Both the position numbers and the translations under genes were made by a program. A stretch of 39,176 nucleotides of DNA from Candidatus Micrarchaeota archaeon CG1_02_55_22 (GTDB lineage Archaea > Micrarchaeota > Micrarchaeia > Norongarragalinales > UBA97): the NCBI GenBank assembly GCA_001871595.1, contig MNVH01000050.1, positions 1-39,176 on the forward strand, in the 5' to 3' direction. The notes under the pieces are model-generated. The model was not told the DNA's origin. It made no database searches and worked only from the letters and a program-made list of their open reading frames with translations. Shown here in pieces: positions 1 through 39,176 of the stretch. The stretch's first letter is position 1. Each line of letters begins with the position of its first letter.

Positions 1-2
1 CT

Positions 3-1367
3 TTCGCGGATTTGCAGCGTATTGCTTCTCAGGGCGAGAGTCCGACTGTCGAGCTTAAGACTAGCGTGCAGAAGGAACTTGGTAAAAGCATTTCGGCGTT
101 CGCAAATAGTTTCGGCGGAATGATTGTAATCGGCGTTGGGCCGAAAGGCGAGCTTTCTGGAATTAAGAATACGGATGAAGAATCCCGCAGGCTACGCCAG
201 GAACTCGAAGACTGCACGAATTGCAGCGTCGAGCCTCAAGAGTTCGTCAAAGGCGACGGAAAAACCTTCATCGTTCTAAAGGTCAACGAAGTCGCCCATT
301 CGCAGTCGCTTTGTCATTACAAGAAGCGCTGCTACATTCGGCAAGGAACAACTAACATCGAGCTGTACGGCGAACAGCTAGTCGAATACCTGCGGGCGCG
401 GGGAGTTCTGAATTTTGAGGAACAAAAAGCCCGGGCGTCAGTAGAAGAACTTGACTTGGGAAAGCTAGCAGAATACTTTAAAGTGCGCGGCATCGAGTTT
501 GACCCCAAGAACAAGGAAGAACTTAAAGCAAGGCTTGCAGGCATGAAAGTCGCAGGGTTCAACGGCTCGTTCTATCTAAAGAACGTCGCGTTCATGTTCT
601 TTGCTTGGGAACCGGGTAAACACTTCAACAACTTGGAGTCCCGCGTGGTAGTTTATCGGGGCAAGGAAAAGGACGTAGAATCGCTCACGACGGACAAGAG
701 GACAACTGACACGATTCCGAGGCTAATCAATACTACTTACGCGCTTGTCACGGAGAAAATGGGGCGGACGCACAAGATTACTGGAACCCTGCGCAAAGAA
801 GTGCTAGATTACCCGGAAGCGGCGTTGCGCGAAGCAATCACTAACGCAATCGGGCATCGGGATTACTATAGTCCCATGCCCGTCTTGGTGGAGCTCTTTG
901 AAGACCGGCTAGTAATAACTAACTCCGGCGGGCTCCTTCCGGGCCAGACGCAACAAAACTTCTTTAAGAATCCCAAGCACCGCAACCCCTTGTGCTACAA
1001 GCTCCTTCAAGACTTTGGGCTCGGCGAGGGCTTGGGGACAGGCGTTCCAAAGATAATCAAGCTCTGCAGGCAAGCCAAGCTGCCGGACCCGGAATTTAAC
1101 AGCCTAGGCGACGCTTTCCAACTCATACTTTACGGGCCGACGAGCGCCAAGGCAAGGCATCCCGTAGACTCGGAGAACCCCCGGCACAAGCAAGCCCTAG
1201 CCTACGCCAAGGAGCACGGCAAGATCAAGACAAAAGACCTAGTCAAGCTAACCGGCGTGTCTTCACCGACCGCTATAGCAGACCTGAATGAATTGGTAAA
1301 ACAAGGCAAATTGTGTAAAGTTGGTAAATACCGGGGCGCCTACTACACTCTAGGAAACATTAAATAA
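3..1367 (+). CDS. AlbA_2 / GHKL-like ATPase putative transcriptional regulator (5' truncated by window)
   Basis: Likely a DNA-binding regulator of the Schlafen AlbA_2 family. The frame is open to the window edge, so the true start lies upstream; the first visible TTG (12) need not be the start. The first ~130 residues match the AlbA_2 pattern: an E-x-K strand after a short helix, then ANSFGG and GVG turns. Around residues 275-385 there is an ALREAI-x-NAI-x-HRDY motif and ITNSGGLLPG, as in the HATPase_c_4 region of these proteins. The last ~55 residues look like a winged helix (TKDLVKLTGVSSPTAIADL). Such proteins are often labelled RecG-like by error; no helicase motifs are visible. Family assignment is good; target genes are unknown. 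An inverted repeat follows the stop codon directly. Confidence 0.8.
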   Translation, partial: FADLQRIASQGESPTVELKTSVQKELGKSISAFANSFGGMIVIGVGPKGELSGIKNTDEESRRLRQELEDCTNCSVEPQEFVKGDGKTFIVLKVNEVAHSQSLCHYKKRCYIRQGTTNIELYGEQLVEYLRARGVLNFEEQKARASVEELDLGKLAEYFKVRGIEFDPKNKEELKARLAGMKVAGFNGSFYLKNVAFMFFAWEPGKHFNNLESRVVVYRGKEKDVESLTTDKRTTDTIPRLINTTYALVTEKMGRTHKITGTLRKEVLDYPEAALREAITNAIGHRDYYSPMPVLVELFEDRLVITNSGGLLPGQTQQNFFKNPKHRNPLCYKLLQDFGLGEGLGTGVPKIIKLCRQAKLPDPEFNSLGDAFQLILYGPTSAKARHPVDSENPRHKQALAYAKEHGKIKTKDLVKLTGVSSPTAIADLNELVKQGKLCKVGKYRGAYYTLGNIK

Positions 1368-1390
1368 CTTTAAACGGACTAGTTTAAAGT
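1367..1390. promoter_or_regulatory. 9-bp inverted repeat overlapping the stop codon of the AlbA_2 gene
   Basis: ACTTTAAAC and GTTTAAAGT form perfect 9-bp arms around a 6-nt spacer, and a half-copy (GTTAAAGT) follows at 1393-1400. It could be a weak terminator, an operator, or a promoter core facing either way. There is no long T-run typical of archaeal termination. Confidence 0.4.
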
Positions 1391-1538
1391 AAGTTAAAGT
1401 AATCGTGAGAAATTGACTGGGCCGAGCTATCGCTTTAAGATGCAGCAGTCGCATGACCTTTTCGTCGCGCTCGCCCCTAACAAAAGCCGCTGCTTTTACG
1501 GGGGTGAGCTCCCGGCTAACCGCTCAAGAATAGTTTGT

Positions 1539-1557
1539 GCCGGGCGCTTCGCCCGGC
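1539..1557. terminator. GC-rich hairpin downstream of the SecB-like gene
   Basis: GCCGGGCG and CGCCCGGC form an 8-bp stem with a CTT loop. It lies 13 bases past the end of the leftward gene at 1570-1986. No U-tract follows on that strand, so a role as terminator or RNA 3' end structure is an inference. The rest of 1391-1538 shows no convincing gene. Confidence 0.4.
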
Positions 1558-1569
1558 GGAAAGAAGAGT

Positions 1570-1986
1570 CTAGCCGGCTTTTGGGGTCGCGCCGGGCTTG
1601 ACTTCCGAAATCTTTACCTTCGGAATGCTTATGGGCGCGCCCAATCCGATTGCGAAAGCCGCCATCGTGCCGACCGACGTCGCCGAATAATTGATTGCCT
1701 GAATGACTTCTTCAGCAACGCCCGTTGGCAGGCGCTTCTCCTTCTTGAAAGACTCAACCATCTCCTTGGCCTTCTGCTCGTTCTCGAAATCAATCACGAG
1801 CTCGCCGTCAACGCTTATCTCGGCCACGTTGGGCACGTAAGAAATCTTGCTAGAGTAAACGATTTTGACTACCTTCGACTCGTTCGAGACGTCTTTGACG
1901 TCAATGTTCAAGCCAATGCTTTCAGTAGCATTGTCCTCAATGCGCTTAGCCTCGAAACGGGTAACGCGGCCGCCAAGAATATTCAT
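1570..1986 (-). CDS. conserved archaeal protein, SecB-like fold suspected
   Basis: A 138-residue protein with no signal peptide or membrane segment. The middle part (about residues 50-70) has an NVAEISVDGELVIDF strand pair. A charged helix and a P-x-G/E-VAEEVIQAIN helix follow, and then a GLGAPISIPKVKI end. This order (beta strands with a G-E-L turn, helix, then LGLP-x-PIPLP-like tail) is what I associate with the SecB-like proteins found across archaea, for example the MJ0357 group, proposed to be export chaperones. The ATG at 1986 is supported by a GAGGTG site about 8 nt upstream. The C-terminal tail (PGATPKAG) is low complexity. The family call rests on pattern memory only; the molecular role is not shown by the sequence. 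Confidence 0.5.
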   Translation of the reverse strand: MNILGGRVTRFEAKRIEDNATESIGLNIDVKDVSNESKVVKIVYSSKISYVPNVAEISVDGELVIDFENEQKAKEMVESFKKEKRLPTGVAEEVIQAINYSATSVGTMAAFAIGLGAPISIPKVKISEVKPGATPKAG

Positions 1987-2051
1987 TCAAAACACACCTC
2001 AAAACCGCTCGCTAAACGGGCGGCTACTGATAGTACTAGTGCGCCCCAAGC

Positions 2052-2059
2052 TATAAAAA
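2052..2059 (-). promoter_or_regulatory. TATA box for the SecB-like gene
   Basis: TTTTTATA on the minus strand. A start site about 25 nt downstream (near 2028) would give a ~40-nt leader carrying the GAGGTG site. Confidence 0.5.
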
Positions 2060-2091
2060 ACAAGTGCTCTAAGACTGAAGAAAGAGGGAGC

Positions 2092-2107
2092 GGGGCCAAA
2101 AGGCCCC
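2092..2107 (-). terminator. terminator of the class III pilin gene
   Basis: On the minus strand GGGGCC-TTTT-GGCCCC forms a 6-bp stem 10 bases after the pilin stop codon, followed by a pyrimidine-rich stretch (CGCTCCCTCTTTCTTC). Confidence 0.6.
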
Positions 2108-2116
2108 CTAAAAGGT

Positions 2117-2560
2117 TTACTCAAACTTGCCCTTCACGAAGCCGGTTTGGTTGTGCGAGATTCCGCTCTTGGAGTCCGTGAACGAAACCAACACGTTTGT
2201 CTGATCAAACGACGTACCAGTCGTACCACCATTGGCAATGAATCCGTTTATTGTGCAGGTGGTGTTGCCGTTGGCTGCGATGCTTGTCGGGGTGCAGGTT
2301 GCGTCAGTGCCGGAGCTTGACGTGAAGCTGGTGATGCGCGTGCCTTGTCCGTTGTTGAGCACGATTACCAGTGCGCCGGAGATGTTGACTTTGAAGTCTT
2401 GGCAGACTAAGGAGTCGAAGCCGCCGCACTGCTTTCCTGCGGAGAATTTGTCGGGGTTGAATACGCCGGTTGCGTACAATATGCCCATAATTATGACTAA
2501 TGCGAGTATGGCCCATCCATACGTTACCAGGTATTCTAATGCACTTTGACCGCGCTTCAT
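2117..2560 (-). CDS. archaeal type IV pilin with class III signal peptide
   Basis: A 147-residue major-pilin-like protein. It starts MKRGQSALEYLVTYGW: a short basic leader, a G|Q cleavage site and Glu at +5 of the mature protein, then a hydrophobic helix to about residue 28. In archaea such leaders are cut by EppA/FlaK-type prepilin peptidases; none is in this window. The mature part is Thr/Ser/Asn/Gly rich with N-x-S/T sequons (for example NIS, NTT, NQT) and four cysteines that could pair. The start ATG has a GGAGG site 10 nt upstream. It is transcribed divergently from the large surface protein at 2639 and ends in a clear hairpin. The small size and isolated transcription unit fit a major fibre subunit, with the other pilin-like genes of the locus as minor subunits (inference). 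Confidence 0.88.
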   Translation of the reverse strand: MKRGQSALEYLVTYGWAILALVIIMGILYATGVFNPDKFSAGKQCGGFDSLVCQDFKVNISGALVIVLNNGQGTRITSFTSSSGTDATCTPTSIAANGNTTCTINGFIANGGTTGTSFDQTNVLVSFTDSKSGISHNQTGFVKGKFE

Positions 2561-2608
2561 GTTATCTTTCCCTCCAGAAACTAACCACTGGATTCGTAAA
2601 GGAAAAGG

Positions 2609-2619
2609 CCTTTAAAAAC
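2609..2619. promoter_or_regulatory. shared bidirectional TATA box (pilin / surface glycoprotein)
   Basis: The near-palindrome CCTTTAAAAAC serves both directions. Rightward it is centred about 25 nt before the ATG at 2639 (leaderless). Leftward it is centred about 54 nt before the pilin ATG, giving a ~28-nt leader with the GGAGG site. Confidence 0.55.
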
Positions 2620-2638
2620 GTTGGCGTTATTGTTTGGA

Positions 2639-5638
2639 ATGACCAAACGGCTCCTCGTCTTATTTCTCTTAGTCCTGCCGTTGGCTGGTGCTTTGGACTT
2701 ATCTGCGCCGCATTTGTGCTTGAATACGCCCATTAGCGCGCCAATCGAGAACGTGTCTTTCGGTCGTGGGGGCTTTGCGACCGATAGCAACTTGTCGACC
2801 GGCGTGTCGACTGAACCCTTTTTAGTTCTCGATTTCGGGCAACCCCAAACAATAACGAACTACAACATCACCGCCACGTCGAACAATTGCGGCTGTACTG
2901 AATCGCTTTACCTCGAATACCTAAACGACGCGTCCGTTTGGACGCCGGCCCGATACCCGGACCGGAACGGCAACGCGCAAGCCGTGTTGGGCGGCTACTG
3001 CCAGCTATCTATCGGATACGCTGAAGTATTTCCGCGCACGGCGCGGTACTGGCGCGTGCGCAGCAGCGGCGCTTGCCCGGGTGCGAAAATCTTGGAATTA
3101 AACTTGTCAGCTTACCCGCAGCAATGCCAAGCCAAGTTCGCGCAACTCGTTTCAGTCAACGAATCGAACCTTTCTTACGTCTATAACGAGGTGTCACTCA
3201 ATGATTCCAAGAACAACCGCGTGATAGCGCTCCGTATGGCGAACGGCTCGGGCATAGAACTCGCTTCAGACTACGGTGGCTTCCAAAGAAGCCCGCTTAG
3301 CGCGTTTCAGTCCTCCGACAAGGTAACCTATCTGTACGACCACTATACCAACAACGGCAACTGCGACATACTAAAAACAAGGTCATTCGACCTCGCCACA
3401 AACAGCTTAACCCCAACCTTTGCGGACACGTACCATAGTTGGGATAATGGCCATTCTTCGCTTGGCATTTCGTATAATGCTTCAAATTTGTTTCTGCAAT
3501 ATTCGGATGTCGCCGATTGCGCGGTTGGTGGCTGGAATCAGATTAGCGGTCGTATTTTTAATTCAGTTTCTGGCGCTTTACTTAGGAGTCAGGTCATTCA
3601 GATAGGTTATGAGATTGACGCGTGGAGTGGGTTTCAGTCGGGTTCTGAGGGCAGGTTGTTGAAGTCGCCCGGGTTGGAGATTCGCGCGCAAACCATTTAC
3701 TGGAATAACTTCTCTTTGGGCCCGGATTACCAAGTCTACAATAGTTCGGGCAACGACAACACGCCGTACTATTTCGATAACGGCTCGCACGTGCTTTTCT
3801 CTTCGGACGAGCAAGGGCCGCGAGAAATCTATTACGTTCCGGCGGACTGCAACAACGTTTGCACGCCAGTACAAGTAACAAACGATTCCTCATCGAACAA
3901 GAACTTAACATCAGTGCTCGACGACGGCGATTCAACTTACTACGCCTATGTTTTGAATAACTCTAATGCTTCTTTCTACGGCGTGCTCCGTTTGGCGCCG
4001 TACGCGTGGAACGCTTCAAGCAACAATTCTAACGCCAGTCAACTTGCTCTTTTGTCGTTGTCGTGGGAAGATGCGTACGGCTTGTTGAACTACACCATTT
4101 CAACCAATTCGACCGGCACATGGACGAATTATACCGGCAACGCTTCTGGCACTAGCGTCACGGTAAACGCTTCAATTACGCTCAACGATTCGGTCGGTAA
4201 CGTCGTGACCTGGAAGAGCTGGGCTTTCGACAGCCAGAACAAGTCGCGCGAAAGCGAAACGTACTACATCGTAATCACCGACGGCCAACCACCCCAATAC
4301 GGGGTAGCGTCGGTAAACACTACCGCCGCCAACGCGACCGCCCTCGTAACCGCGGCGTGGACGGACGATTACGCGCTCGACAGTTACTGGTACGAGTACG
4401 ACAACGGCGATGGCAGTCCGGTGGTTTTAGCCCCTGAAACAATGATTGGTGACGCTAATTTCTCGGCGTTCGAAGTGCAACTAAACGCCACGGAAAACGC
4501 GTCAATAGTCCTGCGCGTGTACGCCAACGATTCCTACGGAAACTCCAACTACACCGAATTGGCGTTCAATACCACGGACTCGACGCCGCCAACGCTTTCC
4601 GGATTCGTGTTGTCTGCAACAACCAATTTTATTACTTACGGTTTCAACGCGGACGAACCGGTAAACCATTCAACCAATTTCGCCACCGCGAGCACGGATT
4701 ACTTGTTGAGCCACAGTGGTACGATTACTGGACTCGCTCCTAATACCGCGTACTCGATTGAGTTCACTGCTTGCGACGTGTGGGCTAACTGCGTCAAGGA
4801 AACGCGTTCGACGACAACTCAACCTACTCCAACGCCCGCCGCACCGTCCGGGGGCTCGGGCGGCGGAAGTCCTTCTTCATTCTACGCCACGCCAACTCCC
4901 CTGCCGTCACCTAGTCCGTCTCCGACGCCCGTGCCTTCGCCACTACCGACGGTTTCACCATCACCTACCCCGATGTATTCGCCGGAACCGTTCTTTCCCC
5001 CAGAAATAAAAATAGATTTGTCCGACGATGGTACTGCCGAGATAACTGTTGAGAGCGAGGGCGAACCAGAGTCCGGCAAGATAACGATTCGCGGTCCGGG
5101 AGAAAAATCGTTCGAACAACTGCTCGACGAAGACGGCAAGGCCGCGGTCGTATTGGATGAACCCGGCGAGTGGACTATACAATACGGCGATACAAGCAAA
5201 TCCTTCAATTATGCGCCAAAGCCAATCGAACCCTCGAAAGGAACTGGCTTTTTCTTTGCAGGATTCGACCCGTTAATAATAGTTGGTTTGCTCTTGGCGT
5301 TGGCGGCAGCCGCGTACGTCTACAAAACCGTTCTAGTTCCCAAGCCCGTGATTCTGACCCGTTCGGTTGACGGACGCAACGTATTGTTGCGTGTGCACAA
5401 CAACGGCGGCGATTTGACCGGGCTTCGTTTGACTGAGCTCTCGCAGAACAAGTCCGCACAAGGTGCTTTCAAGACCGACACTGTGCTCGGCGTGCTGCTT
5501 TCGTGGGAAAACGCGGCTCTCGAAAAGGGCGAGGAGTGGGTTGTTGAGTATTCTGTTACTGAAGGCGCGCCCGACGGCTCTTGTACGGAGTTGACCGCAA
5601 CGACTTCTGACGGAAAACCTTTCAAGATAACGCTCTGA
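2639..5638 (+). CDS. large membrane-anchored surface glycoprotein (discoidin-like head, Ig-like repeats, Pro/Ser stalk)
   Basis: A ~999-residue secreted protein. The ATG at 2639 is preferred over TTG 2621 because a TATA box sits 25 nt before it and the signal peptide begins there (MTKRLLVLFLLVLPLAGA). Residues ~30-165 resemble a discoidin/F5-8C-type jelly roll (FLVLDFGQPQTITNYNI, RYWRVRSS). The next ~200 residues are beta-rich and unrecognised. Residues ~470-720 contain three or so Ig/FnIII-like repeats (for example SWEDAYGLLNYTIST and AWTDDYALDSYWYEY). A Pro/Thr/Ser stalk (~725-790) leads to a small beta domain. One membrane helix follows near residues 880-900 and then an unusual ~90-residue beta domain on the far side. 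N-x-S/T sequons are dense, which fits heavy N-glycosylation. Probable adhesin or S-layer-like component; exact ligand unknown. Confidence 0.75.
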   Translation: MTKRLLVLFLLVLPLAGALDLSAPHLCLNTPISAPIENVSFGRGGFATDSNLSTGVSTEPFLVLDFGQPQTITNYNITATSNNCGCTESLYLEYLNDASVWTPARYPDRNGNAQAVLGGYCQLSIGYAEVFPRTARYWRVRSSGACPGAKILELNLSAYPQQCQAKFAQLVSVNESNLSYVYNEVSLNDSKNNRVIALRMANGSGIELASDYGGFQRSPLSAFQSSDKVTYLYDHYTNNGNCDILKTRSFDLATNSLTPTFADTYHSWDNGHSSLGISYNASNLFLQYSDVADCAVGGWNQISGRIFNSVSGALLRSQVIQIGYEIDAWSGFQSGSEGRLLKSPGLEIRAQTIYWNNFSLGPDYQVYNSSGNDNTPYYFDNGSHVLFSSDEQGPREIYYVPADCNNVCTPVQVTNDSSSNKNLTSVLDDGDSTYYAYVLNNSNASFYGVLRLAPYAWNASSNNSNASQLALLSLSWEDAYGLLNYTISTNSTGTWTNYTGNASGTSVTVNASITLNDSVGNVVTWKSWAFDSQNKSRESETYYIVITDGQPPQYGVASVNTTAANATALVTAAWTDDYALDSYWYEYDNGDGSPVVLAPETMIGDANFSAFEVQLNATENASIVLRVYANDSYGNSNYTELAFNTTDSTPPTLSGFVLSATTNFITYGFNADEPVNHSTNFATASTDYLLSHSGTITGLAPNTAYSIEFTACDVWANCVKETRSTTTQPTPTPAAPSGGSGGGSPSSFYATPTPLPSPSPSPTPVPSPLPTVSPSPTPMYSPEPFFPPEIKIDLSDDGTAEITVESEGEPESGKITIRGPGEKSFEQLLDEDGKAAVVLDEPGEWTIQYGDTSKSFNYAPKPIEPSKGTGFFFAGFDPLIIVGLLLALAAAAYVYKTVLVPKPVILTRSVDGRNVLLRVHNNGGDLTGLRLTELSQNKSAQGAFKTDTVLGVLLSWENAALEKGEEWVVEYSVTEGAPDGSCTELTATTSDGKPFKITL
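4820..5001 (+). repeat. Pro/Ser/Thr-rich stalk coding region
   Basis: Low-complexity codons for PTPTP, PSPSPSPTP and similar runs between the Ig-like region and the membrane-proximal domain of the surface glycoprotein. It is probably an extended, possibly O-glycosylated spacer. Confidence 0.7.
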
Positions 5639-5643
5639 AACCG

Positions 5644-5651
5644 TTTTTAAG
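5644..5651 (+). promoter_or_regulatory. TATA box for the propeller pilin
   Basis: TTTTTAAG is centred 26-27 nt upstream of the GTG at 5674. This supports a leaderless mRNA and this start codon rather than TTG 5668. Confidence 0.55.
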
Positions 5652-5673
5652 CGTTGACGGTTTTACTTTGTGC

Positions 5674-7446
5674 GTGGAGAGATTTCGCGGGCAAGTCGGC
5701 CTAGAATACTTGACGTTAATAGCGCTTCTAATGGTGGCCATAGTACCCTTGGCGTATATTTCTTACACGTCGTTCAAAGCCCAAAACGACTTAGTGCAAG
5801 CTCACCTCGCGGTGGATGAGCTCTCCCACGCAGCCGAATTCGTCCGGGCGCAAGGGCCTGGTGCTGCAGTGACCGTTAACGTGCGCATGCCGCAAGGCGT
5901 TGTTTCGTCTGACGCGAGTGGCCGTGAAATCTTCTTCAAAGTATCGAATTGGAAGGGTGACGATACTGACGTGTACGCTGCTCTGAGCGGGCAAGTTACG
6001 CCCACTACCTTGCCGACCGCGTCGGGAGAGTACTCGTTCAAGGTATCCTACTTGGAGAACGGCAACGTTACCTTCAGCGACGCGGGCGAGCCCACGCCGA
6101 CGCCTGGTCCGACCGCCACGCCCACTATCACACCTACTCCCACGCCTACGCCGACTCCGACGCCTACACCAACACCTACACCCGTGCCTTCCTCGACTCC
6201 GACGCCTACGCCGACGCCTGGTCCGGCTTACAACATCAATGCTATGGTAGCCTACTTTGACGCCGGTTCGACTAGCGATTACAAGTTCAGGCTGCAAAAC
6301 ATAAGCGGATGGAGCCCAGAGTACGGCGGGTTGAGCGGAGTCACTGAAGGGAAAACTTTCTACGAAGTCCGTGCCGCGCCGACGCGCAACGAGTTCCTGC
6401 TCGTAATCCAGACGAACAACGGCGACATCGTGGCGCAAGTGTGGCACGACACGTACTGGAGCGACCAGGTAACGCTCGCGACTAACGCCGCTGCAAGCAC
6501 AAGCTACCAAGCATTCGATGTGCAGTACTTTAATTCTACGGGCCGCGCCATGGTTGCCTACAAGCGTTCGAGCAACAACGTCGGTTACCGCATTTGGGAC
6601 GGCGCGTCGTGGAGCAGCGAGAGCGTGGCCAGCTCGACCGGCCTATCGGGTACTATAGATATCGTTCAGCTCGCGGCCAACCCGCTCACTGAAGAGGCGT
6701 TGCTCGGAGTGGTTACGTCGGGCGATAACGTCTACGTCCAGCAGTGGACTCTTGGCGCGGGTTCGTTCAGCTCGCCGCAATCATTGGAGGGAAGCGCCAC
6801 GCTTTACGGCCAAGTTATGGATCTTGTGTACGAGCAGCAGAGCGGCGACGGGCTCATCGTTTACCGGCAAAGCAATGACGCTAACCCGCGTTACCGGACG
6901 TGGAACGGCGCGTCGTGGTCGTCCGAATTGCAGGCGAACAGCATTGGTGGCAAGGCCCAGTGGGTGTCGCTCTCAACAGACCCTGCTTCGAATAGAATAA
7001 TGCTTATGGATAGCGATAATTCTGACGACATCAACGTCCAATTCTGGGATGGCGCGTCGTGGGGCAGCGTCACCGAACTCAATAGCAACCTCGAGACTCA
7101 GAGCTACCGCGTGTTCGACGGTGGGTTCCTTGGCGGGAGTGGTGCGGCGATAATTGTCTACGGAGAGCAGAACGTTCAGACGCCGACGTACCGCACGTGG
7201 ACTTCAGGCGGGGGGTGGAGCGCAGCAGGCAGCACGCTCGACATTGCGGGCGACTCGCAAGTCATGCGCCTTTCTACCACACCCATTTCGAACGAGGCCA
7301 TTTTGGTTGTAGGAGACGACACGAACAATCACGTTTCGGCAATGCGTTGGACTGGTTCGGCTTGGACTGACTTGGGCTTGTTTGAGACGAATGGTTACTC
7401 GCAGGGCGAGAGCTTTGCAGTCGCCCAGAAACGCTATTCAGGTTGA
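5674..7446 (+). CDS. class III pilin fused to Thr-Pro stalk and beta-propeller-like repeat domain
   Basis: A ~590-residue protein. The N-terminus MERFRGQVGLEYLTLIALL is a class III signal peptide (G|Q, Glu at +5) with a hydrophobic helix to about residue 33. A small pilin-like beta region (~40-140) follows, then a run of Thr-Pro dipeptides (~140-185). The remaining ~400 residues hold about eight repeats of ~45-50 residues. Each has a Y/V-x-x-W-x-G-A-S-W-S-type strand (YRIWDGASWSSE, YRTWNGASWSSE, VQFWDGASWGSV, AMRWTGSAWTDL) and a later A-N-E-A-L/I-L-V-V-like strand. The repeat pattern suggests a 7-8 bladed propeller; this is inference from periodicity. The protein could be a tip adhesin displayed on the fibre. 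The start is leaderless GTG. The next gene begins five bases after the stop codon. Confidence 0.78.
   Translation: MERFRGQVGLEYLTLIALLMVAIVPLAYISYTSFKAQNDLVQAHLAVDELSHAAEFVRAQGPGAAVTVNVRMPQGVVSSDASGREIFFKVSNWKGDDTDVYAALSGQVTPTTLPTASGEYSFKVSYLENGNVTFSDAGEPTPTPGPTATPTITPTPTPTPTPTPTPTPTPVPSSTPTPTPTPGPAYNINAMVAYFDAGSTSDYKFRLQNISGWSPEYGGLSGVTEGKTFYEVRAAPTRNEFLLVIQTNNGDIVAQVWHDTYWSDQVTLATNAAASTSYQAFDVQYFNSTGRAMVAYKRSSNNVGYRIWDGASWSSESVASSTGLSGTIDIVQLAANPLTEEALLGVVTSGDNVYVQQWTLGAGSFSSPQSLEGSATLYGQVMDLVYEQQSGDGLIVYRQSNDANPRYRTWNGASWSSELQANSIGGKAQWVSLSTDPASNRIMLMDSDNSDDINVQFWDGASWGSVTELNSNLETQSYRVFDGGFLGGSGAAIIVYGEQNVQTPTYRTWTSGGGWSAAGSTLDIAGDSQVMRLSTTPISNEAILVVGDDTNNHVSAMRWTGSAWTDLGLFETNGYSQGESFAVAQKRYSG
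6091..6228 (+). repeat. Thr-Pro dipeptide repeat (pilin stalk)
   Basis: Tandem ACN-CCN codons encode PTPTP-type runs between the pilin module and the repeat domain. Synonymous third positions vary, so the array is kept at protein level rather than by recent slippage. Confidence 0.85.
6270..7430 (+). repeat. about eight W-x-G-A-S-W repeats (putative propeller blades)
   Basis: The repeat signature recurs about every 140-150 bases. Three copies share the 12-mer GGCGCGTCGTGG exactly (near 6601, 6907 and 7052), so some blades arose by fairly recent duplication. The first and last copies are more diverged. Confidence 0.7.
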
Positions 7447-7450
7447 TTTG

Positions 7451-7879
7451 ATGCGTGGCCAAGCGGGACTTGAATTCGTTGCGGTAATGGGCTTCGTCAT
7501 ACTTTTCTTTGCCATTGCTTCCCTCGCGATTTCACAGTACTCTTTGCAAGTCGACGCCAAGGCAGAATCCGTGGATGCTTCCCGGCTCGCCGCACAAATA
7601 TCTAGCATTGCATCAATCGCGTCGGCCTCGACTGGTTACCGTTCCGAGTTCGACGTACCCGGCTCGCTCTTTGGCGGGGCACCGTACTCGGTTATCGTGG
7701 GGAACGCGAGTGTAATAGTTTCGTTCGAAGGCCAGCGCGGTTTTATCAATGTGTCCGCGCCGCATTCGGCTTATGCGGTTACGAACAACGAATCAAGCGG
7801 CCCGGGGTTTGCGTTGGCTGCGGGCAGGTACGCTGCTTACGAGCAAGGTGGAAAGGTTGTATTCGAAAAAATCGGTTAA
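7451..7879 (+). CDS. class III pilin (minor subunit)
   Basis: A 142-residue pilin beginning MRGQAGLEFVAVMGFVILFF: G|Q cleavage site, Glu at +5 and a long hydrophobic N-helix. The rest is a Ser/Ala-rich helix continuation followed by a small beta domain with sequons (NAS, NVS, NES). The ATG at 7451 lies five bases after the stop of the propeller pilin, and the longer upstream frame is discarded because it reads back into that gene. The end overlaps the next gene by 23 bases. It is part of a string of overlapping pilin-like genes up to 10287, so coordinated production of minor pilins is likely. Confidence 0.82.
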   Translation: MRGQAGLEFVAVMGFVILFFAIASLAISQYSLQVDAKAESVDASRLAAQISSIASIASASTGYRSEFDVPGSLFGGAPYSVIVGNASVIVSFEGQRGFINVSAPHSAYAVTNNESSGPGFALAAGRYAAYEQGGKVVFEKIG

Positions 7880-8948
7880 AGGACAAGTCTTCTCAATAGA
7901 CTTGCTCATAGCAATAATGCTCTTCGGCGTCGTCCTCCTTATGTTCGCCTCAAACTACGGCAACCTCTACGAGCACGAAACGCCGTGGTACGAGCGGGCG
8001 GTGGGCACGGCCCGGCGCACGGCTCTTTTGTTGGCAACGACGCCGGGGGCACCAGAGAATTGGGCTAACTCGTCGTTTGCCTTGCCCGGCTTTGCCTCTG
8101 AGCCTTTCATAGTTTCCGAGCCGCTCCTTGAACAGTTCCTTCAAGCCGACGACGAAGCGGTTTTTGAATCGTTTGGTGCACAAGGTTTCCGGGTTTTCGT
8201 CAATCTCTCCCTTCAAGACCGTTCTGTTGCGCGGGCGGGAGGTATTCCGTTTAGTCGCATTGCTTATACGCGGGCTGGTGGCTCTGAGGGAGAGGCGGCT
8301 GACAACGGTTTTAGGCACTACTTGCTTTCCGAGGGCATCCCGTTCACCGAGTACTCTGCCAACGGCAACTCGCAAGACTTTATCGAGCTGTTGAGCAGCA
8401 TTGCTTTGTACGACACGGTTGTTGTCGAGGCCGCCCGAATCAATTCAACGCAACTCGACGCCAGCCAGCAGGCTGCCTTCAGCGACTGGGTGGCATCCGG
8501 CGGTAACTACGTGCAAAAACAGGAGGGAACAGTGATAGAATTATTGAACGCCACGCAGTCCTACGCCTCGCAGGGCCGTGTCGTCATCGCGAGCGGGCTT
8601 TTACGCAACGCATCCTACAACGACGCGGTCGCGTGCACGGGCAGCGTGGCGATTTCGAACGCGTCGGTAGGGCAAGACTTTACGTATCTAGTCAACGCGT
8701 CGAACGGGGCGGCATTGTTCGCCTCGTGGCCTTACGGTGGCGGTCGCGTTTATTTCGCGTGCGACACGCAGGGCACGGTTACAGGGAGTTTGCCTCAAAC
8801 TGACTTGATGGCGATAAACAACTTTTTCGGGTTGCGCGCCGAGAAGGGTGATGCGCCGGTCAATGCGACGGTCAGCGTGCCTTATTCTCTGCCGGTGGCT
8901 TACCGTTCAAATAATGGGGTGTTGGAGGTTATTGCGTGGATAGATTGA
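7857..8948 (+). CDS. large pilin-like protein with variant N-terminal helix
   Basis: A ~363-residue protein starting LYSKKSVKGQVFSIDLLIAI, then a membrane helix. The KG-Q-x-F-S-x-D pattern resembles a class III leader but has Asp at +6 instead of Glu at +5; the next two genes have related starts (KGFAFTAD, KRGFIFTA). I chose TTG 7857 because GGTGG lies 5 nt upstream; it overlaps the preceding pilin by 23 bases. The ectodomain contains many sequons. Its middle part (LSEGIPFTEYS, LYDTVVVEAA, then VASGGNYV and GRVVIASG) suggests an alpha/beta fold like the GATase1-like or ThuA-like domains used in surface proteins, but this is weak. Probable minor pilin or fibre-associated protein; whether it is processed is unknown. 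Confidence 0.65.
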   Translation: MYSKKSVKGQVFSIDLLIAIMLFGVVLLMFASNYGNLYEHETPWYERAVGTARRTALLLATTPGAPENWANSSFALPGFASEPFIVSEPLLEQFLQADDEAVFESFGAQGFRVFVNLSLQDRSVARAGGIPFSRIAYTRAGGSEGEAADNGFRHYLLSEGIPFTEYSANGNSQDFIELLSSIALYDTVVVEAARINSTQLDASQQAAFSDWVASGGNYVQKQEGTVIELLNATQSYASQGRVVIASGLLRNASYNDAVACTGSVAISNASVGQDFTYLVNASNGAALFASWPYGGGRVYFACDTQGTVTGSLPQTDLMAINNFFGLRAEKGDAPVNATVSVPYSLPVAYRSNNGVLEVIAWID

Positions 8949-9424
8949 AGGGGTTCGCTTTTACTGCGGATGCTTCAATGGCGTTACTGCTAGGCGTGGC
9001 CGTATTGTATACTATAGTTGCAAGTCAGACTGCCTTGAGTTTGGAGCCTGCATTGAGGCTTAAAGTCGTGTCCGAATCCTTTGGCGCAACCCTTGAATCA
9101 ACCGGAACGTTTGCAGGTATGGCTGTTTTGGATGACGCTTCCGCCGCTTCCACGCTCTATGCTGCCCAGCTACGTTTAATACCCCCGCAATTCGCGTCGA
9201 ACGTGTCCGTTTCATTCTACGAGTATTCTACTGGTGCGTGTTCTGCGTCTTGTCAGTTGGCGGGCGTCGCGCCGGCGGGTTCACTTTGCCTTTGCAAGTA
9301 CGTTTCATCTAACACCACAGGGGGTTCGGGAAATGCATCGGTCACCGCCCTGTCGCGCCGTGTATTCTTCGTGCCAAAATATGGTTGGTACGGGATTGCA
9401 ACAACCGAGGTGTCGTTGAATTGA
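8936..9424 (+). CDS. pilin-like protein, KGFAFTAD-type N-terminus
   Basis: A 162-residue protein. A strong GGAGGT site at 8924-8929 lies 6 nt before GTG 8936, which overlaps the preceding gene's end by 13 bases. The start MDRLKGFAFTADASMALLLG is a short basic leader plus hydrophobic helix like the neighbouring genes but without the Glu+5 of a canonical type IV pilin. A globular part follows with a C-x3-C ... C-x-C cluster (CSASC, CLC) near residues 100-120, then SNTTGGSGNAS sequons. Cysteine pairs could be disulfides outside the cell. Probably a minor pilin-like subunit of the same structure; I do not recognise a named family. Confidence 0.65.
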   Translation: MDRLKGFAFTADASMALLLGVAVLYTIVASQTALSLEPALRLKVVSESFGATLESTGTFAGMAVLDDASAASTLYAAQLRLIPPQFASNVSVSFYEYSTGACSASCQLAGVAPAGSLCLCKYVSSNTTGGSGNASVTALSRRVFFVPKYGWYGIATTEVSLN

Positions 9425-10287
9425 AGCGAGGATTCATCTTTACTGCGGTGGCGATAATGCTTTTCTCAATCCTGCTTTCACTTGCTGTTCTTAACGCTCA
9501 AGCCTCTCGTTCTGCAGAGCTCGCCGACTATTCGTCTTTTGTTCGCATCGCTTCCGCGTGGGGCGACGTGTCCGACGACGTTTCCACGTTGGCTGGATTA
9601 AACGTTTCTCGTAATTCCGAGAATCTTTCATTCACCGACAGGCTTCCAGCGTCTGGTATTCCGGCGCGTTTTGCGGGTCTTGCAGCGCTTTTGTCCGCCC
9701 ACTATGCAATCGGTCTGGACGTAGCGTTGAGCAACGCGTCCGGCGCGCAATCCTTTTCTGGTATAGCGCCGCCCTTTGAGTTGTGGCCGTACGGCATAAA
9801 CTATTCCTATGGCAACGCCTGGGCGAAGGACGCGCTCCTAATAGAATCCCCGTCAAACAATTACTCCGCCTTGAGTTCGGCGACGTTAGTGGTTAACGCT
9901 TCCGGGCTTTGGTTTGCGGGCAATATGGATCGCTCGTGTTCTTCTTGGACGGACTATTCGGCGTGCCTTTCGAACTGCTTCAACCTGACTTTGGTGCTCG
10001 TTGACGCCAACGGCTCGGTCAATCGAAGCACGTGCACCACGTTTATCCCCACTGCCAAGAACACGCTGCACGTGGCGTTAGCCAATTACTCGTCTTCGGG
10101 GTGGGTTGAAGTCTCTGTCGGCGCGCTCCCGACGCTTTTAAACATAAGTTTTGTCAACGTTTCAGTCGCTACCCAGGTGAATTTCACCCTTCCTTCACGG
10201 GCATTCCGCGTTTATTTGCCGTTGAATCTATCCGTGGCCGATAATTACTTCAACGCGTCCAAAAAAGAGCGTTTGAGGGCGGCCTAG
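9421..10287 (+). CDS. pilin-like glycoprotein, KRGFIFTA-type N-terminus
   Basis: A ~288-residue protein. TTG 9421 overlaps the preceding stop (TTGA), and GAGGTG sits 7 nt upstream, so translational coupling is likely. It begins MKRGFIFTAVAIMLFSILLS: basic leader plus membrane helix, third of the non-canonical trio. The ectodomain is Ser/Asn rich with many sequons (NVS, NLS, NYS, NAS, NRS and others) and a CSSWTDYSACLSNC cysteine cluster near residues 175-190. No catalytic motif is visible. As last gene of the pilin string it is probably a surface-exposed component of the fibre or its base. A fresh TATA box starts the next unit at 10292. Confidence 0.65.
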   Translation: MKRGFIFTAVAIMLFSILLSLAVLNAQASRSAELADYSSFVRIASAWGDVSDDVSTLAGLNVSRNSENLSFTDRLPASGIPARFAGLAALLSAHYAIGLDVALSNASGAQSFSGIAPPFELWPYGINYSYGNAWAKDALLIESPSNNYSALSSATLVVNASGLWFAGNMDRSCSSWTDYSACLSNCFNLTLVLVDANGSVNRSTCTTFIPTAKNTLHVALANYSSSGWVEVSVGALPTLLNISFVNVSVATQVNFTLPSRAFRVYLPLNLSVADNYFNASKKERLRAA

Positions 10288-10291
10288 TAAC

Positions 10292-10299
10292 TTTTAATA
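10292..10299 (+). promoter_or_regulatory. TATA box for the secretion-machinery operon
   Basis: TTTTAATA is centred about 32 nt upstream of TTG 10328. It would start a separate transcript for the coiled-coil protein, ATPase and platform proteins. Confidence 0.45.
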
Positions 10300-10327
10300 G
10301 TCTTAGACGAGTTCTCTCTCACAGGAG

Positions 10328-11140
10328 TTGGATGGGTACATAGTACAGGACGAAATAGATACCGCGATAGATCGCTTGCTTGATTACGTACGGCGCCGGG
10401 GCAAGGCAAAGCTAGGGGATTGCGCAGCCTCCCTAGCCATGACGCCAGACCAAGTTGAGAATGTGGCGCTCTTGCTCCAAGTGCATGGTCTCCTAGAGGT
10501 TCGCTACCATATCACGGGCATAGAACTAGCCCTGCCGCCCGATGACAGTAAAACCGAGGAAAAGCAGAAGGAAGACTTCAAGGAAAAACTCGGCATACTT
10601 GAAAAAGAAGTCGTCCGGTCACAGAGCCTCATGGAGTTCTTTGAGAAAGACCTCGAACGGCGTATCCTGATTGCCGAGAAGATTGTCGAAGACCTTGAGG
10701 CGAGGCCCGCGTATACTGCGGAAGAAATAGCTTTGTCAAAAGAAGAAATAGCCATCGCGCTCAAGCAGCTCGACGCGTTCGGGAGCGAAATCGGCCTGCT
10801 CAAGCTCAAGGAAGGACATTTCAAGGAAAAACTTGAGGCGTTCATGAAGCGCCTTGAGGCAATAAAGCCCTCGGCGCAGCCTGCGCGAGCCCAAAACCTT
10901 TTACAGCGCCTTCTAGCCATGCTTAAAAGCATAGTTCTTGAGGCGAAGCTCATACTTTCTGGAAAAGAAAAACTGGTTTTGGAAGAACGCCCCGAATTTG
11001 ATGCCGAAAAGAAGCATGTTGAAGCACAGCTCGCGGCAATAATACGGACGCCGCTTCCCTCCGTGGCCAAGAAGCAGAAGCAGTCCGCCGAAGTCCTGCC
11101 AAAAAAGCAGGCTGCTAAGGAAAAGGAGAAAGACGAATGA
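10328..11140 (+). CDS. winged-helix plus coiled-coil protein of the pilus operon
   Basis: A 270-residue cytoplasmic protein. Residues ~5-68 fit a winged helix (IDTAIDRLLDYVRRRGKAKL ... MTPDQVENVALLLQVHGLLE ... ITGIELAL). Residues ~75-180 are a long charged coiled coil and the C-terminus is a Lys-rich tail. No transmembrane segment. It ends in an ATGA overlap with the secretion ATPase, so the two are made together. Similar winged-helix/coiled-coil genes next to pilus ATPases occur in other archaeal genomes as far as I recall. Their position recalls the ArlC/D/E or ArlX coiled-coil scaffold genes beside the archaellum motor, but homology is not shown. Start TTG is weakly supported. Confidence 0.6.
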   Translation: MDGYIVQDEIDTAIDRLLDYVRRRGKAKLGDCAASLAMTPDQVENVALLLQVHGLLEVRYHITGIELALPPDDSKTEEKQKEDFKEKLGILEKEVVRSQSLMEFFEKDLERRILIAEKIVEDLEARPAYTAEEIALSKEEIAIALKQLDAFGSEIGLLKLKEGHFKEKLEAFMKRLEAIKPSAQPARAQNLLQRLLAMLKSIVLEAKLILSGKEKLVLEERPEFDAEKKHVEAQLAAIIRTPLPSVAKKQKQSAEVLPKKQAAKEKEKDE

Positions 11141-13185
11141 CTGAACTCGAGTCCTATACCGTAGAGGACCAAGGCGTTACCGCGACGGTCGTGATAGGCG
11201 ACTTGCCGTCTGAATTCGTTAAGTCTTACACTCTCGAACACGCAAAGCTCAAGGGACCCACTCGGGCCGTGCTCGGCTATTTGAAAGAAAAGATAATTGA
11301 ATCAGTAAATTTGAAGATCTCCGAGATAATGGACCCGCGCCAGTTAACAATCATCCGCGAACGCGTTTCCAACAAGGCGCGAGAACTAGTCCGCACCGAA
11401 CTCGGCGGATTGAGCCCGGAAGAAGAGCGAATCGTCGTCGGGCGTCTTCTGCAGGAAATGCTTGGTCTGGGGGAAATCGATTTGCTGTTGTCGGATTTCT
11501 ACCTTGAAGAAATCGTCATAAACTCCGCAGGCGAACCAATCTGGGTGTATCACATCCGCCATGGTTGGCTAAAGACCAACGTAATGCTTGAATCAGAAGA
11601 ACAAATCCATAACTATGCATCCATAATAGGCCGGCGGGTCGGAAAACAGATAACCAATCTTGACCCGCTCATGGATGCTCACCTGCTCTCCGGTGACCGG
11701 GTCAACGCCACGCTCTTCCCCATATCAACCAAGGGCAATAGTATCACAATAAGAAAGTTCGCGAAAGACCCGTGGACAATAGTCTCGCTTATAGCCAATA
11801 ATACGCTTTCGTCTGAAGCCGCGGCCACATTCTGGACCGCCCTCCAGTATGAAATGAACGTCCTTATTGGAGGCGGCACGGCAAGCGGAAAAACATCGTT
11901 CCTTAATTCGGTCCTCGTCTTTACTCCGCCCAACCAGCGCTTGATAAGTATTGAAGACAGCGTGTCTGGCGACGCTGAAATATTCTTCGAGCGTGACGGT
12001 AAAATGCAGCGTTCGACCGTTGCCGGCTTGATTGACGCGTTAGTAGACGCACACGGAACCGTTCTGCCCGACGGCGCCCAAGTAGCACTCAATCCCGGCG
12101 GTATCAAGGTGCACAGCATGTCCTCCGACGGCGCAATACAACTCGTTGAACCATCCTGCTTTATTCGGCACCACACCAGCAAGCAACTCTTCGAGGTTTC
12201 CACCGCTGGCGGTGCGAGCGTTAAAGTCACGGCTGACCACTCGCTTTTCACGCGCACGCCCGCCGGAGAAATCGCTGCAGCGAAAACAAACGAGTTGTGT
12301 CAGGGCCAGGAAATCGCTACGTTTTCGACGACTTCCGCCGCATCCGCTTCTCCAGTAGCACAGCAAATTCAACTCGTCGGCAGCCGTAAGAACTTAGCGC
12401 AATGGTCGCCTATTACGCGAATTACTCCCCTGCCGGTTGGGGCATCGACCGTGTACGACTTCAGTGTGCCTGCGAACGAGAGCTTCGTTGCCAATGGCGT
12501 GGTATGCCATAACACGCGAGAGTTGCAACTGCCCGACTTTCTCCATTGGACCCCGCTCAGTACGCGCCAACCCAATCCTGAAGGCAAGGGCGGCGTGGAA
12601 ATGCTTGATTTGATGACTAATTCCCTTCGCATGCGGCCCGACCGCATCGTGCTCGGAGAAATTCGTCGACAACGTGAAGCCGAAGTTCTATTTGAGGCAA
12701 TGCACACTGGCCACAGCGTGTACTCCACGTTGCACGCTGATGATTCCTCGCAGGTGAAGAACCGCCTTACGAGCCCTCCAATCTCGCTCCCGGAACAACT
12801 CCTCGGAGCGCTACACTTGATTGCCGTACAGTATCGTCAACGCCGTATTGGAATACGTCGCACCTTTGAAATCGCCGAAATACTTCCTTCGGATTCAGGG
12901 GCTTCAGTAAACATCATCTACAAGTGGGATGCACGAAAAGACTTGCTAGTTAAGGTCGGTGAGCCCATCCGGTTTATGAACGAGCTCGTGATGCACACTG
13001 GGTTTACGCAAAAAGAAGTCGTAGAAGACATTGCCCAGAAACAACTCATTCTCGAATCAATGCAAAAGGCCAAAATCAGTACGGTCGAGGATGTAGGCCG
13101 CGTTGTCGCCGCTTACTACCGCCACCCGGAGAATGTTGTCGAACTCGCCGAGAAGGGAGACTTCTCGCCCGTATTGTACCGGTGA
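11137..13185 (+). CDS. type II/IV secretion (pilus assembly) ATPase, intein-containing
   Basis: A 682-residue precursor that drives pilin assembly as a hexameric cytoplasmic ATPase of the GspE/TadA/ArlI/KlbA superfamily. The N-domain covers ~1-190. Walker A is GGTASGKT at residues 246-253. The Asp-box strand LISIED (269-274) is interrupted after D274 by a 185-residue intein and resumes at T460 (TRELQLPDF). Then come LRMRPDRIVLGEIR (Walker B-like, with the catalytic Glu), the His box TGHSVYSTLHAD and a C-terminal domain ending near 682. Removing the intein leaves a normal ~497-residue enzyme. The ATG overlaps the upstream stop (ATGA). The two membrane platform genes follow directly. Function depends on intein splicing, because the insert separates Walker A from the catalytic Glu. 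Confidence 0.92.
   Translation: MTELESYTVEDQGVTATVVIGDLPSEFVKSYTLEHAKLKGPTRAVLGYLKEKIIESVNLKISEIMDPRQLTIIRERVSNKARELVRTELGGLSPEEERIVVGRLLQEMLGLGEIDLLLSDFYLEEIVINSAGEPIWVYHIRHGWLKTNVMLESEEQIHNYASIIGRRVGKQITNLDPLMDAHLLSGDRVNATLFPISTKGNSITIRKFAKDPWTIVSLIANNTLSSEAAATFWTALQYEMNVLIGGGTASGKTSFLNSVLVFTPPNQRLISIEDSVSGDAEIFFERDGKMQRSTVAGLIDALVDAHGTVLPDGAQVALNPGGIKVHSMSSDGAIQLVEPSCFIRHHTSKQLFEVSTAGGASVKVTADHSLFTRTPAGEIAAAKTNELCQGQEIATFSTTSAASASPVAQQIQLVGSRKNLAQWSPITRITPLPVGASTVYDFSVPANESFVANGVVCHNTRELQLPDFLHWTPLSTRQPNPEGKGGVEMLDLMTNSLRMRPDRIVLGEIRRQREAEVLFEAMHTGHSVYSTLHADDSSQVKNRLTSPPISLPEQLLGALHLIAVQYRQRRIGIRRTFEIAEILPSDSGASVNIIYKWDARKDLLVKVGEPIRFMNELVMHTGFTQKEVVEDIAQKQLILESMQKAKISTVEDVGRVVAAYYRHPENVVELAEKGDFSPVLYR
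11959..12513 (+). other. mini-intein (Ser1, no homing endonuclease) inside the secretion ATPase
   Basis: In-frame insertion of 185 residues (275-459 of the precursor). Block A is SVSGDAEIFFERDG, with Ser as residue 1. Block B is VKVTADHSLFT, with the T-x-x-H motif at 365-368. Block F/G is VYDFSVPAN ... SFVANGVVCHN, ending His458-Asn459, and the +1 extein residue is Thr460. There is no room for and no trace of a LAGLIDADG endonuclease. All residues needed for class 1 splicing are present. Base composition is like the host gene, so the element is not a recent arrival. Inteins are known in the related KlbA ATPases of archaea. Confidence 0.92.
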
Positions 13186-13192
13186 CGTAATC

Positions 13193-14065
13193 TTGTTCAA
13201 GCCGCCCTTTGCATTCCTCCCGCCCAACGTGTCGTTAAGCCTTTCCCATCATTTCCACAGTGCTGGCCACTTTGCCAGCGTTTTCTTTCCCTCGCTCCGT
13301 GAAGACCTTTTGCAATCAGAAATACCCTTCTCGCAAATTAATTATGCCGCCCTCGCGCTCTCGGTTGCCATCACGAATGCGCTTGCAATGGGCGTACTGC
13401 TCGGCGTGTTGGCCATCGGTTTGTCAAACGCCCTTCTTGGAGCGGCTGCAGGCCTTGTTACCTTTGGCGTGTTTTTCATTTCGTTTCTCACGGTCTTATA
13501 CTACCCTCGCATAATAGCTCGGAAGAGAGCGCGAGAGCTTGAACGTAATCTGATCCCGGCAATACAACAGCTCTTGATAGAAATAAAGTCTGGAGTCACG
13601 CTCTTCAACGCCATGGCCTCGGTTTCGCAAGACTACGGTGAGGTAAGTAAAGAATTCAAGAAAATAGTCGTAAAAATGAATTCCGGAATACACGAGCTCG
13701 ACGCGCTCAGCGAAGTCACAGAAGCCAACCCGTCAAAGTCCTTCAGGAAGGCCTTGTGGCAGATATCGAATGCGCTAAAAGTAGGCAGCAACCTTTCAGG
13801 CGTACTCGAGAATCAGGTTACTGTGCTTACTCGTGAAAGAATCGATCAAATACGGCGGTACGGGCAAGAACTCTCACCGTGGACGATGATGTACATGATG
13901 GCAGCCGTGATAATGCCCAGTATCGGAGTCGCGATGCTCATAGTTATCATGGGTTTCCTTAGTTTTTCTTTGCCGCGGGTCGTATTGGCCGCTTTGTGGA
14001 TATTTCTCGCAGTGTTCCAATTGTTCTTTATGAATCTAGTCGCATCGCGGAGGCCCGCAATATAA
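13193..14065 (+). CDS. pilus platform membrane protein, T2SSF/TadC-like (first copy)
   Basis: A ~290-residue integral membrane protein. TTG 13193 is chosen because GGTGA lies 7 nt upstream; the longer frame reads back into the ATPase gene. Two membrane helices near residues 55-110 are followed by a cytoplasmic T2SSF-type helical domain (ERNLIPAIQQLLIEIKSGVTLFNAM, then SKSFRKALWQISNALKVG and LSGVLENQV). Two more helices lie near the C-terminus. This is the layout of GspF/TadC/ArlJ halves that sit in the membrane under the pilus and contact the ATPase. Its stop codon overlaps the next ATG (TAATG), so the two platform proteins are probably made in equal amounts and pair. Confidence 0.85.
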   Translation: MFKPPFAFLPPNVSLSLSHHFHSAGHFASVFFPSLREDLLQSEIPFSQINYAALALSVAITNALAMGVLLGVLAIGLSNALLGAAAGLVTFGVFFISFLTVLYYPRIIARKRARELERNLIPAIQQLLIEIKSGVTLFNAMASVSQDYGEVSKEFKKIVVKMNSGIHELDALSEVTEANPSKSFRKALWQISNALKVGSNLSGVLENQVTVLTRERIDQIRRYGQELSPWTMMYMMAAVIMPSIGVAMLIVIMGFLSFSLPRVVLAALWIFLAVFQLFFMNLVASRRPAI

Positions 14066-15108
14066 TGCTACGCATCCACATCTACGATAAAGTTTCGGGG
14101 TTATTCCCAAACCGGTTTGTAAACTGGCTTTCGCGATTCATGGCTCAAGGTGGGTTCGACGAGATATCGTCGCGGACCTATCTCGGCTTTTCAATATTCT
14201 TTTCAATCGCCCTAGCAGTAATAGCTTTCTTCGCAGCGGCAATATTTTCCGAGGACTTGCTCGTTCGAGTCGCGACGCCCGTGCTAGTCTTAGTCCTCGC
14301 GTTGTTCTCGTTTTATCTCCTCCTCGCGCTCAGCGCGGAATCCCGTGCGCAGAAGATTGAGGAAGTCTTGCCTGAAGCCCTCCAAATCATTTCGGCCAAC
14401 ATAAGGTCTGGAATGACTCTAGAAAACGCTATCTGGGGCTCTGCGCGCTCCGAATTCGGCCCACTTAAAGACGAGATAAAACGCGTCAGTTCCGATACGT
14501 TTAGCGGCGTTCCAATAGATCGAGCCTTGAGAAAGATGAGTGACCGAGTCAAGTCAACCATCCTCGAACGCGCGGTTAAACTAATCTACGAAGGCATAAG
14601 CCTTGGTGGCGAAATGGCGCCGTTGCTCGAAGCGGTATCCCTCGACATTCGTAACATTCAGCTCCTCCGCAAGGAAATATCCACTAGCACACTCACCTAC
14701 GCCATCTTCATCGTCTTTGCCGGCGTCATCGCCGCCCCGTTGCTATTCAGCGTCTCGACTTTCTATTCGGAAATCAATGCTGGAATAATGGAGAAACAGT
14801 ACCAACGCAGCGCGGGCGGTACATCCCTCGATACCGCTGCACAACGCGCGGGAGTCGCGGGGTTGCCCGGTATCGGAACGCGTTCGAAGCCTTCTGAGGA
14901 TGCCATAACCCCGCAGGACGTCTACTGGTTTGCCTTAGCAAGCATAATACTGACCAGTCTATGCGCGGGTTTGTTAGTCGGGCTAGTGCAAACCGGCAAG
15001 GCAGTTAATGGAATAAAGTATTCGCCGTTCTTCATCATACTCTCGCTTGCATTGTTTACGCTTCTCTTGAACGTCTTGCGAGCCACCATTGGGACTCTGG
15101 CGGTATAA
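14065..15108 (+). CDS. pilus platform membrane protein, T2SSF/TadC-like (second copy)
   Basis: A ~347-residue paralogue-type partner of the preceding protein. ATG 14065 overlaps the previous stop (TAATG); a GGAGG lies 12-13 nt upstream. Membrane helices near residues 40-60 and 65-95 precede the T2SSF domain (EEVLPEALQIISANIRSGMT and LEAVSLDIRNIQLLRKE). A pair of helices near 215-245 follows, then an extra Ser/Gly-rich cytoplasmic or external loop (~255-290) and two C-terminal helices. Split platform pairs (TadB/TadC-like) are common in archaeal pilus operons. With the ATPase and coiled-coil protein this completes the assembly motor; a prepilin peptidase is missing from the window. Confidence 0.85.
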   Translation: MLRIHIYDKVSGLFPNRFVNWLSRFMAQGGFDEISSRTYLGFSIFFSIALAVIAFFAAAIFSEDLLVRVATPVLVLVLALFSFYLLLALSAESRAQKIEEVLPEALQIISANIRSGMTLENAIWGSARSEFGPLKDEIKRVSSDTFSGVPIDRALRKMSDRVKSTILERAVKLIYEGISLGGEMAPLLEAVSLDIRNIQLLRKEISTSTLTYAIFIVFAGVIAAPLLFSVSTFYSEINAGIMEKQYQRSAGGTSLDTAAQRAGVAGLPGIGTRSKPSEDAITPQDVYWFALASIILTSLCAGLLVGLVQTGKAVNGIKYSPFFIILSLALFTLLLNVLRATIGTLAV

Positions 15109-15123
15109 TGTCTCAACAACGCG

Positions 15124-15131
15124 TATTAAAA
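15124..15131 (+). promoter_or_regulatory. TATA box for the KaiC-like gene
   Basis: TATTAAAA is centred about 31 nt upstream of ATG 15159, giving a very short or absent leader. Confidence 0.45.
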
Positions 15132-15158
15132 CCTGCAACGCAGTAATCAGCCTGTTAA

Positions 15159-16010
15159 ATGGATGAAGAAAAAGCGGACTTGTCTGAGATAAAGCGGCGG
15201 ATTCAAGCCGCGCTGAAGGGTGGAGCCAACCTCGATGAGCGCGGGGAATTGACCTATTCGGCGCCTGGCGCGCCTGCCTCTGGTTCCGCGCCGGTCCCCG
15301 TTAAGGACGACCTCGCGCGGCTGAAGACCGGTATTCCCGGACTTGACGACCTGATTACCGGCGGCATTCCAAATGGTTCAGTAGTGTTGTTGTCGGGTGG
15401 GCCGGGTTGCGGTAAAACCATCCTGGCAACGCAATTCCTCTACAACGGGGCCGTTAAGTTCGACGAGCCCGGTTTATACATTTCCTTCGAGGAAGAGCCC
15501 GAGAGCATAATCAAGGCCGCTTCTCTATTCGGGTGGGATTTGGCTAAACTAGATACGCAAAATAAGCTCCGAATCGTCTTCAAGGACCCGTACGAGATAA
15601 AAGATTTCGCGAAAAGCCTGGCCGGCGAGCTGTATTATATGATTCAAGAGCTGGGCGCAAAACGAATAGTCTTCGACTCAATAACGTACTATGGGCTGAC
15701 CGTAGACAACCAATTCCAGCTGCGTAAAAACATTGCCGACCTCGCCAAGCGTTTACGCAAGATGGGCGTTACAACTCTTTTGATATCGGAAACGCCAGAA
15801 TCGCAAACCGAGGGTGCTAGAGCTTCAGTCGAACAATTCGTCGCTGATGGCGTCATACAACTACACAATTTCCTAATCAACGAGACACGCCAGCGCGCGA
15901 TAGAAATAGTTAAGCTGCGGAAGACTAACCACGACACATTCCTGCATCCCTACAAGATAACTTCTAAAGGAATAGAGGTCTACCCGCGCGAGCAAGTGTT
16001 CAAGGACTAA
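15159..16010 (+). CDS. KaiC-like RecA-superfamily ATPase (single domain)
   Basis: A 283-residue cytoplasmic ATPase. A ~50-residue charged, Pro/Ala-rich N-tail precedes the KaiC core. The core has TGIPGLDDLITGGIPNGS, Walker A GGPGCGKT (80-87), SFEEEPE with the tandem Glu pair (111-112) typical of active KaiC hydrolases, and RIVFDSITYYG as Walker B. One KaiC domain only, unlike the double-domain clock protein. It lies 50 bases after the pilus platform gene on the same strand. ArlH of the archaellum motor is a KaiC-like protein beside ArlI and ArlJ, so a regulatory role in this pilus is a reasonable inference, though the Glu pair suggests a hydrolysing enzyme. Its stop codon overlaps the end of the convergent pyruvate kinase gene by 4 bases. 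Confidence 0.85.
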   Translation: MDEEKADLSEIKRRIQAALKGGANLDERGELTYSAPGAPASGSAPVPVKDDLARLKTGIPGLDDLITGGIPNGSVVLLSGGPGCGKTILATQFLYNGAVKFDEPGLYISFEEEPESIIKAASLFGWDLAKLDTQNKLRIVFKDPYEIKDFAKSLAGELYYMIQELGAKRIVFDSITYYGLTVDNQFQLRKNIADLAKRLRKMGVTTLLISETPESQTEGARASVEQFVADGVIQLHNFLINETRQRAIEIVKLRKTNHDTFLHPYKITSKGIEVYPREQVFKD

Positions 16011-17419
16011 ATCCGGTGAATCTTGAGTAGGTTGGTGTTGCCAGGTTGGTTAAGGGGGATGCCCGCGGTAATGACGACCACGTCGCCCTTCTTTACTCGG
16101 CCGTTCCTTAACGCTGCGTTAACACTCTTCTTAACGAGGTCGTCGGTAGTAGTCGGCTTCTCCACTAGTTCGGGTGTGACTCCCCATAGCAGCACGAGCC
16201 GCCGGAGTTCGCGTTCGTTCGCGGTCGTGGCAATGATTGGGGTTGAAGGGCGATAGGATGAAATGTAGCGCGCCGTGTGCCCCGAACTTGTGTAGGTAAT
16301 AATTGCGCTTGCCTGCAAGTCCCGAGCGGTATACACGACTGATTTGCCTATTGCCTCTATTGGCTCGAGTCGCTCGCGAGTCTTCTCTACGCGGTCGTAA
16401 ACCATGAGCGATGACTCGGTTTTCAAGGCAATTCTGTCCATGGTTTCAACTGCGCGTATCGGGTAGTTGCCCGCAGCAGTCTCTGCCGAGAGCATTACTG
16501 CGTCTGCGCCATCCAGAATCGCGTTGGCCACGTCCGCGACCTCTGCCCGAGTGGGTTGGGGTGAATTAATCATTGATTCGAGCATTTGTGTAGCGATGAT
16601 GACTGGCTTGTTAGCTCTGTGGCACTTTAGTACTATCTGTTTCTGGGCGAGGGGTACGTCTTCGAAAGGCATTTGTACGCCTAAATCGCCGCGTGCCACC
16701 ATAACCCCGTCCGCAATCGCTATAATTTCGTCAATGTTCCTTAGCCCGAGCGGTTCCTCGATTTTAGCGATGATGCTCGCATCACAGCCGTTCTTGTCAA
16801 GACGTTTGCGGAACTCTTTGACATTGTCAGCGTTCTTCACGAAAGATTGGGCGACGTAATCGGGCTTTATTGACGCGGCAAACTTAATGTCAATAACGTC
16901 TTTTGCGGTAATGGACTCCAAGTCAAAGGAAACGCCGGGCACCGTGATGCCTTTGCGGTCTTTGAGCCGGCCGCCTATCACGACGTTGCATTCCGCGCCC
17001 CCTCGTCCGACAGAGATTACTTCGAGTTCAAGCGCGCCGTCATCTAGGTAGATGCGGTTGCCGGCTTGAATCTTCTTCAGGAAACCGGCCTGATCGACGG
17101 GAATGGTCTTGCCGTCGCCTTCGATGTTCTTTTCAGTGAGCGTAACACAAGTATTCTCGGAGAGGTTGACAAAACCGCCACGCATGCGGCCTACGCGCAT
17201 CTTCGGGCCGCGAATATCCACCAGTATTGCCACGAGCTTGCCTTGTTTGATCGCTGCAGCGCGGACTAGTTTGGCGCGGTTTGCTTGCTCCGCATGGCTG
17301 CCGTGGGACATGTTAAGCCTTGCCACGTTCATGCCCGTGGCTATCAGCTGCGCAATCCTTTCGGGGGATTCGCTTGCTGGCCCAATAGTACAAACTATTT
17401 TCGTTCTTCGCAGTTGCAT
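16007..17419 (-). CDS. pyk: pyruvate kinase
   Basis: Catalyses the last step of glycolysis, phosphoenolpyruvate plus ADP to pyruvate plus ATP. The 470-residue length is normal. The N-terminus RRTKIVCTIGPAS and NMSHGSH carry substrate and metal-site residues. IAKIEEPLGLRN supplies the catalytic Lys and metal-binding Glu, and ARGDLGVQMP and the IATQMLESMINSPQPTRAEVADVANAI region (split here by IA-TQM) are the family signature. A C-terminal allosteric domain is complete. The B domain (~65-160) is present. TATA-like AATAAAAG at 17445-17452 is about 28 nt before the ATG, so the mRNA is probably leaderless. The enzyme implies a working lower glycolysis. Confidence 0.96.
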   Translation of the reverse strand: MQLRRTKIVCTIGPASESPERIAQLIATGMNVARLNMSHGSHAEQANRAKLVRAAAIKQGKLVAILVDIRGPKMRVGRMRGGFVNLSENTCVTLTEKNIEGDGKTIPVDQAGFLKKIQAGNRIYLDDGALELEVISVGRGGAECNVVIGGRLKDRKGITVPGVSFDLESITAKDVIDIKFAASIKPDYVAQSFVKNADNVKEFRKRLDKNGCDASIIAKIEEPLGLRNIDEIIAIADGVMVARGDLGVQMPFEDVPLAQKQIVLKCHRANKPVIIATQMLESMINSPQPTRAEVADVANAILDGADAVMLSAETAAGNYPIRAVETMDRIALKTESSLMVYDRVEKTRERLEPIEAIGKSVVYTARDLQASAIITYTSSGHTARYISSYRPSTPIIATTANERELRRLVLLWGVTPELVEKPTTTDDLVKKSVNAALRNGRVKKGDVVVITAGIPLNQPGNTNLLKIHRI

Positions 17420-17444
17420 GAATATACCGTTAACGTTTGCTGAG

Positions 17445-17452
17445 AATAAAAG
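17445..17452 (-). promoter_or_regulatory. TATA box for pyruvate kinase
   Basis: CTTTTATT on the minus strand, centred about 29 nt upstream of the start codon. Confidence 0.5.
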
Positions 17453-17506
17453 AACTTGTTAAACAACAATAGGTCTAAACTTGAATTTAATGGTTTGCTT
17501 TTGTTT

Positions 17507-18115
17507 TTAAACTGCTGCAGAAAAAACTCCGGATTCTACTATCCAAAAGAAGATGAAGAACCAAGCGATGCGCAGCGTCCGGTTGCGGGCGAAGACAAGC
17601 AGGGGTGTGAGGAAGAGGTAGTATAGTACGAATGCGACAGGATACCACACTAGCGCGGCCAATAACCCTAACACGCCTTGTTTGCGCCGTAAATGTAGTG
17701 ACCTATCAAGAGAGTTCATGGACATGCGTAAGTCGTGCATGCTCGGCAGGGAGTATATTGCGAGCGAGAAAGCAAGCCACCATGAAATCAGTGCCCAAAC
17801 GCCGTAGCCATCGATTGCCGCTGTGATGAAGTAAAAAGCGAGTAGGTTGTTCAGGAAGAACGGTGCGAGGCTTATCAGCACGGCGCTGCTCGGCCTTACC
17901 CGGTGGTGCACTACTACGCCTCCTTTCGGGCTCCAGAACGTGACACCGTAAACCTTGCTGCCTAAGACGATGCACGCAAGGTAGTGCGCCAGCTCGTGGA
18001 GAATGAGGCCGGGAAAGAAAAGATAGTTGAAATTAACGCGCAAGGCCTTTGCAGGCACGTAGCCTGCAAATATATCCTCATCGCCGTGCGATTCAATGTC
18101 GGGCTCCGCGTTCAT
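17507..18115 (-). CDS. membrane zinc metalloprotease-like protein (HExxH, M50-like)
   Basis: A ~202-residue membrane protein. The ATG at 18115 is chosen over TTG 18175 because a TATA-like AAATTTAAG lies about 32 nt upstream and the longer frame would overlap the divergent nth start. The motif HELAHY (His40, Glu41, His44) sits at the start of a hydrophobic helix, with a PSMHDLR near residue 140 that could supply the third ligand Asp/His. Five or so membrane helices are visible. This resembles site-2-protease-type (M50) or DUF3267 families. Substrate unknown. The PDZ domain seen in many M50 proteases is absent. I am fairly sure about a zinc-dependent membrane protein, less about protease activity. 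Confidence 0.65.
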   Translation of the reverse strand: MNAEPDIESHGDEDIFAGYVPAKALRVNFNYLFFPGLILHELAHYLACIVLGSKVYGVTFWSPKGGVVVHHRVRPSSAVLISLAPFFLNNLLAFYFITAAIDGYGVWALISWWLAFSLAIYSLPSMHDLRMSMNSLDRSLHLRRKQGVLGLLAALVWYPVAFVLYYLFLTPLLVFARNRTLRIAWFFIFFWIVESGVFSAAV

Positions 18116-18142
18116 AATACTCTTAAAACATTCCGCGGGCGT

Positions 18143-18152
18143 GCTTAAATTT
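18143..18152. promoter_or_regulatory. shared bidirectional TATA box (HExxH protein / nth)
   Basis: GCTTAAATTT reads as a TATA element on both strands. It is centred about 27 nt before ATG 18175 (nth, leaderless) and about 32 nt before ATG 18115 on the minus strand. The two starts are only 59 bases apart. Confidence 0.55.
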
Positions 18153-18174
18153 GTTCTCACGGTAAAAGATTGCA

Positions 18175-18843
18175 ATGGATACCAAAACGCGTTTTGCGGT
18201 CCGCTCGCTCAAAACCTTGATAGCGTATTATTCTCGCCAGGGCTTGATATCGCACTTGGGCCGTGAAAGAAAGCGTTCAGGTAACGTGGCGTTCCGCGTG
18301 CTGATAGGAACGATTCTTTCGCATCGCACCAAGGACGAGCGCACCGAACTCGCATCGAAGGCCTTGCTTGCCAAGTATGCCACGCCGCAAGCTCTTTCCA
18401 AGGCATCGCTCGGCGAGGTGCGTCGTTTGATTAAGCCGGTGGGTTTCTACAACTCAAAGGCGCGTTACGTGGTTGAATGCAGCCGCGAGCTAGTAGAACG
18501 GTTCAGCGGCAGGATTCCGGACAATGTCAGCGACCTCGTCACTTTGACTGGCGTGGGGCGCAAGACTGCGGGGTGTGTAGTCGCCTACGCTTTCGGGAAG
18601 CCGGCAATCCCCGTCGATAGCCACGTGCACCAAGTAAGCAACCGCCTCGGCCTCGTCGAGACGAAGACGCCTTTGCAAACGGAACTAGCATTGGAATTAT
18701 TGTTGCCAAAACCCTTGTGGAAGGACGTCAACGAGGCGTTTGTCGTGCACGGACAAAACGTGTGCGTGCCAATTTCGCCCCATTGTAGCAAATGTCCCCT
18801 GCGTGGCAAGTGTCCGCGCACGGGTGTAGCCCATAGCCGCTAG
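18175..18843 (+). CDS. nth: endonuclease III (DNA glycosylase/AP lyase)
   Basis: Base-excision repair enzyme that removes oxidised pyrimidines and cleaves the abasic site. 222 residues, normal for the family. The helix-hairpin-helix has LTGVGRKTAG with catalytic Lys130, followed by catalytic Asp148 in VDSHVH. The four cluster cysteines C197-x6-C204-x2-C207-x5-C213 bind a 4Fe-4S cluster. The N-terminal ILSHRTKD region corresponds to the usual ILSQQTSD loop; the Gln is replaced by His, a variation seen in some archaeal enzymes as I recall. The start is leaderless. Confidence 0.95.
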   Translation: MDTKTRFAVRSLKTLIAYYSRQGLISHLGRERKRSGNVAFRVLIGTILSHRTKDERTELASKALLAKYATPQALSKASLGEVRRLIKPVGFYNSKARYVVECSRELVERFSGRIPDNVSDLVTLTGVGRKTAGCVVAYAFGKPAIPVDSHVHQVSNRLGLVETKTPLQTELALELLLPKPLWKDVNEAFVVHGQNVCVPISPHCSKCPLRGKCPRTGVAHSR

Positions 18844-18850
18844 CGGCAGG

Positions 18851-18858
18851 TTTTATAT
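18851..18858 (+). promoter_or_regulatory. TATA box for the 43-codon ORF
   Basis: TTTTATAT, centred about 26 nt before GTG 18881. It is one of the best TATA matches in the window and supports transcription of the small gene. Confidence 0.6.
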
Positions 18859-18880
18859 CCCTAATTCGCCTCAACCTTTC

Positions 18881-19012
18881 GTGGACACGCTTCAATACGC
18901 TTCGCTCGCGTCGCTTGTGCTAATAGCGTTGGCTTCGCTAGTGCTTTACCACCAGCATCGCACTGCGCGCAAGGCTGCCTCGCTATCGGCCAGGCAAGAT
19001 TTAGAGTTTTAG
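18881..19012 (+). CDS. small single-pass membrane protein (43 residues)
   Basis: GTG start, 43 codons, TAG stop. The sequence begins MDTLQYASLASLVLIALASL, a clean membrane helix (~residues 7-23), then a basic stretch (HQHRTARKA) and an acidic end (RQDLEF). A strong TATA box lies at the leaderless distance, and GC-ending codon use is like the neighbours. It overlaps the 3' end of the convergent coiled-coil gene by 12 bases. I do not know a family. The positive-inside rule predicts the C-terminus in the cytoplasm. Confidence 0.6.
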   Translation: MDTLQYASLASLVLIALASLVLYHQHRTARKAASLSARQDLEF

Positions 19013-19852
19013 CTCGCCGTCGACTGCTGCAAGGATTTGGAGTTCTTCGAAAGAAACCTTCTTTCCAGTCTTAAGTCTTTCCCGGATTTCGGTTGAACGC
19101 TCTTTTAGTGACGCGAGTTGTTCCGCGTGTGCCTTGCGTTCGGCCGCTTCTATTGCGCGGCGTTCGCCATCATCCTGTTCGCGTTCCTTCTTTTGCGCCT
19201 CACGCAATTCGTCGCCTAGCAACTCCCGCTTCTTTTCATGCTCTCCGAGCACGTCAAAGTTGGTAGTAATGCGTTCCCGTAGCGAGTCGGCTTTGCGCGA
19301 TAGCCCAACGATCTTTTCGTGGCTTGCTTCGGCCTCAGCGAATAAGGAATCGATTTTGGAGTCAAGCTCGCGTATTTCGTCCGAGAGCTTTCGCCTTGCA
19401 TCGTAGAGTTGGCCTACGTTCTTGCGTTTTTCGGTGTCGGCTTCGATTGCCGGCAGTTGCTGTCGCAAGCGCTTTATCTCGACGCCCATGGCTTTCTCCT
19501 TGTTTGGAGAGAGGCCTTCAGTCTGTTGTCTCCACTCCAGGCGTTCGAGTTGTTCGCGTATCTGACGCAGGCCCGGCGCCTCGTGGGCAGGAGGGCTTCC
19601 GGGTTTGGCATCGCCTGTTAGCGTCCTTATCTCGTCGCCTATCTTGCGTGCTTCCGTTACGAGCACGTGTTTTTTCTTTACCAGTTCGCGCGCTGCTGAA
19701 CTCTTTTCGCCTCGCTTGACCTTCTCCATTTTCAGGGAGTCAAGCGTCGACTTGAACGCCGAGATTAGTTCAGCGTTGGTGCGAGAGACCTTGCGGAGCT
19801 CGTCCGTTTCAGTCTTTTTGGCATCATAGAGTTCGCGCGTGTCGGTCGTCAA
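19001..19852 (-). CDS. archaeal coiled-coil protein (COG1340-like)
   Basis: A 283-residue, almost entirely helical and highly charged cytoplasmic protein. Long coiled coils cover ~1-75 and ~85-260, with a short Gly/Pro break near 80-90 (GDAKPGSPPAHEAPG). The C-terminal LKTGKKVSFEELQIL matches the end of the archaeal COG1340 family as I recall it. Its function is unknown in all archaea; roles in ribosome or chromosome organisation have only been guessed. The start overlaps the upstream histone-fold gene by 4 bases (ATGA type), so the two are one operon and may interact through their coiled coils. Confidence 0.7.
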   Translation of the reverse strand: MTTDTRELYDAKKTETDELRKVSRTNAELISAFKSTLDSLKMEKVKRGEKSSAARELVKKKHVLVTEARKIGDEIRTLTGDAKPGSPPAHEAPGLRQIREQLERLEWRQQTEGLSPNKEKAMGVEIKRLRQQLPAIEADTEKRKNVGQLYDARRKLSDEIRELDSKIDSLFAEAEASHEKIVGLSRKADSLRERITTNFDVLGEHEKKRELLGDELREAQKKEREQDDGERRAIEAAERKAHAEQLASLKERSTEIRERLKTGKKVSFEELQILAAVDGELKL

Positions 19853-20289
19853 TGTAATACTGACCCCGATTGTCCCGGCGTTTGTCGTGCTGCGCCCGGT
19901 AACTCTAGTTCTATTTCGGCGATTATCTCGTCGAGTTCAGCGCGTTGCTTTTCAAGCACTTTCTTGATGCGGATGATGCGCTTTTCGTTGAGGCTGATTT
20001 CGCGGTACTTGCGGCAAGCCGAGTTGAAGTGTTCTATTGAGAGCGTGTGATAGGGTTGCGCGTCCATATCACGGGAAATGTCGGCAAGGATTCCGCCCAA
20101 GAGTACATTGGCTGCCTCTTTGACGTCGCGTTTTATCTGGTGGTCGTTTTTGAGATTACTGCGGATGATGCGGACGACGCGGGCGTTCGGGAACGGCAGG
20201 TTTTCGGATTCGGCTTCTTCCTCGCTTACTTCTTCTTCGGCTGGTTCAATGTCTTGTGCCGGTATGTTCTCTGCCTGCTCGTCAACCAT
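19849..20289 (-). CDS. histone-fold protein with acidic N-tail and C-terminal coiled coil
   Basis: A 146-residue protein. Residues 1-30 are strongly acidic. Residues 31-98 look like an archaeal/NF-YB-type histone fold: LPFPNARVVRIIR corresponds to the LPIAPIGRIIK helix 1 of HMf-type histones, then VLLGGILADISRDMD for the long helix 2 and HTLSIEHFNSACRKY for the final loop-helix (usual RKTIKAEDIELA). Residues ~98-130 form a charged coiled coil. The fold call comes from motif order; several DNA-contact positions differ, and the acidic tail argues against a simple packaging histone. It is co-transcribed with the coiled-coil protein downstream. A TATA box lies 26 nt before the ATG. Confidence 0.6.
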   Translation of the reverse strand: MVDEQAENIPAQDIEPAEEEVSEEEAESENLPFPNARVVRIIRSNLKNDHQIKRDVKEAANVLLGGILADISRDMDAQPYHTLSIEHFNSACRKYREISLNEKRIIRIKKVLEKQRAELDEIIAEIELELPGAARQTPGQSGSVLH

Positions 20290-20596
20290 TTTTTACCCAC
20301 TCCCTACTAGATTATAACAAAGGGCGGCATCCTGACGCCGCTATGAATGTAGGGCGTGAAAATACTTAAAAACCATTCTTTAGCGACTTTTAACACCTTT
20401 GTAAGGTAGTAATTTAAGAGGAAAAAGTTCGGGTCAACGCTTTTAATAGTAGTATTATCATAATTATATTGCCACTTGGTTTTCCGGCGTTTTTTTGCGT
20501 TGTTTTTCCTTGACGGTATAAACGCGGCTTTATCGTGGTTTTAATACTTGTTCGGGCAAAGTAATTCTGTCGCAAGCTTATTCGGGTGATTCTGCA
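20290..20596. other. AT-rich intergenic region with divergent promoters
   Basis: 307 bases without a gene. Leftward TATA GTTATAAT (20312-20319) is followed outward by a GCGGC/GCCGC hairpin (20324-20341), which could be an operator. Rightward TATA TTTTAATA (20539-20546) fits the GlmU-like gene with a ~27-nt leader. Between them lie several more T-runs ending in TAA (near 20388 and 20440), three TTCGGG motifs (near 20428, 20551 and 20581) and the most AT-rich stretch of the window (20455-20470). No ORF or tRNA is seen. Confidence 0.5.
20312..20319 (-). promoter_or_regulatory. TATA box for the histone-fold/coiled-coil operon
   Basis: GTTATAAT on the minus strand, centred about 26 nt before the ATG at 20289; suggests a leaderless mRNA. 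Confidence 0.5.
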
Positions 20597-21820
20597 ATGA
20601 CCACTTTCGTCCTACTCAGTGCTGGAAAGGGCTCTAGGCTCTGGCCAATAACTGAGAAACAGCCCAAGACCATGGTCCGCGTGCTCGGCAAACCGATTCT
20701 CGAGTGGGCGGTAGAGGGCGCGCTTCCCTATGCCTCCAAGATAGTAGTAATCATCGGGCCGGACGGGGAAGATATACGTGAATACTTTTCTTCAAAGCCT
20801 TACGCGTCAAAGCTCGAGTTCGTAATACAATCGGAACAAAAGGGCACCGGGCACGCCGCGCTCACCGCCAAAGACGCAGTCAAAGGCGACGCGTTCGTCG
20901 TCATAAATGCGGACACGTTCTTCGACCCTTCGTTCTACGCTATTGCCGGTGCGCAGGCGGTCAAGGGCCCGTTCGTGGCCGGCAAATACGTCGAGGACGC
21001 CAGCCCGTACGGTTTGATTGAGTCCAAAGACGGGAATATCGCTAGATTGACTGAAAAGCCCCCGGCTCCTGTTCCCGGTCATATCTTTACCGGGTGCTAC
21101 GCCGCAGAGTCATCTTTCTTTGAATTGCTTGAACAGCTTAAGCCTTCACCGCGCGGCGAGCTCGAAGTAACCGACGCGCTCAACGAGTACGCGGAATCTC
21201 GTAGTGTGAAGATGCTCGACGTGGCCGGCTATTGGAACGACGTCGGCTATTATTGGAATTTTCTTGATACGAGCGCTTACGCGCTTGAAAACTTGATGGA
21301 TGAGGCGCGCGACGGCCAGATGGAAGACTTCGTCAATATAAACGGGAAACTCCATCTCGGTAAAGGCAGCGTCATACTCTCTGGAACGTACATTCAAGGG
21401 CCGGTTTTCATTGGTGAGAATTGCGTCGTCGGCCCCAACACTTACCTGCGCCCGGGCACGGTCCTAGAAGGAAACAACCACGTCGGCAACGGCACTGAGC
21501 TAAAGAACACTATACTAGGTTTAGGCTCAAACGTTCCCCATCTCTCGTATTTGGGCGATTCCATACTGTGTGAGGATGTCAACCTCGGTGCCGGCACCAC
21601 GGTAGCAAACCTGAAGTTCGACGACTCGACGGTTGAAGCCGAAATAAAGGGCAAGAAAGTCGACTCGCGCAAGCGAAAACTCGGCGCGGTAATCGGTTCA
21701 AACACCAAGGTCGGCATCAACTCGTCAATAAACTGCGGCGTGCTAATCGGTTCAGATTGCTGCATCTATCCCCACACCGTAGTTATGGCAAACGTCGAAA
21801 GCGGTTCAACGGTGAAGTAG
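20597..21820 (+). CDS. bifunctional sugar-1-phosphate nucleotidylyltransferase / acetyltransferase (GlmU-like)
   Basis: Makes a nucleotide sugar, most likely UDP-GlcNAc or a related UDP/dTDP-sugar, in the cytoplasm. 407 residues. The N-terminal nucleotidyltransferase (~1-235) has LLSAGKGSRLWPITEKQPKT and VINADTFFD, the nucleotide- and metal-binding motifs. The C-terminal half (~245-407) is a left-handed beta-helix of hexapeptide repeats (for example GPVFIGENCVVGPNTYLRPG and VIGSNTKVGINSSINCG). This is the layout of the archaeal enzymes ST0452 and MJ1101. ATG 20597 has GGTGAT 6 nt upstream. A phosphosugar mutase follows 1 base after the stop, so the pair forms two consecutive steps. Confidence 0.9.
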   Translation: MTTFVLLSAGKGSRLWPITEKQPKTMVRVLGKPILEWAVEGALPYASKIVVIIGPDGEDIREYFSSKPYASKLEFVIQSEQKGTGHAALTAKDAVKGDAFVVINADTFFDPSFYAIAGAQAVKGPFVAGKYVEDASPYGLIESKDGNIARLTEKPPAPVPGHIFTGCYAAESSFFELLEQLKPSPRGELEVTDALNEYAESRSVKMLDVAGYWNDVGYYWNFLDTSAYALENLMDEARDGQMEDFVNINGKLHLGKGSVILSGTYIQGPVFIGENCVVGPNTYLRPGTVLEGNNHVGNGTELKNTILGLGSNVPHLSYLGDSILCEDVNLGAGTTVANLKFDDSTVEAEIKGKKVDSRKRKLGAVIGSNTKVGINSSINCGVLIGSDCCIYPHTVVMANVESGSTVK

Positions 21821-21821
21821 C

Positions 21822-23051
21822 TTGGACGCAATGTTTCGCAAGTACGACGTTCGAGGAGTCTACGGCTCCGAAATAACGCCCGAGAAATTTGTCCGGCTTG
21901 GCGCGGCTCTAGGTTTGAGTGGCAAAGAGCTAGCATTAGGTAGAGATTACCGCGTACACAACGACGCGCTTGGCAAAGCCCTCTTAACGGGTTATTCGGG
22001 CACCGTGCTCGACGTCGGCGTCTGCCCAACGCCCGTTTTGGCATTCGCCGCCGAAAAACAGGGCGCCATGCTCACTGCCTCGCACAACCCGCCCGAATAC
22101 GCTGGCCTAAAGCTCTGCATCGAGCGCCACGAGGCTACGGTAACCGAAATGTTTTCCTTGTCCGAAGACTACGATTCGGCAGTGGTTGCGCCCACCACGC
22201 CTTGCGTGGAAGATGCTTCCGGGCTAATCCAAGACTACTGCGGTTCACTCCCGGCGTTCGAGGACGGTTTGTACGACTTGGGCGGGGGAGCCGCATGCGC
22301 GTTGCCTCAGAAAATCTTTCCACAAACGCTCTTTTCAAAACCCGACCCCTGGTTCGGGCACCACTCGCCCTTGCCTGAGGATGCTACGCTCGGTGCTCTC
22401 AAAGAAGCGACGCTCAAACGCGGCAAAGTCGGTTTTGCTTTTGACGGCGACGGAGACCGTATGATGGCGGTTGACGGTGGCAAAGTAGTCGACGGAGGCA
22501 TAGTTACCGCGTTTTTAGCGCAAAAGAAATTGAAAGCGAGTGAACGAGTCGTCGTCAACATAGACTTCCGCCAAGACGTAAAAGAATTTATCGAAGAATC
22601 CGGATTCAAGCTTACAATCTGTGCGGTCGGGATGAACTCCGTCTACGAGGCGGCCGTGCATACCCGTGCAAAGTTCGGCGCCGAACGCAACGGCCACTAC
22701 TTGTTCATGGATCACTTGCCTGCAAGCGACGGATTTTATCCTGCCGCGTTGCTTTCAAGCGAGAAGCCCGGCGTAATCGCTTCTTTCGCAGAACAGTTCA
22801 CCAATGAGTTCATCACCCAAACTCGTCGCACGAGCGCCGACCTTGCAGGGATAGCCGAGGCGTGCGTTGATGACGGCGCGGCAGTTGAAACAATTGACGG
22901 TGTGTGGGCGGACTACGGCGATTATGTCTTATTAATCCGTGCAAGCAACACCGAGCCTTTGATACGCATAAACAGCGAGGCGCGGACACGCGAGCTCGCG
23001 CTGGCGGGAATAAAGAAGGCGGACGAATTGATTGAGGCGTGCAAGAAATGA
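21822..23051 (+). CDS. phosphohexomutase (phosphomannomutase/phosphoglucosamine mutase family)
   Basis: Interconverts hexose-6- and -1-phosphates to feed the nucleotidyltransferase upstream. 409 residues, slightly short. Motifs in order: FRKYDVRGVYG, the phosphoserine loop TASHNPPEYAGLK, metal loop DGDGDR, sugar-selecting loop ERNGHY (in place of the usual GEMSGH or GEPSGH) and phosphate-binding RASNTEPLIRI. All four sites are present, so it should be active; substrate specificity cannot be read with confidence. TTG 21822 has GGTGA 6 nt upstream, while ATG 21831 would have poor spacing. The end overlaps a tiny gene (ATGA). Confidence 0.88.
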   Translation: MDAMFRKYDVRGVYGSEITPEKFVRLGAALGLSGKELALGRDYRVHNDALGKALLTGYSGTVLDVGVCPTPVLAFAAEKQGAMLTASHNPPEYAGLKLCIERHEATVTEMFSLSEDYDSAVVAPTTPCVEDASGLIQDYCGSLPAFEDGLYDLGGGAACALPQKIFPQTLFSKPDPWFGHHSPLPEDATLGALKEATLKRGKVGFAFDGDGDRMMAVDGGKVVDGGIVTAFLAQKKLKASERVVVNIDFRQDVKEFIEESGFKLTICAVGMNSVYEAAVHTRAKFGAERNGHYLFMDHLPASDGFYPAALLSSEKPGVIASFAEQFTNEFITQTRRTSADLAGIAEACVDDGAAVETIDGVWADYGDYVLLIRASNTEPLIRINSEARTRELALAGIKKADELIEACKK

Positions 23052-23152
23052 GTGGACAATATGACGTCAGCCCGTACGAGAGCGGCCTCGTCCTCGGAAT
23101 AGTAATGGGTGTTCTAGGCACCTTAATCCTGCTAAAAGCATTCGGCGGCTAG
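23048..23152 (+). CDS. small single-pass membrane protein (34 residues)
   Basis: ATG overlaps the mutase stop (ATGA) and the frame runs 34 codons to TAG. MSGQYDVSPYESGLVLGIVM then continues in a hydrophobic helix (~14-31) ending AFGG. It overlaps the convergent HTH gene by 4 bases. Coupled translation and a clean membrane segment argue for a real gene, but it is too short to assign. It might tether sugar-synthesis enzymes to the membrane (speculative). Confidence 0.5.
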   Translation: MSGQYDVSPYESGLVLGIVMGVLGTLILLKAFGG

Positions 23153-23397
23153 ATGCGGCTGCCTGTAAGAAGCAATGCCAACGGGGGTAATACCTTAGAC
23201 TCGACTTTACGCAAGTGCTCGCTGAAAGTCGCTTCATCAACACCCATCTTTTTGGCGAGTAGCGCGATGTCGCTGCGTTTGGGCGTATCGTAATAGCCGT
23301 ACTGCACTGCTAGGTGGAGCGCTTGGCGCTGGCGGCGTGAAAGCTCGTCAATGGCGCCGTGAACCAATCCGCCGACAGTTGCCAGAGGCCTAGTCAT
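23149..23397 (-). CDS. Bat-type HTH_10 transcriptional regulator (short)
   Basis: An 82-residue DNA-binding protein that is almost only an HTH_10 domain. The core LSRRQRQALHLAVQYGYYDTPKR and ALLAKKMGVDEATFSEHLRKVESKVL (each longer in the protein) is the signature of the bacterioopsin-activator (Bat) family. The GAF/PAS sensor part of larger relatives is missing. I choose ATG 23397 because GGTGA lies 8 nt upstream; the longer frame from 23442 would overlap the preceding gene by 53 bases. The chosen start overlaps the upstream membrane ORF's stop by 8 bases, so the two are one operon. The regulator may take its signal from that small membrane partner (inference). Confidence 0.8.
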   Translation of the reverse strand: MTRPLATVGGLVHGAIDELSRRQRQALHLAVQYGYYDTPKRSDIALLAKKMGVDEATFSEHLRKVESKVLPPLALLLTGSRI

Positions 23398-23542
23398 AGG
23401 TAACGTCACCAGTTGGGGCGTCGCTAGTGGAAATACCTTCATCTGCCGCGGGAACCTTATCGGTGGCTCCTGAATTTGTATACATCAGGTACGCGAGTAT
23501 TCCGATGAGTGCAATCGCTTCAATTTCCAAACCAAACACCAT
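23390..23542 (-). CDS. small membrane protein (50 residues) upstream of the HTH_10 gene
   Basis: ATG 23542 to TAG, 50 codons. MVFGLEIEAIALIGILAYLM is a membrane helix, followed by a hydrophilic acidic tail (ATDKVPAADEG, DAPTGDVTYD). A TATA-like AGTATAC lies ~24 nt upstream. Its coding sequence contains the GGTGA site of the following HTH gene, which overlaps it by 8 bases. No family recognised. Confidence 0.6.
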   Translation of the reverse strand: MVFGLEIEAIALIGILAYLMYTNSGATDKVPAADEGISTSDAPTGDVTYD

Positions 23543-23561
23543 TATGTTACTACTCTTTAGT

Positions 23562-23569
23562 GTATACTA
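23562..23569 (-). promoter_or_regulatory. TATA-like element for the small membrane protein/HTH operon
   Basis: TAGTATAC on the minus strand, about 24 nt before ATG 23542. Confidence 0.4.
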
Positions 23570-23663
23570 TGGGTTCGATGGTTCTTAAGCCTTGCGGTAC
23601 AAAGCCAGCGTGGGCTGGTTGTCAAAAAAAGTGTTTAAACATGCCTCGGGCTGGGAAATAAAA

Positions 23664-23780
23664 GTGGCAGCAGCAACGGGCTTTTCCATCCAATAGGAAA
23701 GTACTCGCCACATCGTAGGAGGTCTTAACTTCCGTGTTCGGAAAGGGAACGGGTGAACACCTCCCCTATGACCGCTGACC
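23664..23780 (-). rRNA. rrf: 5S ribosomal RNA
   Basis: On the minus strand the sequence contains the hallmark 5S loop segment CCGAACACGGAAGTTAAG preceded by TTCACCCGTTCCC and followed by ACCTCC and GGCGAGTACT. Helix I forms between CAGCGG (5' end, 23777-23772) and CTGCTG (3' end, 23673-23668). Length ~117 nt. A TATA box lies ~27 nt upstream and a T-rich stretch follows. It stands alone, with no 23S or 16S gene nearby. The exact ends are uncertain by a few bases. Confidence 0.95.
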
Positions 23781-23802
23781 GCTAGTAATAGTGAAGACAC
23801 AC

Positions 23803-23811
23803 AAATAAAAG
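23803..23811 (-). promoter_or_regulatory. TATA box for the 5S rRNA gene
   Basis: CTTTTATTT on the minus strand, centred ~27 nt before the mapped 5' end of the 5S RNA. Confidence 0.6.
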
Positions 23812-23827
23812 CGTTTCGAGAAGGGCC

Positions 23828-24112
23828 TTATTTGCGCTTGTGCTCTTCGGTCTTGACCAAATCGAGCAATCCGTTCAGGCGCTTCTCGACGTACTTGTAG
23901 TCGACCTTGTCGTTCATGTCGATTTCGAGCGAGTCAACGTCCTTCATTATGTTCAAGAGCGAGCCCTCGAGGTCGTCGAGGCGGTCGTGCAGTGAGTCGC
24001 TGTGCGTCTTAACCGAGCGGCGTACTTGGAAGCCCAGGCGCACCATCCACGCGAACGCGAACAGGCTAATCGCCACGAAAGCAATCGATGTAAGAGTAAT
24101 CTCGTCAGCCAT
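23828..24112 (-). CDS. membrane-anchored coiled-coil protein
   Basis: About 94 residues from ATG 24112 (GTG 24118, which overlaps the upstream stop as GTGA, is the alternative). One N-terminal membrane helix (ITLTSIAFVAISLFAFAW region) is followed by a basic stretch (VRRSVKTH) and a long charged helix with heptad-like spacing to the Lys-rich end (EEHKRK). The positive-inside rule puts the coiled coil in the cytoplasm. Same build as the upstream gene, so the two may form a hetero-oligomer. Family unknown. Confidence 0.65.
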   Translation of the reverse strand: MADEITLTSIAFVAISLFAFAWMVRLGFQVRRSVKTHSDSLHDRLDDLEGSLLNIMKDVDSLEIDMNDKVDYKYVEKRLNGLLDLVKTEEHKRK

Positions 24113-24114
24113 AT

Positions 24115-24417
24115 TCACACCGTCCTTAAAGCAACACGTTGCTCTTTCTTAGCCGAAAGCATGTCGGCAATCGCGAGAGAAATCTGCTGCTCGACATGCC
24201 TCATGCTGCTCTTTGATTTTGCACCACCGCGGATCTTCTTGATTGACGAATCGGCGTCGCGCAACAGAGTGCCCGCGTGGTTGATGCGTTCCTCAGCGCG
24301 GTCAAAATGTTTGCGCGCTTTCTGCGAATAGTAATGTAAGATAAAGAAGCTAACTATAGATGCGGCGAGGACTGAGCCGAACAAGGTCAACACGAGTTCC
24401 TCAAAGCCGGATGCCAT
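24115..24417 (-). CDS. membrane-anchored helical protein
   Basis: 100 residues. N-terminal membrane helix (~8-29, LTLFGSVLAASIVSFFILHY) then a basic, charged helical tail (QKARKHFDRAEERINHAG ... KSSMRHVEQQ). ATG 24417 is preceded by TATA AGTTTATT at 24443-24450, about 29 nt upstream, so probably leaderless. Forms a two-gene operon with the next coiled-coil protein. No family recognised. Confidence 0.65.
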   Translation of the reverse strand: MASGFEELVLTLFGSVLAASIVSFFILHYYSQKARKHFDRAEERINHAGTLLRDADSSIKKIRGGAKSKSSMRHVEQQISLAIADMLSAKKEQRVALRTV

Positions 24418-24442
24418 AGTGAATCATTTGCCCCTCTCGACT

Positions 24443-24450
24443 AATAAACT
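24443..24450 (-). promoter_or_regulatory. TATA box for the two small membrane-protein genes
   Basis: AGTTTATT on the minus strand, ~29 nt before ATG 24417. Confidence 0.45.
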
Positions 24451-24461
24451 TTTCCTGGTGG

Positions 24462-24534
24462 TTTTGCCGGCTCCGGCAAAATTTTTTCAGCCCCGCAAAA
24501 AACCAACGCGGGGCCTACTGGGCTTTCAAAGCCC
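24462..24534 (-). terminator. array of three hairpins after the MscS-related gene
   Basis: Reading leftward after the stop at 24536: GGGCTTT/AAAGCCC (24520-24534), GCCCCGC/GCGGGGC (24490-24514) with a T-run in its loop, and TTTTGCCGG/CCGGCAAAA (24462-24481) with a 2-nt loop. On the plus strand the last is followed by a T-run. Probably a strong barrier to read-through into the next operon. Confidence 0.6.
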
Positions 24535-24535
24535 T

Positions 24536-25225
24536 TCAACCGAATATCTTCTTGAACTCGCCCTTCTGCTCCTTGGCAACGGAGTTCACGGTGTCCTTGA
24601 GGCCTAGGCCCAAGGCAATCGCGAATCCTACGCCCAACGCCACTGCTACAGCGCCGACTACGAGGATGAAGAACGTCTGCAGTATGCTGACATCAACACC
24701 GGGCAGAATACGTGGCAACGCAATCACGAACGCCGTGTAGGCGATGAACACTTGCGCCATCGTGCCAACCGTCTTGCTGAACGGAAGCTCCTTCGCATTC
24801 TTGATGCGCTGGGACACGTACTCCCCGAACAGGAGCGCGGCAACGATTATTATCACGCCTTCAATCAATGCAGGCAGGTAGGATAGGAACCAGTACACCA
24901 TTGAGTTCAAGAACGTCAAGTTCGTGACATCTGCAGCAATACCGAGGAAGACCGCGAACGTCGCGACCTTGACTAGCGTCACGATGATTGATGATGCAGT
25001 AAAGCCAACGAGTGCTTTAGACAATTTCTTTTGCTCGAGTTTTTTCTCAAGGCGCATCTCGTGCAATCCCCTTGAAACGATGCTTGCCAAGAACTTGGCA
25101 ATAAGGTAACCTACTCCCAAAAATACGAGTATAACTATGAAGTCCGCTAAGCCGCCGATAAAGTTCTCGAGCAAACGCCCGCTTACATCAGCTAATCTCT
25201 CGGACAACGATTGGACGACAGCCAT
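24536..25225 (-). CDS. conserved TM-helix membrane protein related to MscS channels
   Basis: A 229-residue membrane protein with about five helices. The repeats VILVFLGVGYLIAKFLASIV and VGAVAVALGVGFAIALGLGL carry the conserved TM_helix motif of MscS-related CmpX-type proteins; the latter resembles the Gly/Ala-rich pore helix of MscS, followed by GLKDTVNSV. The beta domain that follows in true MscS is missing and the protein stops 12-15 residues later. A small, pore-only mechanosensitive or ion channel is plausible. ATG 25225 has GGAGG ~11 nt upstream. The TATA GTTTAAAA near 25292-25299 would give a ~40-nt leader. Confidence 0.75.
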   Translation of the reverse strand: MAVVQSLSERLADVSGRLLENFIGGLADFIVILVFLGVGYLIAKFLASIVSRGLHEMRLEKKLEQKKLSKALVGFTASSIIVTLVKVATFAVFLGIAADVTNLTFLNSMVYWFLSYLPALIEGVIIIVAALLFGEYVSQRIKNAKELPFSKTVGTMAQVFIAYTAFVIALPRILPGVDVSILQTFFILVVGAVAVALGVGFAIALGLGLKDTVNSVAKEQKGEFKKIFG

Positions 25226-25302
25226 TACTCATCATTCCTCCAACAACTACTTTTCTTGCGCATTACGCCTAAGCATTATCAAACCGGCCTTTTTAAACAT
25301 TC

Positions 25303-26613
25303 CTAATCTCGTTTCGAGAAAACGCGCGCACCCGAATCAAACACGCGATTCAACTCGCTGGAATCGAATCCCGCACGCGAATCAATGAAGACTAAAGACG
25401 CATTCAATTCAATCAACGCGGCTTCAGTACCCGTGGCCATCAACCTGTTCAGCACGGCAATGCGCGCCTCTGCATCGGGCGCGCCCTCGAAAAAGCCGTC
25501 GGCCACTACCGGCGCTCCGTAGAACGTTAGCAAGTGCCCGCGATCCCACCAGCTAGCGACAACGCCCCTTCCACCCGCCCATTCCGCGGCACGAAAATCT
25601 TGCGGTAAGAACGCTGGCGAAACCCAAGATGCAAACAAAAGGAATGATGCCACGGCCGCGATGACAAACAAGGGCGCGACTAATACGGAATATTTTCTTG
25701 CCTTCTTTTTCGCTTCAACGACTCCGCCTCCAATAAGCACTGCAATGGCAGGGGCAAGCAGCACGATGTTTCTCCCCGCGAACAACGCCGCGGCAAATGC
25801 CATTAGGCACCACAACGCGATGCGCCTATCACCCAACGCGCGCCAACCCGCAAAAGCGAACACCAGCAAGGCGCCAAGCAAGAACAGCAAGGACACGAAA
25901 TCGAAAGGCAAAGATTCGGAGCTGAGTCTGAACAACTGCGTTGACGCGGCTTCAACCAACGCGCCCGCACGGCCGTAAACAATTATTCCGGCAATTGCGC
26001 CGGCCAGCGCACCCCACGCAACGCAACGTTCGAGCGCTTTGATCAATACTACCAGTAAAAGGATGCCGAGCGTTGTCGGCAAATGGTACAACGCCCCAAA
26101 AAAGAACAACGCGAAGAGCGCCGCACGGTTGCCAACCAATAAGAGCGCCGCCGGAGCAAGAGCGAACGCGAGCGCTTCGGGCCGCGCCAAGAGCGAGCCA
26201 CGCGCCACGAACGCTGGAAGCAATGCCGCCGCGGCCAACGCCCAAAACGCGGCTTCTGCGCCGAGCCACTTCTTTGCCAGCGCGTACAATGCGAGCAGTC
26301 CCGCGAGCGCCAGCAACAAATTGACAAATATTATCGCTTCGCGTGCGTCTATACCGAGCAATACGGCGATTGCTGCGGGTGCTAGGTGCGCCAACGGGTA
26401 GTACGAGTACGTTCGTCCGCCCCACGAGAGCGCGTCAACTGTTGGAAGGCCGCTGGTAATCGTTTGCCCGACTATTCGCTCGTGGTAGTAAGCGTCCGGG
26501 TCCCACGCTCCAATCGCAAGCGGAAGGGCTCTTACCGCTAGGCCTGCCACTATAAGCAAGGCCAAAGCAAGGGCCACTTCGTAACGTTTATAAGCCATCT
26601 TCCGCACCAACAT
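25303..26613 (-). CDS. compact STT3/AglB-like oligosaccharyltransferase (or GT39-type glycosyltransferase)
   Basis: A 436-residue polytopic membrane protein (about 11-13 helices). Near the N-terminus, GAWDPDAYYHERI (Asp38, Asp40) fits the first metal-binding D-x-D loop of STT3-type enzymes. After the membrane part, GVVASWWDRGHLL (~residues 348-362) fits the WWDxG acceptor-recognition motif of STT3/AglB, where Tyr is usual instead of Arg. Bulky C-terminal beta domains of AglB (600-950 residues) are absent; only ~75 residues follow WWDRG. It probably transfers a lipid-linked glycan to Asn in exported proteins; the sequon-rich pilins and surface proteins here are likely substrates (inference). 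ATG 26613 has a TATA ~27 nt upstream. A GT39/PMT-like alternative cannot be excluded. Confidence 0.65.
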   Translation of the reverse strand: MLVRKMAYKRYEVALALALLIVAGLAVRALPLAIGAWDPDAYYHERIVGQTITSGLPTVDALSWGGRTYSYYPLAHLAPAAIAVLLGIDAREAIIFVNLLLALAGLLALYALAKKWLGAEAAFWALAAAALLPAFVARGSLLARPEALAFALAPAALLLVGNRAALFALFFFGALYHLPTTLGILLLVVLIKALERCVAWGALAGAIAGIIVYGRAGALVEAASTQLFRLSSESLPFDFVSLLFLLGALLVFAFAGWRALGDRRIALWCLMAFAAALFAGRNIVLLAPAIAVLIGGGVVEAKKKARKYSVLVAPLFVIAAVASFLLFASWVSPAFLPQDFRAAEWAGGRGVVASWWDRGHLLTFYGAPVVADGFFEGAPDAEARIAVLNRLMATGTEAALIELNASLVFIDSRAGFDSSELNRVFDSGARVFSKRD

Positions 26614-26635
26614 AATGTTGCAGCTAGCTAGAATG

Positions 26636-26643
26636 CTTTATTC
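26636..26643. promoter_or_regulatory. shared bidirectional TATA box (AglB-like / S8e)
   Basis: CTTTATTC on the plus strand, GAATAAAG on the minus. It is ~27 nt before ATG 26613 leftward (leaderless). Rightward it predicts a start near 26665 and a ~23-nt leader holding the GGTGA site of S8e. Confidence 0.5.
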
Positions 26644-26687
26644 CCGCTGTGACGAAAAACCTTTGCGTTACAGGTGAAACAATAATT

Positions 26688-27176
26688 ATGGTTCAATACC
26701 ACAAGTCCCCCAAGACCAAGACCTCCGGCACCGGAGGCCGCCGCCGCTCGACTCGTGACAAGATACTCCTCCACTTCGGCGGATTCCCCGCACGCTCTAA
26801 ATACGCCAAGGCCGCCACAAAGGAAGTGCGCCAGAACAAGCGCGTTAAGGGCGGAGCAACCAAACTCAAGGCTAAAACCATCATCTACGCACTCGTATCG
26901 GACGGAAAGACCAGCAAGAAATCTAAGATAACCAACGTTTTTGAATCGCCCGACAACCGCCACAACGCCCGTGAAAACATTCTCACCCGGGGTGCAATAA
27001 TCGACACCGAAGCCGGCAGGTGCCGCGTAACTTCTCGTCCAGGCCAAAGCGGCCTCGTTAACACCGTGCTCCTCGAAAAGTCTAAGCAACCCGAGCCAAA
27101 GGTGGCTAGGACTGCCAAGCCCGAAGCCGCTATCAAGCCCGCGGCGAAAGCCAAGGCCGAGCCCGCGAAAGCCTGA
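26688..27176 (+). CDS. rps8e: 30S ribosomal protein S8e
   Basis: Component of the small ribosomal subunit of archaea and eukaryotes. 162 residues from ATG 26688, chosen for GGTGA at 26674-26678 and because S8e starts with a short M-x-x-Y/W-H stretch; the upstream GTG frame is leader. Typical parts: SGTGGRRRSTRDK, NVFESPDNRHNARENILTRG, and a Gly-x-x-R-V-T-S-RPGQ-x-G-x-VN end. A Lys/Ala/Pro-rich C-tail of ~35 residues extends past the usual archaeal end (~127 residues). Confidence 0.95.
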   Translation: MVQYHKSPKTKTSGTGGRRRSTRDKILLHFGGFPARSKYAKAATKEVRQNKRVKGGATKLKAKTIIYALVSDGKTSKKSKITNVFESPDNRHNARENILTRGAIIDTEAGRCRVTSRPGQSGLVNTVLLEKSKQPEPKVARTAKPEAAIKPAAKAKAEPAKA

Positions 27177-27183
27177 AGCGTTG

Positions 27184-27191
27184 GCTTAAAT
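27184..27191 (+). promoter_or_regulatory. TATA box for the repeat-bearing membrane protein
   Basis: GCTTAAAT, centred ~34 nt before ATG 27222; gives a short leader including GTGAG 6-7 nt before the ATG. Confidence 0.4.
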
Positions 27192-27221
27192 CCTTCACCG
27201 TTCTTAGCGTGAGCATTAAAT

Positions 27222-27689
27222 ATGGCCAAAAAGAAGTCCGACGCGGAAGAAGCGCCGAAAAGGAAGTTCGACGCTGAAGAAGCACCAAAGAAGAAGTTCG
27301 ACGAAGCGGAAGCTCCCAAAAAGAAATTCGATTCCGAGGAAGCGCCTAAGAAAAAGCACCACGCCGAACACCGCGACACTATCGCAGTAAAAATCCTGCC
27401 CTTGCTCGGATTCGTCTTGTTTGCCGAAGCACTCTATTCAATGGCGTTCAGCACCGACCAAATAACGCTCTATACTGCAAGCCGCGTTATCCGCGCCGTC
27501 ATCGGCATACTACTTGCAACAAAGAGCTTGGGCAAACGGTATTACGGTGTCGCCGCAGCCTACCTTATACTAGAAGCAATCGGCTCCTTCCTAATATCGC
27601 CCGACGTCGCCGAAAAATACTTCCAAATCGAGTACGCCGTCCGCATCGCAGCCGGCTTGCTGCTGTACTACTACTCGAGACGCAAGTAA
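27222..27689 (+). CDS. 4-TM membrane protein with N-terminal 10-residue repeats
   Basis: A 155-residue protein. After MAKKKS come four in-register copies of a 10-residue unit: DAEEAPKRKF, DAEEAPKKKF, DEAEAPKKKF and DSEEAPKKKH. Alternating acidic and basic clusters make a strongly zwitterionic, Pro-broken cytoplasmic tail. The remaining ~100 residues hold about four hydrophobic helices with a Tyr-rich end (LLLYYYSRRK). No catalytic motif; no family recognised. The tail could bind nucleic acid, ribosomes (it sits right after S8e) or membrane lipids, but this is speculation. Confidence 0.7.
   Translation: MAKKKSDAEEAPKRKFDAEEAPKKKFDEAEAPKKKFDSEEAPKKKHHAEHRDTIAVKILPLLGFVLFAEALYSMAFSTDQITLYTASRVIRAVIGILLATKSLGKRYYGVAAAYLILEAIGSFLISPDVAEKYFQIEYAVRIAAGLLLYYYSRRK
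27240..27359 (+). repeat. four tandem 30-bp units encoding a DAEEAPKKKF-type repeat
   Basis: Units at 27240, 27270, 27300 and 27330, exactly 30 bases each. Codon third positions differ between units (gcg/gct/gca, aag/aaa), while the amino acids hold, so selection acts on the protein. Confidence 0.9.
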
Positions 27690-27832
27690 CTATCGCTTCG
27701 GCTCCTGCGGCATTATTGCCCACAAAATGAACCTAACTTAGTTTAGGCGCAAAAATCGTTTTTAAAGCGCAAGAACGGCTTTAGTAGCAACGCCCCCTAT
27801 AGATAGCTTTAAATAGTCGTTTCGCCATATAC

Positions 27833-27840
27833 TTTATATT
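27833..27840 (+). promoter_or_regulatory. TATA box for the gar1-tfb operon
   Basis: TTTATATT predicts a start near 27862 and a ~50-nt leader. Other TATA-like elements stand at ~27763 and ~27810. The remaining intergenic DNA (27690-27911) shows no ORF or tRNA. Confidence 0.5.
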
Positions 27841-27911
27841 CTTAGCGGTTTGTTTTGCTTTGCTGTTTCTCTCTAATGCGTTAGTTGCGCTTATGCGGGA
27901 GAGTGTGGATC

Positions 27912-28121
27912 ATGTCGTTCAAAGTCGTGAAAAAGACTGTCGACGGGAGAGTCCTCCTGTCAAGGGACGTGCCACAACCGGCAACGAAACAGCCGCTTTA
28001 CCACCGGAAAAAGCGCGTGGGCGTGGTCGAGGAGACGATTGGACGGGTAGAAAGCCCGTTCTACGTTGGCCGAGTCGACGCGCCGTACAGCGAGCCGGGA
28101 ACGGTTCTAGTAGAAGAATAG
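27912..28121 (+). CDS. gar1: H/ACA ribonucleoprotein subunit Gar1 (short)
   Basis: Small protein of the pseudouridylation guide complex (with Cbf5, Nop10, L7Ae). 69 residues from ATG 27912. The beta-barrel core KKRVGVVEETIGRVESPFYVG matches the Gar1 pattern (K-R-V-G-x-V-x-D/E-x-x-G-x-V-x-S-P-Y/F). The N-terminal 30 residues are a first strand set and it ends GTVLVEE. It lies directly upstream of TFB, the usual archaeal gar1-tfb arrangement, which strengthens the call. Confidence 0.88.
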   Translation: MSFKVVKKTVDGRVLLSRDVPQPATKQPLYHRKKRVGVVEETIGRVESPFYVGRVDAPYSEPGTVLVEE

Positions 28122-28133
28122 GTGAAACCTGCC

Positions 28134-29039
28134 ATGTTGAGTGAATGCCCAGAATGTCATAGTAAGAACATCAAGCGCGACAAGGAACGCGGAGAAGTAA
28201 CCTGCAAAGCCTGTGGTCTCGTGCTAGAGGAAGATATGATTGAAGAAGGCCCCGAATGGCGTGCCTTCGACGCCGAGCAACGCGCCACGCGCGCACGCAC
28301 CGGCGCTCCCTTGAAGTACATGTCGCCCAACAAAGGGCTTGTTACCGAAATCGACCAGTACAACCGCGACGTTCGCGGCGGAAAAATCGTTCCAGCGCAG
28401 CAAGCGCAACTCTACCGCATGCGCAAATGGCACAAACGCGCCAGCATCTCGAACAGCATTGAACGCAACTTGGCCATCGCCTTGACGGAGTTGAACCGCG
28501 TAGCATCGCATCTAGGCCTGCCTGAGAGCATCCGCGAATCAAGCGCCCTGTTGTACCGCAAGTGCGTCGAGAAAGGGCTCATCCGCGGACGCCAGATTGA
28601 AAGCGTCGTCTCGGCAGTCATCTACGCAATTTGCCGCATGTACGGTATCCCGCGCACACTCGACGAGATAAGCGTAGTCGCTGAAATCCCGAAGAAGGAG
28701 ATCGGTCGCACCTACCGCCTCATCACGCAGGAACTACAGCTCAAAGTGCCTCTAACCAACCCGCGCTTCTACATCAGCCGCTTCATCACCGCGTTGAAGC
28801 TGAGTGGTGAGACGCAGGAGAAGAGCATCGAGTTGCTCGACAAGGCCATAGAGAAGGGTCTTATCTCCGGCCGTGGTCCGATGGGCGTCGCAGCAGCGAG
28901 CGTGTACATCGCCAGCGTGTTGACGGGCGAGCGCAGGACGCAAAAGGAAGTGGCAGACGTGGCCGGAGTGACCGAAGTCACCATCCGCAACCGCTACCGC
29001 GAACTCAAAAAAGCCCTCGACCTCAACGTAACAATCTAA
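28134..29039 (+). CDS. tfb: transcription initiation factor B (TFIIB homologue)
   Basis: Recruits RNA polymerase to TBP-TATA complexes. 301 residues from ATG 28134; GGTGAA 7 nt upstream favours it over GTG 28122. The N-terminal zinc ribbon has C5-x2-C8 and C24-x2-C27. The B-finger/linker follows (GPEWRAFDAEQRATRARTG), then two cyclin folds, the second beginning near LTNPRFYISRF. The final helix-turn-helix (KEVADVAGVTEVTIRNRYREL) contacts the BRE. Complete and typical. A strong hairpin terminator follows. Confidence 0.96.
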   Translation: MLSECPECHSKNIKRDKERGEVTCKACGLVLEEDMIEEGPEWRAFDAEQRATRARTGAPLKYMSPNKGLVTEIDQYNRDVRGGKIVPAQQAQLYRMRKWHKRASISNSIERNLAIALTELNRVASHLGLPESIRESSALLYRKCVEKGLIRGRQIESVVSAVIYAICRMYGIPRTLDEISVVAEIPKKEIGRTYRLITQELQLKVPLTNPRFYISRFITALKLSGETQEKSIELLDKAIEKGLISGRGPMGVAAASVYIASVLTGERRTQKEVADVAGVTEVTIRNRYRELKKALDLNVTI

Positions 29040-29050
29040 GTCTTTCTTTC

Positions 29051-29074
29051 GGCGGCATTTTGCCGCCAAAGCTT
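29051..29074 (+). terminator. terminator of the gar1-tfb operon
   Basis: GGCGGCA-TTT-TGCCGCC 7-bp stem at 29051-29067, followed by a T-run at 29072-29077. Located 12 bases after the tfb stop codon. Confidence 0.75.
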
Positions 29075-29100
29075 TTTTCTTTAATCAGCACCAGCTGTAG

Positions 29101-30207
29101 CTATGCTGGCCAGCATTTCCTTATTTCGTCGAGCGACGCGTCGGTCTTGAAGCCGGTGGGAGAGTAATGGCACGGAGTGGCGCGGTGGCCTGCCCTCTGC
29201 AGGGCAACGAGCACGGCCTCGTTCCTTGGTGCCAAACCCCCCAATCTCCGCGCTAGTTCGTGCACGTCCCAGTGCCACGGGGGAAAGCCTTGCTCGCCAG
29301 CAATAATCTTGAGGTATTTGTCAATCTTTTCCTTGCCCTCGTAGCCGCGCGCGTCGTTTACACTAACCATTTTTTCTACAAAAGTTTTATCCGACAAATC
29401 GCCCAACCACAACGGTCCCGCCGCCTTTTTATTCGTGCTTGAACCGGCTTCGACGCGCTTGTCGCCTTCAACGTCGTAAAGCAACCCTAACTGTTCGAGT
29501 GCCGCGTCGGCTTTCCCCGCGCCCGGCTCTATGCGGGCTATTACTTTGATTGCGTGGCCTTGGTAGAATGAAACTAGCGGCCGCGGAGCGCAGTCGTACA
29601 CAGCAGCGAATCGGACAATGGTGCCGTAGAGAATACGCAGCGCTGTCTCGTGGCTGTACTTAGAACGCTGTGGCAGCGCAGCGTAGTGCCGCAAGCACTT
29701 TTTGGGCTCGGCGCCGCACAGTTTGGCTAAATCCGTTGCCGTGGCGGAGAGTATGCCACCTTTTTGTGATGCGAGGCGGCGGATTGACGCGTCGAGGAAC
29801 GGAACTGGCGAGCCGAACGGGTCGAGTTCAATCCAGTCGAAGCTCGGCCTGCCTTCGCCGGTATGGCAAAGAAACGCGTTGAGCTCGCTTGAAACAAACT
29901 CGGCGCGCTTGGAGATTTTATTGAGTTTGATGTTAGCCTTGCACAGCGGTGTAGCGTGCTCGTTAGCGTCAACCAGCACGACTTTATCAACGTCGTTTTC
30001 TAGTGCGTAGCGTATTCCGCGCGACCCTGTGGCGCACAAGCCGTCCAGAATAGTTTTTGCTTCGCTAGCGCCCAAAGCGATTGAAGAGACGGTGCGGTTG
30101 AACTGCATTCGCGGATTGTAGAAGGCGAGCTTGTGGAAAGGGTCGCTCTCTGTCAAGGGCGGTACTCTTAAGCGCGTGCCTTCCTCGATTGCTTCGACTG
30201 TGTTCAT
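29101..30207 (-). CDS. trm1: tRNA (guanine26-N2)-dimethyltransferase Trm1
   Basis: Methylates G26 of tRNAs using S-adenosylmethionine. 368 residues, normal for archaea. The N-terminal EGTRLRVPP and NPRMQFNRTVS motifs, the SAM site LDGLCATGSRGIRYA (54-68), acidic DA in VDANEHA, and the catalytic DPFGSP (129-134) are all present. The C-terminal domain has GPLWLGDL and the final YSPTGFKTDA. ATG 30207 lies only 29 bases from the divergent DHH start, with TATA elements nested in each other's start regions. Confidence 0.95.
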   Translation of the reverse strand: MNTVEAIEEGTRLRVPPLTESDPFHKLAFYNPRMQFNRTVSSIALGASEAKTILDGLCATGSRGIRYALENDVDKVVLVDANEHATPLCKANIKLNKISKRAEFVSSELNAFLCHTGEGRPSFDWIELDPFGSPVPFLDASIRRLASQKGGILSATATDLAKLCGAEPKKCLRHYAALPQRSKYSHETALRILYGTIVRFAAVYDCAPRPLVSFYQGHAIKVIARIEPGAGKADAALEQLGLLYDVEGDKRVEAGSSTNKKAAGPLWLGDLSDKTFVEKMVSVNDARGYEGKEKIDKYLKIIAGEQGFPPWHWDVHELARRLGGLAPRNEAVLVALQRAGHRATPCHYSPTGFKTDASLDEIRKCWPA

Positions 30208-30239
30208 TAAAAGCTTTTTACCGGCTAAAAGGTTATATG
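30205..30239. promoter_or_regulatory. mutually nested leaderless promoters (trm1 / DHH gene)
   Basis: Rightward TATA ATTAAAAG (30206-30213) is ~27 nt before ATG 30237 and overlaps the trm1 start codon. Leftward TATA CATATAAC (30232-30239) is ~28 nt before the trm1 ATG and overlaps the DHH start codon. Confidence 0.5.
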
Positions 30240-31124
30240 GTTGTATTGTACACTCACACCGATTTCGACGGCATCGTTTCAGCCGTGCTTATCTCGAGCG
30301 TTGAAGACGTCTCGTGGATAGACTTTACCGAGCCAACACAAATACAGAACGACGAAATAGAGATAAAGAAGGGCAGCATCATCTCTGACTTGCCTTACCA
30401 TTCCAACTGCGGGTTGTGGTTCGACCACCACGCTTCGTCAAAGCACGCGAAAAAGTTTGAGGGCGCCTACGACCCTAAAGCACCGTCCGCCGCACGCGTA
30501 ATTTACGAGTACTACGATAATCCGTACCTTCGCGACAAATTCGCCGCGCTAGTCGAGGCAACCGACAAGATAGACCAAGCCAACTTCTCGCTCGACGACA
30601 TAAAGAACCCGTCGGGTTACTACCTCTTGTCGCTCTCGCTCGACGGGCCTGAAACGGCTAGCGAGTCAATGGCTTACAAGCGCGAACTCATTTCCTTGTT
30701 GAAGAGCAGGCCGTTGGAAAAGATTTTGTCCGAGCCCCGCGTGGTCGCTTACATTGAGAAAAAGCTTGCGGCAATGTGGAAGGCTGAAGAAGTATTGCAC
30801 GGTTACTCGCGCCTCGAAGGAAGCGTCGCGGTGGTGGACTTGCGCAACGCGCCCGGGTGGCTCGCCTCAGCTTCTAGCCGTTGGTACCCTTACCTCGCGT
30901 TCCCCAACTGTCGTGCTAGCCTGCGCATCAAACCCTCCAAGCGCGAGGGGTTCGTCGACGTTTCGGTTGGGGAGAATATCTTCAAGCGCGATTTGGGGAA
31001 GGACGCTGGCGCGATAATGAAGCGCTTTGGCGGGGGAGGCCACGCTGCCGCTGCAGGGTGCAAGCTTGAAGCAGGCAAGGCCGACGCAGCAATCGCCGAG
31101 ATACTAGCCGAGCTCAACGCCTAA
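30237..31124 (+). CDS. DHH/DHHA1 family phosphoesterase (NrnA-like)
   Basis: A 295-residue phosphoesterase likely acting on short RNA/DNA oligonucleotides, pAp or cyclic dinucleotide products. The N-terminal HTDFDG (His7, Asp9, Asp11) and ISDLP (Asp51) with DHH (63-65) bind two metal ions. The C-terminal DHHA1 domain ends with FGGGGHAAAAGC. Both domains are intact. ATG 30237 is leaderless. Exact substrate cannot be read from sequence. Confidence 0.88.
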   Translation: MVVLYTHTDFDGIVSAVLISSVEDVSWIDFTEPTQIQNDEIEIKKGSIISDLPYHSNCGLWFDHHASSKHAKKFEGAYDPKAPSAARVIYEYYDNPYLRDKFAALVEATDKIDQANFSLDDIKNPSGYYLLSLSLDGPETASESMAYKRELISLLKSRPLEKILSEPRVVAYIEKKLAAMWKAEEVLHGYSRLEGSVAVVDLRNAPGWLASASSRWYPYLAFPNCRASLRIKPSKREGFVDVSVGENIFKRDLGKDAGAIMKRFGGGGHAAAAGCKLEAGKADAAIAEILAELNA

Positions 31125-31133
31125 TCGGCAGGA

Positions 31134-31141
31134 TTATTTAT
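31134..31141 (+). promoter_or_regulatory. TATA box for the 267-residue unknown protein
   Basis: TTATTTAT, centred ~29 nt before ATG 31167; probably leaderless. Confidence 0.45.
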
Positions 31142-31166
31142 TAGATTAGGGCGTCTAAGTTCAACA

Positions 31167-31970
31167 ATGAGTACCGCGCGCCGCTTGAGCCCTGTTGAAG
31201 CCTCGCACTTGGAGCAGTTCGACTACTCTCCGGACGCTGTTGCTGATTTGGTCGCTTGGCGGTCTAATCACGGTCGATTGTCTAGCTTACCCGGGTTGAC
31301 TGCGCTCGCTGTCGCCGTTCGAGATGGTCGCTCGTTGGTAAAACTGGCTCATTTTGATGTCTCTGATTATCCGTTGCTTTCAAAGCGTCCCGGCCGATTC
31401 TTTGTTCACACCAACCGCGATGGCGAGGAAATGATGGCATGGCTTGGCCGGCCCGAACACATCTTACGCCTAGAGCGTTCGACTAGAACGTGGACGGTGC
31501 CGGACGGGTCGCTGGCTTTCGCCAAGTTCATCAGCACGCCGAAAGAGATAATGGTTACCACGCTCCAACCCGCGGTATACCGCGACATGACGCTCTTGAA
31601 TGAAGACGAGCTGAAAGAATACGGTTCTGATTGGGCGGTGGTGCCTTTACTGGCAATGATCGAATACGCTCGCCGGAAAGGCAAGCGCCTCACGGCAGTT
31701 CATCCCGATGACTATCAAGCGTTTCATAACTATCCCGGCGTGCAGCCGATGAGTGACGACATTCCGCTCTACTACCGCGTCGCATTGAAACAGGCACTAA
31801 TACGTAGCAGGGGCATTAAATCTTCGGACAAGCGGCGTTTTTCTCTAGAGAACCACGTCATCGTGGCGCGTCCTGGTGTTCATGGCGAGCCACAGCCGGC
31901 TCAGCCCATGTTTCTCAACCGGAAAGTAGTTCTCTATAATCCTCCGGCAAACCACTCCCGAAACGTTTAA
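31167..31970 (+). CDS. protein of unknown function (267 residues)
   Basis: Soluble protein without signal peptide or membrane helix. Visible elements are an N-terminal helix pair (SPVEASHLEQF, PDAVADLVAWR), a beta-rich middle with RFFVHTNRDGEEMMAWLG and TWTVPDGSLAFAKF, and a helical YARRKGKRLTAVHPDDYQAF. I do not recognise a family. The codon usage is somewhat T-richer at the start than the flanking genes. Its stop lies inside the TATA region of the next gene. Confidence 0.6.
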   Translation: MSTARRLSPVEASHLEQFDYSPDAVADLVAWRSNHGRLSSLPGLTALAVAVRDGRSLVKLAHFDVSDYPLLSKRPGRFFVHTNRDGEEMMAWLGRPEHILRLERSTRTWTVPDGSLAFAKFISTPKEIMVTTLQPAVYRDMTLLNEDELKEYGSDWAVVPLLAMIEYARRKGKRLTAVHPDDYQAFHNYPGVQPMSDDIPLYYRVALKQALIRSRGIKSSDKRRFSLENHVIVARPGVHGEPQPAQPMFLNRKVVLYNPPANHSRNV

Positions 31971-31972
31971 AG
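31965..31972 (+). promoter_or_regulatory. TATA box for the 147-residue beta protein
   Basis: GTTTAAAG, ~27 nt before ATG 31996; overlaps the stop codon of the preceding gene. Leaderless start predicted. Confidence 0.5.
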
Positions 31973-31995
31973 ACTCTTTACGGGCTATTTGTTTC

Positions 31996-32439
31996 ATGGA
32001 ACCGCGCAAGCCGAGCTACAATATCTATAAGCCCAACCGCGACAACCGCGGCGCTGCCGTGCAGTTCGACTTTAACGTGTCGAAGCAGGCAATCTTTCTC
32101 GAAGCCGCGTTGCAGGTGGCCGAACAGTCCTTCGACTGGGGCAATAAGATTGTAGTCAAGCTCGACGTTGTTGATATTGGAAAGCTTTTGACCGTGCTCG
32201 ACGGCAAGGTGCCGCAGGCAAAGCTCTTCCACGACCCGTCAAAAAGAGAGGGTTATTCGGGCAATACCCGGAACAATACGGTGGAGTTCTCGAAAGGCCA
32301 GTACGGATACTACTTGCGCGTGTCACAGCAGTCCGCCGATAAGGCGGTTAAAACCGTATCGCTCTCGGTCTCGGAAGACGAAGCGCAAGTATTACGGGTA
32401 TTGCTTGAGCGCGCCATAGCGTCTTGTTACGGCTGGTGA
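31996..32439 (+). CDS. small beta-rich protein, possible Whirly/PC4-like nucleic-acid binder
   Basis: A 147-residue soluble protein. The pattern is strand (AAVQFDFN), helix (AIFLEAALQVAEQ), strand (KIVVKLDVVDIGKLLTVLDG), a KLFHDPSK turn, a strand pair (NNTVEFSKG, YGYYLRVSQQ), strand (TVSLSVSEDEAQVL) and a last helix (VLRVLLERAIASCYGW). This strand-strand-helix order with KLFH and a terminal helix recalls Whirly/PC4-like or kinetoplastid MRP-like ssDNA/RNA-binding proteins. The resemblance is by eye only and may be wrong. It converges with the surface-protein gene, 4 bases apart. Confidence 0.5.
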   Translation: MEPRKPSYNIYKPNRDNRGAAVQFDFNVSKQAIFLEAALQVAEQSFDWGNKIVVKLDVVDIGKLLTVLDGKVPQAKLFHDPSKREGYSGNTRNNTVEFSKGQYGYYLRVSQQSADKAVKTVSLSVSEDEAQVLRVLLERAIASCYGW

Positions 32440-32443
32440 GCGG

Positions 32444-34159
32444 TTAACTCATCGACGGCGTGGCCGAGTCGCCGGCCGCCTCGCGCTTCAAGATTTCTTG
32501 GCGTATCCGACGGATTTTCTCGCGGTACTCGGCATCCTGCTTTTTAGTGTTGTCCTCTTTCGAGGAACGAGAGTAGAGCGCGAAGACAAGGAACGCGACG
32601 ACGATTATGATCACTATCGCGAAAGCGTTCTCGCTCGCCGCGGCGAAGAAGAGGCCGGTAATGCCTTGAGGCTTGTTCACCGTGTCAAGCTTCTGCCGAG
32701 CGATTTCTATGCCGTTGCTTTCAAGCACGAGCGTGGGCGCGATCTCCTCGTTCGTGTCTGACACGGCGGTGATTGTTACGTTGCGTTCGCCTCCAGCGGG
32801 CACGGTAACAATATCCGAAGAAACCTTCCACGATGTGGGAATCGATTCTAGGCGTCCGGAAACGTTCGGTAACGCAACTGGGCCGTCGTTGGCAACCGTG
32901 GCAATGATTGTGATGATGTGGTCGTTCTGGGTAATAGCTGTGGTGGCGGCAGCGTGCGAGTCGCACGAACCTACGAATATAGGTATGGTGCCGTTGCCTT
33001 GCCAGCCCGGCGTGGTTGCGCGGACGAACAAATAGTTCTGTCCGTTCGCTAGGTCGGCGCGGTTCACTTCGAGGCCGAATTCTGCGACAACCCCGCTGGG
33101 CACGCGGAGTACGCGCGAGGAAACTTGGTGGCCGGAAACGAACGCGTCAACCGCGAAGTCCGTCGTCGCCGAAAGCGTGTTCTCGAGCTGCGCGCCAAGA
33201 GTAATGGTGTTGGTTTGGCAGTCGAGTACATTCAAGCCAGAAGCGGGAAGCTGCGGGAAGACGAGCGCCAGCTCGTTTGATGCCGTCGTTGTGGGTGTAA
33301 CTGCGTCGGTGACTTCGATGCGGTCGGTAATCGAGCCGATTGGGCGGCCGTCCTTGAAGACGGTGACCTCGTAGGAGTAAACGCCCGGAACGGCGCTACC
33401 CGTGTCGATGTTGAGCGGCACGAGTACGTCGTTGTTTCGGTCCAAATCAAAGTAAGTCTTGGTTGGAATCACGCCCACTTCCGTGTTACGCGATTCGACG
33501 CCGAGAGTAAAGCTGCCTGCAGCACCCTTGTTGGTTATCTGGTAGGTTGCAATGGCGCGTCCGGCGGAGTTGGCCTGGTGGTAATCGCACCTGCGGCCGT
33601 CAAAACAATAGTTGGGCGTTGTTCGCTTGATAGAAACGCTGTAAGTAGTGGGTTCGTAGTACGATCGGTAGTTAATATTGCTGAGCACGCGGTTGCAGCT
33701 GGTTTCACCGCACGAGGCGGCCTGGCCCGACGCGTAGTCTTGGCCGATGAAGGAGTATTCGCTGCACGCGAACGAGTCGCATGGGCGTAACAGTAAGTTT
33801 ACGGTTGCGGTTTTTGTCTCGCAAGTTGTGCCGCATACTTGGGCGGTGACGTCAACGTTCTTGCTGCCGATGAAGCACGCAGGGACGGAGAGGTGTAAGT
33901 CGGTTCCCTTGCTGCCCGTATTCGCGATTGTTAACTCGCTCGCGTCGAAGGACGCTCCGATTATGTTCGAGTTAGCACTGAAATATATGTTCTCGCCAGG
34001 CGTTGCGTCGGTAACCCATACGTGGACCGTGCCGTCCGAACAGGCCGTTATAATTTCTGAGTTTACTGACGTGTGGAGGGAGAACGCGCTGGATAGTGCG
34101 GCGAACGCAATCAATGCGATGCCGACTGCAAAAACCGCGCTGCGGGACAGTTTAACCAA
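32444..34159 (-). CDS. cysteine-rich membrane-anchored surface protein
   Basis: A 571-residue secreted protein. Signal peptide within residues 1-26 (AVFAVGIALIAFAALSSAFS). A Cys-rich region at ~95-200 (CGTTCET, CDSFAC, CGETSC, CFDGRRCDY) suggests disulfides. Two or more Ig-like/NEW3-type domains follow (AGSFTLGVESRN, VANDGPVALPNVSG, VPAGGERNVTITAV). One membrane helix near 518-540 and a charged cytoplasmic tail with a short coiled coil (YREKIRRIRQEILKRE) finish it. The start is TTG 34159 with GGTGG 4-5 nt upstream. Divergent from a TrmB regulator across an inverted repeat, so likely controlled by it. Confidence 0.7.
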   Translation of the reverse strand: MVKLSRSAVFAVGIALIAFAALSSAFSLHTSVNSEIITACSDGTVHVWVTDATPGENIYFSANSNIIGASFDASELTIANTGSKGTDLHLSVPACFIGSKNVDVTAQVCGTTCETKTATVNLLLRPCDSFACSEYSFIGQDYASGQAASCGETSCNRVLSNINYRSYYEPTTYSVSIKRTTPNYCFDGRRCDYHQANSAGRAIATYQITNKGAAGSFTLGVESRNTEVGVIPTKTYFDLDRNNDVLVPLNIDTGSAVPGVYSYEVTVFKDGRPIGSITDRIEVTDAVTPTTTASNELALVFPQLPASGLNVLDCQTNTITLGAQLENTLSATTDFAVDAFVSGHQVSSRVLRVPSGVVAEFGLEVNRADLANGQNYLFVRATTPGWQGNGTIPIFVGSCDSHAAATTAITQNDHIITIIATVANDGPVALPNVSGRLESIPTSWKVSSDIVTVPAGGERNVTITAVSDTNEEIAPTLVLESNGIEIARQKLDTVNKPQGITGLFFAAASENAFAIVIIIVVAFLVFALYSRSSKEDNTKKQDAEYREKIRRIRQEILKREAAGDSATPSMS

Positions 34160-34184
34160 AATACCACCTGATGTTACTATTAAG

Positions 34185-34220
34185 GAGTAACGACATATTT
34201 AAAGGTGTCGTTTGTTACTC
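34185..34220. promoter_or_regulatory. inverted-repeat operator around the surface-protein TATA box
   Basis: GAGTAAC-GACA (34185-34195) mirrors TGTC-x4-GTTACTC (34206-34220); the 10-nt centre TATTTAAAGG is the leftward TATA core. Extra GTTAC half-sites are near 34173 and 34304. A bound dimer would cover the promoter. Confidence 0.5.
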
Positions 34221-34236
34221 TTGGCTAGTGATTACA

Positions 34237-34244
34237 TTTATATA
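34237..34244 (+). promoter_or_regulatory. TATA box for the TrmB regulator
   Basis: TTTATATA, a near-consensus TATA element; transcription would begin near 34267, ~45 nt before ATG 34312. Confidence 0.55.
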
Positions 34245-34311
34245 AGTGGTTTTACATAATAACTTGTGGCTTTCTTCTCGCATAAGGACCTTTTCGGTGG
34301 TTGTTACCCCA

Positions 34312-35118
34312 ATGAATGAGTATAATTCAGTTAAGCTTAATAACATAAAATCCGTGAACACTACGGTGCGGATGCCTCAAAACCCAGAAGTGATAAACGG
34401 CTTGCGACGCCTCGGGCTTAATCAGTACGAGGCCAAAGCGTATTTTGCCCTCAGCACTACTGGTAAGAATACTGCCGGCAAGCTCTCGGAACACGCAGAA
34501 CTCCCGCGCGCACGTTCCTACGACGTTCTTGGTTCATTGCAGGACAAGGGCTTCGTCGCCGTACAACCAGGTCGCCCCGTGAAATACTACGCCCTCCCAA
34601 TCGGCGAGGCCATCAAGACGCTCAAACGCCAGCGTCAAGAAACACTTTCACAAGAGCTCACCCGCATCGACCAACTCAGCGGTGACCTCTCCTCGAAACT
34701 CGATCTATCTTTCGGGGTATCAAAGCCCTCGTTTGAAGACGCGGTGTGGACGCTCAAAGGCCGCGAAGCAATCTACTCAAAACTAGCTGCAATGATTGAC
34801 TCGGCTAAAGAGCACGTCATCATCTCCTCATCTCAGGAAGGAATGCAACGCAAGCTCTCCGAACACCGCAAGCTACTCGACCGTGCTCGCGGCCGCGGAG
34901 TCAAGATACACTTGCTCTCAACACTCTCGAAAGAAAAGCTCGGCGACATGGCGAAAATCGCCAAGACCACGTCGACAGAACTGCCGACCAGAATGGTTCT
35001 AGCCGACGACCAAGCGCTCTTGTTCTTAACCGATCACTCCTCGAGTCCCGAAGACGAAGTCGCCCTCTGGCTCAACAGCGGACACGTCGTTGACACGCTC
35101 AAAAAAGCCGTTGAGTAA
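34312..35118 (+). CDS. TrmB family transcriptional regulator
   Basis: A ~268-residue regulator. ATG 34312 has GGTGG ~11 nt upstream; ATG 34372 is an alternative. The N-terminal winged helix (~25-100) has LRRLGLNQYEAKAYFAL and ELPRARSYDVLGSLQDKGF followed by PVKYYAL, the TrmB signature. A short coiled coil (~105-140) follows, then a phospholipase-D-like effector domain (TLKGREAIYSKL, HVIISSS, GVKIHLLS). TrmB proteins often sense sugars; the ligand here is unknown. It faces the surface-protein gene and may control it and itself through the GTTACTC repeats. Confidence 0.88.
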   Translation: MNEYNSVKLNNIKSVNTTVRMPQNPEVINGLRRLGLNQYEAKAYFALSTTGKNTAGKLSEHAELPRARSYDVLGSLQDKGFVAVQPGRPVKYYALPIGEAIKTLKRQRQETLSQELTRIDQLSGDLSSKLDLSFGVSKPSFEDAVWTLKGREAIYSKLAAMIDSAKEHVIISSSQEGMQRKLSEHRKLLDRARGRGVKIHLLSTLSKEKLGDMAKIAKTTSTELPTRMVLADDQALLFLTDHSSSPEDEVALWLNSGHVVDTLKKAVE

Positions 35119-35178
35119 ACCGTCGCATAATTATTCTATTGTTTAGCGATTAGCATAAATTAACGAAAATTAGTTGTG

Positions 35179-35216
35179 CCGGGGCGGTGTCGGGAGGCGG
35201 GCGTTTACCGCCCCGG
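35179..35216. terminator. perfect 10-bp GC hairpin between convergent genes
   Basis: CCGGGGCGGT and ACCGCCCCGG around an 18-nt G-rich loop (GTCGGGAGGCGGGCGTTT). It lies 60 bases after the TrmB stop and 28 past the convergent gene's stop. It may stop transcription from both sides or be a small structured RNA. Confidence 0.55.
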
Positions 35217-35243
35217 CCTCGCTTCTAGTTTGGTGTGGTACTT

Positions 35244-35690
35244 TTAACGCATCATGCCGCGTCCGCCCCTTGAACCGAATCCGGGTGCGTCGTCGTTCCT
35301 AGCACCGCACGAGCCATCGCCGTGCATCACGCCGAAGCCTTCTCCGGGCTTGAATCCGTGCATTCCGCCGCCGAGAGCGATTAGCTCCTCTTCCGTCGCC
35401 GAGCCGTCAATCGCTTTAAGCATCAAGTCGTGGTGTTCCTGCATGAACGCTTGCAGCGACGGGTCGCTTACTTTTGCGAGCTGGTCTTGGAAATATTCTG
35501 CCATTACCGTCGCGTTGAAAGCGTGCATAGACTTAAATTCCTCGCGAGCGGATTCGTTCAAGCCCGGCGCGTGGAAACCCATCGAATAATTTCCGTAACC
35601 TTTGTCGTCTTGCCAAGGGTGCGCTTGTGCAAAGGCAACACCGGCTATAATGAGCGCAATGCCGGCTACGAGCGCAATTCTTCCATCCAT
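35244..35690 (-). CDS. secreted Met/His/Gly-rich small protein
   Basis: 148 residues from ATG 35690 (GAGTGA 7 nt upstream; the longer frame is leader). Signal peptide MDGRIALVAGIALIIAGVAF, cleaved near AQA. The mature protein has a helical middle (LNESAREEFKSMHAFNA, DPSLQAFMQEHHDLMLKA) and a Gly/Met/His-rich end (GGGMHGF, GVMHGDGS, GRGMMR). His and Met clusters could bind copper or another metal outside the cell, as in CpxP/CopZ-like chaperones, but no family motif is clear. A TATA box at 35738-35745 gives a ~24-nt leader. Confidence 0.6.
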   Translation of the reverse strand: MDGRIALVAGIALIIAGVAFAQAHPWQDDKGYGNYSMGFHAPGLNESAREEFKSMHAFNATVMAEYFQDQLAKVSDPSLQAFMQEHHDLMLKAIDGSATEEELIALGGGMHGFKPGEGFGVMHGDGSCGARNDDAPGFGSRGGRGMMR

Positions 35691-35798
35691 TTCTAATTCA
35701 CTCCGCGCCAAAGCGCAAGTAAACGATGGATTTCGCGTTATAAGGCCGTTTCCCGAAAATACGCCCAAATAAGACCCAAATCTTTGCGGTGTTCGGCC

Positions 35799-36233
35799 TT
35801 ACTTGTTGTTTAGGTACAATAGTACGATTGCCGCGGCGAGGGAGAAGAGGCCGGGAATGAACGAGAACGGCCCGGTCATCGGGCCGTAGCCGAGCCGCGT
35901 GAACAACAAGGGGTTGGCGCTTGCAGCGTTGAGGAAGAGTGCGACAACAAGAATAATAAGGCCGAGCGTGAACTCGCTTCTTAGCTCTATGTAGGTCTGG
36001 ATATATTGAGTCAAGAGCGCGATGAGCAGCAGCATGGTAAAGCTTGCGATGATGATACTTTCGTTAAGGAAGGATTGCGTGCGCATGAAGCCCATTCTGC
36101 CTATTGGTTCGCCCGAGGTTACTATGCCTGCAACCGTGTAAAGCAAGCCCACGCTGGCCAGCGCTACGACTATCGCGATTGCCAGCGAAACGAGTCCACT
36201 GCTATTCTTCTTTCGAGAGTTCCTTGATTTCAT
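35799..36233 (-). CDS. four-TM membrane protein in winged-helix operon
   Basis: 144 residues: basic N-tail (MKSRNSRKKN), then four membrane helices (~13-38, 60-78, 88-106, 122-140). ATG 36233 has GGAG ~7-9 nt upstream and overlaps the preceding regulator by 32 bases. Small four-helix proteins paired with a winged-helix regulator are frequent in archaea (DUF7521-like layout); their role is unknown. Probably a membrane sensor for the regulator (inference). Confidence 0.65.
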   Translation of the reverse strand: MKSRNSRKKNSSGLVSLAIAIVVALASVGLLYTVAGIVTSGEPIGRMGFMRTQSFLNESIIIASFTMLLLIALLTQYIQTYIELRSEFTLGLIILVVALFLNAASANPLLFTRLGYGPMTGPFSFIPGLFSLAAAIVLLYLNNK

Positions 36234-36480
36234 CGTACATCTCCTCGCTTTCTTGGGATAAAAAGTATACGCGGCCGTAGTTGGGCCCGCTTGAAGTTAG
36301 CACGCCGTTCTTCGTCAAGAGCTCCAAGTGGTGCTGTACGGTTTTGTAATCCAGCTTGAGTGCTTGGGCTAGCTTTCGTGCGTTGGATGGCTTGCCATTG
36401 ATTTGTGCGATTATTCGCGCGCGGTTCTCACCGCCGCGCGAGCCCGCTATAAGCCAGTACACAACTTGCTTGAAACCCAT
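36202..36480 (-). CDS. ArsR-like winged-helix transcriptional regulator
   Basis: 92 residues. An N-terminal extension (VVYWLIAGSRGGENRARII) leads into a winged helix: NARKLAQALKLDYKTVQHHLELLTKNGVL is helix-turn-helix, and PNYGRVYFLS is the wing. No metal-binding Cys. ATG 36480 follows the M17 aminopeptidase stop with no gap, so it shares that transcript, and it overlaps the four-TM gene downstream. Confidence 0.82.
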   Translation of the reverse strand: MGFKQVVYWLIAGSRGGENRARIIAQINGKPSNARKLAQALKLDYKTVQHHLELLTKNGVLTSSGPNYGRVYFLSQESEEMYDEIKELSKEE

Positions 36481-37932
36481 TTACTTTTTCCTTTCCAATA
36501 ACGTGAGCCCGAGGCGCACGCCTACGCCCGTTGCGCCGACTGCACGGTATGGTGAGGGTTTCTTGTTCCACGCCGTGCCCGCGATGTCGAGGTGCGCCCA
36601 CGGCGTCTTCTCGACAAACGTCTTAAGGAATGATGCGCCCGAGTGCCCACCTGCAACGCCGGGCTCGCCAATGTTCTTGACGTCGGCAACAAGGCTCTTG
36701 ACTTTCTCGTCGTACTCCGGCCAGTTCGGCATGGGCCAGCAACGGTCGCCCGACTCCTCGCCTGCGGCCCGCACGCGCTCGACGAGCTTGTCGTCATTGC
36801 CGAACAACCCTGCAGCCACGTCGCCCAAAGCAACCACTATCGCTCCGGTGAGCGTGGCGAAATCGATTATCTCGTCAACGTCCTGCTTTTCAGCGAATGC
36901 TAGAGCGTCCGCCAGGAGCACGCGCCCCTCGGCGTCCGTGTTAAGCACTTCAATCGTCTTGCCAGACAGGGTTTTGATGATGTCGCCCGGGCGGTACGCG
37001 CTGCCGGACGGCATGTTCTCGGCCGCACCGAAAACGCCTACTACGCGGCCGGCGTAATTGAGTTCCTTAACGGCTTTCATTAATGCGATTACCGTGCAAG
37101 CGCCCGACTTGTCGAACTTCATCTCATCCATCGAATTAGACGGTTTTATCGAGATTCCACCCGTGTCAAAAGTAATTCCCTTTCCAACGAACGCCGTGCC
37201 CTTTCCCTTGCCTTGCCACTCCATCAAGACGAGTTTTGGCTCGCTCGCGCTGCCAGAGCCGACGGCGAGAATCGCGTTCGCGCCCATCTTCTTTAGCTCG
37301 GTCTTGCCGTATACTGTGACTTTCATCTTTCCGCCCGCGAGCTTGAGCGCTTCCTGCGCGAGGTACTCGGGGTTGACAACGTTGGCCGGTTCGTTATCCA
37401 CGTCCCGGCAATAATTGGTTGCCTCGCCGTAAACCATGCCCCTTGAGAAAGAGTCCTTATACTTCACCACTTCCGCGCCGTAGAGCACAAACTCGGCGAG
37501 GTTTTTTACGGGCTCGTCCTTTTTCGAAAAGTACTTGTCGAAGGAATAGCACGCCAAAAGCGCACCCTCGGCAGCGACTTGAATTATTTTCTCCGCGTCG
37601 AGCCCGCACTTTATTACCGGCGCCGCAGCCGTAGAGTAACCGCGCAATCTAACCGAACTTGCGAAAGCGCCGTAAGCTTTTCTTGCCCCGTCGAACGAAA
37701 AGTCTTTCTGGGTACCAAGCCCGACCACGGCGACTACGGGTTTGAGTGTGTCGACGAATAGTATCTCGCTAGCTTTGCCGGCGAAAGCGCCGCGCTTGAC
37801 CGCTTCATCGTAGAACGCTCCCGCGTCGCCCTGCAAGCCCGACGGCTTGAGCGCCTTGCCATCGTCTGACTGGAACGCGAACGCCGCGATTACCTGTTGT
37901 TTGGATGCCTCTTGGCTGACCGAAAGCTTCAC
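36481..37932 (-). CDS. pepA: leucyl aminopeptidase, M17 family
   Basis: Cytosolic hexameric zinc/manganese exopeptidase that removes N-terminal residues from peptides. 483 residues, full length. N-terminal domain ~1-160. The catalytic domain contains VGKGITFDTGGISIKPS (metal-binding Lys and Asp), KFDKSGACTV, the signature NTDAEGRVLLADAL and HLDIAGTAW. GTG start with GGTGG 7 nt upstream; a TATA-like GCTTAAAG near 37967-37974. PepA is more usual in bacteria than archaea, so ancient transfer is possible. First gene of an operon with the winged-helix regulator and four-TM protein. Confidence 0.95.
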   Translation of the reverse strand: MKLSVSQEASKQQVIAAFAFQSDDGKALKPSGLQGDAGAFYDEAVKRGAFAGKASEILFVDTLKPVVAVVGLGTQKDFSFDGARKAYGAFASSVRLRGYSTAAAPVIKCGLDAEKIIQVAAEGALLACYSFDKYFSKKDEPVKNLAEFVLYGAEVVKYKDSFSRGMVYGEATNYCRDVDNEPANVVNPEYLAQEALKLAGGKMKVTVYGKTELKKMGANAILAVGSGSASEPKLVLMEWQGKGKGTAFVGKGITFDTGGISIKPSNSMDEMKFDKSGACTVIALMKAVKELNYAGRVVGVFGAAENMPSGSAYRPGDIIKTLSGKTIEVLNTDAEGRVLLADALAFAEKQDVDEIIDFATLTGAIVVALGDVAAGLFGNDDKLVERVRAAGEESGDRCWPMPNWPEYDEKVKSLVADVKNIGEPGVAGGHSGASFLKTFVEKTPWAHLDIAGTAWNKKPSPYRAVGATGVGVRLGLTLLERKK

Positions 37933-37996
37933 GTTAATACCACCGCGAACCCTTAGGCCGGAAACGACTTTAAGCGTGTCGTTTGCTTTTCCGAGG

Positions 37997-38004
37997 TTTT
38001 AAAA
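37997..38004 (+). promoter_or_regulatory. TATA box for the three-TM membrane protein
   Basis: TTTTAAAA is centred ~26 nt before ATG 38027; leaderless. Confidence 0.55.
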
Positions 38005-38026
38005 GCCGCTTCGGCGTAAGCTGCGT

Positions 38027-38398
38027 ATGGATTACTGGTTTGCTCTCGCGTCGGTTGCAGTTAAGCTGTTGACCGTAGTGCTTGCGCCTATCCTGCTTTT
38101 CTACGCCGCCGTCGCGTGGCACAGCGACCACGCGCGGGACAGCCGCTCGCGCAAGGGCGCGTTATGGGTGCTCTTGCTCGCCGTGGCAGCGCTCTCGCTC
38201 TCGCAGATAATGCAGTTCTACGCCGATTACTCGGGCGAGTGGTGGGCGTCGTTCGCGTCAAGCGCTCTCGTTCTCGCGTTGATGGTATTCGTTTTCATGT
38301 GCGTGCGAGTGTGGGTGCGTCAAGAGATGAAGCCCCACTTTGTTGGGAGCAGGCCTGCGGCTAAATCGGTTAAAACACGCCGGCTGAAGCGGCGCTAG
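38027..38398 (+). CDS. three-TM membrane protein
   Basis: 123 residues with helices at ~8-30, 45-63 and 75-96 and a strongly basic C-tail (KSVKTRRLKRR), which should stay in the cytoplasm. A Trp/Tyr-rich outer loop (FYADYSGEWW) lies between helices 2 and 3. The overall build resembles small archaeal signalling-associated membrane proteins, but no family is recognised. It converges with S3Ae, 4 bases apart. Confidence 0.65.
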   Translation: MDYWFALASVAVKLLTVVLAPILLFYAAVAWHSDHARDSRSRKGALWVLLLAVAALSLSQIMQFYADYSGEWWASFASSALVLALMVFVFMCVRVWVRQEMKPHFVGSRPAAKSVKTRRLKRR

Positions 38399-38402
38399 AA
38401 AT

Positions 38403-39065
38403 CTAGGCGACTACTGCTTCAACAGCCTTTTCGGGCTTGGCTTCCTTGTCTTCGGCCGCGTTTTCTTCGCCCGGCTTCTCGGTGTCGAACTCTTCCTTGA
38501 GCTCGGTCTTCCAGATTTCGACTCTGCGGATTGGCGCGATGGCGTGAAGCTTCTTGTGGATGCCTTGGTTGAGGCGCGTGTAAAGAACGTCTTGAACGAA
38601 TTTGCCAAAGTCCGCGCTCGATGCTAGTTCTGTGATTTCCTTGCCGAGCACATTGCGTATTTGGTTCTTGTGCTCTTGGCTGATCTTGCCTTGGCTTACG
38701 ACCATGACTTTCACGCGGAACTCGATGCCGTCCTTTGAAGTGCACGGGTAGACTACTTCTATGACGTCGCGCCTGCGGCGGATGAGCGTGCGCAGGTATT
38801 CGCGCGCGATGCGGTGGCCGATGAACTTAGCGTAAGCTTTGTTGCCTTTTATCTCTGCAACGCGGAGGCGGACCGTGGTGTACATGTGGCTCAGGTCTTT
38901 AGTGATTTCCTTGAGCGGAATTTCAATGATGCGGTTCATCAGCGTTTCATCGTCGAGCGCGGGCACTTGTGCGGCCTCAATGTTGTTGAGGAAGTTGGGG
39001 GCGAGGATAGAGTACCATTTCTTGGACTTCCACGAGTCGACGACTTTCTTTACCGGTTTAGCCAT
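38403..39065 (-). CDS. rps3ae: 30S ribosomal protein S3Ae (eS1)
   Basis: Small-subunit ribosomal protein shared by archaea and eukaryotes. 220 residues. Recognised by KKWYSILAPNFLNN near the start, EIPLKEITKDLSH, KFIGHRIAREYLRTLIRRRRD, and the C-terminal HAIAPIRRVEIWKTE. A ~30-residue Glu/Lys/Ala-rich tail follows. ATG 39065 has GGTGA ~8 nt upstream. It follows the S15 gene with a 14-base gap in the same operon. Confidence 0.95.
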   Translation of the reverse strand: MAKPVKKVVDSWKSKKWYSILAPNFLNNIEAAQVPALDDETLMNRIIEIPLKEITKDLSHMYTTVRLRVAEIKGNKAYAKFIGHRIAREYLRTLIRRRRDVIEVVYPCTSKDGIEFRVKVMVVSQGKISQEHKNQIRNVLGKEITELASSADFGKFVQDVLYTRLNQGIHKKLHAIAPIRRVEIWKTELKEEFDTEKPGEENAAEDKEAKPEKAVEAVVA

Positions 39066-39079
39066 TAATAGTTCACCAT

Positions 39080-39176
39080 TACTTTACGATGAGCGCGGCC
39101 TTTTCAGGGTCGTACTGCCAGTTTTTGGGCAGTTTCTTTCCGCGGTAGTAGCGTACGAGGCGTTTTATCTTGCTCT
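39080..39176 (-). CDS. rps15: 30S ribosomal protein S15 (C-terminal end only, cut by window)
   Basis: The last ~31 codons are visible: [19 protein letters not shown], then [12 protein letters not shown] and TAA. This is the conserved end of archaeal uS15 (KIRRL-x-RYY ... LPP-x-W-x-YDPE). It is on the minus strand immediately upstream of S3Ae, forming a ribosomal-protein operon. Confidence 0.9.

Follow-up and report, generated by a model that had tools for sequence, protein, structure and literature searches.

A putative class 1 mini-intein inside the Asp box of a pilus-type ATPase from a Micrarchaeota genome

The window analysed here is a stretch of 39,176 nucleotides from Candidatus Micrarchaeota archaeon CG1_02_55_22 (contig MNVH01000050.1), whose genome (G000) comprises 1.19 Mb in 73 contigs and is 82% complete. 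Translation of the window gives a forward-strand open reading frame (11137-13185) encoding a T2SSE/pilus-type ATPase of 682 amino acids with an in-frame insert of 185 residues (Table 1). The best NCBIfam match of the ATPase is the archaellum ATPase model NF058587 (251 bits, under its cut-off of 550). Downstream lie two T2SSF (TadC-like) genes and then a gene for a KaiC-type ATPase. The surrounding gene set is type IV pilus/archaellum-like, and the host is probably a pilus ATPase. Upstream, at 2117-2560 (reverse strand) and 2621-10287 (forward strand), are encoded pilin-like proteins whose hydrophobic N-termini are of class III type, together with long surface proteins rich in Thr/Pro or Ser; most of these proteins had no match in Pfam.

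Table 1 Features of the ATPase gene, its insert and the adjacent pilus genes (window coordinates)
Feature	Position	Strand	Basis
N-extein (274 aa), pilus/T2SS-type ATPase, ends ...LISIED	11137-11958	+	T2SSE PF00437
Walker A motif GGGTASGKT	11869-11895	+	sequence
Mini-intein, 185 aa, Ser1 ... His184-Asn185	11959-12513	+	PF14890 1.3e-14; TIGR01445 and TIGR01443; AlphaFold2 model
Intein N-terminal splicing region	11962-12252	+	TIGR01445, intein residues 2-98
Block B TADH (residues 91-94)	12229-12240	+	T91 and H94 invariant in alignment A2
Poorly predicted linker, probable endonuclease remnant	12331-12399	+	alignment with full-length relatives carrying LAGLIDADG there; low pLDDT
Blocks F and G, VYDFSVPANESFVANGVVCHN	12451-12513	+	TIGR01443 7e-7
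C-extein (223 aa), starts with Thr+1 (TRELQLPDF)	12514-13182	+	T2SSE 9.2e-27 (whole protein); stop codon ends at 13185
Walker B Glu codon	12658-12660	+	in C-extein
His box	near 12700-12741	+	in C-extein
T2SSF/TadC-type pilus platform protein 1 (start uncertain)	13226-14065	+	PF00482 3.4e-15
T2SSF/TadC-type pilus platform protein 2	13996-15108	+	PF00482 1.5e-13

The insert (residues 275-459 of the reading frame, flanked by LISIED and TRELQLPDF) matched the Pfam Intein_splicing family (PF14890) at 1.3e-14, scoring 54.7 bits (cut-off 35.8). Both NCBIfam splicing-region models also matched over their cut-offs (TIGR01445 at 1.1e-7, TIGR01443 at 7e-7). Pfam returned solely Intein_splicing and Hint matches within the 185 residues, and no endonuclease domain. 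The insert contains Ser1, TADH, VYDFSV and His184-Asn185 and is followed by a Thr at +1; the class 1 residues are all invariant among its relatives. The AlphaFold2 model, built with five homologues, has a pLDDT of 86.5 and a pTM of 0.82, with pLDDT falling to 58-73 across intein residues 121-150. This poorly predicted linker is the place where endonucleases usually sit. The window segment 11959-12513 is thereby confirmed, by sequence, as a class 1 mini-intein inside the Asp box (IED/TREL, the slash marking the junction). The original prediction had described an in-frame mini-intein of exactly this length, with a Ser1 fitting class 1, in a pilus ATPase, and had proposed a Hint-domain search as a check; the three family matches, the residues listed above, the T2SSE match and the two T2SSF genes downstream all bear it out.

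The closest solved inteins are those of Methanocaldococcus TFIIB (PDB 5o9j and 5o9i), which are the best match in both sequence and fold: the profile of the window intein matched solved inteins with E-values down to 2.7e-27, and the best structure match of the model was the TFIIB mini-intein 5o9i (TM-score 0.80), with Pyrococcus RadA inteins also matching. The TFIIB and window inteins share VP-x-x-E-x-F in block F, and their conserved splicing blocks can be aligned over the whole length. They differ in host and site, the host here being a T2SSE protein, and native TFIIB inteins have an endonuclease domain, the solved minis being engineered (PMC6801210), whereas the window intein is naturally mini. 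Base composition gave no clear signal of recent arrival, with GC at 56.6% and GC3 at 61.1% in the intein versus 50-53% and 58-59% in the exteins. A viral source was rejected, as a scan of IMG/VR recovered distant inteins, of which the best-scoring match was 30% identical and none had an Asp-box context.

Class 1 inteins splice by an established chemistry of N-O shift, transfer, branched intermediate, Asn cyclisation and O-N shift. Ser1 would make the N-O shift and so attack the IED-Ser bond, the N-extein would be passed to Thr+1 to give the branched intermediate, and cyclisation of Asn185, aided by His184, would release the intein ahead of the O-N shift. The product would be an intact ATPase with Walker A and Walker B on one chain again, and its predicted length (682 - 185 = 497 residues) agrees with the one originally put forward. 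The claim that the insert separates Walker A from the catalytic Glu also holds, and the break can be placed more precisely, inside the Asp box. Because the insert interrupts the Asp box and parts Walker A (N-extein) from the Walker B Glu (C-extein), a working ATPase should need splicing, and ATPase activity of the precursor is unlikely.

Most orthologues are without an intein, and occupancy is patchy in both phyla concerned. Two genomes of the same family (G001 and G002) encode single-piece orthologues that are 66-67% identical over 484-492 residues. In G002 the empty join IED/TRE, the form that the original prediction expected of intein-free orthologues, can be read off the sequence, as it can in many other members of the order and class. 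At exactly the same point G004, G018 and G022 have inteins of 187, 179 and 180 aa, and 4 of the 19 orthologues seen in the order have a filled site. In the second phylum (Diapherotrites, 87 genomes, including record L114), 8 filled orthologues stand against 32 in a single piece. The Asp box of T2SS/pilus ATPases is an added insertion site for a kind of element, the class 1 mini-intein, that is itself already known. The open-access papers searched contained no description of this site or of inteins in the pilus ATPases of these archaea.

This lineage of inteins fills the Asp-box point in three paralogous subfamilies of ATPases, in two DPANN phyla, Diapherotrites and Micrarchaeota. A search with the intein plus its flanks revealed the second and third families, and 26 such inteins are counted in all, of which 12 are in the family of the window gene (P1), 12 in a second family (P2, site VQED/TQELPVP) and two in a KlbA-like family (P3, site IED/TAELNLPL). 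Nine are mini-inteins and 17 are full-length (496-516 aa), and LAGLIDADG_3 domains were present in all four of the full-length inteins tested. The full-length forms in both phyla (e.g. L114) share the site and a homologous splicing domain with the window intein and differ from it by a two-motif LAGLIDADG endonuclease of about 320 residues. The Diapherotrites inteins of P1 form a clade (support 100/99) in which minis are intermingled with full-length forms, and the tree as a whole requires at least four changes between the two; repeated loss of the endonuclease is the most likely cause. The window mini-intein is probably the endonuclease-less remnant of a homing intein.

Further inteins and interruptions were observed. 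The P2 paralogue in the genome of the window (L068, G000:C15:17500-23500) carries two inteins in one ATPase, a long one in Walker A (GAGK/C...N/TSF) and a 173-aa mini in the Asp box that is homologous to that of the window. In G002:C2 and G018:C26 the P2 paralogue (frames of 1272 and 1282 aa) is broken at a third position, at about residue 232 of the query and near the His box, and in L209 (G345), a P1 orthologue from the Diapherotrites, the C-extein of the Asp-box insert contains another intein-like insert, at EGKGGV/C. Related full-length inteins are also found in Micrarchaeota relatives (L089, L091 and L092, from G133, G091 and G118) in an inositol-phosphate-synthase-like protein, a host named by sequence alone, at the site NVGGN/S...N/T or N/S. 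Genome G000 as a whole has at least 13 inteins in 12 genes, on contigs 8, 15, 18, 22, 31, 34, 49, 50, 60 and 62 (L068-L076 and the window). Their hosts are the two T2SSE ATPases (three inteins), MCM, an SMC-like ATPase (so called only from its sequence), RadA, a Hel308-type helicase, GlmS, release factor aRF1, SufB, UvrB, PolD DP2 and RtcB.

Our best explanation as a whole, with a probability of roughly 0.9, is a class 1 mini-intein that descends, without its endonuclease, from a homing family targeting the Asp box (I/V-x-E-D followed by T-x-E-L) of DPANN pilus/T2SS-type ATPases; splicing and the inactive precursor are the inferred parts of it. Its persistence would be explained by efficient splicing and the rarity of precise loss, rather than by pilus regulation.

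The inteins of this lineage appear to have crossed between the paralogues, and the basis for this is relative divergence rather than tree topology. The splicing domains have a median identity of 42% inside P1 and of 40% across the P1-P2 pair, versus 68% and 27% for the hosts; the inteins thus outpace their host within P1 and yet are closer than the hosts across P1-P2, which indicates that the crossing postdates the split of the hosts. The P2-P3 comparison points the same way, with 41% for the inteins versus 31% for the hosts. For P1-P3 the inteins are 39% and the hosts 47% identical, and with hosts this similar the argument from identity fails for that pair. In the splicing-domain tree, which rests on a short alignment, the window intein is unplaced (support 66/70) and one clade per host family is not rejected (p-AU 0.47 for P1). 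The tree is therefore compatible with an intein inherited from before the ATPase duplication that never moved between paralogues, but the P1-P2 identities and the patchy occupancy in both phyla argue against such inheritance, and we consider it unlikely. The original prediction drew a comparison with KlbA inteins; the ATPase superfamily is indeed shared, but the insertion site and the intein lineage differ. The Methanocaldococcus jannaschii (Mja) KlbA intein (MJ0781, PDB 2jmz) belongs to class 2 (Ala1), has Cys+1, lies in the His box and is of another lineage, unlike the window intein with its Ser1, Thr+1 and Asp-box site. KlbA-like inteins do occur among relatives: the P3-type proteins L062 and L063 have Ala1 inteins in the His box (GHxG/A...), and that of L063 ends in N/CMGT and is closest among solved sequences to Mja MJ0781/KlbA (1.3e-18). 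A KlbA-like ATPase, L213 (G307), contains an Asp-box intein and an Ala1 intein at the KlbA site in one chain, and the two sites are therefore not allelic. The profile of the window intein fits TFIIB inteins at 2.7e-27 versus 3.6e-7 for KlbA. Thus, although the Mja KlbA intein is likewise a mini-intein in the same superfamily (PMC8229266), insertion site (Asp box versus the His box of a paralogue) and intein lineage rule out a KlbA allele, and a KlbA-type identity for the window intein is practically excluded.

The remaining alternatives concern what the intein does at present. A point against the preferred reading is that TFIIB inteins lose much of their splicing activity after engineered deletion of the endonuclease (PMC6801210); efficient splicing is therefore not assured in a mini form. 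As an alternative, the window intein, endonuclease-less, fast-evolving and unplaced in the tree, might have decayed to leave a dead ATPase. Such decay is highly improbable given that every splicing residue is retained, the frame is open across both exteins and the predicted fold is confident. Moreover, the closest available pair of inteins (G018 and G022) has a pN of 0.157 versus a pS of 0.844, indicating selection against amino-acid change, although synonymous sites are saturated and a statement on dN/dS is qualitative only. The intein could instead be a control switch, with splicing and pilus assembly gated by temperature, by redox through Cys183 beside His-Asn, or by a bound ligand. Precedent exists in the Pyrococcus horikoshii RadA mini-intein, whose splicing in a P-loop ATPase is gated by temperature and ssDNA (PMC5790916). 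The Pyrococcus RadA mini-inteins resemble that of the window in interrupting a P-loop ATPase at its ATP site and differ in their Walker A position; conditional splicing is experimental for RadA (PMC5790916), while the window intein is known by sequence. A Cys before His-Asn is present in the window intein and in all eight Diapherotrites P1 inteins (9 of 12 in the P1 subfamily), and is absent from the 12 P2, two P3 and three inositol-phosphate-synthase inteins. Since the eight Diapherotrites inteins belong to a single clade, they count as one event, and the distribution of Cys183 amounts to one or two evolutionary events. At this position Ala (G004) or Val (G018 and G022) is found in three Micrarchaeota relatives with the same host. 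The other cysteines of the window intein, Cys67 and Cys114, are not conserved, neither extein contains a Cys, and no conserved partner for a redox pair with Cys183 was found in intein relatives or exteins. Since most orthologues also do without the intein, a switch seems quite unlikely despite the second mini-intein that the same cell carries at the same site of the paralogue. The control point by temperature or redox suggested in the original prediction thus gained no positive evidence, although the Cys recurs. A coordinated version, in which both ATPases of the cell (the window gene and the C15 paralogue) would be held inactive by related Asp-box minis, one splicing signal switching appendage assembly on or off, with Cys183 as the sensor in the window protein, is very unlikely.

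The preferred reading, a class 1 mini-intein left by an Asp-box homing family, suggests that these archaea need protein splicing to assemble a surface appendage; were that splicing conditional, it would constitute a control point on pili. The lineage also offers a natural series of inteins, both mini and full-length, spread over three paralogous hosts and two DPANN phyla, which suits tests of paralogue jumps and of repeated endonuclease loss.
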